Shown here: positions 1-64,000 of the stretch, piece after piece
How the letters are laid out: every line of letters begins with the position of its first letter
Position numbering within the stretch: position 1 is the first letter of the stretch
Source: Paludibaculum sp.
Lineage (GTDB): Bacteria; Acidobacteriota; Terriglobia; Bryobacterales; Bryobacteraceae
Assembly: GCA_029973955.1 (NCBI GenBank)
Contig: JARKQJ010000205.1
Span: 62,001-126,000 of the forward strand
DNA length: 64,000 nt
Direction of reading: 5' to 3'
Translations under genes and position numbers: made by a program
Notes under the pieces: model-generated
Told to the model about the DNA's origin: nothing
Databases searched by the model: none
The model's input: the letters and a program-made list of their open reading frames with translations, nothing else

Positions 1-1
1 G

Positions 2-490
2 CCGCCGCAAAAGGCCGACGTGGCCCTGGTGCTGGCGGGGGGCTGGAAGGGCGAACGAGTGCTCTACGCAGGTGAACTGGTGCGCCAGGGCTACGTCCCT
101 TACGCGCTATTAAGCGGGCCCAGTTTCTTCTATGAGCAGCCGGAGTGCAGTTACTCCATCCCCTACGCCGAGAAACATGGCTTTCCTGTCGCCTACTTCC
201 AGTGCGCCCCGAACAATGCACGCTCCACGGGAGAAGAGGCCGCCGCCATGCTCCCCGAACTCCAGCGCCGCGGGGTGAGGAAGGTCCTCATCGTCAGCGT
301 CCGCACGCATACGCGCCGCGCGCGCGCCATCTACTCCCGTCTGCCGCATGACGGCATCGAGTTCCTCTACGCATCCGCTGAAGACCCGTCCTTCCGCCTG
401 CGGGAGTGGTACAAAACACGCGAAGGCAAGAAAGCCGTCCTGCTCGAATGGCTGAAGCTGATCACCTCCACCCTGGGTGTTGACCGATGA
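2..490 (+). CDS. YdcF-like (DUF218) protein, 5' partial
   Basis: The reading frame is open from the window edge (codons from base 2), and the first residues read PPQKADVALVLAGG, so the true start lies upstream. The ADVALVLAGG strand, the later RSTGEEA segment and the VRKVLIVSVRTHTRRA strand match the DUF218/YdcF (SanA-like) fold, a family linked to cell-envelope functions without a firmly established reaction. A GTG at base 20 could be mistaken for a start, but it falls inside the conserved first strand. The stop overlaps the start of the ABC transporter (ATGA, 487-490), so the two are probably co-translated. Family assignment is fairly secure; the biochemical role is not known. Confidence 0.75.
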   Translation, partial: PPQKADVALVLAGGWKGERVLYAGELVRQGYVPYALLSGPSFFYEQPECSYSIPYAEKHGFPVAYFQCAPNNARSTGEEAAAMLPELQRRGVRKVLIVSVRTHTRRARAIYSRLPHDGIEFLYASAEDPSFRLREWYKTREGKKAVLLEWLKLITSTLGVDR

Positions 491-2229
491 GGGAAGCCTT
501 CCGCACAGCCTGGCCCTATCTGCGCAGGTACCGCCGCGGCCTGGCCCTGGGTGGGGCCGCACTGGTGCTCAAGGACGTCTTCAGCGTCATCATTCCTCTG
601 ACGGTGAAGGCTGGCATCGACTCGCTCACTCAGCCCGGAGCGCCGCTCTCCCGCCTCTTCCTTTTCTGCGGCGCCCTTCTGCTGCTCTCCCTGCTGAAGG
701 GCTTCTTCATGTACTGGATGCGCGTGATCATCGTCTCCATCTCCAGGGATGTCGAGTACGACATGCGCAACGACCTCTTCCGCAAGCTCGTGAGCCTCAG
801 CCATGACTTCTACGGCCGCTACCGCACCGGCGACATCATGGCCCGCTCCACCAACGACCTCAACGCCGTCCGCATGATGCTCGGCCCCGCCGTCATGTAC
901 TGGGCCGAAACCTCCCTCACCTTCGTCCTGGCCCTCGCCATCATGTTCTCCGTCGATTGGAGCCTCACCCTCTGGGCGCTCCTGCCGGCGCCGCTCATCA
1001 GCCTCGTCGTCATGGTCTTCGGCCACCGCATTCACGTCCGCTTTGAGGCCATCCAGAAGCTCTTCTCCGACATCTCCTCCCGCGTGCAGGAGAGCATCAG
1101 CGGCGTCCGCGTCATCCGCGCCTACGTCCAGGAGGAAGCTGAACTGCGCCGCTTCTCCGAACTAAACCGAGCCTACATCGCCGAAAGCATGAAGCTGGCC
1201 ACCCTCTCCGGACTCTTCATGCCGCTGCTGCAGTTCCTCGTCGGGCTCACCTTCCTGCTCGTCCTCTGGATCGGCGGGCTGCGTCTGCTGGAGCACCGCA
1301 TCAGTCTTGGCAGCTTCGTCATGTTCAATACCTTCATGGGCATGCTCGTTTGGCCCATGATCGCTTTCGGTTGGGTGGTGAACCTGATGCAGCGCGGCAG
1401 CGCCTCCATGAAGCGCCTGCGCGAGTTCTACGATCAGAACCCCTCCATCGCCGCGCCCGACTCTCCGCAAGCCATCCCCGCAGGAGTTCAGACGCTGGAG
1501 TATACGGACGTCACCCTCGCCTTCGACGGCCGTAACGCGCTCGACGGCGTCGCTCTTTCCATCCCGGCCGGCGCCACCGTCGCCATCGTCGGCCGCACGG
1601 GCAGCGGCAAGTCCACGCTCGTCATGCTGTCGGCCCGCATGTTCGATCCCACTGCCGGCCAGGTGTCCCTGGGCGGCATCGACCTGCGCAACCTCGATCC
1701 CACCGAACTCCGCCGCCGCATCGGCTTCGTGCCGCAGGAAACCTTCCTCTTCTCCGCCACCCTCGCTGAGAACATCGCTTTTGGCGTAGATTCCGCCACC
1801 GCGGAGGAGGTGCGCCGCGCCGCTGAGCTCGCCGGCCTCGCCGCCGATATCGACGGCTTCCCCAAGGGTTACGAGACCGAAGTAGGCGAGCGCGGCATCA
1901 CGCTCTCCGGCGGGCAGAAGCAGCGTACCGCCATCGCCCGCGCCCTGCTGCGCGAGCCCGAAATCCTGATCCTCGACGACGCCCTCTCCGCCGTCGACAC
2001 CATCACCGAAGAGCGCATCCTCTCCGGCCTCCGCCAGTTCCGCCAGGGCCGTACCACCATCCTCATCTCACACCGCGTCTCCACCGTGCGCGATGCCGAC
2101 TGCATCTATGTTCTCGACCACGGCCGCATCGTCGAGCAGGGTTCGCACGCCGAACTCCTGGCCCAGGGTGGCTACTACGCCGACCTCCACCAGAAGCAAC
2201 TCCTCGAGGAAGAACTCGAAAGTATCTAG
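487..2229 (+). CDS. ABC exporter, fused membrane and ATPase half-transporter
   Basis: A 580-residue type IV (exporter) ABC protein: an N-terminal six-helix membrane domain (about residues 20-310) followed by a nucleotide-binding domain (about 340-575). The ATPase shows Walker A GRTGSGKST (starting near residue 369), a Q-loop in GFVPQETFLF, the signature LSGGQKQR, Walker B ILILDDALS and the H-loop LISHR. It resembles the MdlA/YheI-type multidrug or lipid exporters that work as homo- or heterodimers in the inner membrane. No second half-transporter lies beside it, so a homodimer is likely. It is coupled to the upstream YdcF-like gene by a 4-bp overlap, which suggests an envelope-related substrate; the actual substrate cannot be read from the sequence. 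Confidence 0.9.
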   Translation: MREAFRTAWPYLRRYRRGLALGGAALVLKDVFSVIIPLTVKAGIDSLTQPGAPLSRLFLFCGALLLLSLLKGFFMYWMRVIIVSISRDVEYDMRNDLFRKLVSLSHDFYGRYRTGDIMARSTNDLNAVRMMLGPAVMYWAETSLTFVLALAIMFSVDWSLTLWALLPAPLISLVVMVFGHRIHVRFEAIQKLFSDISSRVQESISGVRVIRAYVQEEAELRRFSELNRAYIAESMKLATLSGLFMPLLQFLVGLTFLLVLWIGGLRLLEHRISLGSFVMFNTFMGMLVWPMIAFGWVVNLMQRGSASMKRLREFYDQNPSIAAPDSPQAIPAGVQTLEYTDVTLAFDGRNALDGVALSIPAGATVAIVGRTGSGKSTLVMLSARMFDPTAGQVSLGGIDLRNLDPTELRRRIGFVPQETFLFSATLAENIAFGVDSATAEEVRRAAELAGLAADIDGFPKGYETEVGERGITLSGGQKQRTAIARALLREPEILILDDALSAVDTITEERILSGLRQFRQGRTTILISHRVSTVRDADCIYVLDHGRIVEQGSHAELLAQGGYYADLHQKQLLEEELESI

Positions 2230-3089
2230 CGCGGCCGCCAGCGGTACGCCGCCCGTGAATTCTCCCGAAAGTAGAGTCTCGCCGCCTCCGCGCCCTTCAT
2301 CTCGAAATACGCCTGCGCCACGTGCAGCACCTCCGCGTACGGCCCCATCAGATCGCTCACCGGCCAGTTGCTGCCATAGATCAGGCGCTGCCGGCCGAAC
2401 GTCTCCCATAGTTCGTCCAGGGCAGGCCTGTAGTACGCCGTGTCGGTGACCAGGTGGCCATCGCGCTTCCGCAACACGCCGGATACCTTGGCATACACCC
2501 GCGGCAGGCCGCGCAGCACCTCCGCGCGCACCGGCGGGTCAAACGGCATGTGGTCGATGACGATGCGAAGTTCCGGCACGCGCTCCGCGAGCCGTGCCAC
2601 ATCGGCCAGCATCGCGGCGCCGCCCAGCGCATCCAGCATCAGCCCGCGCTCTGCCAGGCGCCTCAGATCTTCGATAAACGCGGCTCTCGCCAATCCCTCG
2701 TGGATCGCCGCGGCGCCCAGCCTGATCCCGAGAAACAGCGGATTCTTAGCGAACCGCTCCAGAAGCCCTGCAAACACAGATGCTCCCGCCGGCAACCTCC
2801 CCACCAGCCCCAGCAGGAACGGATTGTCCTTCGCCAGTTCCAGCACCCACTGGTTGTCCTCCACCCACTCGCTGGCTTCCACGACGATGGTGCCGGCGAT
2901 CCCCAGCGGCCTGACCATCGCTTCGTACTCCGCCGGCAGCACCGTACGGTAGAGCACCGCCTGGCTCTTCGGCGGCCAAGGTACGCCCTGCGGCCTGCCG
3001 GGATCGTAGAAGTGAGTGTGCGTGTCGATGATCCCCAGGCCCGCCTTCGCGGTGCCCGCCGCCAGTGCCACAAATTCCCTGCGCCGCAT
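2226..3089 (-). CDS. Amidohydrolase family 2 protein (TIM-barrel hydrolase)
   Basis: The product is related to the amidohydrolase_2 / L-fuconolactonase group of metal-dependent hydrolases and lactonases. The metal-binding HxH motif lies in IIDTHTHFYDP near residue 24, the barrel strand carries IVIDHMPFDPP, and the last metal-site segment is RLIYGSNWPVSD. The ATG at 3089 gives MRRREFVALAAG, a Tat-like twin-arginine start; an in-frame ATG at 3101 adds four residues. The leader is unusually short and runs almost straight into the HxH motif, so export is doubtful. It is divergent from the LacI regulator at 3143 and overlaps the end of the ABC gene by 4 bp tail to tail. The substrate is probably a sugar lactone or related compound, by family inference only. 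Confidence 0.75.
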   Translation of the reverse strand: MRRREFVALAAGTAKAGLGIIDTHTHFYDPGRPQGVPWPPKSQAVLYRTVLPAEYEAMVRPLGIAGTIVVEASEWVEDNQWVLELAKDNPFLLGLVGRLPAGASVFAGLLERFAKNPLFLGIRLGAAAIHEGLARAAFIEDLRRLAERGLMLDALGGAAMLADVARLAERVPELRIVIDHMPFDPPVRAEVLRGLPRVYAKVSGVLRKRDGHLVTDTAYYRPALDELWETFGRQRLIYGSNWPVSDLMGPYAEVLHVAQAYFEMKGAEAARLYFRENSRAAYRWRPR

Positions 3090-3142
3090 CACGCCGGCCA
3101 TGGTAGCAGACGCGCCGCCCGCTGTAAGATACAGGCATTGCC

Positions 3143-4153
3143 ATGAATCTCGAAGAAGTCGCCCGCCGCGCCGGAGTCTCCACCGCCACCGTCTCGCGCG
3201 TGCTGAACAACCTCGATGTCGTGCGTAGCGCCACCCGCACCAAAGTCCTCAAAGCGGTAGCTGACCTCAACTATCACCCCAATCTGCACGCCCGCACGTT
3301 GGCCGGAGGCAAGAGCCATACCATCGGCATGATCGCCTCCAACATGGAGAACCCCTTCTTCTTCGACATCTTCCGCGCGCTGGAAGCCGAGGCCCTCCGC
3401 AGCGGCTACGATGTCGTCGTCTCGAACACCGACTACGATCCCGAGCACCTCGTGCGCAGCGTCCGCCTCATGATCGGGCGCCGCGTTGCCGGGCTGGCCA
3501 TGGTGGTCTCCGAGATGGATGAAACGCTGGTGGACGAACTGGCTGCTGCCGGCATCCCGTGTGTCTTCTACGACGTGGGCGCGCCGCGCGAGCATATCTC
3601 CAACATCCGCGTGAACTACCGCGCCGCCATTGAATCGCTGGTAAAGACGCTACACGCCCAGGGCCACCGCCGCTTCGCCTTTCTCGGCCACCACTCCGCC
3701 CTGGGCCCCACCAGCGAGCGCGAGCGCGCCTTCACCAAGAGCATGGTGAAACTCGGTTCCGGCGTCGAGTGGCGCACCGTGGCCGACCGCGACGGACTCG
3801 ACGGCGGATGCCAGGCAGCGCGTCAACTCCTCAACAGCGGCTTCCGCCCCACCGCCATCGTCTGCGTGAACGACTTCACCGCCGTCGGCGCCCTCCGCGC
3901 TCTCCGCGAGCAAGGCCTGCGCGTGCCCGCGGACGTCTCCGTCACCGGGTTCGACAACATCCTTCTCTCTGAGTATTGCGACCCGCCCCTCACCACCGTG
4001 GACATTCCGCGCGCCGACATCGGCCGCCTGGCCTTTGAAGCGCTGGCGCCGGCCAACGATCGTCAGCCGGCGCCAGGTCGTGAAATTGTCATCGAGCCGC
4101 GCATCCTGCTGCGAGGCTCCACCGGCGAGGCCTATTCGCGCAGGAAACCGTGA
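3143..4153 (+). CDS. LacI family transcriptional regulator
   Basis: A 336-residue regulator with the classical N-terminal LacI helix-turn-helix (LEEVARRAGVSTATVSRVLN, residues 3-22), the hinge region (ARTLAGGKSHTIG) and a periplasmic-binding-protein-like effector domain with the C-terminal SVTGFDNILLSEYCDPPLTTV segment. It binds DNA as a dimer and responds to a sugar or sugar acid. Divergent from the amidohydrolase and convergent with the secreted propeller/GH2 pair, so those are plausible targets. A TAAGAT box at 3125-3130 lies only 12 nt before the ATG, and no Shine-Dalgarno is visible, which implies a very short or absent leader. The 3' end overlaps the neighbouring minus-strand gene by 22 bp. 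Confidence 0.92.
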   Translation: MNLEEVARRAGVSTATVSRVLNNLDVVRSATRTKVLKAVADLNYHPNLHARTLAGGKSHTIGMIASNMENPFFFDIFRALEAEALRSGYDVVVSNTDYDPEHLVRSVRLMIGRRVAGLAMVVSEMDETLVDELAAAGIPCVFYDVGAPREHISNIRVNYRAAIESLVKTLHAQGHRRFAFLGHHSALGPTSERERAFTKSMVKLGSGVEWRTVADRDGLDGGCQAARQLLNSGFRPTAIVCVNDFTAVGALRALREQGLRVPADVSVTGFDNILLSEYCDPPLTTVDIPRADIGRLAFEALAPANDRQPAPGREIVIEPRILLRGSTGEAYSRRKP

Positions 4154-6195
4154 TACACGCCCATGTAATAGGGCAGCAGGTAGATGGCGCCGTCGCCCAG
4201 TGAGCGGCCCGCTCCGCGATAGTCCAAGGCCCAGGGGTCGTGGTTCCAGTGGCCCACATAGCGCTCATCGATCGGCAGCACTTTGCCGTTGTTGCGGTAG
4301 CCCGTCTGCCGCGCGCCGCCTTCGCGCACGTTCGGCGCCAGCGGAATGATGTCTTTCCGGTGTGAGTTCTTCACGCCCCAGTCGATGCGATCCATCGGGA
4401 GACGCTGCAGAGAGTCCAGCGACTCTTCCAGCCACGGCCCGCGCGCCGACAGATCCTGCTCCCCGTATGCGTCGTGGTACTTCCCACCCTGCGCCATCGC
4501 GGCGTACATGAAGTTGAAGAGCGGGTTCAGCTCCGGCTGTTCGTTCTGGTAGTGGCAGTGGAAGCCCATCAGGTACTTCTCGCGCAGGTCCGGATCCTTC
4601 TCGTACTTCAGAAGGTTGTAGTAGTTCATGAAGATCATCTCGTCGTCGCTCTGATTGCCCGCGCCGGCGCCCAGGTGCGTCTTGACGATCATCGCGTTGG
4701 CCGCGTAGTCGTGGCGCTGAATCAGGCGGTCGTACGCCTCCGCGTACTTCTTGTCGCCCGTAATGTGCTCCGCCACCTTCAGGTACGCCAGAATGCTGAT
4801 GGAGTTCATTCCGCGTTCCTGCCAGAAATCCTTCCCTTCGTTGAGGGACTCGGGATTGAAGATCGCCCAGCGCGTCGGCTCGCCGTCGTGATCCACCAGC
4901 GTGAAGTTGTGCACCAGCAGGTGGTCCGTCAATGCCGCCACGTGCTCGCGCACGGCTTTCCTGTCGTCCTCGCTCTTGGCCACCAGGTCGTAGTAGAGCG
5001 CGTAGAAGAAGTAGTGGCCGTCGAGTTCGTCGGAACTGGTATCGGTCTTCCAATACCACTTGCCGTCGGCGCTGACCGGCCAGCGCGGCTCGAAGATCTT
5101 CCAGCGGTGGTCACGCTCCGCCTGCGTCGCACGGTCGCGCGCCGCGTTGTCGTGATCGTTCGGGTTGCGGCCCGAGGTCGGCAGGATGGAGCGTGCCACG
5201 AAGCCCTTCGGCGCCGGATGAGCGCCGCCCTGCGTCACCGTGCCCAGGAAGCGCAGCGCTTCGAAAGCCTGTTTGGCGCGCTTCTGAGACTCCGCGCTGC
5301 CCGTGGCGCCAAACGCGAAACACTCGCCCGCGCCGTACATCGACGTCCACAGTCCGTCGTTGTCGCTGTCCACCTGCGTGTACTCGCTCACGTCGCCCGG
5401 CCTCTTCAGCACCACCGGATGCACGTACTGGTAGGGCGTGCGGCGGTGGCGCTTGTCGATCTCGTCTTCAAACCATTTCGCCTTCGCCGCCAGCGTCATC
5501 GGCTTCCGTTCGATCACGGCCAGTCCAGCCGGCGTGGCGATCCACGCATCGCCGTTCGCCGCTACCGCAATCGCGCGCACTTCATCGGCCGGCAGCCAGC
5601 GCAGTCCCTGCCGGTACTCCCAAACCTTACCGTCGAAGCGGATGGCGCCCACCTTCGTGCCGAACCACACCACGCCTTCTTCGCCCGCCGCCACACACGT
5701 AAAGTCGTCGTAGGGCAGCCCTTCAGCGCCCGTGTAGAGCGTCCACTTGCCGTTCTCTTCCACGCCAGCGCCCTGCGGTGAGGCGAACCACAACCGGTTC
5801 TTCGCATCGAACGCCACGCCGCGCACGTCCACCGGAGCCCAGCTGCGCTTCCCGTCCGTGGGGAAGGTGCGCTCCCAGTTCTTGCCCTTGGAAACGAAGA
5901 GCCCGGCCGGCCGCGCGTCGGCTTTGCGGCCATCCTTGGCCTGAGCGATGCTGCTCTTCGCAGGCGCGGCTTTGGCCGCGGTCCATTTGCCGTTCGACAG
6001 GGTCACGGCGCCTTTGGCCGTCACTGCCGTCACCTCGCCCGCGGCCGAGATGCGGACGTCCGTTACATCGTTCGATGGCAGGCCGTTCTCAGTCGTGTAG
6101 AACACCCGCGACTGCGCCTGGAAGGTGCCCGTCCTGATCGACGGTGTTTGGGCCGCCAGCGTCATGCCGGCGGCGAGCATTACCATGAGTCTCAT
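4132..6195 (-). CDS. Secreted protein: beta-propeller repeats plus alpha/alpha-barrel-like domain
   Basis: 687 residues with a signal peptide (MRLMVMLAAGMTLAAQ). Residues about 30-225 contain repeats of the two-component-regulator propeller type (for example FYTTENGLPSNDVTDVRI, LWFASPQGAGVEENGKWTLY, VWFGTKVGAIRFDGKVWEY, AWIATPAGLAVIE). The remaining ~450 residues are helix-rich with repeated Trp/Tyr/His motifs (SYHFFYALYYDLV-like, YLKVAEHITGDKKYAEAYDRLI), typical of an (alpha/alpha)6 barrel like those of glycosidases and epimerases. No histidine kinase or response regulator follows the propeller. Start overlaps the end of the GH2 gene by ATGA (6192-6195), so the two are translationally coupled and probably act on the same polymer outside the cytoplasm. 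The catalytic activity is not assigned. Confidence 0.7.
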   Translation of the reverse strand: MRLMVMLAAGMTLAAQTPSIRTGTFQAQSRVFYTTENGLPSNDVTDVRISAAGEVTAVTAKGAVTLSNGKWTAAKAAPAKSSIAQAKDGRKADARPAGLFVSKGKNWERTFPTDGKRSWAPVDVRGVAFDAKNRLWFASPQGAGVEENGKWTLYTGAEGLPYDDFTCVAAGEEGVVWFGTKVGAIRFDGKVWEYRQGLRWLPADEVRAIAVAANGDAWIATPAGLAVIERKPMTLAAKAKWFEDEIDKRHRRTPYQYVHPVVLKRPGDVSEYTQVDSDNDGLWTSMYGAGECFAFGATGSAESQKRAKQAFEALRFLGTVTQGGAHPAPKGFVARSILPTSGRNPNDHDNAARDRATQAERDHRWKIFEPRWPVSADGKWYWKTDTSSDELDGHYFFYALYYDLVAKSEDDRKAVREHVAALTDHLLVHNFTLVDHDGEPTRWAIFNPESLNEGKDFWQERGMNSISILAYLKVAEHITGDKKYAEAYDRLIQRHDYAANAMIVKTHLGAGAGNQSDDEMIFMNYYNLLKYEKDPDLREKYLMGFHCHYQNEQPELNPLFNFMYAAMAQGGKYHDAYGEQDLSARGPWLEESLDSLQRLPMDRIDWGVKNSHRKDIIPLAPNVREGGARQTGYRNNGKVLPIDERYVGHWNHDPWALDYRGAGRSLGDGAIYLLPYYMGVYHGFLRE

Positions 6196-9100
6196 TTGGA
6201 AACGACCTCGAATTCGTAGATGTTCTCGGAGATTACCTTGCCCTGCGCATCGACGATTTCCGCGCGCAGTTCGTAGTTGCCCGGCGCACCGGCAGTCCAG
6301 GCCGCCGCGCCCACTTTGATCGAAGAGTCCGCAGCCAGCGATACCGGCAGCGATCCCGTCTTCACTGCCGCCTGGCCCGCCTGCTGGATCTGCCAGCGCA
6401 GCGTGGCCCCGTTCACCGCCTGCCAGGTGTCATTCGCCGCCCACAAAGTGCACGTGAACGGCTCGCCCGCTTTCCACTTGTCGCGGTCGTACTGGAAGAG
6501 CGCCGCTACGGGCGCAAAACTGCGCCGCACCGTGTCGTAGACCTTTGTCGGCCTGCGCTCGAAGTCGATCGCCGCCATCGTCACCGATGGCCAGATGTCG
6601 ATCGCATGGAAGTGCAGAATGCCGCCCGAACCCTCGCTCTTGCGCTGCCGCGAGCGCTCCAGCGCGATCTGGAACAGCCGCGACACATACGCCTGCGTCT
6701 TCGGGATGTACTGCTCCATGGTGAGCCCCGCCGGGTCGCCCCAGGCGCGGAACGCCTCCATGATCTGCAGCCGCCGCCACTCCCACTCATCGCGATGCTC
6801 CAGGATCGGCCACTGGCCGCCCATGAACTTCTTCAATGTCTCGAAGTTTGGCAGCGACGTCGCGCCCAGTTCGCTGACGAAGTTCTCCGTCATCTGCGTG
6901 TAGTCCCACACCGAGCCGTTGTACCAGCCGTGATAGACGTGGCTGTCGCCGAACCGCCCGGTGGAGCGCACCACCGGCCGCCGCTGCGGGTCCAACAGGA
7001 ACGGCCGCGGCGCCAGGTGTTTGGTGATCTCCGTGTAGTTCTCAAAATCTTCTTCGTCGCTGGTCGCCCACAGCGCCACCGACGGATGGTTGCGCACGTA
7101 GCGCAGATGGTTGTCGTACAGCGGCGCCGCGTGCTGCGCGAAGCCGCGGTCGTGCGGATACCAGGCCTCCAGGAAATCCTGCCACAGCAGCACGCCGCGC
7201 TCATCCGCCAGATCGTAAAATTCGCGGCTGGAGAAGTGGCAGTGGATGCGGATCATGTTGATGTTCATGCCCAGCATCAGGTCCATGTCCCGCTCGTACT
7301 TCTCTCGCGTCATCTCCGACATGTACAGGTGGTAGTAGTAATTCGTTCCGCGGATGAACATCTTCCTGCGGTTCAGGTAGAAGTCCCAGCCGATCTTCTC
7401 AATCTCACGGATGCCCACCGGCAGGCTCCTGCCGTCCACCGCGCGGCCGTTCGAATCCAGCAACCGGATCTCCAGCGTGTAGAGGTTCGGCTTTCCGTGG
7501 TCCCGTGTCCACCACAACTGCGGCTTCGCCACCGGAATCACCACGCGCTCCGTCACCGGAGATACCACCTGCACCCGCTCCCCCTGGAAATTGCGCGGCG
7601 ACAGCGTCAGTTGATACTGATAGCCCGGCAGTGCGTTCTCCTCCGCCAGGTCCACTTCCACCTTCGCGCCCGTGCCTTCCAACCGCGGATTCACGGCCAC
7701 GTCGGTGATACGCGCCAGTTCGCCCGCCTTCACGCGCACGCTGCGCGTGATGCCGACCGGCGTAATGTCGTCCGGCTTCTGGTCCACCGCCCCGTATGCG
7801 CCCTTGATCGTGTATGGCCGGTGCTTCCAGTAGTAGCTCACGGGCGTCCACACACGCACCACGATCTGATTCTCCTTCCCCACTTTGGCCCGGTCCGTCA
7901 CGTCGAAGTCGTAAGGATCGATATAACCTTCGTGCCGGCCCACGAACTCGCCGTTCAGATAGACGTCTGCGTAGTAGTCGGTCGCTTCAAACTCCAGCCG
8001 CAACTGCTTGGCCTGAAATCGCTCCGGCAGCCGAAAGGAACGCCTGTACCACCACTCCTTGTAACTCACCCACTCCGCTTCGCGCGAATAGAGCTGCTTC
8101 TCTTCCAGCCATTGCACGTGCGCCGTCCCCGGAACCTTCACTCTCTTCCAACCCGATTCAGGCTGCCCAGCGCCCTTCTCGGCCCACATCAACTCCCACT
8201 CGCCGTCGAGCGAGAAGGAGTCCTGCTCAAAAGGGGAGGCCGCCCCCGTTCCAATCTTCGCCTCCACTTGCCGTTCTGCCGCCGAGGTGGCCTGTGCAGC
8301 CCCGGCCTTCGGCCCCGACACCTGCGCCAGCACCGGCTGCCGCAGAGTGCGGTTCTCTTTGCGCGCCTCCAATACCGTCTCGATCCCCGCCCACTTCGGG
8401 AACGTGATGGCGATCGACGCCACCCCAGCGGCCTTCTTTGCCAGCAGGCGCCGCGACCCGGCCCCCGTCCAGTTCAGTTCGCCGTCCAGCGCCACGATGC
8501 CCAGCGCGCCGTAATCTTCCTCCCGCTGGTAATAGACGATGTGCCCGCCCGGCAGCTTCGCCCACGCGCGCGGCTCAATCCGGTTCGGCTCCATCTCCCG
8601 CTCGCCCGGGCCGGTCGGGCCCGTGTACTCCGATCCGCCCAGGCATCGGTTGAACGGCACATACGGCGACGCCGACAAACTCGCAAACCGGAACCCGCCT
8701 CCCGCCTTCCACTGGAACGCCGCGCCCCCCGCTGTGAAAGTGATCTCCCACGTCTCACCCGCGCGGGTCAGCCGCAGCCGTCCCCGCAGCGGCCCCGTCT
8801 CCAGCAACTCGACATTCGTGAATCCGCCCTTGCCGCCCAGCGTCGTCCAGCCGTCATTCTCGCCATCGATCCCCGGCACCACGGGCGGAATGATGCTCCG
8901 CGCTTGTGCCGTGTCCTCGTGGATGTCTCCCTTGAGCGCCTCTTTCGTTTCCGGCGACGTTTCAACCAGGTTCAGCTGCTTGTGCGCCGCCGCCCGCAGC
9001 GAGTACACCTCGACTAACGCGCCCGCCTTCGTGTCGATCACCCCCCGGAAGAACGCGTTGCCGAACTCCACCCGGCTCAGGCCCACTCTTCTCAATACGA

Positions 9101-9413
9101 TCGGATTCACAAACCGCCCCTGCGGCGCCGTGCAGCACGTTACCTTGTACTCCGGCAACTCACCCGGGATCAGCGACACAGGAAACAGCAATTCGCCGCC
9201 CGCCACCTGGTGCGGCACCTCTCGCCCCGCCGGGTCCACCACCATGTAGCCCGCGCTTTGCCCACCCACTTTCGACAAAGGCACGGACGCCACTTCATTC
9301 GTCCGCCGGTAGAGCCCCGTCGGCTCTTCGATGCGCACCGTCCATGTTGAAGCGGCAGTCGCTGTCCCCAGCGTCACCGCGGCGCAGCCCAGCAAAATCA
9401 CGCCTGTTCGCAT
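6192..9413 (-). CDS. Large secreted glycoside hydrolase family 2 protein
   Basis: The ATG at 9413 begins a signal peptide (MRTGVILLGCAAVTLG, cleaved near TATAA), giving 1073 residues; an upstream in-frame ATG at 9473 would put 20 non-signal residues in front. Residues about 25-380 form an N-terminal beta-rich region outside the GH2 core. From about residue 398 the GH2 order is clear: sugar-binding jelly roll (FSLDGEWELMW ... LRLEFEATDYYADVYLNGEFVG), Ig-like domain, TIM barrel with NMIRIHCHFSS, then a C-terminal beta sandwich. The usual acid/base context (N-E) reads WATSDEEDFENY (about residue 784), and the nucleophile candidate is the Glu of FVSELG (about 846). Likely a beta-mannosidase, exo-glucosaminidase or beta-galactosidase-type enzyme; specificity is open. 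Confidence 0.82.
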   Translation of the reverse strand: MRTGVILLGCAAVTLGTATAASTWTVRIEEPTGLYRRTNEVASVPLSKVGGQSAGYMVVDPAGREVPHQVAGGELLFPVSLIPGELPEYKVTCCTAPQGRFVNPIVLRRVGLSRVEFGNAFFRGVIDTKAGALVEVYSLRAAAHKQLNLVETSPETKEALKGDIHEDTAQARSIIPPVVPGIDGENDGWTTLGGKGGFTNVELLETGPLRGRLRLTRAGETWEITFTAGGAAFQWKAGGGFRFASLSASPYVPFNRCLGGSEYTGPTGPGEREMEPNRIEPRAWAKLPGGHIVYYQREEDYGALGIVALDGELNWTGAGSRRLLAKKAAGVASIAITFPKWAGIETVLEARKENRTLRQPVLAQVSGPKAGAAQATSAAERQVEAKIGTGAASPFEQDSFSLDGEWELMWAEKGAGQPESGWKRVKVPGTAHVQWLEEKQLYSREAEWVSYKEWWYRRSFRLPERFQAKQLRLEFEATDYYADVYLNGEFVGRHEGYIDPYDFDVTDRAKVGKENQIVVRVWTPVSYYWKHRPYTIKGAYGAVDQKPDDITPVGITRSVRVKAGELARITDVAVNPRLEGTGAKVEVDLAEENALPGYQYQLTLSPRNFQGERVQVVSPVTERVVIPVAKPQLWWTRDHGKPNLYTLEIRLLDSNGRAVDGRSLPVGIREIEKIGWDFYLNRRKMFIRGTNYYYHLYMSEMTREKYERDMDLMLGMNINMIRIHCHFSSREFYDLADERGVLLWQDFLEAWYPHDRGFAQHAAPLYDNHLRYVRNHPSVALWATSDEEDFENYTEITKHLAPRPFLLDPQRRPVVRSTGRFGDSHVYHGWYNGSVWDYTQMTENFVSELGATSLPNFETLKKFMGGQWPILEHRDEWEWRRLQIMEAFRAWGDPAGLTMEQYIPKTQAYVSRLFQIALERSRQRKSEGSGGILHFHAIDIWPSVTMAAIDFERRPTKVYDTVRRSFAPVAALFQYDRDKWKAGEPFTCTLWAANDTWQAVNGATLRWQIQQAGQAAVKTGSLPVSLAADSSIKVGAAAWTAGAPGNYELRAEIVDAQGKVISENIYEFEVVSK

Positions 9414-9469
9414 GGCCGTTGCTCCCGTTGCCTGCCTCCCGGGCGGTTGTATACGATTGCCCGGTGTGT

Positions 9470-9489
9470 CCAATATAGCGTATCATTGG
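9470..9489. promoter_or_regulatory. Imperfect palindrome in divergent promoter region (possible operator)
   Basis: Between the GH2 gene and the aminotransferase lies CCAAT-N10-ATTGG with a central CG pair. LacI-family operators typically have a central CG in a roughly 16-20 bp palindrome, and a LacI regulator is encoded at 3143. The inner positions match poorly, so this is only a candidate. Confidence 0.25.
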
Positions 9490-9534
9490 TAAAAAAGTGA
9501 AACGACACTTCAGAAAATAGTTAAGGAGCCTGCC

Positions 9535-10836
9535 GTGAGCCAACTCGCCATTCTTGGTGGTGAACCGGTCCGCAAAAAGGGTTTCGCCCCTTGGCCGCAA
9601 TACAAGCCCTCGGATCTCGACCGCATCCGTCAAACTGTGGAAAGCCGCCACTGGGGCGGTTTCCCCTATCCGACTCCGCTCGCCACGGACTTCTGCAAGG
9701 CCTTTGCCGACATGCACGGCGCCAAATACGCCCTGCCCATCGTCAACGGAACCGTCTCTCTCACCGTCTCTCTGCAGGCCTGCGGCGTCAACTTCGGCGA
9801 TGAAGTGATCGTCCCCGCCTACACCTGGGATGGCACCGCCACGGCCGTCCTCGCCATGGGCGCCGTGCCGGTCTTCGTCGACATCGACCCCGACACCTAC
9901 TGCCTGGACGTCGAGGCCACCCGGCGCGCCATCACGCCGCGCACCAAGGCCATCATCCCGGTCCACCTCGCCATGCGCTTCACCGACATGGACGCGCTCA
10001 TGGCCCTCGCCCGCGAACACAACCTCAAAGTGATCGAGGACTGCGCCCACGCCCACGGCGGCGCCTACAAGGGCCGGGGCGCCGGCGCCATCGGCGACAT
10101 CGGCTCCTTCTCCCTGCAGGAGAGCAAGCTCATGACCTCCGGCGAGGGCGGCCTGCTCACCACCAATTCGCTCGAATACTACGAAGCCCTCCAGACCGTC
10201 ATCAATTGCGGACGCGCTTCTATCACCGACGAACACGGCCGCCGCATGATCGGCCTCAACTACCGGATGACCGATCTCCAGGTGGCGCTCCTCGTCGGCC
10301 AACTCGAGATGCTGCCCGAGCTGCGCGACCTGCGCGCCCAGCGCGCCGAACTGCTCACCTCCCTGCTCAACGGCATCCCCAGCGTCCGCACGCTGCCCGC
10401 CCAGCCGGAAATCACCCAGCCCACCCACTACACTTACGTTTTCCAGTACCGCCCGCAGCCCGGCGCCTCGGCCCCCCACCGCGACCTCTTCGTCGCCGCC
10501 ATCGCCGCCGAAGGCATCCCCTGCGACGGACGCTTCTATGAAGCGGTGTACAAGAGCGATCTCTTCTATGCCACGCCCGACAACTGCGCCCAGCTCAAGT
10601 CGGATTACTCCAACGTCTCCTGCCCCGTCTCCGAACGAGCCGCCTACGAGGAGTCGGTCTGGTTCTTCCAGTTCTGCCTCATCGGCGACGAAGAAGACGT
10701 CCGCGACCTGGCCCGCGCCGTCGAGAAGGTCTCCAGCCATCTCGAACTGCTCGCAAAGCAGGATCCCTCGCTGGCGGGTGTCAAAGCCATGGGCCGTGCC
10801 CAGCGCGCCCGCTTTGAGCGCAAGAAGAATTACTAG
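9535..10836 (+). CDS. DegT/DnrJ/EryC1/StrS family PLP-dependent aminotransferase
   Basis: A GTG start at 9535 is set by a good Shine-Dalgarno AAGGAG at 9523-9528. The 433-residue product has the fold-type I sugar aminotransferase features: cofactor-phosphate strand NGTVSLTVSL, VIEDCAHAHGGAY (Asp169 and the following His) and the Schiff-base lysine in SLQESKLMTSGEGG (Lys198). The active site plus GLNYRMTDLQ places it in the DegT/StrS family, which transfers amino groups to keto sugars or cyclitols. It is monocistronic, followed by a strong terminator, and divergent from the GH2/propeller operon. No nucleotide-sugar dehydratase is adjacent, so the substrate may be a free keto sugar or inositol derivative; that is inference. 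Confidence 0.88.
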   Translation: MSQLAILGGEPVRKKGFAPWPQYKPSDLDRIRQTVESRHWGGFPYPTPLATDFCKAFADMHGAKYALPIVNGTVSLTVSLQACGVNFGDEVIVPAYTWDGTATAVLAMGAVPVFVDIDPDTYCLDVEATRRAITPRTKAIIPVHLAMRFTDMDALMALAREHNLKVIEDCAHAHGGAYKGRGAGAIGDIGSFSLQESKLMTSGEGGLLTTNSLEYYEALQTVINCGRASITDEHGRRMIGLNYRMTDLQVALLVGQLEMLPELRDLRAQRAELLTSLLNGIPSVRTLPAQPEITQPTHYTYVFQYRPQPGASAPHRDLFVAAIAAEGIPCDGRFYEAVYKSDLFYATPDNCAQLKSDYSNVSCPVSERAAYEESVWFFQFCLIGDEEDVRDLARAVEKVSSHLELLAKQDPSLAGVKAMGRAQRARFERKKNY

Positions 10837-10864
10837 TTGTTCGTCTAGCCCTCATCATCGAGAA

Positions 10865-10894
10865 CCCCCGGGAAACTTCTCCCGGGGGCTTTTT
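10865..10894 (+). terminator. Rho-independent terminator after the DegT aminotransferase
   Basis: A perfect 9-bp stem, CCCCCGGGA (10865-10873) pairing with TCCCGGGGG (10880-10888), encloses a 6-nt loop and is followed by CTTTTT. It lies about 30 bp after the aminotransferase stop. Confidence 0.9.
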
Positions 10895-10931
10895 ATGTGT
10901 AGCCGTTCATTCGCCCCTGTGCGCGGCCAAC

Positions 10932-10960
10932 AAAAAAAGGGCGGCCGCTGGGCCGCCCTT
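10932..10960 (-). terminator. Rho-independent terminator of the TonB-receptor transcript
   Basis: AAGGGCGGCC (10937-10946) pairs with GGCCGCCCTT (10951-10960) around a 4-nt loop. Seven A residues at 10932-10938 become a U-tract on the minus strand, so this ends the receptor gene that stops at 10982. Together with the plus-strand terminator it makes a pair of back-to-back terminators. Confidence 0.88.
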
Positions 10961-10981
10961 CCTGTTTGCCGGTTGCCCGGA

Positions 10982-13900
10982 CTAGAACATGATCTTCATG
11001 ACCAGCGAGATGATTCTCGTCTCGTTGTTCATGTCGGCGTTGAGCTTGCCGAAGTTGGAGTTATTCACCGCCGTGGTTGCCGGCTGGCCGAACCACGGAT
11101 GGTTGAACGCGTTGTAGGCGTCCGCGCGGATCTGCCACTTCACCCGCTCCTTGATCGTGAACTGCTTGTACATGGAGAGTTCCACCGAATTCACGCCCTG
11201 GGCGCGGACGTCGGGGAATCGAGTCGGGTAGGCGCGCCAGGTGTAGTTCGGCTGCGCCGTCTTGGGGAAGATGGTGGTGTCAAAGTACGGGTCGTAGCTG
11301 ACGTCCCAGTAGCTGCGGCCGTTCGCCTTGGCGATATCCAACCGCTGGGCGTCCGTCAGCTTGGCGCTGCGGGCCACGATGTTCGCGTTGTTCGGGAAGT
11401 CCATCGCGAAGCCGCTCTGCTTGGCCCACTGGCCGCTCAGGTTCCAGCCGCCGATGAACGCATTCACGAACGAGTTGGCCGAGGAAGCCAGCAGCTTGCC
11501 CTTGCCAAACGGAAGTTCGTAGATCGCCTGGATGTTGAACTTGTGCGGAATGTCATAGTTCAACAGGCGCTGTTCCAACCCCGTGTCGCGCAGGTTCAAC
11601 ACGTTGATGTCCTGCGAATTCAGGATGGAAGTGGCTTCCAGGGTCTTCGACCAGGTGTAGGAGCCCTGCATCATGAAGCCCTTCGAGAAGCGGCGCGATA
11701 GGCGGGTCTGCAGCGAGTGATAGCTCTGACGGCCGATCGGCACGTCGGTGAACGTCACCTGCGAGAAGTGCGGGTAGGCGTACAGGAGTTGCTGGCGCGG
11801 TACCGTCGCGCCGTTGATCCCCGAGTTCGGCAGCAGGCCGGCCATCGGGTTCGGTACCTGTTGCGTGAAGTAGGCCTGGCGCTGTTCCACCGGCAGCTTC
11901 GTCAGCTCAGCCAGCGGTAGGAAGTTGTTGCCGAGGCCCACTGGCAGGCGCCGCGTCATGTTGCCAACATAACTGGCATCGCCAACCATCGAGAACGGCA
12001 GTTCCCGCTGGAAGCCGAAGCTGAACTGGTGAGACTGCGGCAGCGGGCGGTCCAGGAACTGGCCCTGCACGCTCTGGCCCAGGTTCGTCGACAGGCCCAT
12101 GCTGTTGCCGATCGGCTTCAGCAGGCCGGACGGGAACAGGTTCGACGGATAAGGATCCGAGAGCGACACAGCCGGCGTCAGGTTGCCGTCCGTCGAGGCG
12201 ATCAGGTTCGTCGGCTGGCTGTAGCCCGTGGCCGGACCAAAGCTCTGCTGGCCCAGCATGCTGAAGCCATAGCCGCCGCGCGCCACCCACTTCGGGGCGA
12301 ACTGCCAGGCGAAACCGACGCGCGGCTGGAAGTTCATCCGCTTCGGATCGAAAGCCATCCGGCTCACGCCGTTGACGCCAGCATACACAAGGCCACCGTA
12401 CAGGTTCATGCTCGGCACCTGCGCCTGGATCGGGCTGTGCACGCCCACGTCGTAGGTCCGGATCATGCGGTCGTACCGTTCCATCGCCGGCGACTCGTAG
12501 TCCCAGCGGACGCCGATGTTGATCGTCAGCGTCCGGCTGGCCTTGAAGTCGTCCTGAACGAACATCGAATAATACTGGGAGCGGTAAGCCGGATCGATGT
12601 TGCGCGCCACTGTGCCGCCCGTCGGGTAGCCCAGCAGGAACGTTGCAAACTCGTTGCCCGAAGCCGAATCCGCCGTCTGCGGGCTGGCCTGCGTCCAGAT
12701 CTTTGAAAAGTCGTAGCTGCCCGAAGCCAGGCCCGGGCCCATCGTGTTACGGTTGTACCGGCGCAGGTCGCCGCCGAACTTTAGCACGTGCCGGCCCATC
12801 ACCAGGTTCAGGATCGGCGTGATTGAGTAATTGTCGTTCGTTTCGTAGCTGGTCACCGTGCTGGCGCCCACTTCCGTGTAGTTCCCCATGTTGAAGCGCG
12901 GGAACTGCAGCGTCGTGAACTGGCTCACCAGTTTGTCCGGGAAGCCCAACTGCCGCGGATCGAAGTTCGCGGCAAACGTGTTGCCGCTGAAGCCTTCATA
13001 CCGCGCCAGGCCGGCGCGCAGGCTGAACACCGCCACCGGATTGATCGTCCAGGTGTAGTCGAAGCCCCAACTGCGCGAAATGCGCTGGGACGGCCACTCG
13101 CCGCTCGGTTCGGCTGCGTTTGTGCCCCAAACCACCTTGCTCCAGTTGATCCACGGCGTCTCGCCGTAACGGCCGGCGAAGGTGTGGTTCTGTGACGGCT
13201 TGAAGTCGAAACGGCCCAGCCATGAGTTGTAGCCGTTCGTCGCCGGGCTGAAATTGGCGTAGTTGTTCAGGTGGTCGCCGCCTTCGCCAGCTTGATTCGG
13301 CAGCGGGATGTAACCCGTCACCGCCTTCGCCACCGCGCTGATCCGGGGGCCAGGAAGAAGGTTGCCTGCAAACGGTGTACGCACGTACTTGCCATTCTCC
13401 AGCCGCGTCGTCAGCGGGTCGTAAATCGCAATCTGTTGACCGGCGCTGTTCCGCAGGGCCGAGAAATCGCCCCCACGCTCCGCCGCCGTCGCCATCGTCT
13501 TGATCTGGCCGCTGGCGATGTGTTCGCGCAGACCTTCCAGACTCAGCATGAAGAAGGCCTTGTTCCGCAGGTCGAGAACCTTCGGGATCCAGATCGGGCC
13601 GTCCACCTCAAAACCGTAAGTGTTGTTGCGCATCGGCGTCCGGCCTTCGCCGTTCTTATTCGCGATCCAGTCCGCCGCGTTCAGCTTGTCGTTCTTGAAG
13701 AACTCGAACAACTGTCCGTGGAAGTCGTTCGTGCCGGACTTCGTCGTGATCAGCGTCACACCGCCGCCGATGCGCCCGTACTGAGCGTCGTAGGAGTTCG
13801 TCTGCACCGAAACTTCCTGCGTTCCGTTCAGCGCCGGGGCAAAGGTCACGCCGCGGTCCATCTTCGTGTTCGCCACGCCGTCGATCATCGTCTCGTTTTC

Positions 13901-14470
13901 GCCGCTACGGCCGCCGCTGATCGATACGCCGTTGATGTTGCCAAACGCGTACAGCTCCATCGAGCCCCAATACCGGCTCTGCTTGATCACCCCCGGCAGC
14001 GAATACTGGAACTGGTAAAGGTTCCTACCCGCCGTAGGAATGTCTTCAATTGCCCGGGATTCCACCGTAGCCGACCGCGAAGACGTCTCCGTCTGCAGCA
14101 GGCTCACGTCGCCGGTTACCGTCACGGAGTCCGACGTCTGGCCGATCTCCATCTTGATTTCCACTTGCGGGTTGTCCGCCGCCGCCAGGTTAATCCCCGA
14201 ACGCACGAACTTCTTGAAGCCCGCCTTCTCCGCCGTCAGCGTATAAGCGCCCGGCTGCAGGAAGCGGACCAGATACAACCCCGCTTCATTTGATACCGCT
14301 TCGGTTACCGTGCCACGTTCCACGCTAGTGACACGGATTTGCACCCCGGCGATGACTGCGCCGGTCGGATCCACCGCGGTTCCTGTGATTGTTGCGCGGA
14401 CGTCCTGTGCCAAAACACTTGGCGCCAGGGCGGCCACGAGGAGCATAGCGAGACACACTACACGCTTCAT
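10982..14470 (-). CDS. Oar-type TonB-dependent outer-membrane receptor
   Basis: The ATG at 14470 starts a signal peptide (MKRVVCLAMLLVAALAPSVLAQ) and has AGGGAG six bases upstream; a longer ATG at 14491 is not supported. The 1162-residue protein begins with a carboxypeptidase-regulatory-like beta sandwich (residues about 25-105: ATITGTAVDPTGAVIAGVQI ... AGLYLVRFLQPGAYTLTAEKAGF), then a plug domain (SATVESRAIEDIPTAGRNLYQF ... GGGVTLITTKSGTNDFHG), and a large beta barrel ending in aromatic-rich strands with a terminal Phe (LVMKIMF). This architecture is expanded in Bryobacteraceae and is thought to take up oligosaccharides or other polymers. A strong promoter lies at 14547-14575 and a terminator follows. 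No TonB box was picked out by eye. Confidence 0.92.
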   Translation of the reverse strand: MKRVVCLAMLLVAALAPSVLAQDVRATITGTAVDPTGAVIAGVQIRVTSVERGTVTEAVSNEAGLYLVRFLQPGAYTLTAEKAGFKKFVRSGINLAAADNPQVEIKMEIGQTSDSVTVTGDVSLLQTETSSRSATVESRAIEDIPTAGRNLYQFQYSLPGVIKQSRYWGSMELYAFGNINGVSISGGRSGENETMIDGVANTKMDRGVTFAPALNGTQEVSVQTNSYDAQYGRIGGGVTLITTKSGTNDFHGQLFEFFKNDKLNAADWIANKNGEGRTPMRNNTYGFEVDGPIWIPKVLDLRNKAFFMLSLEGLREHIASGQIKTMATAAERGGDFSALRNSAGQQIAIYDPLTTRLENGKYVRTPFAGNLLPGPRISAVAKAVTGYIPLPNQAGEGGDHLNNYANFSPATNGYNSWLGRFDFKPSQNHTFAGRYGETPWINWSKVVWGTNAAEPSGEWPSQRISRSWGFDYTWTINPVAVFSLRAGLARYEGFSGNTFAANFDPRQLGFPDKLVSQFTTLQFPRFNMGNYTEVGASTVTSYETNDNYSITPILNLVMGRHVLKFGGDLRRYNRNTMGPGLASGSYDFSKIWTQASPQTADSASGNEFATFLLGYPTGGTVARNIDPAYRSQYYSMFVQDDFKASRTLTINIGVRWDYESPAMERYDRMIRTYDVGVHSPIQAQVPSMNLYGGLVYAGVNGVSRMAFDPKRMNFQPRVGFAWQFAPKWVARGGYGFSMLGQQSFGPATGYSQPTNLIASTDGNLTPAVSLSDPYPSNLFPSGLLKPIGNSMGLSTNLGQSVQGQFLDRPLPQSHQFSFGFQRELPFSMVGDASYVGNMTRRLPVGLGNNFLPLAELTKLPVEQRQAYFTQQVPNPMAGLLPNSGINGATVPRQQLLYAYPHFSQVTFTDVPIGRQSYHSLQTRLSRRFSKGFMMQGSYTWSKTLEATSILNSQDINVLNLRDTGLEQRLLNYDIPHKFNIQAIYELPFGKGKLLASSANSFVNAFIGGWNLSGQWAKQSGFAMDFPNNANIVARSAKLTDAQRLDIAKANGRSYWDVSYDPYFDTTIFPKTAQPNYTWRAYPTRFPDVRAQGVNSVELSMYKQFTIKERVKWQIRADAYNAFNHPWFGQPATTAVNNSNFGKLNADMNNETRIISLVMKIMF

Positions 14471-14546
14471 AATCGACTCCCTGATTTGCATTCAACACCC
14501 AGCCGTGTCTCAGGCTTGAAACACAGCTATATCATTTTACTTATAA

Positions 14547-14575
14547 AGAATAAGGCTAACGAGTCAGGTTGTCAA
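14547..14575 (-). promoter_or_regulatory. Sigma70-type promoter for the TonB receptor gene
   Basis: On the minus strand TTGACA (14575-14570) and TATTCT (14552-14547) are separated by 17 bp, inside a clearly AT-rich stretch (14520-14590) that contrasts with the GC-rich surroundings. The predicted start point near 14540 leaves a leader of about 70 nt before the ATG at 14470. Confidence 0.75.
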
Positions 14576-14598
14576 TTATTGAAACAAAAGATCGGTTT

Positions 14599-15528
14599 TT
14601 ACGCCAGACTCCGAACCGCGTTCAGCGCTTCCTGGGCCTGAGACCACCAGGGCTCGAACCAACGCCGGAATTCCTCCGACGCCTCTTTCCGCGCCGCCGA
14701 CATTGGCAACGGCAATGACAGTGGACTCAGGTTCCGGATCTCCGAAACCAGCTTCAGCCCCCAGGGGACCGGCCACGGTCCGATTTGGGCGATGTACTCG
14801 TCCAGCAGCCGGCTTGCGGTTTCAAACGCGACCCCTTGCGGATCATTCCGCGCTTCCCACAAGCCCAGGATCACTTCCGGCAGCACGCAGGCCACGCCCG
14901 AGATGCTCCCGTTGCACCATCCCTTGCTCAGGCACTCTGCAAACACCGCGTCGTTCCCCACGAAGCGCACGCACTCCGCCGGGCCCCCCACGGTCAACTC
15001 CTCCAGAATGTCCACTCGCCCGCTGCTGTCCTTCATCCCGGCGATGTTCTCCACCTCCCGGATCAGTTCAGTCGCCAAGGGCTTGTCGAGTCCCGTCGTG
15101 AAGGATGCCAGGTTGTACAGCAACACCGGCTTCTCCGCCACCGCCGCGACCTGGCGGTAATACTCGCCCAGATCATCCTGCGAGTACGGGAAGAAATGCG
15201 GCGCCGGCACCAGGTGAGCGTCCACGCCTTCGGCTTCCGCGTCCTTGATGAGCCGCACCGTCTCATGGAACGAACATGCGCCCGCACCGCTCACTACCAA
15301 GAGGTCGGTGCCCAGCACTCGCCGCGCCACGTTCGCGGCCAACCGCCGCTCTTCTTCGGTAGCGCCGGCATACTCGCCCGTCGCCCCGTTCACGCACACT
15401 CCCGCTACCCCCTGGCGCTTGAGAAACTGCAGCGATTCCGCAAAATCGTCCCACAGCACACGACCCTCTGGACCCCGGGGTAAAAGAGCGGCGGAGATCA
15501 CTCCTCCGAAAGGCTTGTTTCGAGACAT
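14599..15528 (-). CDS. DapA/DHDPS-family class I aldolase or lyase
   Basis: The start is set at the ATG at 15528 (MSRNKPFGGVISAALLPR), which aligns with the first strand of the family; an ATG at 15561 would add 11 unconserved residues. The ~309-residue TIM barrel shows GVCVNGATGEYAGATEEER (binding-loop equivalent of GTTGE), the catalytic Tyr138 in VLLYNLASF and the Schiff-base Lys166 in IAGMKDSSG. The family includes dihydrodipicolinate synthase, N-acetylneuraminate lyase and keto-deoxy-sugar-acid aldolases. Its position opposite an IclR regulator, and between carbohydrate genes, favours a catabolic 2-keto-acid aldolase or dehydratase rather than lysine synthesis. The substrate remains unassigned. 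Confidence 0.85.
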   Translation of the reverse strand: MSRNKPFGGVISAALLPRGPEGRVLWDDFAESLQFLKRQGVAGVCVNGATGEYAGATEEERRLAANVARRVLGTDLLVVSGAGACSFHETVRLIKDAEAEGVDAHLVPAPHFFPYSQDDLGEYYRQVAAVAEKPVLLYNLASFTTGLDKPLATELIREVENIAGMKDSSGRVDILEELTVGGPAECVRFVGNDAVFAECLSKGWCNGSISGVACVLPEVILGLWEARNDPQGVAFETASRLLDEYIAQIGPWPVPWGLKLVSEIRNLSPLSLPLPMSAARKEASEEFRRWFEPWWSQAQEALNAVRSLA

Positions 15529-15606
15529 AATAGAGCCTGACTTATTACGGCAGCCTGCCAACCTGTTCTAGGCTGTCAAAACCACTAGCTGTATAGTAGA
15601 ATCAAA

Positions 15607-16428
15607 ATGTTGAGCCAGTCAAATCAAAAATTGAAACGACGTTCCGTCAAGCCCGCCGCCAAAACGGGAGTCACTCCGGAATCGCGCTCTCTCGCCAAAG
15701 GGCTTCTCATCGTGGAGTCGCTCGCCACGGGCGGTCAATCCATGGGCCTTCGCGATCTCTCCGCGCTAGCCGAACTGGGAAAAGCCTCTACCCTGCGCCT
15801 TCTCCGCACGCTCCAGGGCCTCGGCTACATTGCGCGAGACTCCAATGACAATTACTATAGCCAGCACAGTTGGCCGTCCATGCAGCTTCAAAAGCGCCTG
15901 GCTGCCCTGCGCGAATGCGCCATGCCTGTCCTGCAGCGCCTCAACGCCGAGCTCGGCGAAACTGTCGCCATGGCCTTCCTCTTTGAGGATGTCGTCCGTG
16001 TCATCGAAGTGATCGAAAGCACGCACCATATCCGCATGTCGAACTACAGAGGCGGCATTCTCCAACCCTATGCCTCCTCGCTCGGCAAGTGCATCACTGC
16101 CCACCAGTCGCCGGACCTTGCCCAGCGCCTCCTCTACACCTACGGCATCTTTTCCCTCACGCCGCACACCATGACCGATTTCCGCGCCATCCAGGACGAT
16201 CTCGTCGCCGTCCGCGAGCGCGGCTATGCCTGGGACCGCGAGGAAACCGTCCCCGGCGGCACCTGCTGCGGCGCCCCCATCTTTTCTCCCGAAGGCGAAG
16301 TCTATTCCGCCATCAGCATGTCCATGCCCAAGGCCCGCTTCACGAAACAGATCGAGGAGCTGCTGCCGAAGATGATGATGGACTACGCCTCGGAAATCTC
16401 CAAAGCCCTCAAGAAGGTCCCTGTTTGA
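15607..16428 (+). CDS. IclR family transcriptional regulator
   Basis: 273 residues. After a basic N-terminal tail (about 30 residues) comes the winged helix (SLAKGLLIVESLATGGQSMGLRDLSALAELGKASTLRLLRTL ... GYIARDSNDNYY), then an IclR effector domain with SSLGKCITAHQSP, GYAWDREETVPGGTCCGAPIF and AISMSMPKARFT. IclR regulators sense small acids and control nearby catabolic operons; the divergent DapA-type aldolase gene is the obvious target, along with the two downstream genes. A TATAGT box at 15592-15597 ends nine bases before the ATG, so the leader is very short and no Shine-Dalgarno is visible. The stop overlaps the TTG start of the next gene. Confidence 0.92.
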   Translation: MLSQSNQKLKRRSVKPAAKTGVTPESRSLAKGLLIVESLATGGQSMGLRDLSALAELGKASTLRLLRTLQGLGYIARDSNDNYYSQHSWPSMQLQKRLAALRECAMPVLQRLNAELGETVAMAFLFEDVVRVIEVIESTHHIRMSNYRGGILQPYASSLGKCITAHQSPDLAQRLLYTYGIFSLTPHTMTDFRAIQDDLVAVRERGYAWDREETVPGGTCCGAPIFSPEGEVYSAISMSMPKARFTKQIEELLPKMMMDYASEISKALKKVPV

Positions 16429-17246
16429 ACCCCTCCCACCCCGACATCGAAATCATTACCGGCGCCTCCGCGGCTCATACCCGCGTCGCCCTCTTTGACT
16501 TTGACGGCACGCTCTCCCTCATCCGGGCCGGCTGGTTCCACGTCATGGTCCCCATGATGGTGGAGATCCTCGCCGAACTCAAAACCGGCGAGACCGAAGA
16601 GCAGCTCACCAACGTTGTCAGCGAGTTCGTCTACACCCTTACCGGCAAGCAGACCGTCTACCAGATGATCGAGCTCGCCCGGCAGGTGGAACTCCGCGGC
16701 GGCACTCCCAAAGACCCCCTCGTCTACAAGCACCGCTACCTGGACCTCCTCCACGAGCGCATCAAGGACCGTCTCCACGCTCTGGAAACCGGCGAGGCTT
16801 CGCCCGAAAAGTACCTCGTCCCCGGTTCCATCCCTCTCCTCCAGTCCCTCAAAGAGCGCGGCATGAAGCTCTACCTCGCCTCCGGCACCGACGAGCCCTA
16901 CATGAAGCGGGAAGCCGATCTCCTCGGCGTCACCCCTTACTTCGACGGCGGCGTCTTCGGCGCCCTCGACGACTACAAGAGCTTTTCCAAGAAGATCCTC
17001 ATCGAGCGCATCATCGCCGGCGCCGAATGCGACGGCCGCGAGTTCCTCGGCTTCGGCGACGGCTATGTCGAAATCGAGAACATCAAGAGCGTCGGCGGCG
17101 TCGCCATCGGTGTCGCGACCGACGAGCCCGATTGCCTCAAGATCGATGAGTGGAAGCGCAACCGCATGGCCGGTGTCGGTGCCGACTACATCATCCCCAA
17201 CTACCTCTGCCTCGACGCACTCAAGCCGCTCCTGTTCGGCAACTAG
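16425..17246 (+). CDS. HAD-superfamily hydrolase
   Basis: The only start that follows the end of the IclR gene and precedes the first motif is TTG at 16425, overlapping the IclR stop as TTGA; the reading frame also extends upstream but antiparallels nothing conserved there. The 273-residue product has HAD motif I LFDFDGTLS (Asp25, Asp27), motif II LYLASGTDE, a motif III lysine in the FSKKILIE region and motif IV GFGDGYVEI. A helical cap (about residues 30-120) follows motif I, placing it among C1-cap phosphatases of the phosphoglycolate phosphatase type. It is likely to remove phosphate from a sugar-phosphate made or used by the aldolase pathway next door; this is inference from position. TTG start and 4-bp coupling keep its level tied to IclR. 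Confidence 0.82.
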   Translation: MNPSHPDIEIITGASAAHTRVALFDFDGTLSLIRAGWFHVMVPMMVEILAELKTGETEEQLTNVVSEFVYTLTGKQTVYQMIELARQVELRGGTPKDPLVYKHRYLDLLHERIKDRLHALETGEASPEKYLVPGSIPLLQSLKERGMKLYLASGTDEPYMKREADLLGVTPYFDGGVFGALDDYKSFSKKILIERIIAGAECDGREFLGFGDGYVEIENIKSVGGVAIGVATDEPDCLKIDEWKRNRMAGVGADYIIPNYLCLDALKPLLFGN

Positions 17247-17251
17247 CTGCC

Positions 17252-18148
17252 ATGTCGCGCCGGTTTCTGCTTGCCCTGCTGTTAGCCTCCATGGCTGCCG
17301 GCCTCTGGGCGCAGCGAAAATCCGGCCCCGCACCCTCTGACTTCCACTTCGCCATCATCGGCGATCGCGCCGGCTCCCCGGAGCCCGGCGTCTACGAGCG
17401 CGCCTGGTACGAGATCAACCTCTTCTCGCCCGCCTTCGTCATCAACGTCGGCGACACCATCCGCGGCGGCGGCGACGATTCCAAAATCGACGAGCAGTGG
17501 CTCGAAGCCAAGGCCATCCTCGACCCCTTCCGCCACATCCCCTTCTATTACATCCCCGGCAATCACGACATCTGGTCCGAAGCCTCCCGCCGCGCCTACA
17601 TCCGTGAGTCCGGCCGCCCCTGCCACTACTCCTTCAACCACGGCCCGCTCCACGTCACCGTCCTCGATAACTCGCAGGCCGGCGACGGCGCTTTGCCCGA
17701 CGCCGAACTCCAGTTCCTCGAACGCGACCTCGCCGCCCACAAGGCCCAGCCCCTCAAGCTCGTTGTCTTTCACAAGCCCTTCTGGATCGAGCCCGTTGCG
17801 CAGGGCCGCACCGATTTCCCCCTCCACCGTCTCGCCCGGAAGTACGGCGTCACACACATCGTCTCCGGCCACGGCCATCGCTTCGTCCACATGGTCCACG
17901 ACGGCGTCGACTACATGGAGGTGGGCAGCTCCGGCGGAACCATGCGCGGCAAACTGGTCCGCGGCGAAGGTTTCGCTCAAGGCTGCTTCTACCACTACGT
18001 GCTGGCCCACGTGCGCAACGGCCGTCTCGATTTTGTCGTGAAGGAACTGCCCCCGCCCCACGGCCAGGCGCGCTTCTTCCCCGCCAGTGACTGGGACGCC
18101 AAGGGCCCCCGCTTTGATCCCGCCGTACCCGCCACGCCAGCCCGCTGA
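17252..18148 (+). CDS. Secreted calcineurin-like metallophosphoesterase
   Basis: The ATG at 17252 gives a signal peptide (MSRRFLLALLLASMAAGLWAQ) and lies 5 bp after the HAD stop. The 298-residue protein shows the five metallophosphatase motifs: D in HFAIIGDRAG, GD in INVGDTIRGG, GNHD in IPGNHDIW, H in VVFHKPFW, and GHGHRF near the C-terminus. The family hydrolyses phosphomonoesters or diesters with a binuclear metal centre. As the third gene of an IclR-HAD-phosphoesterase operon and predicted to be exported, it may dephosphorylate a substrate before uptake. It ends exactly next to the end of dinB on the other strand, with no intergenic bases. Confidence 0.87.
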   Translation: MSRRFLLALLLASMAAGLWAQRKSGPAPSDFHFAIIGDRAGSPEPGVYERAWYEINLFSPAFVINVGDTIRGGGDDSKIDEQWLEAKAILDPFRHIPFYYIPGNHDIWSEASRRAYIRESGRPCHYSFNHGPLHVTVLDNSQAGDGALPDAELQFLERDLAAHKAQPLKLVVFHKPFWIEPVAQGRTDFPLHRLARKYGVTHIVSGHGHRFVHMVHDGVDYMEVGSSGGTMRGKLVRGEGFAQGCFYHYVLAHVRNGRLDFVVKELPPPHGQARFFPASDWDAKGPRFDPAVPATPAR

Positions 18149-19387
18149 TCAGCCTTGCTTCTTCGGCGTCTTCCCCGGTAGCCCCACCGGATTCTCGTGC
18201 ACGCGCTCGGCGTGATCCCCGCCCATGCCCGCCGCCAGGTGGACGCTCTTCTCCCCGAACTTGTCCCGAATCTTGTCCACCGCCGAGAGTGCCCGCCGCG
18301 CTCGTTCGTTCTTCTCTCCATCGAGTAGCGCCATCTGCCCTTCGCGCTCGTCCAACGATGCCACCCCCACCCCGATCAGCCGCACCCGCGCCCCCGCGCG
18401 CCACGCCTGCCGGAACAGCTTCCGCGAGGCCGCGATCAACTCGTGATCGAGCTGCGTTGTCCGCGGCAATGTAAACGATCGCGTCAGCGTCGTGAAGTCC
18501 GAATACCGCAGCTTCAGCGTCACGGTTCGCGCGTGCAGTTCGTGCTCCCGCAGCCGCCGCGCTACCTTTTCCGTCAGCCGCGCCAGCGACGTCTCCAAAT
18601 AGGCCTGATCGTTGGTGTCTTCCCCAAACGTAATCTCATGGCTGATCGACTTCGGCTCCTCGTGCCCGCCGATCTCACCGTCAAACCACGCCCCCGCGTC
18701 CACTCCCTGCGCCTTGCCCGCCAGCGCCAGCCCCCACTGCCCGAACCGCTTCCGCAGGAAATCCTCCTCCAGCTTCGCCAGATCCCCCACCTTCCTGATC
18801 CCCAACTGGTGCAGCTTCTCCTCCGTCACCTGCCCCACGCCCGGCAGCCGCCGCACGTCCAAAGGCGCCAGAAAGCGCGCCTCCAGCCCCGGCTGGATCC
18901 AAAGCACTCCATTCGGCTTGGCCTGATCCGAGCACACCTTCGCCACCATCTTCGAGGTGGCGATCCCGACCGAGCAGTTCAACCCCGTCACCGCCTTCAT
19001 CCGTTCGTGCAGTGCGTGCGCCGCCGCCAGCGGCGGACCCAGCAGCCGCTCCGTCCCCGTCAAATCCAGGTAGGCCTCATCCACAGAAGCCATCTCCACC
19101 CGCGGCGAAAACTCCTTCAGCACGGCGTGCACCTTGTGCGAATACTCCCGGTACCGGTCCGGATGCCCATTGAGAAAGATCGCATGAGGGCAAAGCTGAG
19201 CCGCCGTCCGCAGCGGCAGCGCCGAATGCACCCCGAACTTCCGCGCCTCATACGAAGCCGCCGAAACCACTCCCCGCTCCCCCTTCTGCCCGCCCACCAC
19301 CACCGCCTTCCCGATCAGCGAAGGATCGAACAACTCCTCCACTGAAACAAAGAACGCATCCATATCGACATGGAAAATAGTCTTCAC
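18149..19387 (-). CDS. dinB: DNA polymerase IV (Y-family translesion polymerase)
   Basis: The GTG at 19387 gives M-KTIFHVDMDAFFVSVE, exactly the canonical DinB N-terminus; an in-frame ATG at 19411 would add eight residues and put the start on top of the upstream palindrome. Palm residues are seen in HVDMDAFF and in EMASVDEAYLDLT, with the GVHSALPL finger segment and the little-finger domain (RTVTLKLRYSDFTTLTRSFTLP). A helix-hairpin-helix (RRLPGVGQVTEEKLHQLGI) contacts DNA. About 412 residues, with a longer C-terminal tail (EKNERARRALSAVDKIRDKFG) but no obvious clamp-binding motif that I could pick out. The palindrome over the promoter suggests SOS-type control. Confidence 0.9.
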   Translation of the reverse strand: MKTIFHVDMDAFFVSVEELFDPSLIGKAVVVGGQKGERGVVSAASYEARKFGVHSALPLRTAAQLCPHAIFLNGHPDRYREYSHKVHAVLKEFSPRVEMASVDEAYLDLTGTERLLGPPLAAAHALHERMKAVTGLNCSVGIATSKMVAKVCSDQAKPNGVLWIQPGLEARFLAPLDVRRLPGVGQVTEEKLHQLGIRKVGDLAKLEEDFLRKRFGQWGLALAGKAQGVDAGAWFDGEIGGHEEPKSISHEITFGEDTNDQAYLETSLARLTEKVARRLREHELHARTVTLKLRYSDFTTLTRSFTLPRTTQLDHELIAASRKLFRQAWRAGARVRLIGVGVASLDEREGQMALLDGEKNERARRALSAVDKIRDKFGEKSVHLAAGMGGDHAERVHENPVGLPGKTPKKQG

Positions 19388-19412
19388 GCCGCGCAATCGG
19401 GCCTCGCGCATC

Positions 19413-19432
19413 CAGTGTAGACAATTACACTG
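19413..19432. promoter_or_regulatory. Palindrome over the dinB promoter (candidate LexA/SOS box)
   Basis: CAGTGTA-N6-TACACTG is a perfect inverted repeat with 7-bp arms, 25 bp upstream of the GTG of dinB. On the minus strand its inner half TACACT (19419-19414) is well placed as a -10 box, leaving room for a ~20-nt leader with GAGG. A repressor bound here would block the promoter. Confidence 0.5.
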
Positions 19433-19462
19433 AATGGCTCCAGGGCTGGGGGCTGCCGGAAC

Positions 19463-21031
19463 CTATCTGCAGGCCGCGTTGGCAGCGCCCGGGATCGCGA
19501 AGAAGGTAATGCTGAGCGGCGGAAGATCTTGGACGCCGGCAGCCGCCTTGGCGCCTTTCGGTTCCGGCACGTCGCCCGCGCTGCTCACCTTCAGCGGCCG
19601 CCCATTCAACTCCACTTCTCCGCCAAGCAGTTCCCTGGCCGTGAGCGTATACCGCTCCGAGGCCGCCGGCAGGTTCACCTCAACCGCGCTCTCCCTGTTC
19701 GCGTTCAGGGCCAGCACGCCCACCCCTCCGGGCGTTCCGCGCAGGCAGTGTGCGTAGACGTAGGTGTTCTCCGGCGCTCGCGCACCGGCATCCAGCACTG
19801 TGGAGCCCATCACTTTGGCCCACAGCAGTGCCGCCCAGTAGTTCGGCCGCGGCGTCAGCGTCTCTTCGTCGATCAGGGCATAGTCGCTCGCCGAGAGCGT
19901 GTTGTGCATCACCACCTGCACGCCGCGCCGCGCCAGCCGCCCCAGTTGACCCAGGTAGCGGAAGCTGTCAACGAAGGTCGAGGCCCACGCATTGCCACCA
20001 CACGCCGTCTCGCCGGTCTCGGTCAACCACATCGGCTTGCCTGGCTCGTACTTGTCGCGCAATGCTTCATAGAACGCCGCATCGCGCTCCGTGCGACCCA
20101 ACCACTCCGCCGTCAGCGCGGTCTCCGGCGCCGCCTGCGGCACGCCTGGCATGCCGCCGCAGCGCTTGGAGACGGCTCCATAAAAGTGGTAGGAGAACGC
20201 CTCGATGCCTCGCGGTGAGGCTTTCAGGATCTCCTCGGTCTTCAATCCGCTGAATGAGCTCAATCCGCCGGCCTCGCCCACGGAGCCGGGCCCCAGGATC
20301 AGCATCTCCGGCAGTTCCTTTTTTGCGAAGCCCAGGAATGCCGCGAAGTCCTTCCCGTACGTCTCCGCCGTGTAGCCTTTCGGCGCCCCGGCCATGGCGG
20401 CAAAGTTGGGCTCGTTGAACATCTCAGCGGCGGCGATCGATCCGCCGATCGACTTCGTGTAGGCCGCCAATTTGTGCGCCTCCACCGGGGTCCAGATTCC
20501 GCCCGCATCCCGCACTCCTGGGCTCACCGCAAACGACGTGACCACCCGCCCATTCACTGCCTTCGCAAAGTTCATCACCGCCCGCCACTCCGCCCGCGTT
20601 AGCACGCCGCCGAAGCCCTCCGGCGGGGTTGTCGGAGCGGGGGTGTCCGCGTCGTGAAAGTAGGTGGAGTTCGCCCAACTCCCGCTCACGCGGATGTAGG
20701 CCGGCCCTAATGCCGCCGCCAGTTTCAGCAGCCGGGGATTTGCCAGCTCAATCGGCGACCGCTGCATGAACAGCGACGGGTCCAGACCCGCAACCGCCGG
20801 CCTAGGTGCCGGCGCTTCCGCCGCAGTTGCCGGCTTCTTTTTGTACGGAGCCCAGAACCTCCCGCCCGTCACCTCCACCATCTCCACGTTGTAGGACTGA
20901 AACCGCTCGTCTACTTTTGTGATCCGCGGCATCTGCGCAGGCGCCAGTTGCACCACATCCGCGGCCAACAATGCGGCCGGAAGAAACATCCATGGCAGCG
21001 CCAGCCGGCGGAAATGCAGTTTGAAGGTCAT
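19463..21031 (-). CDS. GH79-like (heparanase-type) secreted glycoside hydrolase
   Basis: The start at 21031 (MTFKLHFRRLALPWMFLPAALLAAD) gives a signal peptide and has AAGGAGG about ten bases upstream; the ATG at 21082 is not favoured. The ~522-residue protein is a clan-A type TIM barrel: the acid/base pair NE lies in AAEMFNEPNFAAM and the nucleophile in MWLTETGETACGG, with FSYHFYG between them. A C-terminal beta domain follows (SERYTLTARELLGGEVELNGRPL). GH79 enzymes are retaining beta-glucuronidases or heparanases. The gene stands alone between dinB and a small secreted protein. Family assignment rests on the NEP / TETG spacing and could also be a related clan-A family. Confidence 0.72.
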   Translation of the reverse strand: MTFKLHFRRLALPWMFLPAALLAADVVQLAPAQMPRITKVDERFQSYNVEMVEVTGGRFWAPYKKKPATAAEAPAPRPAVAGLDPSLFMQRSPIELANPRLLKLAAALGPAYIRVSGSWANSTYFHDADTPAPTTPPEGFGGVLTRAEWRAVMNFAKAVNGRVVTSFAVSPGVRDAGGIWTPVEAHKLAAYTKSIGGSIAAAEMFNEPNFAAMAGAPKGYTAETYGKDFAAFLGFAKKELPEMLILGPGSVGEAGGLSSFSGLKTEEILKASPRGIEAFSYHFYGAVSKRCGGMPGVPQAAPETALTAEWLGRTERDAAFYEALRDKYEPGKPMWLTETGETACGGNAWASTFVDSFRYLGQLGRLARRGVQVVMHNTLSASDYALIDEETLTPRPNYWAALLWAKVMGSTVLDAGARAPENTYVYAHCLRGTPGGVGVLALNANRESAVEVNLPAASERYTLTARELLGGEVELNGRPLKVSSAGDVPEPKGAKAAAGVQDLPPLSITFFAIPGAANAACR

Positions 21032-21121
21032 TCGCCTGACACCTCCTTCCCCGCAGCCGGGGCAGAGCCAGTCTACACCCAAAGTGCCGGCTCGTCTCCA
21101 TGTCGACGCGGAACATCCTCC

Positions 21122-21685
21122 TCATCGGGCAGCCTTCCCCTCGGAAGCGCTTCCGGGCACGAAGAGGATCTCTCGAAATCGTCCGCCATCCCAGACCAGG
21201 TAATGAGCGTCCGGCCGGTTCTCGTTGTTCGCTCCGGCAAACAATGCCCCACACTTGATCACGACCATCCGGCTGTCCGGACGGAATTGAATGGCTGCCC
21301 CTTCATACATCTGGTCTGAGATGATCCAGTGGCCGTAGCCCGGTTCACGCACTCCGAGCGGCGGCGGTATCACCTTCCCCGTCCGCAAGTCGATCACCGC
21401 GCCCGCCGCGCAGTTGCTCCCGCAGCGCCAAACCGCGAATGAATAGTGCCCAGCAAAGTTCGGAGCCTGCCTGCCGGCCTCCTGAAGTCTCGTTCGATAC
21501 AGGCGCTCCTCACTGGTTGTCAACTGCACTGGCGCCGGCGTCCCTGACCATTTTTCCGCGACGGCGAAATCCTCAAACCGTGGCCGGTGTTCCGCATCGT
21601 ACGAAGCGCTGCCCGGTGAGGCGTTCGGTGCCTGAGCGCACAAAGCTGGCCACGCAACCAGGATTGCGGCCCATGGCAGCTTCAT
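21122..21685 (-). CDS. Small secreted protein of unknown function
   Basis: The reading frame is open much further upstream, but that part is arginine/glycine-rich and antisense to prmC. The ATG at 21685 gives a clean signal peptide (MKLPWAAILVAWPALCAQ) with GGAGGA just before it, yielding about 187 residues. The mature part contains NFAGHYSFAVWRCGSNCAAGAVIDLRTGKVI, a two-cysteine pattern that recurs in uncharacterised secreted proteins, and ends with AHYLVWDGGRFREI. No catalytic motif can be named. It lies between a glycosidase gene and prmC, with no clear operon partner. Confidence 0.6.
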   Translation of the reverse strand: MKLPWAAILVAWPALCAQAPNASPGSASYDAEHRPRFEDFAVAEKWSGTPAPVQLTTSEERLYRTRLQEAGRQAPNFAGHYSFAVWRCGSNCAAGAVIDLRTGKVIPPPLGVREPGYGHWIISDQMYEGAAIQFRPDSRMVVIKCGALFAGANNENRPDAHYLVWDGGRFREILFVPGSASEGKAAR

Positions 21686-21794
21686 TCCTCCAGGGTAGAA
21701 CGGTCGGAGTTCCAGGAACGGCCTGCGGCCCATCAGTTCCGCCGCTCCGGAAGAGACCAGGCTCCTCTGCCTGTCATCGCTCCCCGCCCGATTC

Positions 21795-22622
21795 TCACCC
21801 CCCAAACCGCCCCAGCACCACCCTCGGCCACCCCGCCAGGTCCCGAACCGTCCGCACCTCTTTCCACCTCTCCCCAAACGCCGCCCGCACCCTGGCCTCT
21901 CCCTGATACCCGATCTCGAACACCAGCCAGCCCCCCGGCTCGAGCAACCTCTCCACCTGCGGTACGATCCGCTCATAGATCTCCGTCCCCGCCTCTCCGC
22001 CCAGCAGCGCCAGATGCGGCTCGTGGTCCCGCACCTCGTGCTGCAATGTGCCCATCTCCCGCGCCGGAATGTACGGCGGATTCGACACGATCAGCGGAAA
22101 CCGTCCCCCCACCGCCGCCGCCAGATCGCACTGCACGAACTCCGCCCTGGCCCCCAGTTTCGCCGCATTCCTTCGCGCCACCCCCACCGCCTCGAAGCTC
22201 AAGTCCGTCCCCACCGCCCAAGCCCCCAACTCCAGCGCCAGCGTCACCGCCAGCGCCCCGGACCCCGTCCCGATATCCAGCACACGCCGCGCCCCCGGCG
22301 CCACCCGAAGCGCCTCTTCCACCACATGCTCCGTCTCCGGCCGCGGAATCAGCACCGCCGGAGACACCCCGAACTCGCGCCCGTAGAACTCCTGCACCCG
22401 CGTAATGTACTGCGTCGGCTTCCCGCCCATCCGCTCATGCAGGTACCGCCCGTAGTGTATCCACTCCACCGTCGAAAGCTCGTGCTCCGGGTGCGAGTAC
22501 AGATACACCTTCTCCCGCCGCAGCGCGTGGCACAGCAGAACCTCCGCCGTCAGCCGCGGCTCGAAGACGCCGGCCTGTGTGAGGATCTCAGTTCCTTGCC
22601 GCAGCGCCGTTCGGAGCGTCAT
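21795..22622 (-). CDS. prmC: Release factor N5-glutamine methyltransferase
   Basis: 275 residues. An N-terminal helical domain ([26 protein letters not shown]) is followed by a Rossmann methyltransferase with the SAM-binding motif [17 protein letters not shown] and the signature NPPY in [14 protein letters not shown]. It methylates the glutamine of the GGQ motif of release factors in the cytoplasm. The start overlaps the end of prfA by 35 bp on the same strand, the arrangement seen in many bacteria where release factor and modifying enzyme are made together. Upstream [11 protein letters not shown] matches the conserved IPRPETE region. Identification is secure. Confidence 0.95.
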
Positions 22623-23703
22623 GGTGCGACGACTCGGCCTGTTCCTTCAGCTTCTGCGCGTTGTAAAACGTCGTGCATGCCGAAATCAACTCCCCGATCT
22701 CGCCTTCCATGATCCGGTCCAACTGGTGCATTGTCACACCAATGCGGTGGTCCGTCACGCGGTTCTCTTTGAAATTGTACGTACGGATCTTCTCTGACCG
22801 GTCACCCGTGCCCACCTGCGACCGCCGGTCCGCGCCAATCGCCTGCTGCTGCTTCTCCAACTCCAGTTCATACAGCCGCGAACGCAGCACCCTCTCGGCC
22901 TTCGCCCGGTTCTTGATCTGCGACTTCTCGTCCTGGCACGACACCACCAGCCCCGTCGGCAAGTGCGTGAGGCGCACCGCCGAATACGTCGTATTCACAC
23001 TCTGCCCGCCCGGCCCCGAGGAACAGAACGTGTCCACGCGGACGTCCTTCGCTTCGATCTTGACTTCCACTTCGTCGGCTTCCGGCATCACGGCCACCGT
23101 GATCGTGGAGGTGTGAATCCGCCCCTGCTGCTCCGTCACCGGCACCCGCTGCACCCGGTGCACGCCGCTCTCGTACTTCAGCTTCGAATAGACCTTGTCG
23201 CCGTTCACCAGCGCCAGGATCTCCTTCGCCCCGCCCGCGCCGGACTCGCTCATGGAGGTCACTTCCACCTTCCACCGCAGAGACTCCGCATAGCGCGTGT
23301 ACATCCGGAAGATCTCCGCCGCAAAAAGGCTCGCTTCGTCGCCACCCGCTCCGGCCCGGATCTCCAGCAGCACGTTCTTGTCGTCGTTCGGATCCTTCGG
23401 CAGCAGCAGCAGCTTCAGCCGCTCCACCATCTCCGTCTCCGCCGGTTCCAGCCGCGCGATCTCTTCCTCGGCCATCGCCAGCAGTTCCGGGTCTTTCTCC
23501 TCGGACATCAGCCGCGCTCCGGCCAGGTCTTCCACAATCTTCTTGTATTCGCGGTACGCCGACACGATCTCTTCCAGATCGCGATGCGCCTTTGCTGTCT
23601 TGCGGTACGCATCCGGGTCGTTGATCACATCCGGATCGGCCATCTGACCCGTCAGCGATTCAAACCGCTTTTCTACTTCTTCGAGCTGTTCTGTGAACTC
23701 CAT
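22588..23703 (-). CDS. prfA: Peptide chain release factor 1
   Basis: The ATG at 23703 ([17 protein letters not shown]) is the standard RF1 start; the open frame continues upstream through the DUF1385 gene and should be ignored. The 371-residue protein carries the stop-codon recognition tripeptide P-V-T (residues 188-190 in [16 protein letters not shown]), which marks RF1 (UAA/UAG) rather than RF2, and the GGQ motif (232-234 in [20 protein letters not shown]). It terminates translation by triggering peptidyl-tRNA hydrolysis. It overlaps both neighbours: TGATG with the DUF1385 gene upstream and 35 bp with prmC downstream, so the three form one operon. Confidence 0.97.
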
Positions 23704-24701
23704 CAGGCAATTACCAATTCGCCGCCCTGCTCTTCTTCCAGCTTCATGGCGCCATCCAGGGCGATGATGGCCACCTCCGTCTGATCGTCGGCCGGCGGCT
23801 GCGTTGTAATCCGCTGCAACCACAAACCCGGCGCCGTAAGCATCGCCAGGAAGCCGCCGCGGTGCTTCGCCGCAAACCGGATCATCTCATAGCTCAAGCC
23901 CGCAATCAGCGGCAGCGCCACCACACGCACCACCATCTTCGCCCAGAACGAATCCACCGGAATCACCGCGTACACCACGATCGACACGATCATCACCACC
24001 AGCAGAAAACTCGTCCCGCAGCGCGGATGGAACGTCACAAACCGCTGCGCGTTCTCCACCGTCACCGGCTTCCCGCTTTCGAAGTTGAATACCACCTTGT
24101 GCTCCGCGCCGTGATACTCGAACACCCGGTGGATGTCCTTCCAGCGCGAAATCAGCCACAGGAACCCGACGAAGATCACCATGCGCACGATGCCGTCCAC
24201 CAGGTTGAACGCGATGCGCCCCGAGATCTCCGGGAACACCTTCTGCAGTTGCGTCGTGATCACCAGCGGCACGAACTTGTACAGCGCGATGAAGAACACG
24301 AACGAGAACAGCAGGTTCGCCGTCATCACCCAGCCCGGGATCTCACCCGACTTCTGCTCTTCCGCCGTCTTGCCTTCCTTCTCCGCTTCGGCCTGCATCG
24401 CCACGTCGGCGCTGAACCGCAGCGCCTTGATGCCTAGCGACATCGCCTGCCCCAGCGTACCCACGCCGCGCAGCACAGGCAACTTGAACGCCGGATACTT
24501 GTCCGACACCTTCGCCAGCGCGTGCGTGTCCGTCACCACCTGCCCGTCCGGCCGCCGTACCGCGATCGAGTAGCTGTGCGGAGCGCGCATCATCACGCCC
24601 TCCATCACCGCCTGCCCGCCGACAAGCGTCTCTTCGCCGCTCTCCAGGATCGGCAGCATCTGCGTGTGCGCCGCCAGGCGCACGAAACCTTTCCAGTTCA
24701 A
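23703..24701 (-). CDS. DUF1385 (YqhQ-like) membrane protein
   Basis: The family signature [24 protein letters not shown] lies near the N-terminus, followed by [12 protein letters not shown], several membrane helices ([74 protein letters not shown]) and the [14 protein letters not shown] motif. The start is uncertain: TTG at 24701 has AGAGAGG nine bases upstream, an ATG at 24659 would also preserve the family core, and a GTG at 24758 is unlikely. DUF1385 genes commonly sit just before prfA-prmC, as here, yet the function is still not established. The stop overlaps the prfA start (TGATG). Confidence 0.85.
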
Positions 24702-24861
24702 GGGAATTCGCCTCTCTTCTCTTTCAGTATAGCGGCCCCCGGCCGAACTGCCGGTCACGCCCGGTCGAATTTTCTTTTCCCTTTCCCCTCAACCACTTGA
24801 CTGACCCCCTCGAGCCGCCTCCCCTCTTCGCCGCCGGACTCTTTCGCGTGGGAGCACACCT

Positions 24862-26163
24862 ATGCGTCAAACTCACCAATTCCATCCCGGCCGCCTCCAG
24901 CCCCGGCTCATCGACCTCGCCCTCGCCGCCCGCCTCGACGGCGCCGGACTCAACGACCCCTTCTCTGTCCTCCTCGAACTCCGCCACGGCGCGCCCGCTT
25001 CCGCCCTCCTCGCACTCACGCCGCAAGCCCTACCCGTCGGCGCTCTGTCCCGCGGACTCTTCCGCGCCTTGCTCACCAAATCTGAAATCCTCGCCCTCGA
25101 AACCGCCGCCCCCGATCTCCTCTACCGCATCTGGCTGAACCACACCGTCCGCGCCCTCACCGCCAGCTCCATCGCCACCATCAAGGCTGACGCCGCCCAC
25201 TCCGCCTTCGCCGCCAACGGCCGCGGCATCGTCTGGGCCGTCGCCGATTCCGGCATCTCGCCCCACTCCCACTTCGACACCCATCGAAACCTCGCCCTCC
25301 CCGCCGGCATCGAGCACCGCGACTTCACCGGCGGCCGTGCTCCCCTGGACGACCAGTTCGGCCACGGCACTCACGTTGCCGCCATCCTCGCCGGCGCGCC
25401 CCGCACGCCTCAGGATCCCTCTCCGCGCTCCGTCGCCCCGCAAGCCACCCTCGTCTCTCTGAAAGTTCTCGGCCCCGACGGCGCCGGCGAAGTCTCCTCC
25501 ATCCTCGCCGCCATCGACTACATCCAGCAGGTCAACGACCACGGCCGCCGCCTCCTCATCCACGGCGTCAATCTCTCCCTCGGCTACGAGTTCGATCCCG
25601 AGTGGTTCGCCTGCGGCGCCTCTCCGCTCTGCCAGGAGGTCGATCGCCTCGTCCTCTCCGGCGTCAACGTCGTCGTCGCCGCCGGCAACTCCGGCTACGG
25701 ATACCAGAACTCGCTCCACACCGGCGCCACCCCCACCTGCCTCGATCTCACCATCAACGATCCCGGCAACGCCGATCTTGCCATCACCGTCGGCGCCACT
25801 CACCGCGAACGCCCACACTCCTACGGCGTCTCCTACTTCTCCTCCAAAGGCCCTACGGGTGATGGCCGCCGCAAGCCCGATCTCGTCGCCCCCGGCGAAC
25901 GAATCCTCTCCGCCTGTCCACCCTCCAAAGCCCCACCCGGCTCGGACTGGCGCACCGCCTACATCGAGGATTCCGGCACTTCGATGGCCGCCCCGCATGT
26001 CTCCGGCGCCATCGCTGCCTTCCTCTCTGTCCGCCCCGAATTTTGTGGCCGGCCGCTGGCCGTGAAGGAGATCTTTCTCCACTCCGCCACCGACCTCCGC
26101 CGCGACCCCGACTTCCAGGGCCGCGGTCTCATCAACCTCTTCCAAGCCCTTCAGGAGCGATAA
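24862..26163 (+). CDS. Subtilisin-like serine protease (S8), cytoplasmic-looking
   Basis: 433 residues with the full catalytic set: Asp129 in AVADSGI, His168 in GHGTHVA, oxyanion Asn276 in VAAGNSGYG and Ser374 in SGTSMAAPH. The first ~100 residues are not a signal peptide or a typical inhibitor-I9 propeptide, so the enzyme may act in the cytoplasm or need another export route. An insertion (DYIQQVNDHGRRLLIHGVNLSLGYEFDPEWFACG) separates the His and Asn segments. A two-base gap and a GTG start lead directly to an alpha/beta hydrolase, making a two-gene operon. The function of the pair is unknown; proteolytic activation or a protein-quality role are both possible. Confidence 0.9.
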   Translation: MRQTHQFHPGRLQPRLIDLALAARLDGAGLNDPFSVLLELRHGAPASALLALTPQALPVGALSRGLFRALLTKSEILALETAAPDLLYRIWLNHTVRALTASSIATIKADAAHSAFAANGRGIVWAVADSGISPHSHFDTHRNLALPAGIEHRDFTGGRAPLDDQFGHGTHVAAILAGAPRTPQDPSPRSVAPQATLVSLKVLGPDGAGEVSSILAAIDYIQQVNDHGRRLLIHGVNLSLGYEFDPEWFACGASPLCQEVDRLVLSGVNVVVAAGNSGYGYQNSLHTGATPTCLDLTINDPGNADLAITVGATHRERPHSYGVSYFSSKGPTGDGRRKPDLVAPGERILSACPPSKAPPGSDWRTAYIEDSGTSMAAPHVSGAIAAFLSVRPEFCGRPLAVKEIFLHSATDLRRDPDFQGRGLINLFQALQER

Positions 26164-26165
26164 CC

Positions 26166-27053
26166 GTGAACAGTTTCAGACTCGATTACGATGCCGCCGG
26201 CCGCCTTCTCAACCCCGCCGGCTGCGATCTCTTTCTCAACTCCCTGCGCGCCGCCCAGCCCGCCGACCTTTTCTTCGTCGCACACGGCTGGCTCAACGAC
26301 CGCGTCGCCTCACAATCCCTCTTCCAGTGGTTCAACCAGGGCCTTGCCCCCGTGCCCGTCTGCGGCATCTCCTGGCCTTCCCACCCCTGGAAGTCCAACG
26401 CCGCCGGCCTGCTCAAAAGCGGCGCCGAACTGGCGTCGTACTACCTCATGAAGGAACGCGCCGGCGAGATCGGCGCTGCTTTTGCCATCGATCTGAGCCG
26501 CATCGCGCGCTATCTCCCCAACACGCGCATCCATCTCGCCGGACACTCCTTCGGCGCGCGTCTGGTTACCTCCGCCGTTCATGCCACCGGCTCAGACGAA
26601 CAAGCCCCCTTCGTTCAGTCCCTGTCGCTGATCCAGGCCGCATTCTCCCAGTTCTCCCTGGCGCCCGAGGGCGCCTTCCGCGACGTCCTCGCCCGCCGCT
26701 TGGTTCGCGGGCCCATTCTCATCACCCACTCCAAACACGACTCAGCCGTCGGCCAGGCCTATCCCATCGCCTCGCGCCTCAAAGGCCAGAACGCATCTTC
26801 CCTCGGCGACGCCTCCGATCCCTTCGGGGGACTCGGCCGCAACGGCGCACAGCACCTTACCCCCGCCGAGTGCATCCACCTCAACCTCGGCGATCTCCAG
26901 AGCCTGCGCGCTTACCTCAACCACCCTGTGGTCAATCTCAACGCCGACCGCGTCATCCTCGGCCACTCCGACTACCAAAAGCTGGAACTGCTCGAGTCCA
27001 TCAAACTGTTATGGTCCCCCGCAGGTACAGCACGGCCCGGCCGGACATCCTGA
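26166..27053 (+). CDS. Alpha/beta hydrolase
   Basis: GTG at 26166 (two bases after the protease stop) gives VNSFRLDYDAAGRL and 295 residues. The fold is shown by DLFFVAHGWLND (oxyanion-side HG), the nucleophile elbow GHSFG with Ser128 in IHLAGHSFGARLVTSAVHAT, and a later ILITHSKHDSAVG segment that carries the acid. A C-terminal HLTPAECIHLNLGD region probably holds the catalytic His. There is no signal peptide. It is co-translated with the subtilase, so the two probably work in one process. The 3' end overlaps the phzF-type gene by 53 bp tail to tail. Confidence 0.8.
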   Translation: MNSFRLDYDAAGRLLNPAGCDLFLNSLRAAQPADLFFVAHGWLNDRVASQSLFQWFNQGLAPVPVCGISWPSHPWKSNAAGLLKSGAELASYYLMKERAGEIGAAFAIDLSRIARYLPNTRIHLAGHSFGARLVTSAVHATGSDEQAPFVQSLSLIQAAFSQFSLAPEGAFRDVLARRLVRGPILITHSKHDSAVGQAYPIASRLKGQNASSLGDASDPFGGLGRNGAQHLTPAECIHLNLGDLQSLRAYLNHPVVNLNADRVILGHSDYQKLELLESIKLLWSPAGTARPGRTS

Positions 27054-27786
27054 CGCGCTCGCCCATCAGTTCGCAATCCAGCTCGCCGCCGCGCGCACTC
27101 ACCTGCCGCGCGGCGAGCTTCGTCTTGCCCAGCCGCTGCGACCAATACGGAATCAGCGTGCAGTGCGCCGAACCTGTCACCGGATCCTCCGGGACCCCCG
27201 CCGCCGGCGCGAAGAACCGCGAAACGAAATCCACGCCCCCCGTGGTGCCTGGCGCCGTCACGATGATGCCGAACCGGTCCAGCTCGCTCAGCGCCAGCAT
27301 GTTCGGCTTCAGCGCCAGCACTTCGGCCTCACTCTCGTACACCACCAGATAATCGCGCGAAGCCAGCACCGCCTCGGGCCGTCCGCCCAACGCTGCCACC
27401 AGCCCTGGCGCGGCCTGAACTGATGCCGGCGGGCGCGATGGGAAATCCATCGACAGCACCTCGCCCTTGCGCGTCACCGTCAGCGGTCCGCTCCGCGTGT
27501 GAAACACCACGCGGGTCCGCCCCGGCTCCAGTATCTCCGTCACCACATGTGCCGAGGCCAGCGTCGCGTGCCCGCACAGGTCGATCTCCCGCTCCGGCGT
27601 GAACCACTTCAACCCGTATTCCTCGCCCTGCTTCACGAAGAATGCGGTTTCCGCCAGGTTGTTCTCCATTGCGATCGACTGCATCAGCGAGTCCGGCAGC
27701 CATTCCGCCAACGGCACCACCGCAGCCGGGTTCCCGGTAAACACGCGGGATGCGAACGCGTCCACCTGGTACATGGTCAGGTCCAT
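27001..27786 (-). CDS. PhzF family isomerase-like protein
   Basis: 261 residues with the PhzF/DAP-epimerase-like fold: MYQVDAFASRVFTGNPAAVVPL at the start, MQSIAMENNLAETAFFV (the conserved Glu of the PhzF active site), LKWFTPEREIDLCGHATLASAHV and DFVSRFFAPAAGVPEDPVTGSAH. PhzF itself isomerises dihydro-hydroxyanthranilate in phenazine synthesis, but most members are stand-alone enzymes of unknown substrate. No phenazine genes are nearby, so this is not evidence of phenazine production. It lies downstream of the TetR-family gene on the same strand with a 9-bp gap and could be co-transcribed with it. Confidence 0.87.
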   Translation of the reverse strand: MDLTMYQVDAFASRVFTGNPAAVVPLAEWLPDSLMQSIAMENNLAETAFFVKQGEEYGLKWFTPEREIDLCGHATLASAHVVTEILEPGRTRVVFHTRSGPLTVTRKGEVLSMDFPSRPPASVQAAPGLVAALGGRPEAVLASRDYLVVYESEAEVLALKPNMLALSELDRFGIIVTAPGTTGGVDFVSRFFAPAAGVPEDPVTGSAHCTLIPYWSQRLGKTKLAARQVSARGGELDCELMGERVRMSGRAVLYLRGTITV

Positions 27787-27795
27787 GCAACCAAT

Positions 27796-28410
27796 CTAAC
27801 GCAGGCTGTTGATGATCCTGTCCAGCGTGTGTTCGATCAGCTTGCCGCGGTCCAGGAACGGGAAGTCCGACTCGAAGACCAGCCCCATCGTCACTCCATG
27901 CATCATCAGCCATGTCGACTGCGACACCAACTCCACATCCGCCTCACGGATCGCCCCCGTCGCCATGCACTCCTGCATCCCCATTCTCAGCCGCTCAAAA
28001 CTGCCCATCCCGCACGCCCACAACGGCCCCTGTCCTGCCGCCGCAACGCCCTGCAGCGCGCTCGACGGCGTGCTGAACACAAACGCATAGTGGCTCGGGT
28101 GTTCCAGGCCGAAATCGATGTACGCCCTCAGACTCTTCCTCAGCCGCTCCAGCGGCGCCAGGCCCTGCTCCACGATCTCTTCCAGCCGCTGCTCCAATTC
28201 CGCGAATGTCGTCGTGCAAAGGCTCCCCACCAGGTCCGCCTTGTCCCGGAAATGCAGATAGATCGTCGATGGCGCATACTCGATCCGCTCAGCGATCTTC
28301 CGCATCGAGACACTCTCGTATCCCTCTTCCACAAACAGCTCCGCCGCAGCATTCAGAATCTTCTTCTTCAGGTCATCCTTCTCGCGCGCCCGGCGTTCGG
28401 CTACTCCCAT
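27796..28410 (-). CDS. TetR family transcriptional regulator
   Basis: The ATG at 28410 gives MGVAERRAREKDDLKKKILNAAAELF, the proper start of a TetR DNA-binding domain; the longer open frame runs across the promoter and operator. The helix-turn-helix reads YESVSMRKIAERIEYAPSTIYLHFRDKADLV, followed by an all-helical ligand domain of about 140 residues (204 in total). Such regulators release DNA on binding a small hydrophobic ligand. It is divergent from the di-haem peroxidase gene and probably co-transcribed with the phzF-type gene. A perfect operator-like palindrome sits inside its own promoter (28430-28448), which predicts autoregulation and perhaps control of the divergent haem genes. Confidence 0.92.
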   Translation of the reverse strand: MGVAERRAREKDDLKKKILNAAAELFVEEGYESVSMRKIAERIEYAPSTIYLHFRDKADLVGSLCTTTFAELEQRLEEIVEQGLAPLERLRKSLRAYIDFGLEHPSHYAFVFSTPSSALQGVAAAGQGPLWACGMGSFERLRMGMQECMATGAIREADVELVSQSTWLMMHGVTMGLVFESDFPFLDRGKLIEHTLDRIINSLR

Positions 28411-28425
28411 ATCGGCTCCGTCCTC

Positions 28426-28454
28426 AGCATACTGAACACTGTTCAGTAATTCAA
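28426..28454 (-). promoter_or_regulatory. TetR-gene promoter with operator palindrome in its spacer
   Basis: On the minus strand TTGAAT (28454-28449) and TATGCT (28431-28426) are exactly 17 bp apart. The 19-bp sequence TACTGAACACTGTTCAGTA (28430-28448), arms of 8 bp around ACT, occupies that spacer. This is the standard geometry of a TetR-type self-repression site. Confidence 0.75.
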
Positions 28455-28522
28455 GCAGTCCCACTCTTGCACCCGTCATTCTCTTGTCCGATGATGGACT
28501 TTCCTCCCGGAGGACCTCATAC

Positions 28523-29545
28523 ATGAAGACGAAGCTGATTTTGCTCATGTCAGCCACGGCCCTCGCGGCCCTGGCGGTGGATGTCCCGGCCTCCCGCCTG
28601 CGGATGTTCAAACCTCTCCCTGCCAACATGGATTCCGCCACGAATCCCGCCACCCCGGCCAAGATCGACCTCGGCCGGATGCTCTACTACGAAAACCGCC
28701 TATCCAAGAGCCAGAAGTTCTCCTGCAACAGCTGCCACCTGCTCGACAGGTATGGCGTCGACAACGAGCCCACCAGCGAAGGCCACAAGGGCCTGCGCGG
28801 CGACCGCAACTCCCCCACCTCCTACAACGCCGCCGGCCACATCGCCCAGTTCTGGGACGGCCGCGCCGTCGACGTCGAAGCCCAGGCCAAGGGCCCTGTG
28901 CTCAACCCCGTGGAAATGGCCATGCCCGATGAAAAGACCGTCATCGCCACCCTGAAGTCCATGCCCGAGTACGTGGCTGCGTTCCAGAAGGCCTTCCCCG
29001 GTGAAAAGGAGCCCATCTCTTACGACAACTTGGCCAAGGCCATCGGCGCCTTTGAGCGCAAGCTGGTCACCCCGTCCCGTTGGGACAAGTTCCTCTCCGG
29101 CGACCAGAAGGCCCTCACCGACGCCGAAAAAGCAGGTTTCCTCAAGTTCTCCGACGCCGGCTGCTCCACCTGCCACATGGGCGCCTATGTCGGCGGCTCC
29201 ATGTACCAGAAGCTCGGCGTGGTCAAGGCCTATCCGGGCCTCAAGGACGACGGCCGCATGAAAGCCACCAACAAGCCGGAAGACAAGGCGTTCTTCAAAG
29301 TCCCCTCTCTCCGCAACATCGAGAAGACTGGACCTTACTTCCACGATGGCCACGTGAAGACCCTCGAAGACGCCATCAACAACATGGCTGAATACGAACT
29401 CGGCAAGAAGCTCACGCCCGCCGACACCGCCGCCATCACCACCTGGCTCAAGTCCCTCACCGGCGCCATCCCGGCTGACTACATCAAGCCGCCCAAGCTG
29501 CCCGCTTCCACGGCCAGGACCCCCAAGCCGAGCAACACGGACTAA
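28523..29545 (+). CDS. Di-haem cytochrome c peroxidase (MauG family)
   Basis: The ATG at 28523 follows GGAGGA by eight bases and starts a signal peptide (MKTKLILLMSATALAALA). Two c-type haem sites are present in the ~340-residue protein: C68-N-S-C-H72 and C214-S-T-C-H218, with the interdomain GPVLNPVEMAMP motif that recurs in bacterial di-haem peroxidases, and FKVPSLRNIEKTGPYFHDG near the second haem. These periplasmic enzymes reduce hydrogen peroxide with electrons from small cytochromes, and some relatives oxidise protein residues. A haem-binding DUF3365 gene follows 5 bp later. The divergent TetR regulator may control both. Confidence 0.93.
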   Translation: MKTKLILLMSATALAALAVDVPASRLRMFKPLPANMDSATNPATPAKIDLGRMLYYENRLSKSQKFSCNSCHLLDRYGVDNEPTSEGHKGLRGDRNSPTSYNAAGHIAQFWDGRAVDVEAQAKGPVLNPVEMAMPDEKTVIATLKSMPEYVAAFQKAFPGEKEPISYDNLAKAIGAFERKLVTPSRWDKFLSGDQKALTDAEKAGFLKFSDAGCSTCHMGAYVGGSMYQKLGVVKAYPGLKDDGRMKATNKPEDKAFFKVPSLRNIEKTGPYFHDGHVKTLEDAINNMAEYELGKKLTPADTAAITTWLKSLTGAIPADYIKPPKLPASTARTPKPSNTD

Positions 29546-29550
29546 CCCGG

Positions 29551-30114
29551 ATGCGCCTCGCCTCCACACTCACCACTCTGGCCGCTCTCGCGGCGTTGGG
29601 CTTCGCTCAGGAGCCCACGCCGCGCCAGCGGGCCACCGAAGCCGTCCGCGACCTCGCCGCCGTCCTGCAGCAATTGCTAGGCGAGGAGATGAAGCGCGGC
29701 GGCCTTGCTGGCGCCGCGAAGTCCTGCGCGGAAACCGCCCAGACGGTTACCGAAGAGTTCGCCAAGGAGCGCGAACTCGACCTCCGCCGCATCAGCCTCA
29801 AATACCGCAATCAGAAGGACCAGCCCGACGACTACGAAGCCGCCCGGCTCAAAGAGTGGGAGGCCCAGCTCAAAGCGGGCAAGCCGCTCGCCGAAAGCGC
29901 GCAGACCGTCACCGAAAACGGACGCAAATACCTGCGCTTCATGAAGCCCATCCTCGTCCAGGGCGTGTGCCTTGCCTGCCACGGTCCCCGCGACAAGATC
30001 TCTCCCGACGTGCTCGAGGTCCTGGACGCCCGCTACCCTCGAGACAAAGCCACCGGCTATCAGGCCGGCGACCTCCGCGGAGCCTTTACCGCCATCGTGG
30101 AGATCCGCCCCTGA
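29551..30114 (+). CDS. DUF3365 c-type haem-binding protein
   Basis: 187 residues with a signal peptide (MRLASTLTTLAALAALGFAQ) and one haem c motif, C140-L-A-C-H144, near the C-terminus. The order RRISLKYRN ... KEWEAQL ... YLRFMKPILVQGVCLACHG ... GYQAGDLRGAFTAIVEI is that of the DUF3365/Tll0287 family, periplasmic haem proteins with a PAS-like fold that have been proposed as redox sensors or small electron carriers. Here the haem protein is stand-alone, without a kinase domain. It lies in the same operon as the di-haem peroxidase, for which it could supply electrons; that pairing is inference. Confidence 0.88.
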   Translation: MRLASTLTTLAALAALGFAQEPTPRQRATEAVRDLAAVLQQLLGEEMKRGGLAGAAKSCAETAQTVTEEFAKERELDLRRISLKYRNQKDQPDDYEAARLKEWEAQLKAGKPLAESAQTVTENGRKYLRFMKPILVQGVCLACHGPRDKISPDVLEVLDARYPRDKATGYQAGDLRGAFTAIVEIRP

Positions 30115-30166
30115 ACCGCCTCCTTCACCACCGCCGTCCCCTCTCCGCCGTCCGCTCCGCCGGCGA

Positions 30167-30262
30167 ACCTTAGTACGACATTCCTAAGTGAATCTAAGGT
30201 AAACCGGATAAGGAACATTGTGGGAGTACCTGATTCATTGCAGTACTGGACCCCTTTAGAAT
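30167..30262 (+). promoter_or_regulatory. AT-richer upstream region of the response regulator: inverted repeat and -10 box
   Basis: The 176-bp gap before the response regulator drops in GC. It contains ACCTTAG (30167-30173) inverted as CTAAGGT (30194-30200), and TAGAAT at 30257-30262, a five-of-six match to a -10 box about 28 bp before the ATG. No good -35 is seen, so activator dependence is possible. Confidence 0.35.
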
Positions 30263-30290
30263 CGAGTTTGAAAGGTCGTGGGCCCTGCAA

Positions 30291-31037
30291 ATGAGTCTGA
30301 CCACTGAGCTGAGCAACGAATCGAGCACGAAAATGAATCCGGCACCTGAGAACAATCAACCCAAAATCCGGGTGATCATCGCCGACGACCACCCCATTGT
30401 GCGCGACGGGCTGAAAAAGCTGCTCAGCCTGGAGGATGACGTGGACGTGGTGGGCGTCGCCTGCGACGGCCGCGAACTCATCGAACAGGCCGACCAGTTG
30501 AAACCCGACGTGATCCTGCTGGATCTGCGCATGCCGAACCTGGATGGCCTCGGCGCCATGCAGACTCTGCAGCATATGAACTCCAAGGCGCGCGTTATCG
30601 TCCTCACCGCCTCCGAAGATAAGAACGAGTTCGTCCAGGCCATGAAGCTCGGCTGCGCCGGCATCGTGCTGAAGCAGACCGCCTCCGATCTCATCGTCAA
30701 GAGCATCCGCAAGGTCCATGCGGGTGAGATCTGGCTGGACTCTCACACCACCGCCGCGGTCATGCGCCAGTTCGCGGCTCCAGGCGAAACTGGGATGTCC
30801 TCCTCCGGCTCCAAGTCGCGTGAACGTTCGCCGCTGAGCGCCCGCGAGCGCGAAATCGTCGCTCTGGTCGCCCAGGGCTACAAGAATAAGGAAATGGCCG
30901 AGAAGATGTTCATCAGCGAGCAGACGGTGAAGAACCACCTGCATAACATCTTCGACAAGCTGGGCGTCTCTGACCGTCTCGAACTCGCCCTCTACGCCAT
31001 CCACAAGGGCATTCATCTCCAACAGAATGAACGCTAA
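30291..31037 (+). CDS. NarL/FixJ-type response regulator
   Basis: 248 residues: a CheY-like receiver (KIRVIIADDHPIVRDGLKKLL, phospho-acceptor Asp78 in VILLDLRMPNLDG, then VIVLTASED and an LKQT lysine) joined by a Ser-rich linker to a LuxR-type helix-turn-helix (LSAREREIVALVAQGYKNKEMAEKMFISEQTVKNHLHNIFDKLGV). An in-frame ATG at 30333 is an alternative start just before the receiver. No histidine kinase is adjacent, so it is an orphan regulator within this window. The preceding haem genes are a plausible but unproven context. The next gene begins almost 100 bp after its stop. Confidence 0.92.
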   Translation: MSLTTELSNESSTKMNPAPENNQPKIRVIIADDHPIVRDGLKKLLSLEDDVDVVGVACDGRELIEQADQLKPDVILLDLRMPNLDGLGAMQTLQHMNSKARVIVLTASEDKNEFVQAMKLGCAGIVLKQTASDLIVKSIRKVHAGEIWLDSHTTAAVMRQFAAPGETGMSSSGSKSRERSPLSAREREIVALVAQGYKNKEMAEKMFISEQTVKNHLHNIFDKLGVSDRLELALYAIHKGIHLQQNER

Positions 31038-31133
31038 GTGCCCCGAAACGGCCTTTCCCGCCAAATCCTGACCGAAGCCTCTTGCATTCGAGAGCGCCGA
31101 AGGAATAGGATCGTAGTGCAGGAGGATATTCAG

Positions 31134-31499
31134 ATGCGGATGTACTACAAATTGCTGGTCGCCCTTGCCTTGAGCATGGTGTTGGGCGCCGTGGCTGTTC
31201 CTCCTCTGATGGCACAGGACGCGATCCCCCGCTTGACGACGGTTGAGCCGTCCAGTGGCAAGGTGGGCACTGAGATTGTGGTCACCGGCGAGAACCTCGA
31301 CAAGAATGTCGTCGCCAAGCTGTATCTGACCGACGGTACCAACGACATCGAGCTGGCCATTACAGAGCAGGCTGCGACGACGATCAAGACCAAGATTCCA
31401 GCGAAGGCCCAGGTGGGTGAGCGCTACAAGCTCATGATCCTCACCAAGGGCAAGGAGCCTAAGCTCATCGAGCAGCCAGTCCGGTTCGAAGTGGAATAG
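31134..31499 (+). CDS. Secreted single IPT/TIG-domain protein
   Basis: The ATG at 31134 has GGAGGA seven bases upstream and starts a signal peptide (MRMYYKLLVALALSMVLGAVAVPPLMAQ). The 121-residue product is little more than one IPT/TIG immunoglobulin-like fold: PRLTTVEPSSGKVGTEIVVTGENLDKN ... TTIKTKIPAKAQVGERYKLMIL. Such domains bind partners or carbohydrate in larger surface proteins; a free single domain is less common and may serve as an adaptor in the periplasm. The frame is also open upstream to 31038, but that stretch lacks a signal sequence and ribosome site. Confidence 0.8.
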   Translation: MRMYYKLLVALALSMVLGAVAVPPLMAQDAIPRLTTVEPSSGKVGTEIVVTGENLDKNVVAKLYLTDGTNDIELAITEQAATTIKTKIPAKAQVGERYKLMILTKGKEPKLIEQPVRFEVE

Positions 31500-31580
31500 T
31501 TACCGCTCCGGCGCCAATACCGCTGTGCAGCCTGTTAAGATCTGTAAATACCGGGTCTCGCCCGGGCGGGATCTCACCAC

Positions 31581-33017
31581 ATGGCTGTGCCGAACCATAA
31601 GTATAACTACGATCTGCTCGTGATTGGCTCGGGTCCGGCCGGTCAACGCGCGGCCATCCAGGCCGCCAAGCTGGAAAAGCGTGTCGCCCTCATCGAGAGA
31701 CGTTCCGTACTCGGCGGCGTCTCTGTCAACACCGGCACGATCCCCTCCAAAACTCTGCGCGAAGCCGTGCTGGACCTCTCCGGTTACCGTTCCCGCGAAT
31801 TCTACGGCCGTTCTTATGTGGTGAAACAGCGCATCACCATGCAGGACCTCCTGCAGCGCGTCGATACCGTCATCCGCCACGAGATCGATGTCACTCGCGC
31901 CCAACTCCTCCGCAACCGCGTCGAAGTGATCCCCGCCCTGGCCGCTTTCGTCGATGCCCACACCCTGCGCCTGGATTCCTTTGAGGGACAGGGCCAGCGG
32001 CTGGTCACCGCCGAAACCATCATCGTCGCCGTCGGAACCGAAGCCACGCGCGACGAGCACATCCCCTTCGACGGCCGGCGCGTGCTCACCTCCGACGACA
32101 TCCTCGTTCTCGACGAGCTGCCCCGCACACTCACGGTCATCGGCGCCGGCGTCATCGGCCTCGAATACGCCTCCATGTTCGCCGCCCTGGGCGTGCGCGT
32201 CACCCTGGTGGACAAGCGGCCCCGCCTGCTGCCCTTCGTCGACGCCGAAATCACAGACACCCTCGCCTACCATCTCCGCGAAAACCGAGTCACGCTGCGT
32301 CTGGGCGAAAGCGTCCACGGGGTCGAGATGATCGAGGATGAGACCGGCGAAAAGGTCCGCATCGTGCTCGACTCCGGCAAGCAAATCGTCACCGAGAAGG
32401 CGCTCTACTCAATCGGCCGCACGGGCAACACTTCACGCCTCGGCCTGGAAAGCGCCGGCATCCTCCCCGATTCCCGCGGCCGCATCAGCGTGGATGAACA
32501 TTACCGCACCTGCACCGGCTCCATCTACGCCGTCGGCGACGTCATCGGCTTCCCCTCGCTCGCCTCCACCTCCATGGAGCAGGGCCGCCTGGCCGCCTGC
32601 CACGCCTTCGGAGTGCCGGCCAGCAGCGTGCCCGAACTCTTCCCCTACGGCATCTACACCATCCCCGAAATCTCCATGTGCGGCCGCAATGAGGAGGATC
32701 TCACCTCCGCCGGCATCCCTTATGAAGTGGGCAAGGCGCGGTACCGCGAGATCGCCCGCGGCCAGATCGTCGGCGATACCACCGGCCTGCTCAAGATGAT
32801 CTTCCACATGGAAACCCGCCAGCTTCTCGGTGTGCACATCATCGGGGAAGGCGCCAGCGAACTGATCCACATCGGCCAGGCCGTGCTCGCCTTCGCCGGT
32901 AAGGTGGATTACTTCGTCAACACAGTCTTCAACTACCCCACCCTCGCCGAGTGCTACAAGACCGCCGCCTTCGACGGCGTCAACCGCCTCGGCTACACCC
33001 ACTGCATCACGTCGTAG
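31581..33017 (+). CDS. sthA: Soluble pyridine nucleotide transhydrogenase
   Basis: 478 residues of the flavoprotein disulfide reductase fold: FAD site VIGSGPAGQRAAIQAAKLEKRVALIE, NAD(P) site VIGAGVIGLEYASMFAALGVRVTLVD, IYAVGDVIGFPSLA and a C-terminal dimer domain (YTIPEISMCGRNEEDLTSAGI). Where lipoamide dehydrogenases have the CxxxxC redox pair, this protein reads GGVSVNTGTIPSKTL, with both cysteines absent, the mark of SthA/UdhA. It equilibrates NADPH with NAD+ in the cytoplasm without coupling to the proton gradient. Monocistronic; its tail abuts the transglutaminase gene on the other strand. Confidence 0.92.
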   Translation: MAVPNHKYNYDLLVIGSGPAGQRAAIQAAKLEKRVALIERRSVLGGVSVNTGTIPSKTLREAVLDLSGYRSREFYGRSYVVKQRITMQDLLQRVDTVIRHEIDVTRAQLLRNRVEVIPALAAFVDAHTLRLDSFEGQGQRLVTAETIIVAVGTEATRDEHIPFDGRRVLTSDDILVLDELPRTLTVIGAGVIGLEYASMFAALGVRVTLVDKRPRLLPFVDAEITDTLAYHLRENRVTLRLGESVHGVEMIEDETGEKVRIVLDSGKQIVTEKALYSIGRTGNTSRLGLESAGILPDSRGRISVDEHYRTCTGSIYAVGDVIGFPSLASTSMEQGRLAACHAFGVPASSVPELFPYGIYTIPEISMCGRNEEDLTSAGIPYEVGKARYREIARGQIVGDTTGLLKMIFHMETRQLLGVHIIGEGASELIHIGQAVLAFAGKVDYFVNTVFNYPTLAECYKTAAFDGVNRLGYTHCITS

Positions 33018-33019
33018 CT

Positions 33020-33997
33020 CTACTGCTGCTGCTGCATCTGCTCCACCTGCTCCCGCTCCACCATCGCGGCGGTGGCGGCGGCAAACTCGCGCTCCAGCGT
33101 CTCATCGCGTTCCAGCACCAGTTCGGCCAGTTCCGGCGGCAACTCCTCGCAGGCGCTCACCGCCACGGCCACCGACAGCTTCGAGGACGCCTCGCCCTTG
33201 AATACCCCGCGCGTCGGCGGCACGTCGGCATAGTCGCGTCCGATGGCCGTGCGGATGTGCCGCTGTCCGGCCACGATGTTGTTCGTCGGATCGAATCCCA
33301 CCCACCCCAACGATGGCAGAAACGCCTCAATCCAGGCGTGCGTCGCTCCGTCCGAAGAACGGTCGTGATCCGTCGCCCGGTGATGCAGGTAGCCCGACAC
33401 ATACCGCGCCGGGATCCGCACCTGCCGCAGCATGGAGATGAGAATGTGCGCGTAGTCCTGGCAGACCCCCTTCCGGTGCCGCAGCGCATCGTCGATCGGC
33501 GAATCCACCCGCGTCACGTGCGGCTCATACTCGATGGCTTTCGAGAGCCGCTCAGTCAATTCCAGCACCAGCATCAGCGGATCGTCCCGGCGCGCGAGGC
33601 CGAACTCCACGCCCAGGTCCACCAGCAGCGGCGTCGGCTTGCAGAATTGGCTCGGCAGCAGATCCCCAATGTAATCGCCGTTCTCGATCCACGCATCGAG
33701 CTCTCCCCAAGCATCCGGAGAGAGAAAGTGCGGCAGTTCGGCGAACTCCTTCATCTCCACCACGCTCTCGGCTGTAATCTGCAACTGCCGGTGCGCCGAC
33801 GGAATTCCGAAGTGATGGATCGAGTTGCCCAGAAAGTCGCGATAGTCGTGCACCAGTGCTTTCGGCGTAATCATCAACTGGTAGTCCAGGCAGCGCTGGT
33901 GCGCCTCCGTGCGCGGATGCATGCGGATCTCCATCAGGCTTTCGCTGACGGGCGCGCTGTACTGGAAACGCGTGAGATGGCGGATGCGATAGTACAT
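33020..33997 (-). CDS. Transglutaminase-like protein of the ATP-grasp/alpha-E cluster
   Basis: 325 residues with the bacterial transglutaminase N-terminal beta domain (YYRIRHLTRFQYSAPVSESLMEIRMHPR) and a catalytic core with Cys179 in RKGVCQDYAHILISML, His220 in GATHAWIEAF and Asp236 in GWVGFDPTNN. It has no signal peptide and therefore is cytoplasmic. It is the last gene of a three-gene minus-strand operon with the alpha-E protein (2-bp gap) and a circularly permuted ATP-grasp protein. These three families recur together in many bacteria and are suspected of making and cleaving an amide- or peptide-like product, but no substrate is established. Confidence 0.9.
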   Translation of the reverse strand: MYYRIRHLTRFQYSAPVSESLMEIRMHPRTEAHQRCLDYQLMITPKALVHDYRDFLGNSIHHFGIPSAHRQLQITAESVVEMKEFAELPHFLSPDAWGELDAWIENGDYIGDLLPSQFCKPTPLLVDLGVEFGLARRDDPLMLVLELTERLSKAIEYEPHVTRVDSPIDDALRHRKGVCQDYAHILISMLRQVRIPARYVSGYLHHRATDHDRSSDGATHAWIEAFLPSLGWVGFDPTNNIVAGQRHIRTAIGRDYADVPPTRGVFKGEASSKLSVAVAVSACEELPPELAELVLERDETLEREFAAATAAMVEREQVEQMQQQQ

Positions 33998-33999
33998 GG

Positions 34000-34977
34000 C
34001 TAAGCCTCAATGGCGGTTTCGATGGGATAGGAGAGAAACGCCTGGTAGACGCCCGAGTGGATCTGCGCCAGTTGCTTCCCCACATCCTTCAGCATCTCGT
34101 GGACGCCTCCCTCCAGAACTTCGTCCACCTGGGAAAATCCGAGCGACGCCTGCAGCCGCCCGCTCCGCCTCATCACGCTCGACGACCGCCGGCTGGGCGA
34201 CGTGTCGGCGATCGCCGACAGCGCCGCGTGCACCATGTCCGCCGAGAAGCGGATGGAGTGCGGGAACGTGCCGTCCAGGATGAGGAACTCCGCCACGCGG
34301 CCCGCCTCGATCGACGCCGTGTACACCTTGCAGTACGCCTCGAACGCCGTGGCCGACTTCAGCAGTCCGATCCACTCCAGGTAGTCCGCCGCGTCCGGGC
34401 CCGCTCCAGGCCGCAGCGCCGCATCGTCGCTGGCGAAGTGCCCGAAATGCACATCCACAAACGTGGCCACGCACGCTGCGCGCTCCACGAACCTGCCGAG
34501 CTGGATGAAGTGCCAGCCCTCGCCATGGTTCATCGTCGAATCCGTCACGCCCTGGAACAGGTGCGCCCCCTCCCTGATCACTTCGAGGAACGTCATCGGA
34601 TCGTCCGAAGCCGGATCGTGTTCGGAACTCACCTGCACCTGGTGATAGAGCCGGTTGAGCTGCTCCCACATCTCGGAGCTGATCTGCTCGCGCACCTGCC
34701 GCGCATTGTCGCGCGCCAGCCGGATCGAAGTCACCACCGACGCACGGTTCGCCAGGTCGTAGCACAGCGTATTGCGCAATGTCATCGAGTCCAGTTCGCG
34801 CGCGGGATCCTTGTCCAGGCCCAGCGAATCCAGCACGCGCGCCCAGCGCCCGAAGCTGGCGTCTCTTGGCTGCTCCAGTTCCAGGTTGATGTGCACTCCG
34901 ATCAGACGCGCCGTGTTTTCGGCCCGCTCCAGATAACGGCTCATCCAATAAAGACTGTCGGCCACTCGGCTCAGCAT
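34000..34977 (-). CDS. Alpha-E domain protein (DUF403)
   Basis: 325 residues, all helical, starting MLSRVADSLYWMSRYLERAENTARLIGVHINLEL, the diagnostic first segment of the alpha-E (DUF403) family, and containing FIQLGRFVERAACVATFVDVHF, a repeat of the same motif. The function is unknown; it almost always accompanies a circularly permuted ATP-grasp and a transglutaminase-like protein, as here. It lies 24 bp after the ATP-grasp gene and 2 bp before the transglutaminase gene. No membrane segment or signal peptide is present. Confidence 0.9.
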   Translation of the reverse strand: MLSRVADSLYWMSRYLERAENTARLIGVHINLELEQPRDASFGRWARVLDSLGLDKDPARELDSMTLRNTLCYDLANRASVVTSIRLARDNARQVREQISSEMWEQLNRLYHQVQVSSEHDPASDDPMTFLEVIREGAHLFQGVTDSTMNHGEGWHFIQLGRFVERAACVATFVDVHFGHFASDDAALRPGAGPDAADYLEWIGLLKSATAFEAYCKVYTASIEAGRVAEFLILDGTFPHSIRFSADMVHAALSAIADTSPSRRSSSVMRRSGRLQASLGFSQVDEVLEGGVHEMLKDVGKQLAQIHSGVYQAFLSYPIETAIEA

Positions 34978-35001
34978 GTGTCGATCCCTTCGCGCGCCTT
35001 C

Positions 35002-36462
35002 CTATTCGGCGAGCACCCACGTGTCCTTGCTGCCGCCGCCCTGGGAACTGTTCACCACCAGCGACCCCTTTCGCAGCGCCACGCGCGTCAGGCCGCCCGG
35101 CACGATGGTGGTCTTCGCGCCATGCAGAATGTAGGGCCGCAGGTCCACGTGCCGCGGCTCAATCAGCCCGTTTTCCACGAAGCACGGCGCGCGGCTCAGC
35201 GACAGCGTCGGCTGCGCGATGTAGTTGCGTGGGTTGCTCATGATGAGGCCGTGGAACTTCTTCCGCTCCGCCTCGGTGGAGTGCGGGCCGATCAGCATGC
35301 CGTAACCGCCGCTTTCGCCCACGGCCTTCACCACCAGCTTGTCGAGGTTTGCCAGCACGTGCGACCGCGCGGCCACGTCGTCCAGCAGGTAGGTCTCGAT
35401 GTTGGGCAGAATCGGATCTTCGTTGAGATAGTAGCGGATGATCTTCGGCACATAGGCGTACACCGCCTTGTCGTCCGCCACGCCCGTGCCCACGCAGTTG
35501 GCCAGCGCCACGTTGCCGGCGCGGAAGGCGTTGAAGAGTCCCGGTACGCCCAGAATCGTGTCCTGCCGGAAGGCCAGTGGGTCGATGAAATCGTCGTCCA
35601 CGCGCCGGTAGATTACGTCTACGCGCCGCAGACCCGCCGTCGTGCGCATGTAGACGAAGTTGCCGTGCACCAGCAGGTCCCGCCCCTCCACCAGTTCGAT
35701 GCCCATCTGCCGCGCCAGGAAGGAGTGCTCGAAGTAGGCCGAGTTGAACACGCCCGGCGTCATCAGCACAATCGTCGGATCCGGCCGCCCGCCCGGCGCC
35801 AGCGAGCGCAGCGTCTCCAGCAGCGACCGCGCATAGTGGTCGATCGGCTGCACGTTGCAGCCCCGGATCAGTTGCGGAAACACCCGCTTCATCACCTGCC
35901 GCGAGGTCAGCATGTAGCTGACCCCTGAAGGCACGCGAAGGTTGTCTTCCAGCACCGCGAACTCGCCCGATGGCAGCCGCACCAGGTCCGTCCCCACCAC
36001 CGTGATGTAGGCGTTGCGCGGCACCGTCACGCCCCGCATCTCGCGCCGGAAGTGCGGGCAGGAGTAGATCAGCTCGCGCGGCACCAGCTTGTCGTTCAGA
36101 ATCCGCTGCTCGTGGTAGATGTCGCGCAGAAACTCGTTCAGCGCCACAATGCGCTGCGTCAATCCGGCGGCCAGCCTCTTCCACTCCGGCGCCGTGATGA
36201 TCCGCGGAATCAGGTCGTGCGGAAAGATTCGTTCCGTGCCCTCGTTCTTGCCGTACACCGTGAACGTGATGCCCTGCTGCAGAAAGCTCTGGTCGGCCGC
36301 CTGCTTGCGCCGCCGCAGCTCTTCCGGCGGCAGCGACGATACCAGTTCCATCAGTTGCCGGTACGAGGGCCGGACCTCCGCGTTCGGCTCAAACATCTCG
36401 TCATACGCCGAATCCAGGAAGTAGTTTTGAAACGGAGGAGGGAGAACGCTTTCCAATTGCAC
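35002..36462 (-). CDS. Circularly permuted type 2 ATP-grasp protein
   Basis: 486 residues matching the DUF404/DUF407 pair that makes up the circularly permuted ATP-grasp family. Visible landmarks include [23 protein letters not shown], the substrate region [57 protein letters not shown] (an ATP/metal segment), [24 protein letters not shown] and [17 protein letters not shown]. Members are thought to form carboxylate-amine bonds using ATP. It heads the operon with the alpha-E and transglutaminase genes and is divergent from glgC, with a 101-bp gap containing the promoters of both. Confidence 0.92.
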
Positions 36463-36563
36463 CTGACGAACCTCTGAATCGCAGCGGGGCGGGCGCGTTC
36501 GGCCTGGAACGATCTTTGGATTGTAACACGCACCTTCCGGATGTAGTCTTATCCTGAAAGCAG

Positions 36564-37784
36564 ATGCAGAACGCCCTAGCCATTCTGCTCGCTGGCGGCG
36601 CAGGGGAGCGCCTCCATCCCCTCACGCGCAATATTGCCAAGCCCGCCGTGGCCTTTGGCGGCTTCTACCGCATCATCGACTTCACCCTCTCCAACTGCGT
36701 CAACTCAGGCATCCGCCGCATCTTCTGCCTCACCCAATACAAGTCCCTCGAACTCACCCGGCATATCCGCGAAGGCTGGAACCTCTTCTCCGGCGAGATG
36801 GGAGAGTTCATCGAAGCCGTGCCGCCCATGAAGCGCATCCATTCCGACTGGTACCTCGGCACCGCCGACTCCGTCTACCAGAACATTGAAAGCATCGAAT
36901 GCGAATGCCCCACCCACGTCCTCATCCTCGCCGGCGACCATATCTACAAAATGGACTACGGCGAGATGCTGGCCTGGCACATCGCACACGGCGCCAATGT
37001 CACGATTGCCACCATCCGCGCCAACCCAGAAGAGGCCCGCCAATATGGAGTCGTCGCCATCGAGCCAGGCACCTATCGCGTGAAGGGCTTCGAGGAAAAG
37101 CCCCAGCACGGACAGCCCGCGCCCTCCGCCTTCGATCCCTCCATGATCTCCGCCTCCATGGGCGTCTACATCTTCGACACTCACGTGCTGCTCCAGGCCC
37201 TGCGCGAAGATGCCGCCGATCCCAACTCCCAGCACGACTTCGGCAGAAACCTCCTCCCTGCACTCCTCCACCGCTGCCACGTCTCCGCCTACGACTTCCG
37301 CGACCTCAATCGCAAGTGCGTCCGCTATTGGCGCGACGTCGGCACCATCGACGCCTACTACGAGGCCAACATGGATCTCGTCAGCGTCTCGCCCGAGTTC
37401 AACCTCTACGACACCGAGTGGCCCATCCGCACCCGCATGCCACAGTCTCCACCCGCCAAGTTCGTCTTCGCCCAGGAGGGCCGCCGCATGGGCGTGGCCA
37501 CAGACTCCATCGTCTCCCCCGGCGTGATCGTCTCCGGTGCGCATATCCATCGCTCCGTGCTCTCTCCCGGCGTGCGCGTGAACTCCTACTGCAACGTCGA
37601 TTCCTCCATCCTCCTCCACGACGTCACCGTGGGCCGCTATTCGCGCATCACTCGCGCCATCCTAGCCGAAGGCGTCCATCTGCCCGAAGGCTCCATCATC
37701 GGAGAGGATCCCGCACGGGACCTCGCCGCCGGCTGCCACATCACCGACGGCGGTGTTACCGTAGTCAGCGCAGGAGGCTCGTAG
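36564..37784 (+). CDS. glgC: Glucose-1-phosphate adenylyltransferase
   Basis: 406 residues. The nucleotidyltransferase domain opens with [40 protein letters not shown], the ADP-glucose pyrophosphorylase signature, continues with [13 protein letters not shown] and [15 protein letters not shown], and ends in a left-handed beta helix ([42 protein letters not shown]). It makes ADP-glucose from ATP and glucose 1-phosphate for glycogen synthesis. A possible promoter is TTGTAA at 36521-36526 with TAGTCT 17 bp later. It is followed after 5 bp by a kinase-fold protein. No other glg gene is present in the window. Confidence 0.95.
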
Positions 37785-37789
37785 GATCT

Positions 37790-38656
37790 ATGCGCTCACT
37801 GCTCGAGGTAATGCCCGACGCGCCCGAGGAACTCACCTGCGGGCGGCTCAGGCGGCTTGGCGAAGGCGTCGGCAAGGTCGTCTACGCCTCCCAGAACTGG
37901 GTGGTCAAACGTGAACGCAGCACCAGCGAAGTCTTTTCCATGATCGTCGCCTGGAAGATGATCCGCCGCCTGGAGCAGCACCTTCCAGGAAACTGGGGCT
38001 GGAATATCCGGCAGCACCCGTCTCGCCAACTCCGTATGCTGCGAGTGGCTGCCCGCGCCGCGGTGGCCGTGGTGCCGCGCGGCCTCTGGTACTCCTCCCA
38101 CGTCGGCGATATGTGGCGCATCTACGCCCACCGCGATACGCGCGGCGAGCACCTCGCCGTGAAACACCTGGCCGGGACCTCCATCGTGCCGGAGACCATC
38201 ACCTTTCCCCCCACACGCGTGCGCATCAGCGGCTGGCCCGGCTATCTGATCGTCTCTGAAGCCACCGAACGCGTGGAGTGCACCCTCTATGACAAGGTGG
38301 TGAAGCTCGCCGGGCAGGGCAATTTCGAACTGGTGGAGATCTGGCTGGAGCGGCTCCTCGAACTCCGCCGCGCCGCCTGGCGCCGCGGCGTCTACTCCGT
38401 GGACGCCCACCTGCGCAACTTCGGCGTCATCCACAGCCGCGTCGTCCTGCTGGATGCCGGCGGACTCACTGACCGTTGGAGCGAAGTGGAAGAGCACCTG
38501 GCCCATCTCTCCGCCGCCCCTCGGCCGCACGTCGAAATGGGTCTGCGCGAAGTGCTCGAGGAGGCGCCGTCGGTGGCCAGCCGCTTCGACGAAAAGTGGC
38601 GCGAATCCGTCAATCGCGATACCGTCCGCTACTACTGGCCGGACCGTTATAGCTGA
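37790..38656 (+). CDS. Protein-kinase-like fold protein, function unknown
   Basis: The ATG at 37790, five bases after the glgC stop, gives 288 residues. Kinase-like landmarks are VVYASQNWVVKRE (candidate ATP-binding Lys40), the catalytic-loop-like SVDAHLRNFGV (Asp205, Asn210) and the metal-binding VVLLDAGGLTDRW (Asp222). The spacing is that of small atypical kinases such as the KdkA/APH type. No glycine-rich loop is obvious beyond LGEGVGKV. Its tight coupling to glgC and the divergent ATP-grasp cluster suggests phosphorylation of a sugar or small molecule rather than protein, but this cannot be shown here. Confidence 0.6.
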   Translation: MRSLLEVMPDAPEELTCGRLRRLGEGVGKVVYASQNWVVKRERSTSEVFSMIVAWKMIRRLEQHLPGNWGWNIRQHPSRQLRMLRVAARAAVAVVPRGLWYSSHVGDMWRIYAHRDTRGEHLAVKHLAGTSIVPETITFPPTRVRISGWPGYLIVSEATERVECTLYDKVVKLAGQGNFELVEIWLERLLELRRAAWRRGVYSVDAHLRNFGVIHSRVVLLDAGGLTDRWSEVEEHLAHLSAAPRPHVEMGLREVLEEAPSVASRFDEKWRESVNRDTVRYYWPDRYS

Positions 38657-38669
38657 GATCCACCCGCCC

Positions 38670-39320
38670 TCAGTGCTCCACCCGCCCCACCAGCCCGGCG
38701 TCGAACAGCCGCTGGTCCATCGGCTTCAGTCGCCGGATCTGCGACGGCGTCAGCAGCGCCGTGTGCGCCACCTCGCATAGATACTCCGGCACGTACCAGA
38801 CGTCCTCCTCGCTCGCCATCCAGCCGCGCCCGTCGAAGCGGCTCAGGTTGACAGGCCGCGTCGAATAGCCGCGCAGCGTCTTCTCTCCCTTCAGGTTGTA
38901 ATAGTGCGCGAAGTAGCTCAGCGCCAGCTCGCGCAGATTGCGGTAGACCGGCTCGCGGAAGCGCAGCCCGGAGTAGTTGGACTTGGCGATCGCACCCCAG
39001 CACCTGTCCACCTGGAAGATGGCCAGCACGTGATCGTCGTCGCGGACCGATTCCAGGTCCATCAACAGCGGCTCATGGCCGGCGGCGCGCAGCGCGGCCG
39101 CCGCCAGCATCGCCCCTTCCATGCAATGCGCGTGGCACTGCCGCAGCACCTGCCGCGGCGATAGGCACGTGGCGCCCTCGGCCTCCACGTTGTAGTTGAG
39201 ATCGTCGAGGAAGCGCTGGATGCGATACGGCGTCTTCAACGCGCGCAACGCGCTCCACTCCGCCCGGCTGAGCCCGTACCGCTCCACGCTCTTCACTCCA
39301 CCGCGCTCCGCGCGCGTCAT
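38670..39320 (-). CDS. Small protein with transglutaminase-like Cys/His features
   Basis: 216 residues without a signal peptide. The segment RQCHAHCMEGAMLAAAALRAAGHEPLLMDLES places Cys66 at the start of a helix, and VRDDDHVLAIFQVDRCWGAIAKSNYSGL supplies His97 and following polar residues. This Cys-helix-strand-His order fits the transglutaminase/papain-like superfamily. The ATG overlaps the end of the M16 gene upstream as ATGA, so it is the third gene of the M16 operon. Function unassigned; the call rests on motif order only. Confidence 0.6.
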   Translation of the reverse strand: MTRAERGGVKSVERYGLSRAEWSALRALKTPYRIQRFLDDLNYNVEAEGATCLSPRQVLRQCHAHCMEGAMLAAAALRAAGHEPLLMDLESVRDDDHVLAIFQVDRCWGAIAKSNYSGLRFREPVYRNLRELALSYFAHYYNLKGEKTLRGYSTRPVNLSRFDGRGWMASEEDVWYVPEYLCEVAHTALLTPSQIRRLKPMDQRLFDAGLVGRVEH

Positions 39321-40702
39321 TCAAAAAAACCCGGCGCCTGGATCGAGAGCGTCTTCTGCGTGGGCGCGTACTTCCTCACCATCGGCGCCACCTTGGCGGC
39401 GTTGCCGATCAGGCAGAACTGCAGCGCCCCAGCCGTGTAATACTTGCGCGCGATGGCGTTGGCCTGCTCCAGCGTCACCGCGTCGATCCGCGAGAACAGG
39501 TCGTCGATCTCTCCCTTGTTCAACCCGTAGAACTCCAGTTCGCCCAGCACGCTCGCCAGTTGGTCCGCGGTCTCCAGGCGGTCTGTGGGGAAATTGCCCT
39601 TGATGTAGGCCTTGGCGGAGGCGAGTTGCGCCGCGTCGATGCCTTTGGTGCGCAGGCGGTCCAGCACGGCCAGCGTCAGGTCCAGCGCCTTCTCGGTCGA
39701 GTCGGTGCGCGTGTAAGAGTTGATGACGATCCCGCCGTCCAGCCGGTCTTCCTCCAGAATGCACTGCGCCCCATAAGTCAGGCCGGAGTTGACCCTCAGT
39801 TCATCGTTGAGCATCGAGGTGAAGCGTCCGCCGAAAAGTGTATTGATGATCATCAGCGGGACGCGATCCGGGTTGGTGCGGCTGATGCCGGCCATGCCGA
39901 TGCGGAAGTACGTCTGCGTCGCGTCCGGCTTGTCCACAAGCAATAGGCGTGCGGCCGTGTATTTCGGCGCTTCGGCCTTCGCCGGCGCGAACTCCGTTCC
40001 GGCCGGCACCGCTCCGGCGATGGCGCTGATGCGCGCGCCCAGCGTGGCCGGGTCGAAATCTCCGGCGGCGATCAGGATCAGGTTGCGCCCCGTGTAGGCG
40101 CGCTTGTAAAACGCCTCAATGGCGGCCCGGTCCATCTTCGCCAGCGAGTCCTCGGTGGCCGCGCCCGAGCTCCGGTATGGGTGGCCGGCGGGATAGTAGA
40201 AACCATTGAAGTAGCGGCCGATCGCCATACCGGGGTTGTCTTTCACCGACCGCACCTGGTCGGTGGATTGCGACAACACCTTCTTCACTTCCGCTTCGGG
40301 AAAGGAGGGGTGCAGCAGAACATCCTCAAAAATCGCCAGCGCCTGGGTGGAGGTGCGGGCCATGAACTCCGTTGCCACCGTCGACATCTGCCGGTTGGAA
40401 AATAGCTGCAGCGTGGCGCCTAGCGAGTCCAGTTCGAGGGCGATCTGTTCGTTCGTGCGCGCCGCCGTGCCGCGCCGCATCAGCTCCGCAGTGATCGATG
40501 CGATCCCGTTCAATCCGGCGGGTTCCGCCTCCGCGCCTCCGCGGAAGACGGCCCGCACGCTCACCAGCGGCACGTCGGGTTTCCGCAGCAGAATCACGGT
40601 GGCCCCGTTCGGCAGCGTGCGTTTGTCCACTTGAGGCAGCCGGACCTGGGCGCTCAGCGCCGAGGCGGCGGCCAGCATCAGCAGTGTGGAGCGGGCGTTC
40701 AT
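39317..40702 (-). CDS. M16 peptidase-like subunit lacking the zinc motif
   Basis: 461 residues with a signal peptide (MNARSTLLMLAAASALSAQ) and the M16 fold (VDKRTLPNGATVILLRKPDVPLVSVRAVFRGGAEAEPAGLNGIASITAELMRRGT). At the place of the zinc motif HxxEH it reads S-I-T-A-E, so both histidines and the catalytic Glu are gone. It keeps the C-terminal half with the RY-type residues (VNSGLTYGAQCILEEDRLDGG). In mitochondrial processing peptidase and related bacterial pairs an inactive subunit binds substrate for its active partner. The active partner here is the adjacent upstream gene, coupled by ATGA (40699-40702). Confidence 0.9.
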   Translation of the reverse strand: MNARSTLLMLAAASALSAQVRLPQVDKRTLPNGATVILLRKPDVPLVSVRAVFRGGAEAEPAGLNGIASITAELMRRGTAARTNEQIALELDSLGATLQLFSNRQMSTVATEFMARTSTQALAIFEDVLLHPSFPEAEVKKVLSQSTDQVRSVKDNPGMAIGRYFNGFYYPAGHPYRSSGAATEDSLAKMDRAAIEAFYKRAYTGRNLILIAAGDFDPATLGARISAIAGAVPAGTEFAPAKAEAPKYTAARLLLVDKPDATQTYFRIGMAGISRTNPDRVPLMIINTLFGGRFTSMLNDELRVNSGLTYGAQCILEEDRLDGGIVINSYTRTDSTEKALDLTLAVLDRLRTKGIDAAQLASAKAYIKGNFPTDRLETADQLASVLGELEFYGLNKGEIDDLFSRIDAVTLEQANAIARKYYTAGALQFCLIGNAAKVAPMVRKYAPTQKTLSIQAPGFFE

Positions 40703-42027
40703 TGCGCGGCCTCCTTCTCTTTCTCGGGAATCAGTGTGGCCACGGTGCGGTTTTTGGCCGTAAAGATCTTGGCTGCCACGCGTTGCACGTCCTCCGGCTT
40801 CACTTTGTCCAGCTCCTGCGTCACCTGGTTGATCCGGTTCCAGTCGCCGTAGAAGACCTCATAAGTGCCCAGCGAATTGGCCTTGCCCGCGATCGTCTTC
40901 AGGCTGCGGTAGAAGTTGGCCAGAATCTGGTTGCGCGCCTTGTTCAGTTCGTCGGCCGTAACCCCCTGCTTCGCCAGGCGGTCGAGTTCCTCATAGAGCG
41001 CCGCTTCCGCCGCTTCCGGAGTCTTGCCTGAGCGCACCTGAAACGTGAAGCTGAACAGCGTCGGATCCAGCGCCGGACCCGTGCCGCCGCGCACGTTCAG
41101 CGCGAGCTGGTCTTTCTCCACCATGCGCTGATGCAGCCGTGAACTCCGGCCCGTGGTCAGAATCGTTTCGATCAGATCATAGATCGGCGTCTCAGGATCC
41201 CGCGTGGCGCCCACGTGGAAGCCCACCATCACCAGCGGCAGATTCGCCGGGCGGCGTACCACCACGCGCCGCTCGCCCAGTTGCTCCGGTTCCATCGTAC
41301 GCACCGCCGGCGGCGGCGGCTGGCTGGGAATCGGTTCGATGTACTTCTTCGCCAGCGCCAATATCTCCTCCGGCGTGACGTCGCCCGTCACCACCATCAC
41401 GCAATTGTTCGGCGCATAGCCCATCTTGAAGTGCGCCTTCAGGTCGTCCATGGTCCAGGCTTCGATATCGGACGCCCAGCCGATCACGGGCCAGTGGTAC
41501 GGGTGCGCGATGAACGCGGCCGCGTTGAACTGCTCGTCCAGCACGCCAAAGGGACTGTTGTCCACTGAGGTGCGCCGCTCGGAGTACACCACGCCGCGCT
41601 CGCTCTCGACAATCTTGGGGTCGAAGGCGAGGTCCCGAATCCGGTCGCTCTCCATGTCGAACATCAGCTCCAGCGCCGACTTCGGAAACCAGTCGGTGTA
41701 AACCGTGACGTCGTTCGATGTATACGCGTTGTTGCGGCCCCCGGCCTTCTCCATGTGGATGTCGAACTGCTTAGGGCCGTACTTCTTCGCGCCGTTGAAC
41801 ATCATGTGCTCGAAATAGTGGCTGATGCCCGTCGTGCCCGGCCGCTCGTTCCGCGAACCGATCTTATAGAAGAAGTACAGCGAGACGTTCGGCACGTCGT
41901 GGTCCTCGTGGATGAGGATCTTCATGCCGTTGGAAAGCGTGTGCGTAGTGACCTTGATCTCCTGCGCCGATAGCGCCGCGGTCACTAGCGCGGCCAGCGG
42001 AAAGACGATTGCGAGAATGCGCCGCAT
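40699..42027 (-). CDS. M16 zinc metallopeptidase, active subunit
   Basis: 442 residues with a signal peptide (MRRILAIVFPLAALVTAALSAQ). The inverted zinc motif is intact, H70-Y-F-E73-H74 in TTGISHYFEHMMFNGA, and the distal zinc ligand is Glu150 in VESERGVVYSE, the expected 75 residues after His74. The second half (GYAPNNCVMVVTGDVTPEEILALAKKYIEPIP) is the non-catalytic M16 repeat. Predicted to be periplasmic, cleaving small peptides inside a two-subunit chamber with the product of the downstream gene. It is the first gene of a three-gene operon. Confidence 0.94.
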   Translation of the reverse strand: MRRILAIVFPLAALVTAALSAQEIKVTTHTLSNGMKILIHEDHDVPNVSLYFFYKIGSRNERPGTTGISHYFEHMMFNGAKKYGPKQFDIHMEKAGGRNNAYTSNDVTVYTDWFPKSALELMFDMESDRIRDLAFDPKIVESERGVVYSERRTSVDNSPFGVLDEQFNAAAFIAHPYHWPVIGWASDIEAWTMDDLKAHFKMGYAPNNCVMVVTGDVTPEEILALAKKYIEPIPSQPPPPAVRTMEPEQLGERRVVVRRPANLPLVMVGFHVGATRDPETPIYDLIETILTTGRSSRLHQRMVEKDQLALNVRGGTGPALDPTLFSFTFQVRSGKTPEAAEAALYEELDRLAKQGVTADELNKARNQILANFYRSLKTIAGKANSLGTYEVFYGDWNRINQVTQELDKVKPEDVQRVAAKIFTAKNRTVATLIPEKEKEAAQ

Positions 42028-42274
42028 AGCTCCAAAGTAACAAGGCGAAATTCACCGCGCACGTAACATTCGGCCGGGTGCGCTTGCCGCCGCTGCCGCG
42101 ACGCGTGGTTCTCTTGTGGGGGATCCGTGTGAGCGATAAGCAGGAAGTCCGGCAGGGCACCCTTCGCCTCTTTGTGCGCACGCTGCGCAATATTGACACG
42201 GAACTACTCGGCCTTAAAACCGTGCCCCGGCCGGCACGCGTGCTAGCCTATTTCATGTTCGACCTGGCAGAACC
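42028..42274. other. Intergenic region between the M16 operon and the amidohydrolase pair
   Basis: This 247-bp gap separates divergent operons. A 66-codon frame at 42078-42278 has no ribosome-binding site, is arginine-rich and overlaps the amidohydrolase start, so I do not call it. TTGACA-like hexamers are not obvious; both operon promoters should lie here. Confidence 0.5.
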
Positions 42275-43615
42275 ATGAAACTCAGAGCAACACTCGCATT
42301 GTGCCTGGCCTGCGGCCTGTGGGCGCAGGAGCGGCCGAAAGCCTTCGCCGGCGCGCGCATTATTCCCATCGCCGGCCCCGAAATCCCCGACGGCGTGCTC
42401 GTCGTCGAAAAGGGCAAGGTCGTCGCCGTCGGCCCCACGGCGTCCACCGCCGTGCCGGCCAATGCGGAAAGGATCGACGCGCGCGGCAAGGTGATCATGC
42501 CCGGCCTCGTCGATTCGCATAGCCACATCGGGAGCCCCGAAGGCGGCGACGCCAGCGGCCCCATTCAGCCCGACGTCCGAGTGCTCGATTCCATCAACGT
42601 CCGCGCCAGCAGCGTGCAGAAAGCGCGCGCCGGCGGCATCACCACGGTGAACGTCATGCCCGGCTCCGGCCACCTCTCCAGCGGTCAGACCCTCTACCTG
42701 AAACTGCGCGCCGGCCAGATCATCGACGACCTCCTCATTCAGCTCCCAGACGGCTCCACCGCCGGCGGCCTCAAAATGGCCAACGGCACCAACCCCCGCC
42801 GCAACGCCCCCTTCCCCGGCACCCGCGCCAAAGCCGCTGCCCTCGTGCGCGAGCAGTTCATCAAGGCCCAGGAGTATCGCGACAAAGTGAAGGCTGCCGC
42901 CGGCGATGCCTCCAAACTTCCGCCGCGCGACCTGCGCATGGAAGAACTGGTCGAGGTGCTCGACGGCAAACGCACCGTCCAACACCATACCCACCGCCAT
43001 GACGACATCCTTACCGTCCTCCGCCTGCAGAAGGAGTTCGGCTTCAAGGTGGTGCTCCACCACGTCAGCGATGGCTGGATGGTCGCGGACCAGATCGCCG
43101 CCGCCGGCGTGCCCGTCTCCGTGATCGTCATCGACTCCCCCGGCGGCAAGCTCGAAGCCAAGGACGCCGACATCCGCACCGCCGCTGTGCTCGAGAAAGC
43201 CGGCGTGCTGGTGGGCTTCCATACCGACGACGGCGTCACCGACTCCCGCCTCTTCCTCCGCGCCGCCGCCCTCGCCGTGCGCGCCGGCATGTCGCGCGAA
43301 AAGGCGCTCTACGGCGTCACCATGGCCAACGCCCGTATCCTTGGCCTCGACCAGCGCGTCGGCACCCTCCAGGCCGGCAAAGACGCCGACTTCATCCTCC
43401 TCTCCGGCGATCCTTTCAGCGTCTACTCCCACGTGCTCGAAACCTGGGTAGAAGGCGCCAAGGTCTTTGACCGATCCAACCCCAAGGATCACCTGCTGGC
43501 CGTCGGCGGCTATGGCGCCAGCCAGGATGGCGACCTCCACATCGACGAGTGCATGAAGGGCAGCGCCACCGGAAGCGCCACAGGAAGCGCCACAGGAAGT
43601 GAGGACCTCCGCTAA
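42275..43615 (+). CDS. Secreted metal-dependent amidohydrolase
   Basis: 446 residues with a signal peptide (MKLRATLALCLACGLWAQ). The amidohydrolase core has the HxH pair His82/His84 in VIMPGLVDSHSHIG, later metal or catalytic residues in RTVQHHTHRHDDIL and FKVVLHHVSDGW, and the Asp region in VGFHTDDGVTDSRL, followed by KALYGVTMANARILGLDQRVGTLQAGKDADFILLSGDP, which closes the composite beta domain. It resembles imidazolonepropionase/dipeptidase-like periplasmic enzymes. Its C-terminus carries a GSATGSATGSATGS tail. The stop overlaps the next gene as TAATG, and that gene is a degenerate paralogue, so the two probably form a heteromer. Confidence 0.87.
   Translation: MKLRATLALCLACGLWAQERPKAFAGARIIPIAGPEIPDGVLVVEKGKVVAVGPTASTAVPANAERIDARGKVIMPGLVDSHSHIGSPEGGDASGPIQPDVRVLDSINVRASSVQKARAGGITTVNVMPGSGHLSSGQTLYLKLRAGQIIDDLLIQLPDGSTAGGLKMANGTNPRRNAPFPGTRAKAAALVREQFIKAQEYRDKVKAAAGDASKLPPRDLRMEELVEVLDGKRTVQHHTHRHDDILTVLRLQKEFGFKVVLHHVSDGWMVADQIAAAGVPVSVIVIDSPGGKLEAKDADIRTAAVLEKAGVLVGFHTDDGVTDSRLFLRAAALAVRAGMSREKALYGVTMANARILGLDQRVGTLQAGKDADFILLSGDPFSVYSHVLETWVEGAKVFDRSNPKDHLLAVGGYGASQDGDLHIDECMKGSATGSATGSATGSEDLR
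43562..43597 (+). repeat. 12-bp tandem repeat coding for a GSAT tail
   Basis: Three copies of AGCGCCAC[C/A]GGA occur in tandem in frame at the end of the amidohydrolase gene. Copy-number change would alter the tail by four residues per unit without shifting the frame. Confidence 0.85.
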
Positions 43616-44802
43616 TGAAAATCATCCTGTTGCTCACCGCCGCGGCCGCGCTGGCCTCCGCGCAGAACCTCGCCATCCACGGCGAACTGGTCTACACCAT
43701 GGCCGGTGCGCCGCTCAAAGACGGCGTCGTGTTGATCCGCGACGGCAAGATCGAACGCGTCGGTCCCGCGTCCCAAGTGAAACCGCCCGCCGGCTACCAG
43801 GTGCTGCAAGCCAAGGTGGTGACCCCCGGCCTCATCGACGCTCACGCCACGCTCGGCCTCAGCGGCGCTCTGAATCAGCCACAGGATCAGGACCAGGTTG
43901 AAAAGAGCGCTCCGATGCAGCCCGAACTGCGCGCCATCGACGCCTTCGACCCGCAGGAACGCCTTATCGAGTGGGTGCGCAGCTTCGGCGTCACTACCAT
44001 TCACACCGGCCACGGCCAGGGCATTCTCATCTCCGGCCAGACCATGATTATCAAGACCAACGCCAGGACCGCTGACGACGCCATCGTCCCCGTCGCCATG
44101 ATCGCCGCCACGCTCGGCAACGATGCCCGCGCCGATGCCGGCAAGAGCCCCGGCACCCGCGCCAAGATGATCGCCATGCTGCGTGCCGAATTGATCAAAG
44201 CGCAGGAAGCCACCAAGAAGACCGACAAGAAGGACACCGCCCGCGACCTGCGCGCCGAGGCCTTCCAGAAACTCGTCAAAGGCGAACTGCCCCTGCTCGT
44301 CACCGTTCACAAGGCCAACGACATCCTCACCGCCATTCGCCTCGGCCAGGAGTTCGGCCTCAAGATCGTGCTCGACGGAGTCTCGGAAGCGCCCGAGGTG
44401 ATCCCGCAAATCAAGGCGTCGGGCTATCCCGTCATCCTCCACCCGACCATGCAGCGCTCCTACGGCGATACCCAGAACCTCAGCATGGAGACCGCCTCCA
44501 AGCTCAGCGCCGCCGGCATTCCCTTCGCCCTGCAGAGCGGCTTCGAAGACTACGTGCCGAAAACGCGAGTCGTCCTCTGGGAAGCCGGCATCGCCGCGGC
44601 CAACGGCCTGGGCGCGGAAAAGGCTCTCGCCAGCATCACCATCGACGCCGCAAAACTCCTCGGCATCGCCAACCGCGCGGGCTCGCTCGAGCCCGGCAAG
44701 GACGGCGACATCGCCCTCTACGACGGCGACCCGCTCGAATACACCACCCACTGCACCGGCGTGGTCGTCGGCGGAGTGGCCGTGCAGGCAACGGCGCGCT
44801 AG
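43615..44802 (+). CDS. Secreted amidohydrolase-like protein with degenerate metal site
   Basis: 395 residues with a short signal peptide (MKIILLLTAAAALASAQ). It is a paralogue of the preceding protein by order and by the shared ALASITIDAAKLLGIANRAGSLEPGKDGDIALYDGDP end. The HxH motif has become H77-A-T79 in VVTPGLIDAHATLG, and the later histidine/aspartate positions read LKIVLDGVSEAPE and FALQSGFEDYV, so most metal ligands are absent. A role as a structural partner of the intact upstream enzyme is the simplest reading. Start overlaps the upstream stop by one base (TAATG), so production is coupled. Confidence 0.8.
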   Translation: MKIILLLTAAAALASAQNLAIHGELVYTMAGAPLKDGVVLIRDGKIERVGPASQVKPPAGYQVLQAKVVTPGLIDAHATLGLSGALNQPQDQDQVEKSAPMQPELRAIDAFDPQERLIEWVRSFGVTTIHTGHGQGILISGQTMIIKTNARTADDAIVPVAMIAATLGNDARADAGKSPGTRAKMIAMLRAELIKAQEATKKTDKKDTARDLRAEAFQKLVKGELPLLVTVHKANDILTAIRLGQEFGLKIVLDGVSEAPEVIPQIKASGYPVILHPTMQRSYGDTQNLSMETASKLSAAGIPFALQSGFEDYVPKTRVVLWEAGIAAANGLGAEKALASITIDAAKLLGIANRAGSLEPGKDGDIALYDGDPLEYTTHCTGVVVGGVAVQATAR

Positions 44803-44830
44803 TCACAAAACGGAACTGCAAAACAAAGGC

Positions 44831-44879
44831 TTGACGTGTCGCTACAATCTGCGCATACTGGTCTGCGGTGCAGACCAGT
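44831..44879 (+). promoter_or_regulatory. Promoter overlapped by a 23-bp palindromic operator
   Basis: TTGACG (44831-44836) and CATACT (44854-44859) are 17 bp apart. ACTGGTCTGC (44857-44866) is perfectly inverted as GCAGACCAGT (44870-44879) around a 3-bp centre, covering the end of the -10 and the transcription start. The winged-helix protein encoded at 45528 is the natural candidate to bind it. Confidence 0.75.
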
Positions 44880-44898
44880 TTGGAAAAAGGCACTCAGA

Positions 44899-45531
44899 AT
44901 GACGGCACAAGCTGACTTACGCGACCTCGAGAGCCGCCCGCAGCGCTATTGGAACGTGGACGGCATCCCCGAGATCATCATGGGTTTGACCTGGATGGTC
45001 TGGGGCGGCGCGCTGATCCTGGGCCGCCAGATCGATCATGAGTCAGCCTACAAAGCCTATTGGTTGGTGGTGCCCCCGCTGCTCGCGGTCAGCGGCTTCG
45101 CGGGCCAATGGCTGACGAAGAAACTGAAGGAGCGCTACACCTATCCGCGCACCGGCTACGTTGTCTACAAAGAGCCCTCGCCGAAGCTGCGCTACCTCAC
45201 GGCGGGAGTGGCGGTCGTGGTGGCCGCGGCGCTGGCTGCTCTCATCGTCACCGGTCGTTCGGAGGGCGTGCGGATGACCATCACTCCAGGCGTGGGCGTG
45301 GTCATCAGCCTGGCCCTGCTGGTCGCCTCCATGCGGCAGAAAGCGGCGCATCTTCTGGCTCTGGCCGGCGTGTCGCTGGCCTTGGCCGCGGCGGCGGCGG
45401 CGTTGCGTTGGAACGCCGATGGAATGAGTGGGCTGTTTGTCGGACTGGGTCTCGCCTCGGCTCTCGTCGGAGCCTGGAGGTTCAGGCAATACCTGGCGGC
45501 GAATCGCCCGGCGGAGGACGCGCGGCAGTGA
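44899..45531 (+). CDS. Multi-pass membrane protein, function unknown
   Basis: The ATG at 44899 gives MTAQADLRDLESRPQRYWNVDGIPEII and 210 residues; the earlier ATG at 44836 lies within the promoter. About five hydrophobic segments can be seen: IMGLTWMVWGGALIL, YWLVVPPLLAVSGFAG, AVVVAAALAALIVTG, GVVISLALLVASM and LLALAGVSLALAAAAAAL. No transport or catalytic motif is recognised. It is coupled to a winged-helix regulator by GTGA, and the promoter in front is covered by a perfect palindrome, so the pair looks like a self-regulated membrane/regulator unit. Confidence 0.75.
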   Translation: MTAQADLRDLESRPQRYWNVDGIPEIIMGLTWMVWGGALILGRQIDHESAYKAYWLVVPPLLAVSGFAGQWLTKKLKERYTYPRTGYVVYKEPSPKLRYLTAGVAVVVAAALAALIVTGRSEGVRMTITPGVGVVISLALLVASMRQKAAHLLALAGVSLALAAAAAALRWNADGMSGLFVGLGLASALVGAWRFRQYLAANRPAEDARQ

Positions 45532-45830
45532 GCGATCTCGATCGCCTGATCCACGAACCCGCGCGCCTCGCCATCGTGGCTCTGCTCGCCGGCGTCAAGG
45601 AGGCGGACTTCCTCTGGCTGATGCGCGAGTCCGAGTTGACGAAAGGGAACCTTTCCAGCCATCTGGCCCGGCTCGAAGAGGCCGGCTATGTGGAGATCGA
45701 AAAGACGTTCCGCGGCAAGATCCCGCTCACGCTGCTCCGTCTCACCAGGACCGGCGCCACCGCCTTCGCCGCGTACAAAAAGCAGATGAACGGACTGCTG
45801 GCGAAGAGCAGCGTTTACCGCGGCCGCTAG
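45528..45830 (+). CDS. Small winged-helix transcriptional regulator
   Basis: GTG at 45528 overlaps the upstream stop (GTGA) and gives 100 residues. The whole protein is one winged-helix DNA-binding domain: DRLIHEPARLAIVALLAGVKEADFLWLMRESELTKGNLSSHLARLEEAGYVEIEKTFRGKIPLTLLRLTRTGATAFAAYKKQMNGLL. This matches the family of small MarR/ArsR-like regulators (HTH_34 type), which bind palindromes as dimers. It is made with the membrane protein upstream and is the prime candidate to bind the palindrome at 44857-44879. No metal-binding cysteines are present, so the signal it senses, if any, is unclear. Confidence 0.88.
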   Translation: MSDLDRLIHEPARLAIVALLAGVKEADFLWLMRESELTKGNLSSHLARLEEAGYVEIEKTFRGKIPLTLLRLTRTGATAFAAYKKQMNGLLAKSSVYRGR

Positions 45831-45841
45831 ACCCTGCCGCG

Positions 45842-47497
45842 CTAGACGCCCGCCCAGTTCCGTCGCTCGACAAACGTTTCAGGCTCGTAAGTGATGCCCT
45901 GTTCCAGGCGCTTCTCCTCGCGCTTGGTGAGCCACAGCATGATCGGACCCAGCATCGCCGCCGCCGCCGAAGAGAAGCTGCCGCACTCGCGCGAAATCTC
46001 CTTGCGCAGCGAGTGGATCCGGTCCGCCACCGCCTCGTTGGTCTTCTTCATGTGGTGCTCCATCGCCCAGAGCAGCGCCGAATACGAAGTCTGCAGCGCT
46101 CGCGCCTCGCGGTCGAAACGCTCGCGCACCCGCAGATCCGGATGCAGCCTGTACTTGCGGATGCCCTCCAGCGTAGTCCGGCAGATGCGGTACAGCGAGG
46201 GGCCGTTCAGTTCGAAGTCGCGCCCAAAGGCCCAGTCCAGAAACTTCTTGGAGTCGTCGTGCGAGATGAACGGGTGCTTCCAGTTGAACTTCCACTGCCC
46301 GTGCACATCCGCCAGATCCATGTCGATCAGCGTGCCTTCCTGCTCCATGCGCGCGTGCAGCGGCGTCCCCGGCAGCGGCGTGTACAGCATGAACTGGTGG
46401 AAATCGGTCTCATGCGAGCACGCGTAGTCGATCTCCTCGCCGATGTTCTCGGGCGTGTGATGGTGCATCCCGACGATCGACGAGCCCAGCACGCGAATGC
46501 CGTTCTCCCGCAGTTGGCGCGTGAGTGTCAGCGTGTCATGGCCGGAGAGCTTGGCATAGCCGCTGTGCGGCGATTCCAGGCCCATCCAGATCCACGAAAC
46601 GCCCAGCTCCACCAGCTCTTCCATCGTGTACTTGCGAATGGCGTTTGCTGAGGAGAAAACGTACAGCTCCCAGCTCTTGCGCGCCTCTTTCATGCATTCC
46701 AGCAACTCAATGGCGCGCGAGCGATGCAGCAGGAAGTTCTCGTCCATCACGAAGAAGGATTTGAAGTGAAATGCGCTTTCGGCCTCCTCCATCGCGTTGT
46801 AGATCTCACGCCCGGAGTTGAAGAAGTTGATGAACTTGCCTTTGCCGCCGAAAAAGGCCGACGTGGTGCAGAAGTCGCAGCCTAGCGGGCAGCCGACCGA
46901 AGGGATGATCGTAGCCGCCGTGGACCCGAGCGAGTGCGGCAGCTTCAGCCCCATCACGCGGTGTCCGAAGCCCGAGGCGATTTGAGGATGATGGATCGGC
47001 TGATGGGGATCCTGATCGAGGAACGAGCGCATCCAGCTCACGCCCTCTCCTCTGACGATGTGGTCGGCGTCGATCATGTGGTCGAGCCCGGGGATGGCCG
47101 TGACGTGGCCCCCGATCACGATCGTCGAATGCGGCGAGAGCCTTCGCACGATCTGGCACATCTCCCGCACCTTGCCGATGTTCACGATGATCGAGCTGAT
47201 GCCCACGACGTCGTAGCGATTCTCCGTCAGCTCCTTCTCGAACGCCTCCCGCGTCGGGAAGTCCAGAACCGTCGAGGGATTCTCAATGTTCTGCTGGATG
47301 AACATGATCCCCCAGGAGCGATGGAAGATCCGCAACGAGTACGGCCCCTGCGCTCGCGTCACCTGGTTGTGGTAAAGCTCCATCGGATTGATGGAGCGCG
47401 AGCCGAATTCGTCGTCCTGGGCGTAAGGTCCGAATACGGAAGTGAGCAGGACGCGGGCCTGGCGGCCCTTGGGGTGGGAAACAGTTGAAACGTTCAT
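45842..47497 (-). CDS. B12-binding radical SAM enzyme
   Basis: 551 residues. The N-terminal ~150 residues form a cobalamin-binding-type Rossmann domain (DVVGISSIIVNIGKVREMCQIVRRLSPHSTIVIGGH). The radical SAM cluster motif is C203-P-L-G-C207-D-F-C210 in IIPSVGCPLGCDFCTTSAFFGGKG, followed by FFVMDENFLLHRSRAIELLECMKE and WIWMGLESPHSGYAKLSGHDT. Members of this class methylate unactivated carbon or phosphorus, or form rings, in lipid and natural-product pathways; the substrate here cannot be named. The His of the lower cobalamin ligand (DxHxxG) is not seen, as in many class B proteins. Monocistronic and separate from trpB upstream. Confidence 0.9.
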   Translation of the reverse strand: MNVSTVSHPKGRQARVLLTSVFGPYAQDDEFGSRSINPMELYHNQVTRAQGPYSLRIFHRSWGIMFIQQNIENPSTVLDFPTREAFEKELTENRYDVVGISSIIVNIGKVREMCQIVRRLSPHSTIVIGGHVTAIPGLDHMIDADHIVRGEGVSWMRSFLDQDPHQPIHHPQIASGFGHRVMGLKLPHSLGSTAATIIPSVGCPLGCDFCTTSAFFGGKGKFINFFNSGREIYNAMEEAESAFHFKSFFVMDENFLLHRSRAIELLECMKEARKSWELYVFSSANAIRKYTMEELVELGVSWIWMGLESPHSGYAKLSGHDTLTLTRQLRENGIRVLGSSIVGMHHHTPENIGEEIDYACSHETDFHQFMLYTPLPGTPLHARMEQEGTLIDMDLADVHGQWKFNWKHPFISHDDSKKFLDWAFGRDFELNGPSLYRICRTTLEGIRKYRLHPDLRVRERFDREARALQTSYSALLWAMEHHMKKTNEAVADRIHSLRKEISRECGSFSSAAAAMLGPIMLWLTKREEKRLEQGITYEPETFVERRNWAGV

Positions 47498-47574
47498 TGC
47501 AGGCCAGCGCGGCTCAAGGGATTGAGCCCCGCTTGTCTGATTTTAGCGCGCCTTCAACGGCGAATAGGGGGAGC

Positions 47575-47601
47575 AGGGGCCGGATCTTCGCTCCGGCCCC
47601 T
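47575..47601. terminator. Strong hairpin downstream of the trpB2 gene
   Basis: AGGGGCCGGA (47575-47584) pairs with TCCGGCCCCT (47592-47601) around a 7-nt loop, just after the trpB2 stop (47610, minus strand). No U-tract follows on either strand, so it may be a Rho-assisted terminator or an RNA-stabilising hairpin. Confidence 0.35.
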
Positions 47602-47609
47602 CGAACCTG

Positions 47610-48971
47610 TTACGGCAGGGAAGGCAGCCCGGACAGCGCCATCGCCAGTTCGGACTCGTCATACGCCTGGTCCACCAGCTTGCCCGCGAAATAATCCGTA
47701 TACGCCTGCATGTCGAAGTGCCCGTGGCCGGAAAGCCCGAACAGAATCGTCTCCGCCTTGCCCTCCGCCTTGCACCGCAGCGCTTCGTCAATCGCGCCGC
47801 GCACGGCGTGATTGGACTCCGGCGCCGGCACAATCCCTTCCGCCCGCGCGAACTGCACGCCCGCCTCGAAGCACGCAATCTGGTGGTAGGCGCGCGCCTC
47901 CATCAATCCCAGTTCGGCGCAGTGGCTCACCAGCGCACCCATGCCGTGATACCGCAGCCCGCCGGCGTGGAGGCCCGGCGGCGTAAACGCGCTGCCCAGC
48001 GTGTGCATCTTCATCAGCGGCGTGAGATGGGCCGTGTCCCCGAAATCGTAGGCGTACTTGCCGCGCGTGAGCGTTGGGCACGACGCCGGTTCGATCGCCA
48101 CGATCCGCGGCTTGGGCCCGCCCCGCAGCCCGGCGCCAATGAACGGGAAAGCCAGCCCCGCGAAGTTGGACCCGCCGCCCGCGCACGCAACCACCACGTC
48201 CGGATAGTCGTCCGCCATCGCAAGCTGCTCTATCGCCTCCACACCGATCACCGTCTGGTGCAGCAACACGTGATTCAACACGCTCCCCAGCGCATACTTG
48301 GTGTCGTCGGCCTGCGCCGCCACTTCCACCGCTTCGCTGATCGCGATGCCCAGGCTGCCGGGGTGGTCGGGATTCTTGGCCAGAATCGCCCGGCCCGAAT
48401 TCGTCTCATTCGACGGCGAAGCCACGCAGCGCGCGCCGTAGGTCTCCATCAGCGCGCGGCGGTAAGGCTTCTGGTTATAGCTCACCCGCACCATGTAGAT
48501 CTCGATCTGCAGATCGAACAGCGAGCCGGCCAGCGCCAGCGACGAGCCCCACTGCCCCGCGCCCGTCTCCGTCACAATCCGCTTCACCCCGGCTTCCTTG
48601 TTGTAGAAAGCCTGGGCAATCGCCGTGTTCGGCTTGTGCGAACCCGCCGGGCTCACGCCTTCGTACTTGTAATAGATCTTCGCCGGAGTATCCAGCACCT
48701 GCTCCAGACGTCTCGCGCGGAACAGCGGGCTCGGACGCCACTGCCGGTAGATCTCGCGGACCGGCGTAGGAATCTCAACTTCGCGATCGGTGGAAACTTC
48801 CTGCAGAATCAGGCTCATCGGAAACAGCGGAGCCAGGTCGTCCGGCCCCACCGGCTGCATCGTGCAGGGGTGCAGCACCGCCGGCGGCGGCGCCGGCAGA
48901 TCCGCGATGATGTTGTACCAGGTCTTAGGAATGCGGGACTCGTCGAGAACGTATTTGATGGAATCGCTCAT
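47610..48971 (-). CDS. trpB: Tryptophan synthase beta-like protein (TrpB2 type)
   Basis: 453 residues, longer than classical TrpB (~400), with the TrpB2-type N-terminal extension ([47 protein letters not shown]). The PLP lysine is Lys113 in [19 protein letters not shown], and the glycine-rich phosphate loop is [19 protein letters not shown]. TrpB2 enzymes condense serine and indole without the alpha subunit, either as a stand-alone synthase or to salvage indole. No trpA or other trp gene is close by, which agrees with a solitary role. A strong hairpin lies just after its stop. Confidence 0.9.
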
Positions 48972-49054
48972 GATGGTTGGGCTCCAACTGGGATGGAACC
49001 CGCGATTGTATCAAGAGTCAGTCGTCATAGAATAGGACCGAGGCATCCGCATCC

Positions 49055-50521
49055 ATGCATCGAACTCTTATCGCTCTTCTGCTCGCCGCGCCGCTTCTCT
49101 GCGCTCAGACGACCACCGCACCCGCCAAAATCAAGACCTTGCTCATCACCGGCGGCCCCGTCGGCGGACACGACTGGCAACGCGTCTCCCCCGTACTGAA
49201 GAAGACCCTCGAAGACACCGGCCGCTTCGACGTGCGCGTCACCGAGGAGTTCCGCGGCGCAGGCCCCGAGACCCTCAAGAGCTACGACCTCGTCGTCCTC
49301 AACTACTACGACGGCCGCAACAAGGATTACGCCTGGGGCGAGCGCGCCCAGAACGCTCTGCTCGACTACGTCAAGTCCGGCAAGGGCCTCGTCATGTACC
49401 ACTTCTCCACGGCTTCTTTCCTCGAATGGCCCGAATACGAAAAGCTCAGCGGCGCCAACTGGCGCCCCAACAACGGCCATCACTCCGCCGCGCACGACTT
49501 CACAGTCGAGATCACGGATCCCGATCATCCCATCACCAGGGGCCTGAAAAAGAAGTTGCACCAACCCGTCGACGAACTCTACGCGAACCTCAAATGGCAG
49601 CCCGCTGGCTCCTATCACGTCCTCGCCACCGCCTGGGACGACCACAAACTCTACGAAGGCAAAGCTAAGCAGCCCACCCCCGGAGACGGCCTCAACCAGC
49701 CCATGCTCTGGACCCTCAACTACGGCCAGGGCCGCGTCTTCGCCACCGTGCTCGGCCACGACCCGGCCGCCGTCAAAACGCCGGCCTTCGTCGTCACCTT
49801 CACGCGCGGCGCCGAGTGGGCCGCCACCGGCGCCGTCACTCTCCCCATCCCGCCCGCTCTCGCCGAAGGCGCGAAGCGCGAAGATCCACAGCCCCGAGAA
49901 GTCACGCCCGGCGTCGGCGCCGCGCCCCCCTCGGATGCCGTCATCCTCTTCGACGGCAAAAGCATGGCCGGCTGGCTGAAGCCCAATGGCTCGCCCTCAG
50001 GCTGCCAGGCGGCCAACGGCGAGATGGTCTGCCGCACCGGCTCCGGCGACGCCGTGACGGAGAAGAAGTTCAAGTCCGCCCAGTTGCACCTCGAGTTCTT
50101 CATCCCTTCCATGCCCGCGCAGAAGGGGCAGCTCAAGGGCAACAGCGGCGTCTACCTCCAGGGCCTCACTGAAGTTCAGGTGCTCGATGGCTACCAGAAC
50201 CCCACCTATCCCACCGGCGTCGTAGGCGCCATCTACGATCAATATCCGCCCGCCGTGAATGCCTCGCGCAAGCCCGAGCAATGGTCCAGCTACGACATCG
50301 TCTTCCATGCCCCCGTATGCAGCGAGCGCGGTCAGGAACTCCAGCCCGGCAGCATGACGGTCTTCCTCAATGGCGTGCTCGTGCAGGACCACAAGGAACT
50401 GCGCTTCCGCAAGGCCATGTGCGAGCCCGGACCCCTGCTGCTCCAGGACCATTCCGGCTTCCCCGGCGCCCCCGATACCACCATGAAGTTCCGCAATATC
50501 TGGTACCGCCCGCTCGACTAA
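49055..50521 (+). CDS. ThuA-like domain fused to DUF1080
   Basis: 488 residues with a signal peptide (MHRTLIALLLAAPLLCAQ). Residues about 25-260 are a ThuA/glutamine-amidotransferase-like domain (IKTLLITGGPVGGHDWQRVSPVLKKTLEDTG ... YVKSGKGLVMYHFSTASF ... PMLWTLNYGQGRVFATVLGHD). Residues about 295-488 are a DUF1080 jelly roll (DAVILFDGKSMAGWLKPNG ... FRNIWYRPLD), a family with 3-keto-disaccharide hydrolase members. The combination points to keto-sugar handling outside the cytoplasm, in keeping with the Gfo/Idh oxidoreductase nearby. The last 64 bp, with following bases, are duplicated at 51966-52029 (see the rearrangement entry). Confidence 0.88.
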   Translation: MHRTLIALLLAAPLLCAQTTTAPAKIKTLLITGGPVGGHDWQRVSPVLKKTLEDTGRFDVRVTEEFRGAGPETLKSYDLVVLNYYDGRNKDYAWGERAQNALLDYVKSGKGLVMYHFSTASFLEWPEYEKLSGANWRPNNGHHSAAHDFTVEITDPDHPITRGLKKKLHQPVDELYANLKWQPAGSYHVLATAWDDHKLYEGKAKQPTPGDGLNQPMLWTLNYGQGRVFATVLGHDPAAVKTPAFVVTFTRGAEWAATGAVTLPIPPALAEGAKREDPQPREVTPGVGAAPPSDAVILFDGKSMAGWLKPNGSPSGCQAANGEMVCRTGSGDAVTEKKFKSAQLHLEFFIPSMPAQKGQLKGNSGVYLQGLTEVQVLDGYQNPTYPTGVVGAIYDQYPPAVNASRKPEQWSSYDIVFHAPVCSERGQELQPGSMTVFLNGVLVQDHKELRFRKAMCEPGPLLLQDHSGFPGAPDTTMKFRNIWYRPLD

Positions 50522-50717
50522 CCCGCGGACGCAGTTGGATGAGTTGCGGCGAATCGCTTGGAAGCCAGGCAGAGTGCCACGGCCCTGCATCCGTAATCTC
50601 GGAAAGCCGAACGAGTCCGCCAAATCAGGGAAAAGTCGGAAGCAATGGCTCCAAACTGCGTTGGACAGATCGGCAATATCCACACGAGCGCTCCGCGCAG
50701 GAGCCTCCTGAACAGGC

Positions 50718-51707
50718 TTACTGGTGTATCTCTTTGTAGTTCCGGATAACTCCGTCCCAGCCCAATAGAGAGAACGAATCGTTCTCGACAGAAAGCAGGA
50801 ATGGAACCGCCGACATGACCTTGACGGCCGCGTCATTTTCCCCCCGCACGCGGTAGGATCGCACCTGCAATCCGCGTGAGTCGAATTCAACCAGACGCAG
50901 CCCTTCTGCCGCCTTGTGTGGCGCCAGGAAAAAGAACTGGTTTCCGTCGGTCCCCGGGAAGTGCGCGGTCACATACCTTGGACGGGAGCCGACGGGAAGA
51001 TTGGAGCCATTCATTCGTTTCAAGGAATCTTCCACCTCCGCTCCGCTGAGCTTCAGAGGTGGAAGTGCCGTCAGGCTACCGTCCGCAACATTGTAGGGTT
51101 GCACCTGGAGGGTGGCGGTTTCGATCAGGAGGATTGTATCCGGCTTGCTGAACGAGAGGAAGATAAAGCCTGGAAACGCGGGGTGCTGTGCGGAGCCCAG
51201 CAGCGCCCTCGTCCTGCAGTCATACACAGCAATGCGGGACAGAATGGCCGAGCCGCTGCGTTCGAGGCCCAGGAGCGCCAGGCGGTCCCCGGAGATTGTG
51301 GCGAAGGTGACTTCCGGAATGATGGGGAACGACGCCCATTGCCCACTCCGCGTGTCCAGCAGCCGGCCGCTAGGCGCCGGACTACCTTGGCCGGGAAGAA
51401 ATACCCAACCGCCTCCCGCTGCGGCGGCTTGCCCCTTGTAGGAATCCAGCCCGTTGAAGCTGGAGCCGCCGCTGTTGCTAAGTGATAGCCGGAGTTTGGC
51501 ATCGGTGAAACGCCTCGCCCCGGCGCCAAGCACGAGAACCGCGGACTGGTTTTCATGCATGGAAAAGAAACCGATCCGGCGCTCGGATGCGGTAATGTTC
51601 ATTTGTAAATCATTGATACTTTGCGGAGTTAACACCTGCTGCGCAAAACACGCAGAAGCTGTGGCAACCAAAACTAGGATGGAAGACAAACGAAGAACGT
51701 GAGACAT
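50718..51707 (-). CDS. Secreted beta-propeller-like protein of unknown function
   Basis: The ATG at 51707 gives a signal peptide (MSHVLRLSSILVLVATASACFAQQ) and has GGAGGG just upstream; a further in-frame ATG at 51821 adds unconserved residues in an AT-rich region. The 329-residue mature region is beta-rich with repeating strands such as SAVLVLGAGARRF, RIAVYDCRTRALLGSAQH, TILLIETATLQVQPYNVADGSL and QVRSYRVRGENDAAVKV, as in propellers. No named family is recognised. It sits inside the segment bounded by the direct repeats of the ThuA-DUF1080 3' end, and its composition is less GC-rich than its neighbours, so it may have been acquired. Confidence 0.6.
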   Translation of the reverse strand: MSHVLRLSSILVLVATASACFAQQVLTPQSINDLQMNITASERRIGFFSMHENQSAVLVLGAGARRFTDAKLRLSLSNSGGSSFNGLDSYKGQAAAAGGGWVFLPGQGSPAPSGRLLDTRSGQWASFPIIPEVTFATISGDRLALLGLERSGSAILSRIAVYDCRTRALLGSAQHPAFPGFIFLSFSKPDTILLIETATLQVQPYNVADGSLTALPPLKLSGAEVEDSLKRMNGSNLPVGSRPRYVTAHFPGTDGNQFFFLAPHKAAEGLRLVEFDSRGLQVRSYRVRGENDAAVKVMSAVPFLLSVENDSFSLLGWDGVIRNYKEIHQ

Positions 51708-52019
51708 CGTCCCTCCGGCCCGAATATAGGGGGGGGGTAAATGAAAGTCAAAGAGTCTTTGGATAGGTACATAGTTGGCAATTAGGAAGTCAATCCGGGC
51801 ATTACACTCCTTGCGGTTCACTCCTAATAAGGAGTCTGTGTTGGAATATGCCGGATGGATCCGAAGCTAAGGCCTCAGGATGACTGCACGACCAGCCCGG
51901 GCCGACTCCCGCGCCGCCTCCAGAATCTCCGCGACAATCAGATGATTCTCCAGCAAAGATAGCCCCGTCGCCCCCGGCACCACCATGAAGTTCCGCAAGA
52001 TCTGGTACCGCCCGCTCGA
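51708..52019. other. Intergenic region with AT-rich leader and rearrangement scar
   Basis: This 312-bp gap holds no gene. It contains a run of nine G (51729-51737), the inverted repeat ACTCCT-AATA-AGGAGT (51820-51835), and from 51904 the remains of two neighbouring genes. Confidence 0.7.
51904..51967 (-). pseudogene. Fragment of the Gfo/Idh oxidoreductase 3' end
   Basis: These 64 bp match 53259-53322, the C-terminal coding end of the oxidoreductase gene, at 59 of 64 positions. The copy covers roughly the last ENHLIVAEILEAARES-type helix. It stops abruptly at CCCCG (51963-51967), where the ThuA-DUF1080 fragment begins. Confidence 0.85.
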
Positions 52020-52029
52020 CTAACCCGCG
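51966..52029 (+). repeat. Direct repeat of the ThuA-DUF1080 3' end
   Basis: These 64 bp match 50464-50527 at 60 of 64 positions and include the final codons, the stop and six bases beyond. The copy runs straight into, and supplies, the last codons of the serine hydrolase on the other strand (stop at 52020-52022). Confidence 0.9.
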
Positions 52030-53207
52030 TACACCGCGCGCTCGAACTCATTCAGCAGGCCCAGCGCCTCTCTGTCGGCGAACGGCAGGTACTGCATCAG
52101 GATCACGCCGCACATCCTGCGGCGCGGATCGGCCCAGTAATAGGTGTTGTAAAACCCGGCCCACGCCAGCGAATTCGCTGAGCGGCCTGCCTCATAAGCA
52201 TCCGTGTTGAGTAGGAATCCGTAGGTCCACTTCTCCGTGTGGCCTGGTTGGATGTCCACATCCGCTGAGAGGTTCGGGCGGGCTGTCTTCATCTTGCCCG
52301 CGCTCAGTTCGCCAATCTGGTTCACCCTCATCAGTGCCACGGTTCGGGGCTGGAGAATACGCACTCCCCCCGGCCCTGCCCCATCGTTGAGGATCATCTG
52401 CAGAAAGCGGATGTAATCGGCGGCCGTCGAATAAAGGCCGCCTCCGCCGTTGAACGATTTCGGTGCTTCAGGCAGTTCGCGTTTCTGCTGCCCCAGCGCA
52501 CCAGAGCCGTCGCGCAGATACCACGAGACCAGCCGCTCGAACTTGGACACCGGTACCAGGTAGCTCGTATCCGCCATGCCCAGCGGTTCGAGGATGTTCT
52601 TCTGAAAATACGCCTCCAGCGTGACTCCAGAAATCCTCTCCACCAGGCGGCCCGCCACGTCGATCCCCGTCCCGTACTGCCACGCCGTGCCGGGCTCGAA
52701 TAGAAGCGGGCCAGGCCGACGCGGCGGCTTCGCGGCGTTGTAGCGGAGCAGGCGCGCGCTCCAGATGTCGTAGCCGAGCCCGCTGGTGTGGGTGAGCAGA
52801 TGGTGCAGCGTCACCGCGGTCTTGGCCCGTCGCAGCATCGGCTTGCCCTCATCGTCGAACTCCTCGAGAACTTCGATCTGCTCGAACTCATTCAGGAGTT
52901 TGCTGATCGGCTCGTGGAGTTGGAGTCTGCCCTGCTCCACCAGTTGCAGCGCCGCCACCGTCGTAATCGCCTTGGTCATCGAGGCAATGGAGAAGATGCT
53001 GTCGGGCCGCGCGCGCACCCCGCTGTCGTCTCTCCTGCCGAAGGCGCCCTCATGCAGCACCTGCTTGTCCGTTGCTGCCATCGCGGCCACGCAGGGTATG
53101 CCGCGCGCGGCGATCCCTTCCCTGAGTACCCGGTCGATGGAGGAACTCCGCGGTGCGGCGGCGGCTACCGCGCTGGTCAGGAACGCCCGGCGGTGAAGGG
53201 CTCTCAT
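52020..53207 (-). CDS. Class C beta-lactamase-like serine hydrolase
   Basis: 395 residues with a Tat-like or Sec leader (MRALHRRAFLTSAVAAAAP). The SxxK motif is S76-M-T-K79 in IFSIASMTKAITTVAALQLVE. The usual Y-x-N segment reads WQYGTGIDVAGRLVE, and GHTEKWTYGFLL near residue 330 stands at the place of the third motif. The LLTHTSGLGYD sequence is typical of the serine beta-lactamase/esterase (PBP4*-like) group, which act mostly as esterases or D-aminopeptidases. The last codons are formed by the duplicated ThuA-DUF1080 end, so the C-terminus may be altered. It lies 17 bp after the Gfo/Idh gene on the same strand. Confidence 0.87.
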   Translation of the reverse strand: MRALHRRAFLTSAVAAAAPRSSSIDRVLREGIAARGIPCVAAMAATDKQVLHEGAFGRRDDSGVRARPDSIFSIASMTKAITTVAALQLVEQGRLQLHEPISKLLNEFEQIEVLEEFDDEGKPMLRRAKTAVTLHHLLTHTSGLGYDIWSARLLRYNAAKPPRRPGPLLFEPGTAWQYGTGIDVAGRLVERISGVTLEAYFQKNILEPLGMADTSYLVPVSKFERLVSWYLRDGSGALGQQKRELPEAPKSFNGGGGLYSTAADYIRFLQMILNDGAGPGGVRILQPRTVALMRVNQIGELSAGKMKTARPNLSADVDIQPGHTEKWTYGFLLNTDAYEAGRSANSLAWAGFYNTYYWADPRRRMCGVILMQYLPFADREALGLLNEFERAVYAG

Positions 53208-53224
53208 GATGCTTCGATGTTAGC

Positions 53225-54307
53225 TCATGGAAGCCGCACAACCTTGCCCGTGCGCGCGGACTCCCGCGCCGCCTCCAGAATCTCCGTGACAATCAGGTTA
53301 TTCTCCAGCGAAGAAAGCCCCGCCGGCTTCACCCGCCCGCGCGCCACTGCCGTCAGGTAGCTCACCGGATCCGCTTCATCCGCCGGCAGTGGTTCCAGCG
53401 CCGGCTGCTGCTCGCCCTTCGCCTTCGGCTCGCGCAGTCGCATCGTGTTGCCGCCCACGGCGTGCGCATATCCGTTCTGCGCATAAACCTCCAGGTCCTT
53501 CCGGCTGTAAGGCCAGTTCCACGAGCCTTCGATGATCCCCACCGCACCCTTGTACTCCACCAGGATGTTGGCTTCGTCGTCCACCTTCGGATAGATCGCC
53601 GGCTTGAACTGCTGTGTGAGCGCGCGCACGGAAATCGGGCGCTCGTTCTCCATCAGCCACGTCATCAGATTCGCGCCATAACAGCCAAAATCGAACAGCG
53701 CCCCCGCGCCGTTCTTCACGGGATCTGTCAGCCAGTTCAGAAACTCGGGACCCACGCCGATCTCCTTCGGGCCTTCGTGCCCGTCCATCGCCACCATCTT
53801 CCGGATCGGCCCATACGCCGGCTGGCGAATCGTTTTGTAGATCGCCGCGTGGCTGCGGTACCACGTCGTCTCATAGTTCACCACCACGGGAATCCCGCTC
53901 TGCTGTGCCGCGCGCTGGATGCGGCGCGCATGCTCCATGGAGACCGCCAGCGGCTTTTCCATCATCACCGGCAGACGCCGCCGCGCCGCGGCTTCCACAA
54001 TCGCCGGGTGATCGAACGTGGACGAAAACGCCGCCACCGCCTCCGGTTTCACCTGGTCGAGCATCGCCTCCAGCGAGGTGAAGAAGATTTTAGGATTTAG
54101 GTGAAAGCGCTCCGCATACGCTTTGTGGAGCGCGGCATCCGGATCCGAGATCCCCACGATCACCACGTCTTTCCCTTGACAGGAACGTAGAAACCCCGCG
54201 GCGTGCCCGTGCGTGAGGCCCGCAATCGCCAGGCGGAGCGGCTCGGCCGAGGTCAGTCCAGATAGTAGAACGGCTGCGAAAACGAGGCGGCGCATTCCAT
54301 TGAGCAT
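53225..54307 (-). CDS. Gfo/Idh/MocA family oxidoreductase
   Basis: 360 residues with an exported leader (MLNGMRRLVFAAVLLSGLTSAEP; an ATG at 54295 is an alternative). The NAD(P)-binding domain reads LRLAIAGLTHGHAAGFLRSC, continues with VGISDPD and MMEKPLAVSMEHARRI (the EKP motif), and the C-terminal domain has NGAGALFDFGCYGANLMTWLM. The usual GxGxxG is replaced by AGLTHGH. Exported members of this family, common in Acidobacteriota and Planctomycetota, act on sugars, in line with the nearby DUF1080 protein. A 64-bp piece of its 3' end is found at 51904. Confidence 0.87.
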   Translation of the reverse strand: MLNGMRRLVFAAVLLSGLTSAEPLRLAIAGLTHGHAAGFLRSCQGKDVVIVGISDPDAALHKAYAERFHLNPKIFFTSLEAMLDQVKPEAVAAFSSTFDHPAIVEAAARRRLPVMMEKPLAVSMEHARRIQRAAQQSGIPVVVNYETTWYRSHAAIYKTIRQPAYGPIRKMVAMDGHEGPKEIGVGPEFLNWLTDPVKNGAGALFDFGCYGANLMTWLMENERPISVRALTQQFKPAIYPKVDDEANILVEYKGAVGIIEGSWNWPYSRKDLEVYAQNGYAHAVGGNTMRLREPKAKGEQQPALEPLPADEADPVSYLTAVARGRVKPAGLSSLENNLIVTEILEAARESARTGKVVRLP

Positions 54308-54402
54308 ATATCGGCGGATACAATGAGAACAGGGATACGACTCTCGTAATCGGCGGACCGGCTCCCGACCCTATACTGGACCAGACCATAAACGCCAGAG
54401 CA

Positions 54403-56556
54403 GTGAGCGATACCACAGCCAGCCCTGAAAACCGCCAACCCGCCCCTCCTTTCCGCATCGTCATCGCGGCAAGCTTCACGGCGGAGCCGTTGCGTGCACC
54501 CCTGGAGTTTTGGGCCCGCGTGCTCAAGAGTTCCATCGAGGTCGCCTTCGCGCCTTTCAATCAGGTGGTGCAGACGCTCCTCGATCCCGCCAGCGAGTTC
54601 GCCCGGAACCGCCATGGCGTGAATGCCGCCCTGTGCCGCTTCGAAGACCTCGCTCAGTTCGACATTCGCGGCGAAGATGCCCTGCGGCGGCTGGAAGAAA
54701 ACGCCCTCCAGTTGGCGGCGGCTCTGAAAGAGGCCGCCTCCCGCGCCAGCGTGCCGCTGGTCTTCATCCTCTGCCCGGCCTCGCCGCAGTTCGCCGGCCA
54801 GATGCAGCGCGCTCGCGACATCCTCGCCCGTGAGTTGACCTCGGCTGGCGGCGTGCATTTTGTCGATGACGCCGAGCTGCTCGCCCTCTACCCTGTCGAG
54901 GACTATCACAATCCCGAAGGCGAACGGCTGGGGCGCATCCCCTATACCGAGCCGATGTTCGCCGCGCTCGCCACCATGCTCGCGCGCCGCGCCCAGGCGC
55001 TGGCCCTCGCGCCCTATAAGGTGATCGCCGTCGACTGCGACAACACTCTGTGGCAGGGCATCTGCGGCGAGGACGGCCCGGCCGGTGTCCTGCTCGACCC
55101 GCCGCGCCGCCGCTTGCACGAGTTTCTCCTCCAGCAGCGCCAGGCCGGTATGTTGTTGGCCCTCGCCAGCAAGAACAACGAACAGGATGTGCTCGACACC
55201 TTTGCCGCGCACCCCGAATTCCCTTTGCGCCTGGAACACTTCACCACCTGGCGCCTCAACTGGGAGTCCAAAGCCGCCAACCTGGCGGCCATGGCCGCGG
55301 AACTCAACGTCGGCCTCGATACCTTCATCTTCCTCGACGACAACCCCAAGGAGTGCGCCGAAGTCGCGCAAGGTGCCCCCGAGGCTCTACCCCTCACCCT
55401 CCCGGAAGAGATCGAACAACTGCCCGAGATGCTCGCCCACGTTTGGGCCTTCGATCACCTCCGTGTCACCGAAGAGGACCGCCTGCGCGGCGAACGCATG
55501 GCGCATGCGCGCGAGTTCGGCAATGAGCTGAAGAACGCCGCCAGCCTCGAAGAGTTCATGGCCGGGCTCAACCTGCGCGTCGACGTGCAGCCCATGGAAC
55601 TGGAGCGTCTGGGCCGCGTCTCCCAATTGACGCAGCGGACCAATCAGTTCAATACCACCACGCTGCGTCGGACCGAAAGCGAAATCCAGCAGTTGCTCGA
55701 ACGCTCCGGCTGGAGCTGCTACACCGCCGAGGTGAGCGACCGTTTTGGCGAATACGGGCTGGTGGGCGTCATCCTCGTTCAGCGGCGCATCACCGAGCTG
55801 TACGTGGATTCCCTCTTGCTGAGCTGCCGCGCCTTGGGCCGCGGCGTTGAGCACCGGCTGCTGGCTGCGGTCGCGGAATTGGCGCTCGACGAAGGGATCT
55901 ACACCGTCACAGTGCCCTTCCGCGAGACGGCCAGAAATGCCCCGGCCCGGCAGTTCCTTGAAAGCATCGAGTTCTCTCAGGTGGACGATGAGAACGGCGA
56001 GCGCGTCTATCGCATGCCTGCCACCGAACTTCAGGCGCTGCGCTGGAAGCCCGCCGCCGCGGCCGCCCTGACGCCCGCCGCCACCACTCGGCCGTCCGCG
56101 GTGCTGCGCCAGGTCGACTACGCGAAGATCGCCGCCAATCTGCGCACCGCCGCGCAGGTGGTAGCGGCCATGCGAAAGGAAGCTCAGGCTACCTGGCAGG
56201 CACAGTCGGGCGACAACGCGCCGGCCAGCGACGTTGAACGCAAACTCGCCGCCATCTGGAGCGAACTGCTCGAAAAGCCGGTCTCCTCCGTGACCGCGAA
56301 CTTCTTTGACCTCGGCGGGCACTCCCTTCTCGCCGTCCTCCTGCTCATGCGCGTTAAGGAAGAGTTCTCCGTGGACCTCTCCGTCGACGACGTCTACTCC
56401 GGTACCCTCACCCTCGGCGAACTCGCCGCCGCCATCGAGGCCCGGCAGCTCGGCGAGCTGAACCCCGAAGAGTACCAGGCCCTCCTCGCGGAGATCGAAG
56501 GGCTCAGCGACGAAGAGGTGCGGGCCCTCCTCGAACAAGAGAACAAGGAAGAGTAA
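54403..56556 (+). CDS. FkbH-like HAD-IIIC protein fused to an acyl carrier protein
   Basis: 717 residues. GTG at 54403 is preceded by TATACT (54372-54377) and starts the frame. Order: an FkbH N-terminal region (~10-200), a HAD-IIIC phosphatase with Asp211/Asp213 in VIAVDCDNTLWQGICGEDG, a GNAT-like C-terminal part (QLTQRTNQFNTTTLRRTESEI ... VDSLLLSCRALGRGVE), then from ~605 a carrier protein with the phosphopantetheine Ser641 in FFDLGGHSLLAVLLL. FkbH enzymes load a glyceryl unit from 1,3-bisphosphoglycerate onto a carrier. Here donor and carrier are one chain, followed by an acidic tail (LSDEEVRALLEQENKEE). It starts a run with two glycosyltransferase genes and is followed 6 bp later by the first. 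Confidence 0.9.
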   Translation: MSDTTASPENRQPAPPFRIVIAASFTAEPLRAPLEFWARVLKSSIEVAFAPFNQVVQTLLDPASEFARNRHGVNAALCRFEDLAQFDIRGEDALRRLEENALQLAAALKEAASRASVPLVFILCPASPQFAGQMQRARDILARELTSAGGVHFVDDAELLALYPVEDYHNPEGERLGRIPYTEPMFAALATMLARRAQALALAPYKVIAVDCDNTLWQGICGEDGPAGVLLDPPRRRLHEFLLQQRQAGMLLALASKNNEQDVLDTFAAHPEFPLRLEHFTTWRLNWESKAANLAAMAAELNVGLDTFIFLDDNPKECAEVAQGAPEALPLTLPEEIEQLPEMLAHVWAFDHLRVTEEDRLRGERMAHAREFGNELKNAASLEEFMAGLNLRVDVQPMELERLGRVSQLTQRTNQFNTTTLRRTESEIQQLLERSGWSCYTAEVSDRFGEYGLVGVILVQRRITELYVDSLLLSCRALGRGVEHRLLAAVAELALDEGIYTVTVPFRETARNAPARQFLESIEFSQVDDENGERVYRMPATELQALRWKPAAAAALTPAATTRPSAVLRQVDYAKIAANLRTAAQVVAAMRKEAQATWQAQSGDNAPASDVERKLAAIWSELLEKPVSSVTANFFDLGGHSLLAVLLLMRVKEEFSVDLSVDDVYSGTLTLGELAAAIEARQLGELNPEEYQALLAEIEGLSDEEVRALLEQENKEE

Positions 56557-56562
56557 GCGCGC

Positions 56563-57762
56563 ATGCGGGTCCTCCTGGTTTCAAACGCGAGTTACGATCC
56601 CCCGAGGGGAGGATCGACGCGCTCGAATCTGGTGTGGCTGAAGCATCTCGCCTCGCGCGGACACCACTGCACCGTGGTCTCACCCACGCTCGGCCAAGCG
56701 GACCGCGTCACCGTCAAAGACGGGATCACCATCCATGGCCTGAAAGACCTCTCTTTCCGCGTCGCCGAACTGGGAAAGAAGATCCGCGAGGCCCAGCCCG
56801 ATTGGGTGCTCGTCTCCAGCGAAGACGTCGGCCACGTGCTCATTCGCGAGGCCTCCTCCGTGGCCCCCGGCCGCATCGTCTACCTTGCCCATACCCCGCA
56901 GTTCTATCCCTTCGGACCCGAGAGCTGGCACCTGGACGAGGCCGGAACACAGGCAGTCCGGCAGGCCGCCGCCGTCGTCGTCATCGGCCATCACATGGCC
57001 GCCTACGTCAAGCAACACCTCGGACGCGAAGCTGCCGTCATCCATCCGCCTCTCTACGGCGAACCGCCCTACCGGCAGTTCGGCCGCTTCGGCAGCGGCT
57101 TCGTTCTCATGATCAATCCCTGCGCCGTGAAGGGTCTCAGCATCTTCCTCGATCTCGCCCGGCAGTTTCCTCAGGTGGAGTTCGCTGCCCTCAACGGCTG
57201 GGGGACCACCGCCGCGGATCGCGCCGCGCTCGCCGCCGGCGCCAATACACGATTGCTCGAAAATGTTCCGGACATCGAAGACGTCCTCGCCCAGGCGCGC
57301 CTTCTCCTCATGCCTTCGGTCTGGTATGAGGGCTTCGGCCTCATCGCCATGGAGGCCATGCTGCGGGGGCTGCCCGTCATCGCCAGTGACTCCGGCGGTC
57401 TCGAAGAGGCCAAGCGCGGAACCGGCTACGTCGTGTCCGTGAGGCCCGTCGAACGCTATGAGCGCTCGTTCGACGAGACCCGTATGCCCCGCGCCGTGGT
57501 CCCCCAACAGGACACGCGGGCCTGGGCCGCCGCGCTCACGACGCTGTTGACCGATGAGGCCGCGTATTGGGAAGAGGCCCGGCGCTCTCGCGATGCCGGC
57601 GTCCGCTTCGTGAGCGCCCTCGATGCCGGCGACTTCGAAAAGCTGCTGCTCGGGCTCCAGCCCTGCGCCGAACCGCTGCGCGCCGAAGACCGCCTCAGGA
57701 ACCTCGACGCGCGGAAGCGCGCCCTCCTCCTCGCGCGCCTGAAGAAGAAGGCTCAGGGATGA
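56563..57762 (+). CDS. GT4-type glycosyltransferase with basic C-terminal helix
   Basis: 399 residues of the GT-B fold. The acceptor domain starts MRVLLVSNASYDPPRGGSTRSNLVWLKHL, the donor domain has VLMINPCAVKGLSIFLDLARQFP, and the nucleotide-binding E-x7-E motif is YEGFGLIAMEAMLRGLPVIASDSGG. It should transfer a sugar from a nucleotide sugar in the cytoplasm. The last 19 residues, LDARKRALLLARLKKKAQG, form a basic amphipathic helix that recurs inside the next protein and resembles the linkers at the ends of NRPS proteins. Start 6 bp after the carrier-protein gene; the stop overlaps the next start (ATGA). Confidence 0.88.
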   Translation: MRVLLVSNASYDPPRGGSTRSNLVWLKHLASRGHHCTVVSPTLGQADRVTVKDGITIHGLKDLSFRVAELGKKIREAQPDWVLVSSEDVGHVLIREASSVAPGRIVYLAHTPQFYPFGPESWHLDEAGTQAVRQAAAVVVIGHHMAAYVKQHLGREAAVIHPPLYGEPPYRQFGRFGSGFVLMINPCAVKGLSIFLDLARQFPQVEFAALNGWGTTAADRAALAAGANTRLLENVPDIEDVLAQARLLLMPSVWYEGFGLIAMEAMLRGLPVIASDSGGLEEAKRGTGYVVSVRPVERYERSFDETRMPRAVVPQQDTRAWAAALTTLLTDEAAYWEEARRSRDAGVRFVSALDAGDFEKLLLGLQPCAEPLRAEDRLRNLDARKRALLLARLKKKAQG

Positions 57763-59777
57763 GAGTTCTCCTGGCGCATAATTCCACTTACTTCCCCGCG
57801 CTTGGCGGAGGCGACAAGAGCAACCGCCTGCTCATGGAGGCCCTCGCCGGCCGGGGCCACACCGTGCAGGTTGTCACCCGCGTCGAGCAGTTCGGCGAGG
57901 CGGGCCACGCCCTCTTGCTCGACGAGCTCAGGCAGCGCGGCATCGATGCCGTGGAAAGGGATGGCGGCCTCCGTTACACCCTCGGCGGCGTCGAGGTGCG
58001 CGTCCTCACGCGCCATCCGCAACTGCGCGCGTTCTTCCAGGAGTGCATCACGGCGTTTGAGCCGGAGATCATCATCACCTCCACCGATGATCCGGGCCAG
58101 ATCCTCTTTGATATCGCCGTCAGGACGCCTCAGGCGCGCGTCGTCTATCTGGTCCGCGCCACCATCGCCGTGCCCTTCGGGCCCGATAGCTCCATGGTGA
58201 GTTCCTCGAAAACCGCCATGCTCAAACAGGTCGATCTCGTCGTGGGCGTCAGCCACTATGTGGCAGGCTATGTCCGCGAATGGAGCGGGCTCGACGCCAT
58301 CCACGTCCCCATCTCCCTCCTCGATGCCGGCGACCCATATCCGCAACTCGGCAGCTTCGACAACGAGTTCGTGTCGATGGTCAACCCCTGCGCCGTGAAA
58401 GGCATCTCCATCTTTCTCGAACTCGCCAGGCGCATGCCGGAAACACGCTTCGCGGCCGTGCCCACCTGGGGCACGCAACAGGACGAAATGGATGCCATGC
58501 GCGCACTCCCCAACGTCACACTGGTAGACCGCATGGATAACATCGACGGGCTGCTCCGGCGCACCAAGGTGATGCTCGTGCCCAGCATCTGGGCCGAGGC
58601 GCGGTCGAGAATCGTCCTGGAGGCGATGAGCCGCGGCGTGCCGGTCCTTGCCAGCGACGTGGGCGGCCTGCACGAAGCCAAGCTCGGTGTGCCCTATCTC
58701 GTCCGCGTCAATCCCATCGTCAAGTACAAGCCCTCGGTGGACGCCGGCATGGTGCCTGTTGCGGAGGTCCCGCCGCAGAATTTCGATCCCTGGGAGAAGA
58801 TCCTTCGCCGGCTCGTCACCGATGAAGCCCACTGGAAAGAGATCGCTGCCGCCTCCCGGCGCGCGGCCCTGGAGTATGCCGCGAACCTCAACGTGCTGCC
58901 GTTCGAGCATGCCCTGGAAGAGGTGCTCCGCAAGCCCAAGAAGCAGGTGACCGCCACTCAGAAGCCCGCGCTCACCGACGACAAGCGGCGCCTCCTGGCG
59001 CTGCGTCTCAAGCAGCGCGCATCCGGAGTCAGGCAGGATTCGCATCCCTGGTTCCCCGGCATCGAAGAGGCCCCGCCAGGCGCGCTGAAACTGTTTTGCT
59101 TCCCTTGGGCCGGCGGCGGCGCGCTGCCGTTCCGCGCCTGGCGGGAGTCGCTGCAAGGTGTGGCGGCCGTCGTGCCCGTGCGGCTGCCCGGCCGCGAAAC
59201 GCGGACCGCTGAGCCGGCCTTCGAGAGAATGGAACCGCTCGTGGCGGAACTGCTCCAGCAGATCAGGCCCTATGCCGAAGGCCCCTTCGCCTTCTTCGGC
59301 CACAGCATGGGCGCCGGCATTAGTTTCGAACTGGCCCGTGCGCTACGGCGCGAACACCTGACGCTCCCCCGCTCGCTCCACGTCTCTGGCGCGCGCGCCG
59401 CTCAGTTCCGGCTCAACCACGTGCCTCCGCCCGAGCCCATCCTCCGCGACTTCATTGAGGAACTGCGCCGACTGGAGGGCTTCCCCCCCAGCGTCTTGAA
59501 TAATCCCGAACTCCTCAAACTGGCGCTGCCTGCCCTCCTGGCCGACGCGCGGCTCTACCGCCACTACCGCTACTCGCCCGGTGAGCCCCTCCCGCTCCCC
59601 GTCTTCGCCTACGGCGGAGACGCCGATCCGAACGTCACCGTCGCCCACCTCAATGCCTGGGCCGAACAGACCTCCGTCTATTTCCGGCGCTCTGAGTTCC
59701 GCGGCGGACACTTCTATCTCGAAGCCTCCCAGGCCGCGCTGCTCGGAGCCTTGAAGGCCGACCTCAGGCAGGCGTGA
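57759..59777 (+). CDS. Glycosyltransferase fused to a type II thioesterase
   Basis: The ATG at 57759 overlaps the previous stop (ATGA); a longer frame upstream is the other gene's shadow. 672 residues: a GT4 domain (~1-400; ALGGGDKSNRLLMEALAGRGH, MVNPCAVKGISIFLELARRMP and EARSRIVLEAMSRGVPVLASDVGG), a basic helix (405-423, LTDDKRRLLALRLKQRASG), and a thioesterase (~440-672) with LFCFPWAGGGALPFRAW, the nucleophile Ser516 in FFGHSMGAG and His651 in RGGHFYL. Type II thioesterases release or edit acyl chains on carrier proteins. Fusion with a glycosyltransferase is unusual and implies that glycosylation and release happen on the carrier of the upstream protein. Confidence 0.88.
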   Translation: MRVLLAHNSTYFPALGGGDKSNRLLMEALAGRGHTVQVVTRVEQFGEAGHALLLDELRQRGIDAVERDGGLRYTLGGVEVRVLTRHPQLRAFFQECITAFEPEIIITSTDDPGQILFDIAVRTPQARVVYLVRATIAVPFGPDSSMVSSSKTAMLKQVDLVVGVSHYVAGYVREWSGLDAIHVPISLLDAGDPYPQLGSFDNEFVSMVNPCAVKGISIFLELARRMPETRFAAVPTWGTQQDEMDAMRALPNVTLVDRMDNIDGLLRRTKVMLVPSIWAEARSRIVLEAMSRGVPVLASDVGGLHEAKLGVPYLVRVNPIVKYKPSVDAGMVPVAEVPPQNFDPWEKILRRLVTDEAHWKEIAAASRRAALEYAANLNVLPFEHALEEVLRKPKKQVTATQKPALTDDKRRLLALRLKQRASGVRQDSHPWFPGIEEAPPGALKLFCFPWAGGGALPFRAWRESLQGVAAVVPVRLPGRETRTAEPAFERMEPLVAELLQQIRPYAEGPFAFFGHSMGAGISFELARALRREHLTLPRSLHVSGARAAQFRLNHVPPPEPILRDFIEELRRLEGFPPSVLNNPELLKLALPALLADARLYRHYRYSPGEPLPLPVFAYGGDADPNVTVAHLNAWAEQTSVYFRRSEFRGGHFYLEASQAALLGALKADLRQA

Positions 59778-61056
59778 CCGGTTTTTCAAACGCCCTCTCG
59801 GGCTCTTTCCAGTCCTGCTCCGGTTCGGGTAGTTTTCCCGCGGCGTCGGCCCACGCCCAGAACACCGCCGTCGATGCGCTGAGGAGCCCCGCCACGAATC
59901 CGATCTGGCGCGGAGAATACACCGTGCACGCCACCGCCGCCGCGCCCATCGAGAGCATCATCGTGGCGTTCGACATCGTCTCCACGGTGGTGTAAACCCG
60001 CCCCCGCAGGTGGTCCGCCACGTGCAACAGCAGCATCGTCTTGTTCATCACGGAGTTCATTCCCATGAACAGGCGCGAGATGGTGATGAAGAAGATCGCC
60101 GCCCAGATGTTCGGCATGACGCTGAACAGCGAGTAGCAGAGCCCGTGGAAGAAGAACGCGCAGGTGACGGCGCGCTTGTACCTGCGGAAGTGCAGGTGGT
60201 TTTCCATCCGGTGCGCCAGGAACCCGCCGATCACCAGGCCGATCCCCGCGAAACTCCAGATCAGGCCTGTGCCCGCCGGCCCGCGCTGGTACACGTTCTG
60301 GCCGAACAGAGTGAACAGCACCTGCGCGGCGCCTCCGCCCGTCGCCCAGCCGATCCCCAGCAGCCCGATCCCTAATATCAGCGGCCGCGCACGCATGTAG
60401 CGCAGCCCCTCCCGGAACTCCGCATAGTTCGACGTGCGCGCCTTCGGCGCGTCGCTGCGGATCGGGCGGAAGTGCCCCTCCGGCCCGCGCAGGCTCCAAA
60501 TGGCCATGGCGCTGAACAGGAAGCTGCAGGCGTTCGCCACGAAAGCCAGTTCGTAGCCGAAGCCGGCCGTGGAGATGCCGCCCAGCATCGTCCCCAGCGA
60601 AAGCGTCAACCACGAAGTCGTTTGTGTCAGGGCGTTGGCTGTGCTCAGCTCATCGCGCGACGCGATTCGCGGCAGAATCGCCGCCCTGCCGCTGTTGAAA
60701 AACGGCGAGGCGAACATCAGCAGGCCGGAGAGTGTGTAGAGCAGCCACGTCTCGCGATATGTCAGAAGAAGGATGTGCAGCGCCGCGACGGCCGCGCGCA
60801 GCAGATCGGAGGCGATCATCACCTTCCGCCGGTCCAGTTTGTCGAGGATCACCCCCGCCACGGGCCCGGCGAAGATTGCGGGAAGTACGCGGGCGATCAT
60901 CACCGCTCCCACCGTGAAACCGCTCCCCGTCAGATGCAGCGCCAGAGAAAGCACCGCTATCGAGTTGAAGTGATCGCCAACCTCTGAAACCGCCTGTCCG
61001 AACCATAGGTTCCGGTAGTTGCGGTTACGGCGTAGGATGAGGGGCAGGCCAGGCAC
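59764..61056 (-). CDS. MFS exporter (MFS_3/EntS-like)
   Basis: 430 residues with about 12 hydrophobic helices. It begins LRRNRNYRNLWFGQAVSEVGDHFNSIAVLSLALHLTGS, and the motif between helices 2 and 3 is GVILDKLDRRKVMIASD. This is the MFS_3 family of exporters that includes enterobactin exporter EntS. It is convergent with the glycosyltransferase-thioesterase gene, overlapping it by 14 bp, so it has its own promoter on the other side, yet its position at the end of the carrier/glycosyltransferase locus suggests that it exports the product. Substrate inferred only. Confidence 0.88.
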   Translation of the reverse strand: MPGLPLILRRNRNYRNLWFGQAVSEVGDHFNSIAVLSLALHLTGSGFTVGAVMIARVLPAIFAGPVAGVILDKLDRRKVMIASDLLRAAVAALHILLLTYRETWLLYTLSGLLMFASPFFNSGRAAILPRIASRDELSTANALTQTTSWLTLSLGTMLGGISTAGFGYELAFVANACSFLFSAMAIWSLRGPEGHFRPIRSDAPKARTSNYAEFREGLRYMRARPLILGIGLLGIGWATGGGAAQVLFTLFGQNVYQRGPAGTGLIWSFAGIGLVIGGFLAHRMENHLHFRRYKRAVTCAFFFHGLCYSLFSVMPNIWAAIFFITISRLFMGMNSVMNKTMLLLHVADHLRGRVYTTVETMSNATMMLSMGAAAVACTVYSPRQIGFVAGLLSASTAVFWAWADAAGKLPEPEQDWKEPERAFEKPVTPA

Positions 61057-61081
61057 AGTCTAACTTTTAGAGTACGGTAGA

Positions 61082-61110
61082 TTGGAGGAACATGGCTTGG
61101 AGGTAATATG
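61082..61110 (+). promoter_or_regulatory. Duplicated ribosome site with four-codon mini-ORF
   Basis: TTGGAGG-AAC-ATG (61082-61094) is followed at once by TTGGAGG-TAAT-ATG (61097-61110). The first ATG opens a four-codon frame (M-A-W-R-stop, 61092-61106) that contains the second Shine-Dalgarno and ends one base before the real start at 61108. Confidence 0.55.
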
Positions 61111-61548
61111 AGACGCGCGTTTCTCGTCTTGCTGGCTTTCGCGTGCGCTGCGATGTGGGCGGCGGACGATTGGACCAAAGTGAAGGAGATCAGGAGCGGG
61201 TCCGAGTTGAAGATCTATCGGCTGGGCAAACCCATGCTCGAAGCCAGAATGGATCAGGCCTCCGATGACAACCTCCTCGTGGCGACCAAAAAAGAGCAGT
61301 TGTCCATCCCCAAGGAAGAGATTGTTCGCATCGACGCCCGCGCCCCGGGCGGCAAAAAGGGCACCACTACCACTACTTCCACCACGGATCTGGGGGAGAT
61401 CCCCGGCACCGATCCGCATAAAATGAACCGGCCGGGCGGCTCCGGTGGCGGGCCCGGCGGGACCATGTCCACTTCCAAGACATTCGGCGGAGGTGCTTCC
61501 TTCGAGACAGTGTACTTGCGTGTCTCCGGAACTTCCAAGAAGCAGTAG
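61108..61548 (+). CDS. Small secreted protein, function unknown
   Basis: 146 residues with a signal peptide (MRRAFLVLLAFACAAMWAADD). The mature part has a short beta-rich domain (WTKVKEIRSGSELKIYRLGKPMLEARMDQASDDNLLVATKKEQLSIPKEEIVRIDARA), resembling an SH3- or Sm-like barrel, then a low-complexity tail rich in Thr, Gly and Pro (TTTTTSTTDLGE ... GGSGGGPGGTM). Proteins with this beta segment are common in Acidobacteriota. It starts 11 bp before the VWFA gene and is probably its operon partner. No catalytic residue can be proposed. Confidence 0.65.
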   Translation: MRRAFLVLLAFACAAMWAADDWTKVKEIRSGSELKIYRLGKPMLEARMDQASDDNLLVATKKEQLSIPKEEIVRIDARAPGGKKGTTTTTSTTDLGEIPGTDPHKMNRPGGSGGGPGGTMSTSKTFGGGASFETVYLRVSGTSKKQ

Positions 61549-61558
61549 AGGCGGTATC

Positions 61559-63238
61559 ATGCGGCAGTTTCTCACGGTGGTGCTGGCGGCGGCTCAGATG
61601 GTGCCGGCCCAAGCTCCGAAGCCGGAGCCCAAACAAGAGCCGAAACAGGAAGAGGCCGTTGTGTTCCGGACCACCACCCGGCTCGTGGAGTTCTCCGTCG
61701 TGGCCCTCGACAAGCAGGGGCGTGCGGTGAGAGACCTCAGGAAGGAAGAGTTGGAGGTGACCGACAAGGGCAAGCGGCGGCCCGTCGCCTTCTTCCGGTT
61801 CGAGGGGCTCGAGGAGATGAAGCGCAAGCCCCAACCTCTGGCCCCGCAGACTTTCAGTAACCGCGTCGAATATATGCCCGGGCCGGCGCGCAACATCTCC
61901 GCCATCGTGCTCGATACTCTCAACACCCCGCCGTTGCAGTTGACCTGGGCGAAGTCTCAGATGGTGCGCTACCTGAAAACGCTGGCGCCGCAGACCCGCG
62001 TCGCCGTCTTCCATCTCGGCGCGCAGTTGAACGTACTGCACGATTTCACCGACGATCCGGACTCCTTGCGGCAGAGAATCGAGAAGGGCGCGTTGCAGAT
62101 GCCGCTCCAGTCCGAGGAGGACATCGCCCGCATGGCGCGTGAAGCCGACCAGCTCCTGCAGATGTTCCCCGACGTCCCGGGCCTCGAGGAGCTGCTCAGG
62201 AACCAGCTTGAAATCGAGGCGATGGCCAATGCCGACGTGCGCCGCCGCCGCACCGAACAGACCCTGCTGTCGTTGGAGGCCCTCGGCTCGCATCTGGCCG
62301 GAATTCCCGGCAGGAAGAACCTCATCTGGATCGGTGCCGGCATCTCCATGCTCGCCATCACCGGGGCGATGGGCTTCGGACCCCACGGTGGCTTCCAGTC
62401 GTGGGAAGGCATGGTCAACCGCACCGCGCGTAAACTGGCGCAGGAAGGCGTCGCCCTCTACGTGGTCGACTCCAAAGGACTCCTCGGCCAGCCCAACATC
62501 TCCGCCTCCCTGAGCCAGGCGCCCCCCGCCCCCGGGCGCAGCCGCTTCGAAAAGCAGGAAATGACCGAGATCCTCAACTCCGATACCGTGCCGGCCGCCA
62601 ATGAACTCGCTTCCGTTACCGGCGGCCGCGTGATCCGGAATACGAACGATATGACCGAGGGCATGAAGCTGGCCGCGGAGGATGTGAAGGCATCCTATAC
62701 CGTGGGGTTCTACGCCGAAGGCGAACCTGACGGCAAGTGGCATTCTCTGAAGGTCAGGACGTCCAGGCCCGGTGTGCAGCTCATGTACCGCCAAGGCTTC
62801 CAGTCCGAAGACCCCGCCGCGGCGCCCGTGGAATGGACGGCCGAGGACTGGAGACGAGCCCTCTTGGACCCGGTCATCTCAAGCGCCATCGGAGTCGACG
62901 CGCACTGCCGGAAGGCCGAAAACGCTGAGGCCGGTTCCATCTTCCTCGCCATGCAGATGGAACCCTCCCAGCTGAAGTTCGTGCGCGAGGGCGAAAAGGT
63001 AATGACGGACATTGAGATCGGGCTCGGGGACATCACCGCCACCGGCTCGGCTGCCTTCCACTGCGAAAAGGGCCGCATCAGCTTCGACGCCGCCCGGCAG
63101 AAGCCGCTGTCGCCTGCCGACCTGCGCTATACGCGCGTCTGGAAGCCGGCCGCAGGCGCCACGCGCATCCGGGTCATTGTCCACGACAAGCTCGCCGGAA
63201 CCTACGGAACTTTGGATGTGCCCTTGCCGGCCAAGTGA
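61559..63238 (+). CDS. VWFA-related domain protein (acidobacterial type)
   Basis: The ATG at 61559 starts a weak signal peptide (MRQFLTVVLAAAQMVPAQAP) after AGAGG; the longer frame overlaps the previous gene. 559 residues, with the VWFA-related pattern TRLVEFSVVALDKQGRAVRDLRKEELEVTDKGKRRPVAFFRFE, the metal-site region ISAIVLDTLNTP (D-x-x-N in place of the usual DxSxS), RVAVFHLGAQLNVLHDFTDD and AGIPGRKNLIWIGAGISML. This family is an acidobacterial hallmark of unknown role, probably surface adhesion or envelope assembly. A C-terminal beta domain (SIFLAMQMEPSQLKFVREGEKVMTDIEIGLGD) follows. Confidence 0.88.
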   Translation: MRQFLTVVLAAAQMVPAQAPKPEPKQEPKQEEAVVFRTTTRLVEFSVVALDKQGRAVRDLRKEELEVTDKGKRRPVAFFRFEGLEEMKRKPQPLAPQTFSNRVEYMPGPARNISAIVLDTLNTPPLQLTWAKSQMVRYLKTLAPQTRVAVFHLGAQLNVLHDFTDDPDSLRQRIEKGALQMPLQSEEDIARMAREADQLLQMFPDVPGLEELLRNQLEIEAMANADVRRRRTEQTLLSLEALGSHLAGIPGRKNLIWIGAGISMLAITGAMGFGPHGGFQSWEGMVNRTARKLAQEGVALYVVDSKGLLGQPNISASLSQAPPAPGRSRFEKQEMTEILNSDTVPAANELASVTGGRVIRNTNDMTEGMKLAAEDVKASYTVGFYAEGEPDGKWHSLKVRTSRPGVQLMYRQGFQSEDPAAAPVEWTAEDWRRALLDPVISSAIGVDAHCRKAENAEAGSIFLAMQMEPSQLKFVREGEKVMTDIEIGLGDITATGSAAFHCEKGRISFDAARQKPLSPADLRYTRVWKPAAGATRIRVIVHDKLAGTYGTLDVPLPAK

Positions 63239-63282
63239 GCCCCTTCGCCCCTGGCGGAGTGTGCCGAGCTCCGGGGTGTCGA

Positions 63283-63295
63283 TATAATCGAATCA
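63283..63295 (+). promoter_or_regulatory. Perfect -10 box six bases before the larE start (leaderless transcript)
   Basis: TATAAT at 63283-63288 matches consensus in all six positions. The ATG starts at 63295, exactly where transcription would begin, and no Shine-Dalgarno fits in between. The -35 region is poor (TGTGCC). Confidence 0.65.
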
Positions 63296-64000
63296 TGACT
63301 GGCCTTGTCTCGCTGGGCGCACCTGTGGTGCTCGATCCTGGGCTGCTTGAGGCGAAGCAGGAGAAGCTTTTCTCCCTGCTGCACGAGATGGGTCGTGTCC
63401 TCGTCGCCTACTCGGGCGGCACCGATTCGGCTTACCTCGCCTGGGCCGCGCGCCAGGCCCTCGGCGATAACGCCATCGCCGTCACGGCCGACTCGCCCTC
63501 CATCCCCGCCTCCCACAAACGCGACGCCATCGACTTTGCCCGCCAGTTCGGCATCCGTCATGACCTCATCCCGTCGCACGAGTTCGACAACCCGGCCTAC
63601 TCCGCCAATAACCCCGACCGCTGCTTCCACTGCAAGGACGAACTCTTCCACCGCATGGAGGAGATCGCCCCCTCCTACGGCGGCGCCGTCATCGCCTACG
63701 GCGTCAACTGCGACGACCTCGGCGACTACCGCCCCGGACAGAACGCCGCCCAGCTCCACCAGGTGAAGGCTCCGCTCGTCGAAGCCGGACTGACCAAGGC
63801 CGAGATCCGCGAACTCTCCCGCCTCGCCGGCCTGCCCACCTGGGACCGTCCAGCCGCCGCCTGCCTCAGCTCGCGCATCCCCTACGGCACCAAGGTCACG
63901 CCCGAGAACATCCGCCAGGTCGAGACCGCCGAGGAAGCGCTCCGCGCCATGGGCTACAAACAGTTCCGCGTCCGCTATCATGGCGAACTGGCGCGCATCG
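63295..64000 (+). CDS. larE: LarE-type sulfur transferase, 3' partial
   Basis: The frame runs off the window after 235 residues. It has the PP-loop ATP pyrophosphatase motif S40-GGTDS45 in VLVAYSGGTDSAYLAW, the PP-loop-family PDRCFHCKDELF segment (Cys110, Cys113) and Cys190 in WDRPAAACLSSRIPYGTKVTPENIRQVE. LarE adenylates and sulfurates a pyridinium dicarboxylate to help build the nickel-pincer cofactor of lactate racemase. Three cysteines in the C-x2-C plus distant C arrangement fit the LarE subgroup that holds a [4Fe-4S] cluster, in contrast to the single sacrificial-cysteine type. A perfect -10 box just before the ATG suggests a leaderless mRNA. The neighbours larB/C would lie outside the window. 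Confidence 0.92.
   Translation, partial: MTGLVSLGAPVVLDPGLLEAKQEKLFSLLHEMGRVLVAYSGGTDSAYLAWAARQALGDNAIAVTADSPSIPASHKRDAIDFARQFGIRHDLIPSHEFDNPAYSANNPDRCFHCKDELFHRMEEIAPSYGGAVIAYGVNCDDLGDYRPGQNAAQLHQVKAPLVEAGLTKAEIRELSRLAGLPTWDRPAAACLSSRIPYGTKVTPENIRQVETAEEALRAMGYKQFRVRYHGELARI

Follow-up and report, generated by a model that had tools for sequence, protein, structure and literature searches.

The window, a stretch of 64,000 nucleotides of Paludibaculum sp. DNA analysed as a whole, contains three tightly spaced genes on the forward strand that meet a fourth gene running in the opposite direction. The first (54403..56556, + strand) encodes a 717-aa FkbH-carrier protein composed of an N-terminal domain and HAD phosphatase, a GNAT-like domain, and a carrier domain. 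It is followed after 6 bp by the gene for a retaining-type GT4 glycosyltransferase of 399 aa, GT4-a (56563..57762, + strand), which overlaps the next gene by 4 bp in an ATGA. This third gene (57759..59777, + strand) encodes a 672-aa fusion of a second GT4, GT4-b, to a thioesterase (TE). The fourth gene (59764..61056, - strand), whose stop overlaps the end of the GT4-b-TE gene convergently by 14 bp, encodes a 430-aa MFS exporter that is TIGR00900/EntS-like, with a score under the cut-offs of those models. All four genes named in the original prediction are present at these ORF coordinates, with their domains confirmed by profiles, and the intergenic distances of +6 and -4 bp agree with the coupling within 6 bp that it had claimed.

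The FkbH-carrier protein matches TIGR01686 (FkbH) over residues 205-525 with 293 bits, compared to a curated cut-off of 146.65, and has the HAD DxDxT motif, followed by a GNAT-like half with a conserved Cys, that defines FkbH proteins. Fold comparison matches residues 12-355 to BF1531 (Z 30.9) and about residues 391-541 to GNAT folds (Z about 15). The carrier (PP-binding) domain covers residues 614-678 (56242..56436, + strand; 54.4 bits), with Ser641 in a GGHS motif encoded at 56323-56325 (+ strand). The candidate glyceryl-thioester cysteine of the GNAT-like half, Cys475, is encoded by LLSCRALGRGVE at 55825..55827 (+ strand), both codon positions having been checked; we take its role to be that of the equivalent cysteine in FkbH/OzmB-type enzymes. 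D211, D213, T215, K290, D312, D313, C475 and S641 are invariant in alignment A3, which holds 25 of 35 listed proteins. With these motifs kept, loading of glyceryl, as originally predicted, would be the expected FkbH reaction.

Both glycosyltransferases match GT4/Glycos_transf_1 and carry an EX7E motif, and for GT4-b the assignment is extended by fold comparison. In GT4-a the motif residue E256 is invariant and E264 is found in at least 90% of rows of alignment A2 (27 of 35 listed proteins), and in GT4-b both E280 and E288 are invariant in alignment A1 (27 of 38), as are S516, D623 and H651 of the TE. The TE domain (59088..59756, + strand) is of the type II, RifR/RedJ-like kind, with a PF00975 match over residues 444-666 (140 bits) and the full S516-D623-H651 triad. 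Its nearest relatives are RifR, RedJ and BorB (RifR E 6e-61 with the A1 profile; fold Z 30-31), which stand alone, whereas the TE described here is covalently joined to a glycosyltransferase. GT4-b shares its GT-B GT4 fold (Z about 28-31) and EX7E with MshA and with BshA, the GlcNAc-malate enzyme, from which it differs in identity (14-20%), in operon, and in the presence of the TE fusion and of the LxxxKRxLLxxRL tail described below. For BshA there are structures with malate and GlcNAc-malate, that is, with a hydroxyacid acceptor; fold likeness to BshA and MshA settles neither the donor nor the acceptor of GT4-b. A glycosyltransferase tree was built from 23 of the 27 GT4-b rows and 22 of the 27 GT4-a rows.

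When the gene order was sought in other genomes, as had been proposed with the original prediction, it recurred. At least 80 loci have the operon, and among the best 80 of 98 loci, 78 of them in acidobacterial records, FkbH-carrier directly precedes the glycosyltransferases in 62 of 69 that are testable. GT4-a lies next upstream of GT4-b-TE, or is fused to it, in 66 of 72 testable loci of the best 80; the median intergenic gap is 3 bp, with gene starts, like the genes themselves, taken from a custom gene-calling script. A single ORF encodes GT4-a-GT4-b-TE in 16 of the best 80, and fusion of the TE to GT4-b, found in the window and in 75 of the best 80, sets it apart from stand-alone editing TEs. 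Among the five of these 80 loci that lack the fusion, L172 and L173 stop at a contig edge. FkbH-carrier does not adjoin the glycosyltransferases in L114, L144, L146, L158, L174, L175 and L177, again among the best 80; by eye, L144 has an aldo/keto-reductase-like ORF between its two glycosyltransferases, and in L174 a small additional ORF was called between FkbH-carrier and the glycosyltransferases. The genes that flank the operon vary between genera. With this order kept in 62 of 69 testable cases and the catalytic residues conserved, the arrangement is not due to chance, and the FkbH-carrier, GT4 and GT4-TE genes are one unit, whose parts, fusions, conserved catalytic residues and order are established by sequence.

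A further common feature is a pattern, LxxxKRxLLxxRL, found in the C-terminal tail of GT4-a (LDARKRALLLARL, 57703..57741, + strand), where it may form a docking helix, and in the linker that joins GT4-b to the TE (LTDDKRRLLALRL, 58971..59009, + strand). Of the GT4-a genes in the best 80 of 98 loci, 43 of the 51 that stand alone have the tail motif, against none of the 16 fused ones at the equivalent place; the linker motif occurs in 65 of 75 GT4-b-TE proteins. Counts were made on whole genes, as several A2 rows end at the BLAST edge. The pattern was rewritten after the alignments had been viewed, and the shuffled control, which used the identical pattern, gave 9 matches in 6300. The relative placement of domains is not fixed by the predicted models, with pTM of 0.58 and 0.63.

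Counts by genome point the same way. Of 61 genomes searched with both proteins, 25 match FkbH-carrier as well as GT4-b-TE strongly, one (G081) FkbH-carrier alone, and none GT4-b-TE alone; a match to FkbH-carrier was called strong at an E of 1e-150 or lower and one to GT4-b-TE at 1e-100 or lower, limits set after the lists had been seen. A TE fragment lies at a contig end in G024. The 80 loci overlap this genome set, several contigs being identical (for instance, L099 is contig C192 of G008), so the two sets of counts are not independent. In a search of 396 genomes, a few best candidates were scored per genome. Horizontal gain of the window locus was considered and is not supported, its G+C being that of the flanks and both proteins occurring in 8 of 8 same-genus genomes searched. 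Among the best 80 of 98 loci, 17 have an MFS relative in the vicinity, which in 13 of them is the convergent gene next door. BLAST placed a PPTase-like gene downstream, at most two genes away, in 18 of 70 loci from the same set, six of the 18 being source contigs of the six PPTase queries. A Pfam scan of six PPTase-like genes put five above the PPTase cut-off and that of L116 below it; L135 also has such a gene, on a contig too short to count among the 70.

Some relatives carry more than the window does. In L148, L154 and L166 an AMP-binding/FAAL-carrier-C (condensation) unit is fused before FkbH-carrier in one ORF, and in L174 a C-FkbH-carrier ORF runs off the start of the contig. L154 and L070 are the same contig. 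FAAL identity among these operons is 59-63%. Because related operons add FAAL-ACP-C, an acylated glycerate is the probable product of some family members. An FkbH tree, built by a quick method, has 67 rows: the window, two further sequences, and the 64 of the 80 loci whose FkbH match exceeds 300 bits. L080, the intended outgroup, was placed beside the FAAL clade, so that the rooting is unsure, as is whether FAAL was gained or lost. A distant homologue of the two GT4s heads an NRPS of order GT4-C-A-T-C-A-T-TE. On uncharacterised plasmids of Streptomyces sp. NBC_00441 and NBC_00209, the latter known from hit lists alone, an FkbH gene lies near a GT4 of the same subfamily, as in the window. The NBC_00441 set comprises an ACP, a GT1-type glycosyltransferase, a GT4 (39% to GT4-b), a TE, and an FkbH-carrier (42%), and adjoins genes for a glucose-1-phosphate thymidylyltransferase, a nucleotide-sugar dehydrogenase, and an MFS protein. 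Unlike the window locus, it has an unfused TE, the GT1-type enzyme, sugar-nucleotide genes, and a stand-alone C domain. Finally, GT4-b paralogues in L177 and L092 are followed by an FkbM-type methyltransferase with no FkbH beside them (L178 begins too close to a contig edge for absence of FkbH to be judged), and Niveispirillum and G281 have GT4s of such a type without FkbH, so these glycosyltransferases do not always have a carrier beside them.

The host assembly (94.5% complete, 6% contaminated) was searched for PF00109, acyltransferase, condensation, AMP-binding and PP-binding families, PF00109 being blind to FabH-type enzymes. The searches gave one PF00109 ketosynthase, one PF00698 acyltransferase and seven AMP-binding matches, all on other contigs, and no condensation domain in the whole assembly, so that no PKS or NRPS was found in it for the locus to serve in trans. 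The original claim that ketosynthase, acyltransferase, adenylation and condensation domains are missing nearby holds for the window and fails for those relatives whose FkbH ORF includes adenylating and condensation domains. None of the host AMP-binding loci is a FAAL orthologue, the best reaching 28.7% identity versus the 59-63% among FAAL operons. An AMP-binding/carrier ORF on contig C1 was considered as an NRPS and rejected, resembling by eye an acyl-ACP ligase/acyltransferase; contig C180 has, also by eye, a KASIII-like ORF accompanied by a carrier of its own. Two PPTase-superfamily matches lie elsewhere in the host.

Two characterised kinds of system use comparable parts. The starter modules of vioprolide and corramycin are described as FAAL-ACP-C-FkbH/HAD-T (PMC10099666, PMC8949500). 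The window has their FkbH-T unit without FAAL-ACP-C in front of it, and three relatives have the whole FAAL-ACP-C-FkbH-T series in one ORF; what comes next is NRPS modules in the starter systems and a pair of GT4s with a TE here. The tetronate glycerate-utilisation operon, as set out in PMC7489565, consists of FkbH, ACP, a FabH-like enzyme, an acyltransferase and a dehydratase, with glyceryl-ACP formed by the FkbH-like protein. Glyceryl-ACP formation is predicted for the window locus also, from which the FabH-like enzyme, acyltransferase and dehydratase are absent and where the GT4s and the type II-like TE are found instead. No report of an FkbH-carrier/GT4/TE operon was found among the listed titles and abstract openings from the open-licence literature, which is weak evidence that it is unpublished, since most subscription papers lie outside; FkbH and glycosyltransferase are not mentioned in the accessible part of PMC11837247.

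Taken together, these parts suggest a reduced, FkbH-primed assembly line whose product is a glycerate bearing sugar and, in the FAAL variants, an acyl group as well, a reading whose chances we regard as evenly balanced. A PPTase would convert the carrier domain to its holo form, and the HAD-GNAT part of FkbH would dephosphorylate and move glyceryl from 1,3-bisphosphoglycerate (or 3-phosphoglycerate) to Ser641. GT4-a and GT4-b may then use nucleotide sugars to glycosylate the glyceryl hydroxyl(s) with one or two residues, most probably while the unit is tethered. The type II TE on GT4-b would hydrolyse the thioester to free the glycosyl-glycerate, and the MFS protein would export it. In FAAL-ACP-C relatives a fatty acyl group would be esterified to the glyceryl unit first, as in the vioprolide starter modules, and the product would for this reason be a glycolipid. 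We infer the substrate, the order of steps, tethered glycosylation and hydrolytic release. The original prediction is borne out in part, in that glycosylation, carrier and release are linked by the GT-TE and GT-GT-TE fusions, by the close gene spacing and, in some relatives, by a neighbouring PPTase gene. For glycosylation on the carrier itself the evidence, from the fused ORFs, the GT4-headed NRPS, the tail and linker motif and the FAAL fusions, is circumstantial. Type II TEs are often editing enzymes, and product release by the TE is thus an assumption. Also counting against the reading are the GT4s that have no FkbH beside them, the presence of an MFS relative near no more than 17 of the best 80 loci, the FkbH-carrier-TE proteins described below, and the incompleteness and contamination of the host assembly. 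A broader proposal, which we hold tentatively and with some doubt, is that a GT4 subfamily serves thioester-tethered hydroxyacyls by way of the LxxxKRxLLxxRL docking helix, in minimal load-glycosylate-release pathways without extension in Acidobacteriota and Streptomyces, the FAAL-C versions giving acyl-glyceryl glycolipids.

In the main rival, the TE would work as an acyltransferase: glyceryl loaded by FkbH-carrier would pass to a sugar residue on a small glycoside, glycolipid or glycan that the two GT4s had assembled. FkbH-carrier-TE occurs as a single protein, with no GT4-a or GT4-b match in the surrounding stretch, in G081 and on an Aquisphaera plasmid, in the latter case inside a polysaccharide/exosortase cluster; by eye, a second host FkbH with a separate carrier also lies in a polysaccharide/nonulosonate-like cluster, and in L169 a gene of the Polysacc_synt_3 flippase family lies downstream of the PPTase. 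Such decoration with glyceryl is nevertheless unlikely, in that the TE is closest to RifR, RedJ and BorB, which are hydrolytic enzymes, no recurrent glycan-assembly gene is evident in neighbourhood tables in which a minority of neighbours is annotated, and a GT4 homologue forms part of an NRPS.

That NRPS fusion, together with the FAAL-C fusions, favours tethered chemistry and also speaks against glycosylation off the carrier, in which the TE would free glycerate or edit the carrier, the GT4s would act on free glycerate or another soluble acceptor, and the fusion would only keep the enzymes together. MshA and BshA, among the nearest folds to GT4-b, take free small acceptors, as this alternative would have it. 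However, known glucosyl- and mannosylglycerate pathways glycosylate glycerate or 3-phosphoglycerate directly, a route that would make loading on a carrier pointless, and we consider off-carrier glycosylation distinctly improbable. Less probable still, and disfavoured by the host gene content (no condensation domain, one PF00109 ketosynthase, one acyltransferase) and by the lack of FabH-like or methoxymalonyl genes at the locus, is that the proteins tailor in trans a PKS or NRPS product from elsewhere in the genome by supplying glyceryl or methoxymalonyl units, despite the very long carrier-bearing frames of some relatives, as expected of NRPS or PKS proteins, and the supply of PKSs by FkbH proteins in known clusters (PMC7489565).

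In natural-product pathways, sugars are generally taken to be added late, once the product has been released. If the GT4s act on the carrier, glycosylation would belong to the assembly line and might be transferable from one system to another, in what would here be a thiotemplated pathway without any chain extension. The operon is short enough to be expressed whole, and the product class, glycosyl-glycerates or acyl-glyceryl glycolipids, is testable. We infer that mining rules keyed on ketosynthase, A or C domains would overlook the form found in the window. The FAAL-ACP-C fusions of three relatives, the GT4-headed NRPS, and the FkbH/GT4 pairs of Streptomyces plasmids are new observations.

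The operon in the window is best called an FkbH-primed assembly line reduced to three steps: load, glycosylate and release. Its genes lie on the forward strand and comprise the FkbH-carrier gene (54403-56556), the GT4-type glycosyltransferase gene GT4-a (56563-57762), which begins 6 bp further on, and a gene overlapping GT4-a by 4 bp (57759-59777) that encodes a second glycosyltransferase, GT4-b, fused to a thioesterase (TE); an MFS exporter gene (59764-61056, reverse strand) faces this run. The FkbH part passes its profile cut-off of 147 bits with a score of 293, the carrier domain is of the peptidyl-carrier type with GGHS at Ser641, and the TE is a match to type II thioesterases of the RifR type. 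A Gfo/Idh/MocA-family oxidoreductase gene (53225-54307, reverse strand) is divergent from the operon and has relatives in seven loci, mostly at the same position, which may reflect no more than synteny within the genus. The host assembly of 6.5 Mb (282 contigs), in which the window belongs to contig C196, is 94.5% complete and 6.05% contaminated; a gene family near the operon and the relatives of the locus mark it as Acidobacteriota-like.

The locus described in the original prediction proved real and unusual, with intact domains and a recurrent order. When 84,980 species genomes were scanned, 98 stretches were confirmed; among the best 80 of these, 78 have acidobacterial record titles and two have odd ones (Arcobacter, Phycisphaerales). 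The same gene order was looked for in these best 80 loci: 75 have a GT4-b-TE fusion (of the remaining five, two stop at a contig edge), GT4-a is directly upstream of GT4-b or fused to it in 66 of 72 testable, FkbH-carrier is next in 62 of 69 testable with a median gap of 3 bp by our own gene caller, and both glycosyltransferases and the TE form a single ORF in 16. Flanking genes vary between genera. An MFS gene of the same family is near the operon in 17 of the best 80, and a PPTase-like gene lies at most two genes downstream in 18 of 70 loci by BLAST; when six were scanned with Pfam, five were above the PPTase cut-off and that of L116 below. A D-2-hydroxyacid dehydrogenase ORF, possibly a glycerate dehydrogenase, is found downstream of GT4-b-TE by its conserved start in 10 of the best 80 loci (Pfam-matched in L123, L139, L153 and L165; by shared start in L124, L132, L136, L151, L159 and L170), following the PPTase-like gene in nine of the ten. 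When 61 genomes were searched with both proteins, 25 gave strong matches to the pair (E at most 1e-150 for FkbH-carrier and at most 1e-100 for GT4-b-TE) and one, G081, to FkbH-carrier alone, while in G024 a TE fragment at a contig end precedes a PPTase-like ORF. Both proteins are present in all eight same-genus genomes searched.

In alignments of 25-27 relatives, FkbH-carrier keeps the HAD aspartates D211 and D213, the further phosphatase motifs, Cys475 and Ser641; GT4-b keeps the two glutamates of its EX7E motif, GT4-a keeps E256 and, in at least 90% of rows, E264, and the TE keeps its S-D-H triad. In AlphaFold models of the first and third proteins (mean pLDDT 85 and 83; pTM 0.58 and 0.63), residues 12-355 of FkbH-carrier match the fold of BF1531 (Z 30.9), residues about 391-541 GNAT folds (Z about 15) and the carrier part carrier proteins (Z about 14), while GT4-b matches the GT4 enzymes MshA, sucrose-phosphate synthase and BshA (Z 28-31) and its TE matches RedJ, BorB and RifR (Z 30-31). 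BshA joins a sugar to malate, and because malate is a hydroxyacid, a glyceryl acceptor for these GT4s would be chemically reasonable by analogy.

From the reported FkbH reaction, glyceryl would very likely be loaded on Ser641. The glycosyltransferases would probably act on this glyceryl unit, and hydrolysis of the product off the carrier by the TE is favoured on balance. Glycosylation of the tethered unit, as proposed in the original prediction, is plausible and better supported than before, being favoured by the fusion of a condensation (C) domain to FkbH-carrier, of a GT4 to an NRPS and of the TE to a glycosyltransferase; the chances that the enzymes act on the carrier are evenly balanced. 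The GT4-NRPS fusion is a 2970-aa protein of G149, in which the GT4 (residues 13-450) is followed by C, A, T, C, A, T and TE. Of 51 stand-alone GT4-a proteins, 43 carry a short tail motif, LxxxKRxLLxxRL, close to the C terminus, and 65 of the 75 GT4-b-TE proteins have it in their linker, compared with 9 of 6300 shuffled tails. It is absent at the corresponding region from all 16 GT4-a-GT4-b fusions and has a similar counterpart between GT4 and C in G149. We read this tail, which resembles NRPS linkers, as a putative docking helix, dispensable once the proteins are fused.

The main rival, that the TE transfers glyceryl to a sugar, is kept alive by single FkbH-carrier-TE proteins on an Aquisphaera plasmid, inside an exosortase/polysaccharide cluster (L191, 14968-17979), and in G081 (L080, 9054-11987), with neither stretch holding a match to GT4-a or GT4-b, and by a flippase-family gene downstream of the operon in L169. 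A second FkbH in the host (641 aa, 34% over 17-533; 8286-10449 of L061, G000:C259:24001-44000) and the separate 83-aa carrier that comes after it lie in what by eye is a polysaccharide export and nonulosonate-like cluster, which suggests glyceryl decoration of a surface glycan and is in keeping with such transfer. The set of domains found in the host speaks against service to a PKS or NRPS in trans. Elsewhere in the host (L083, G000:C180, 9389-10561), a 77-aa carrier is, by eye, followed by a KASIII-like ORF, which is next to an MBOAT-like one.

The C-FkbH fusions also bear on origin. L148, L166 and L154 (the same contig as L070) each have a single ORF, 1762-1849 aa long, that combines AMP-binding/FAAL, carrier, condensation, FkbH and carrier parts, the architecture published for the vioprolide and corramycin starter modules (PMC10099666). 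By Pfam, each holds a condensation domain, PP-binding at two places and an AMP-binding domain whose C-terminal part is DIP2-like; L070 is hit by the NCBIfam models for FAAL and FkbH, and FkbH in the other two comes from BLAST. In L174, a condensation domain precedes FkbH-carrier in a frame that runs off the contig start. These four loci need one change of state on the FkbH tree (a quick method with an uncertain root). According to PMC8949500, NRPS FkbH domains use 1,3-bisphosphoglycerate as the source of the glyceryl moiety that they load, and vioprolide has a C domain that forms an ester bond. Given these variants and published roles, the operon resembles a starter bimodule that has come away from its NRPS and been coupled to glycosyltransferases; unlike its FAAL-carrying relatives, the copy in the window has just the FkbH-carrier half.

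When 396 genomes from the phylum were searched with GT4-a (E 1e-40, the few best candidates per genome scored), matches came from the host and two others, one of them G149. In the glycosyltransferase tree, GT4-a rows form one clade, beside which the Streptomyces and G149 GT4s branch weakly, and GT4-b falls in a second, together with paralogues paired with FkbM-type methyltransferases. Such TE-less paralogues precede the methyltransferase in L175, L177, L178 and L092 (called by Pfam/NCBIfam in L175 only, by eye in the rest); FkbH-carrier is directly upstream in L175, so a load-glycosylate-methylate version of the pathway may exist. Two distant GT4s of the subfamily, in Niveispirillum (L184) and G281 (L187), have no FkbH nearby and by eye lie near sulfotransferase-like and WD40-type-like proteins, possibly another recurring pathway. 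Streptomyces represents a second phylum where FkbH and subfamily GT4 parts meet, within about 3.8 kb on two plasmids. About 20 kb of one, NBC_00441, holds genes for an ACP, a GT1-type glycosyltransferase, the GT4, a TE (opposite strand), FkbH-carrier, an MFS protein and a lone condensation protein, with glucose-1-phosphate thymidylyltransferase, nucleotide-sugar dehydrogenase and epimerase/dehydratase genes as candidate donor-making genes.
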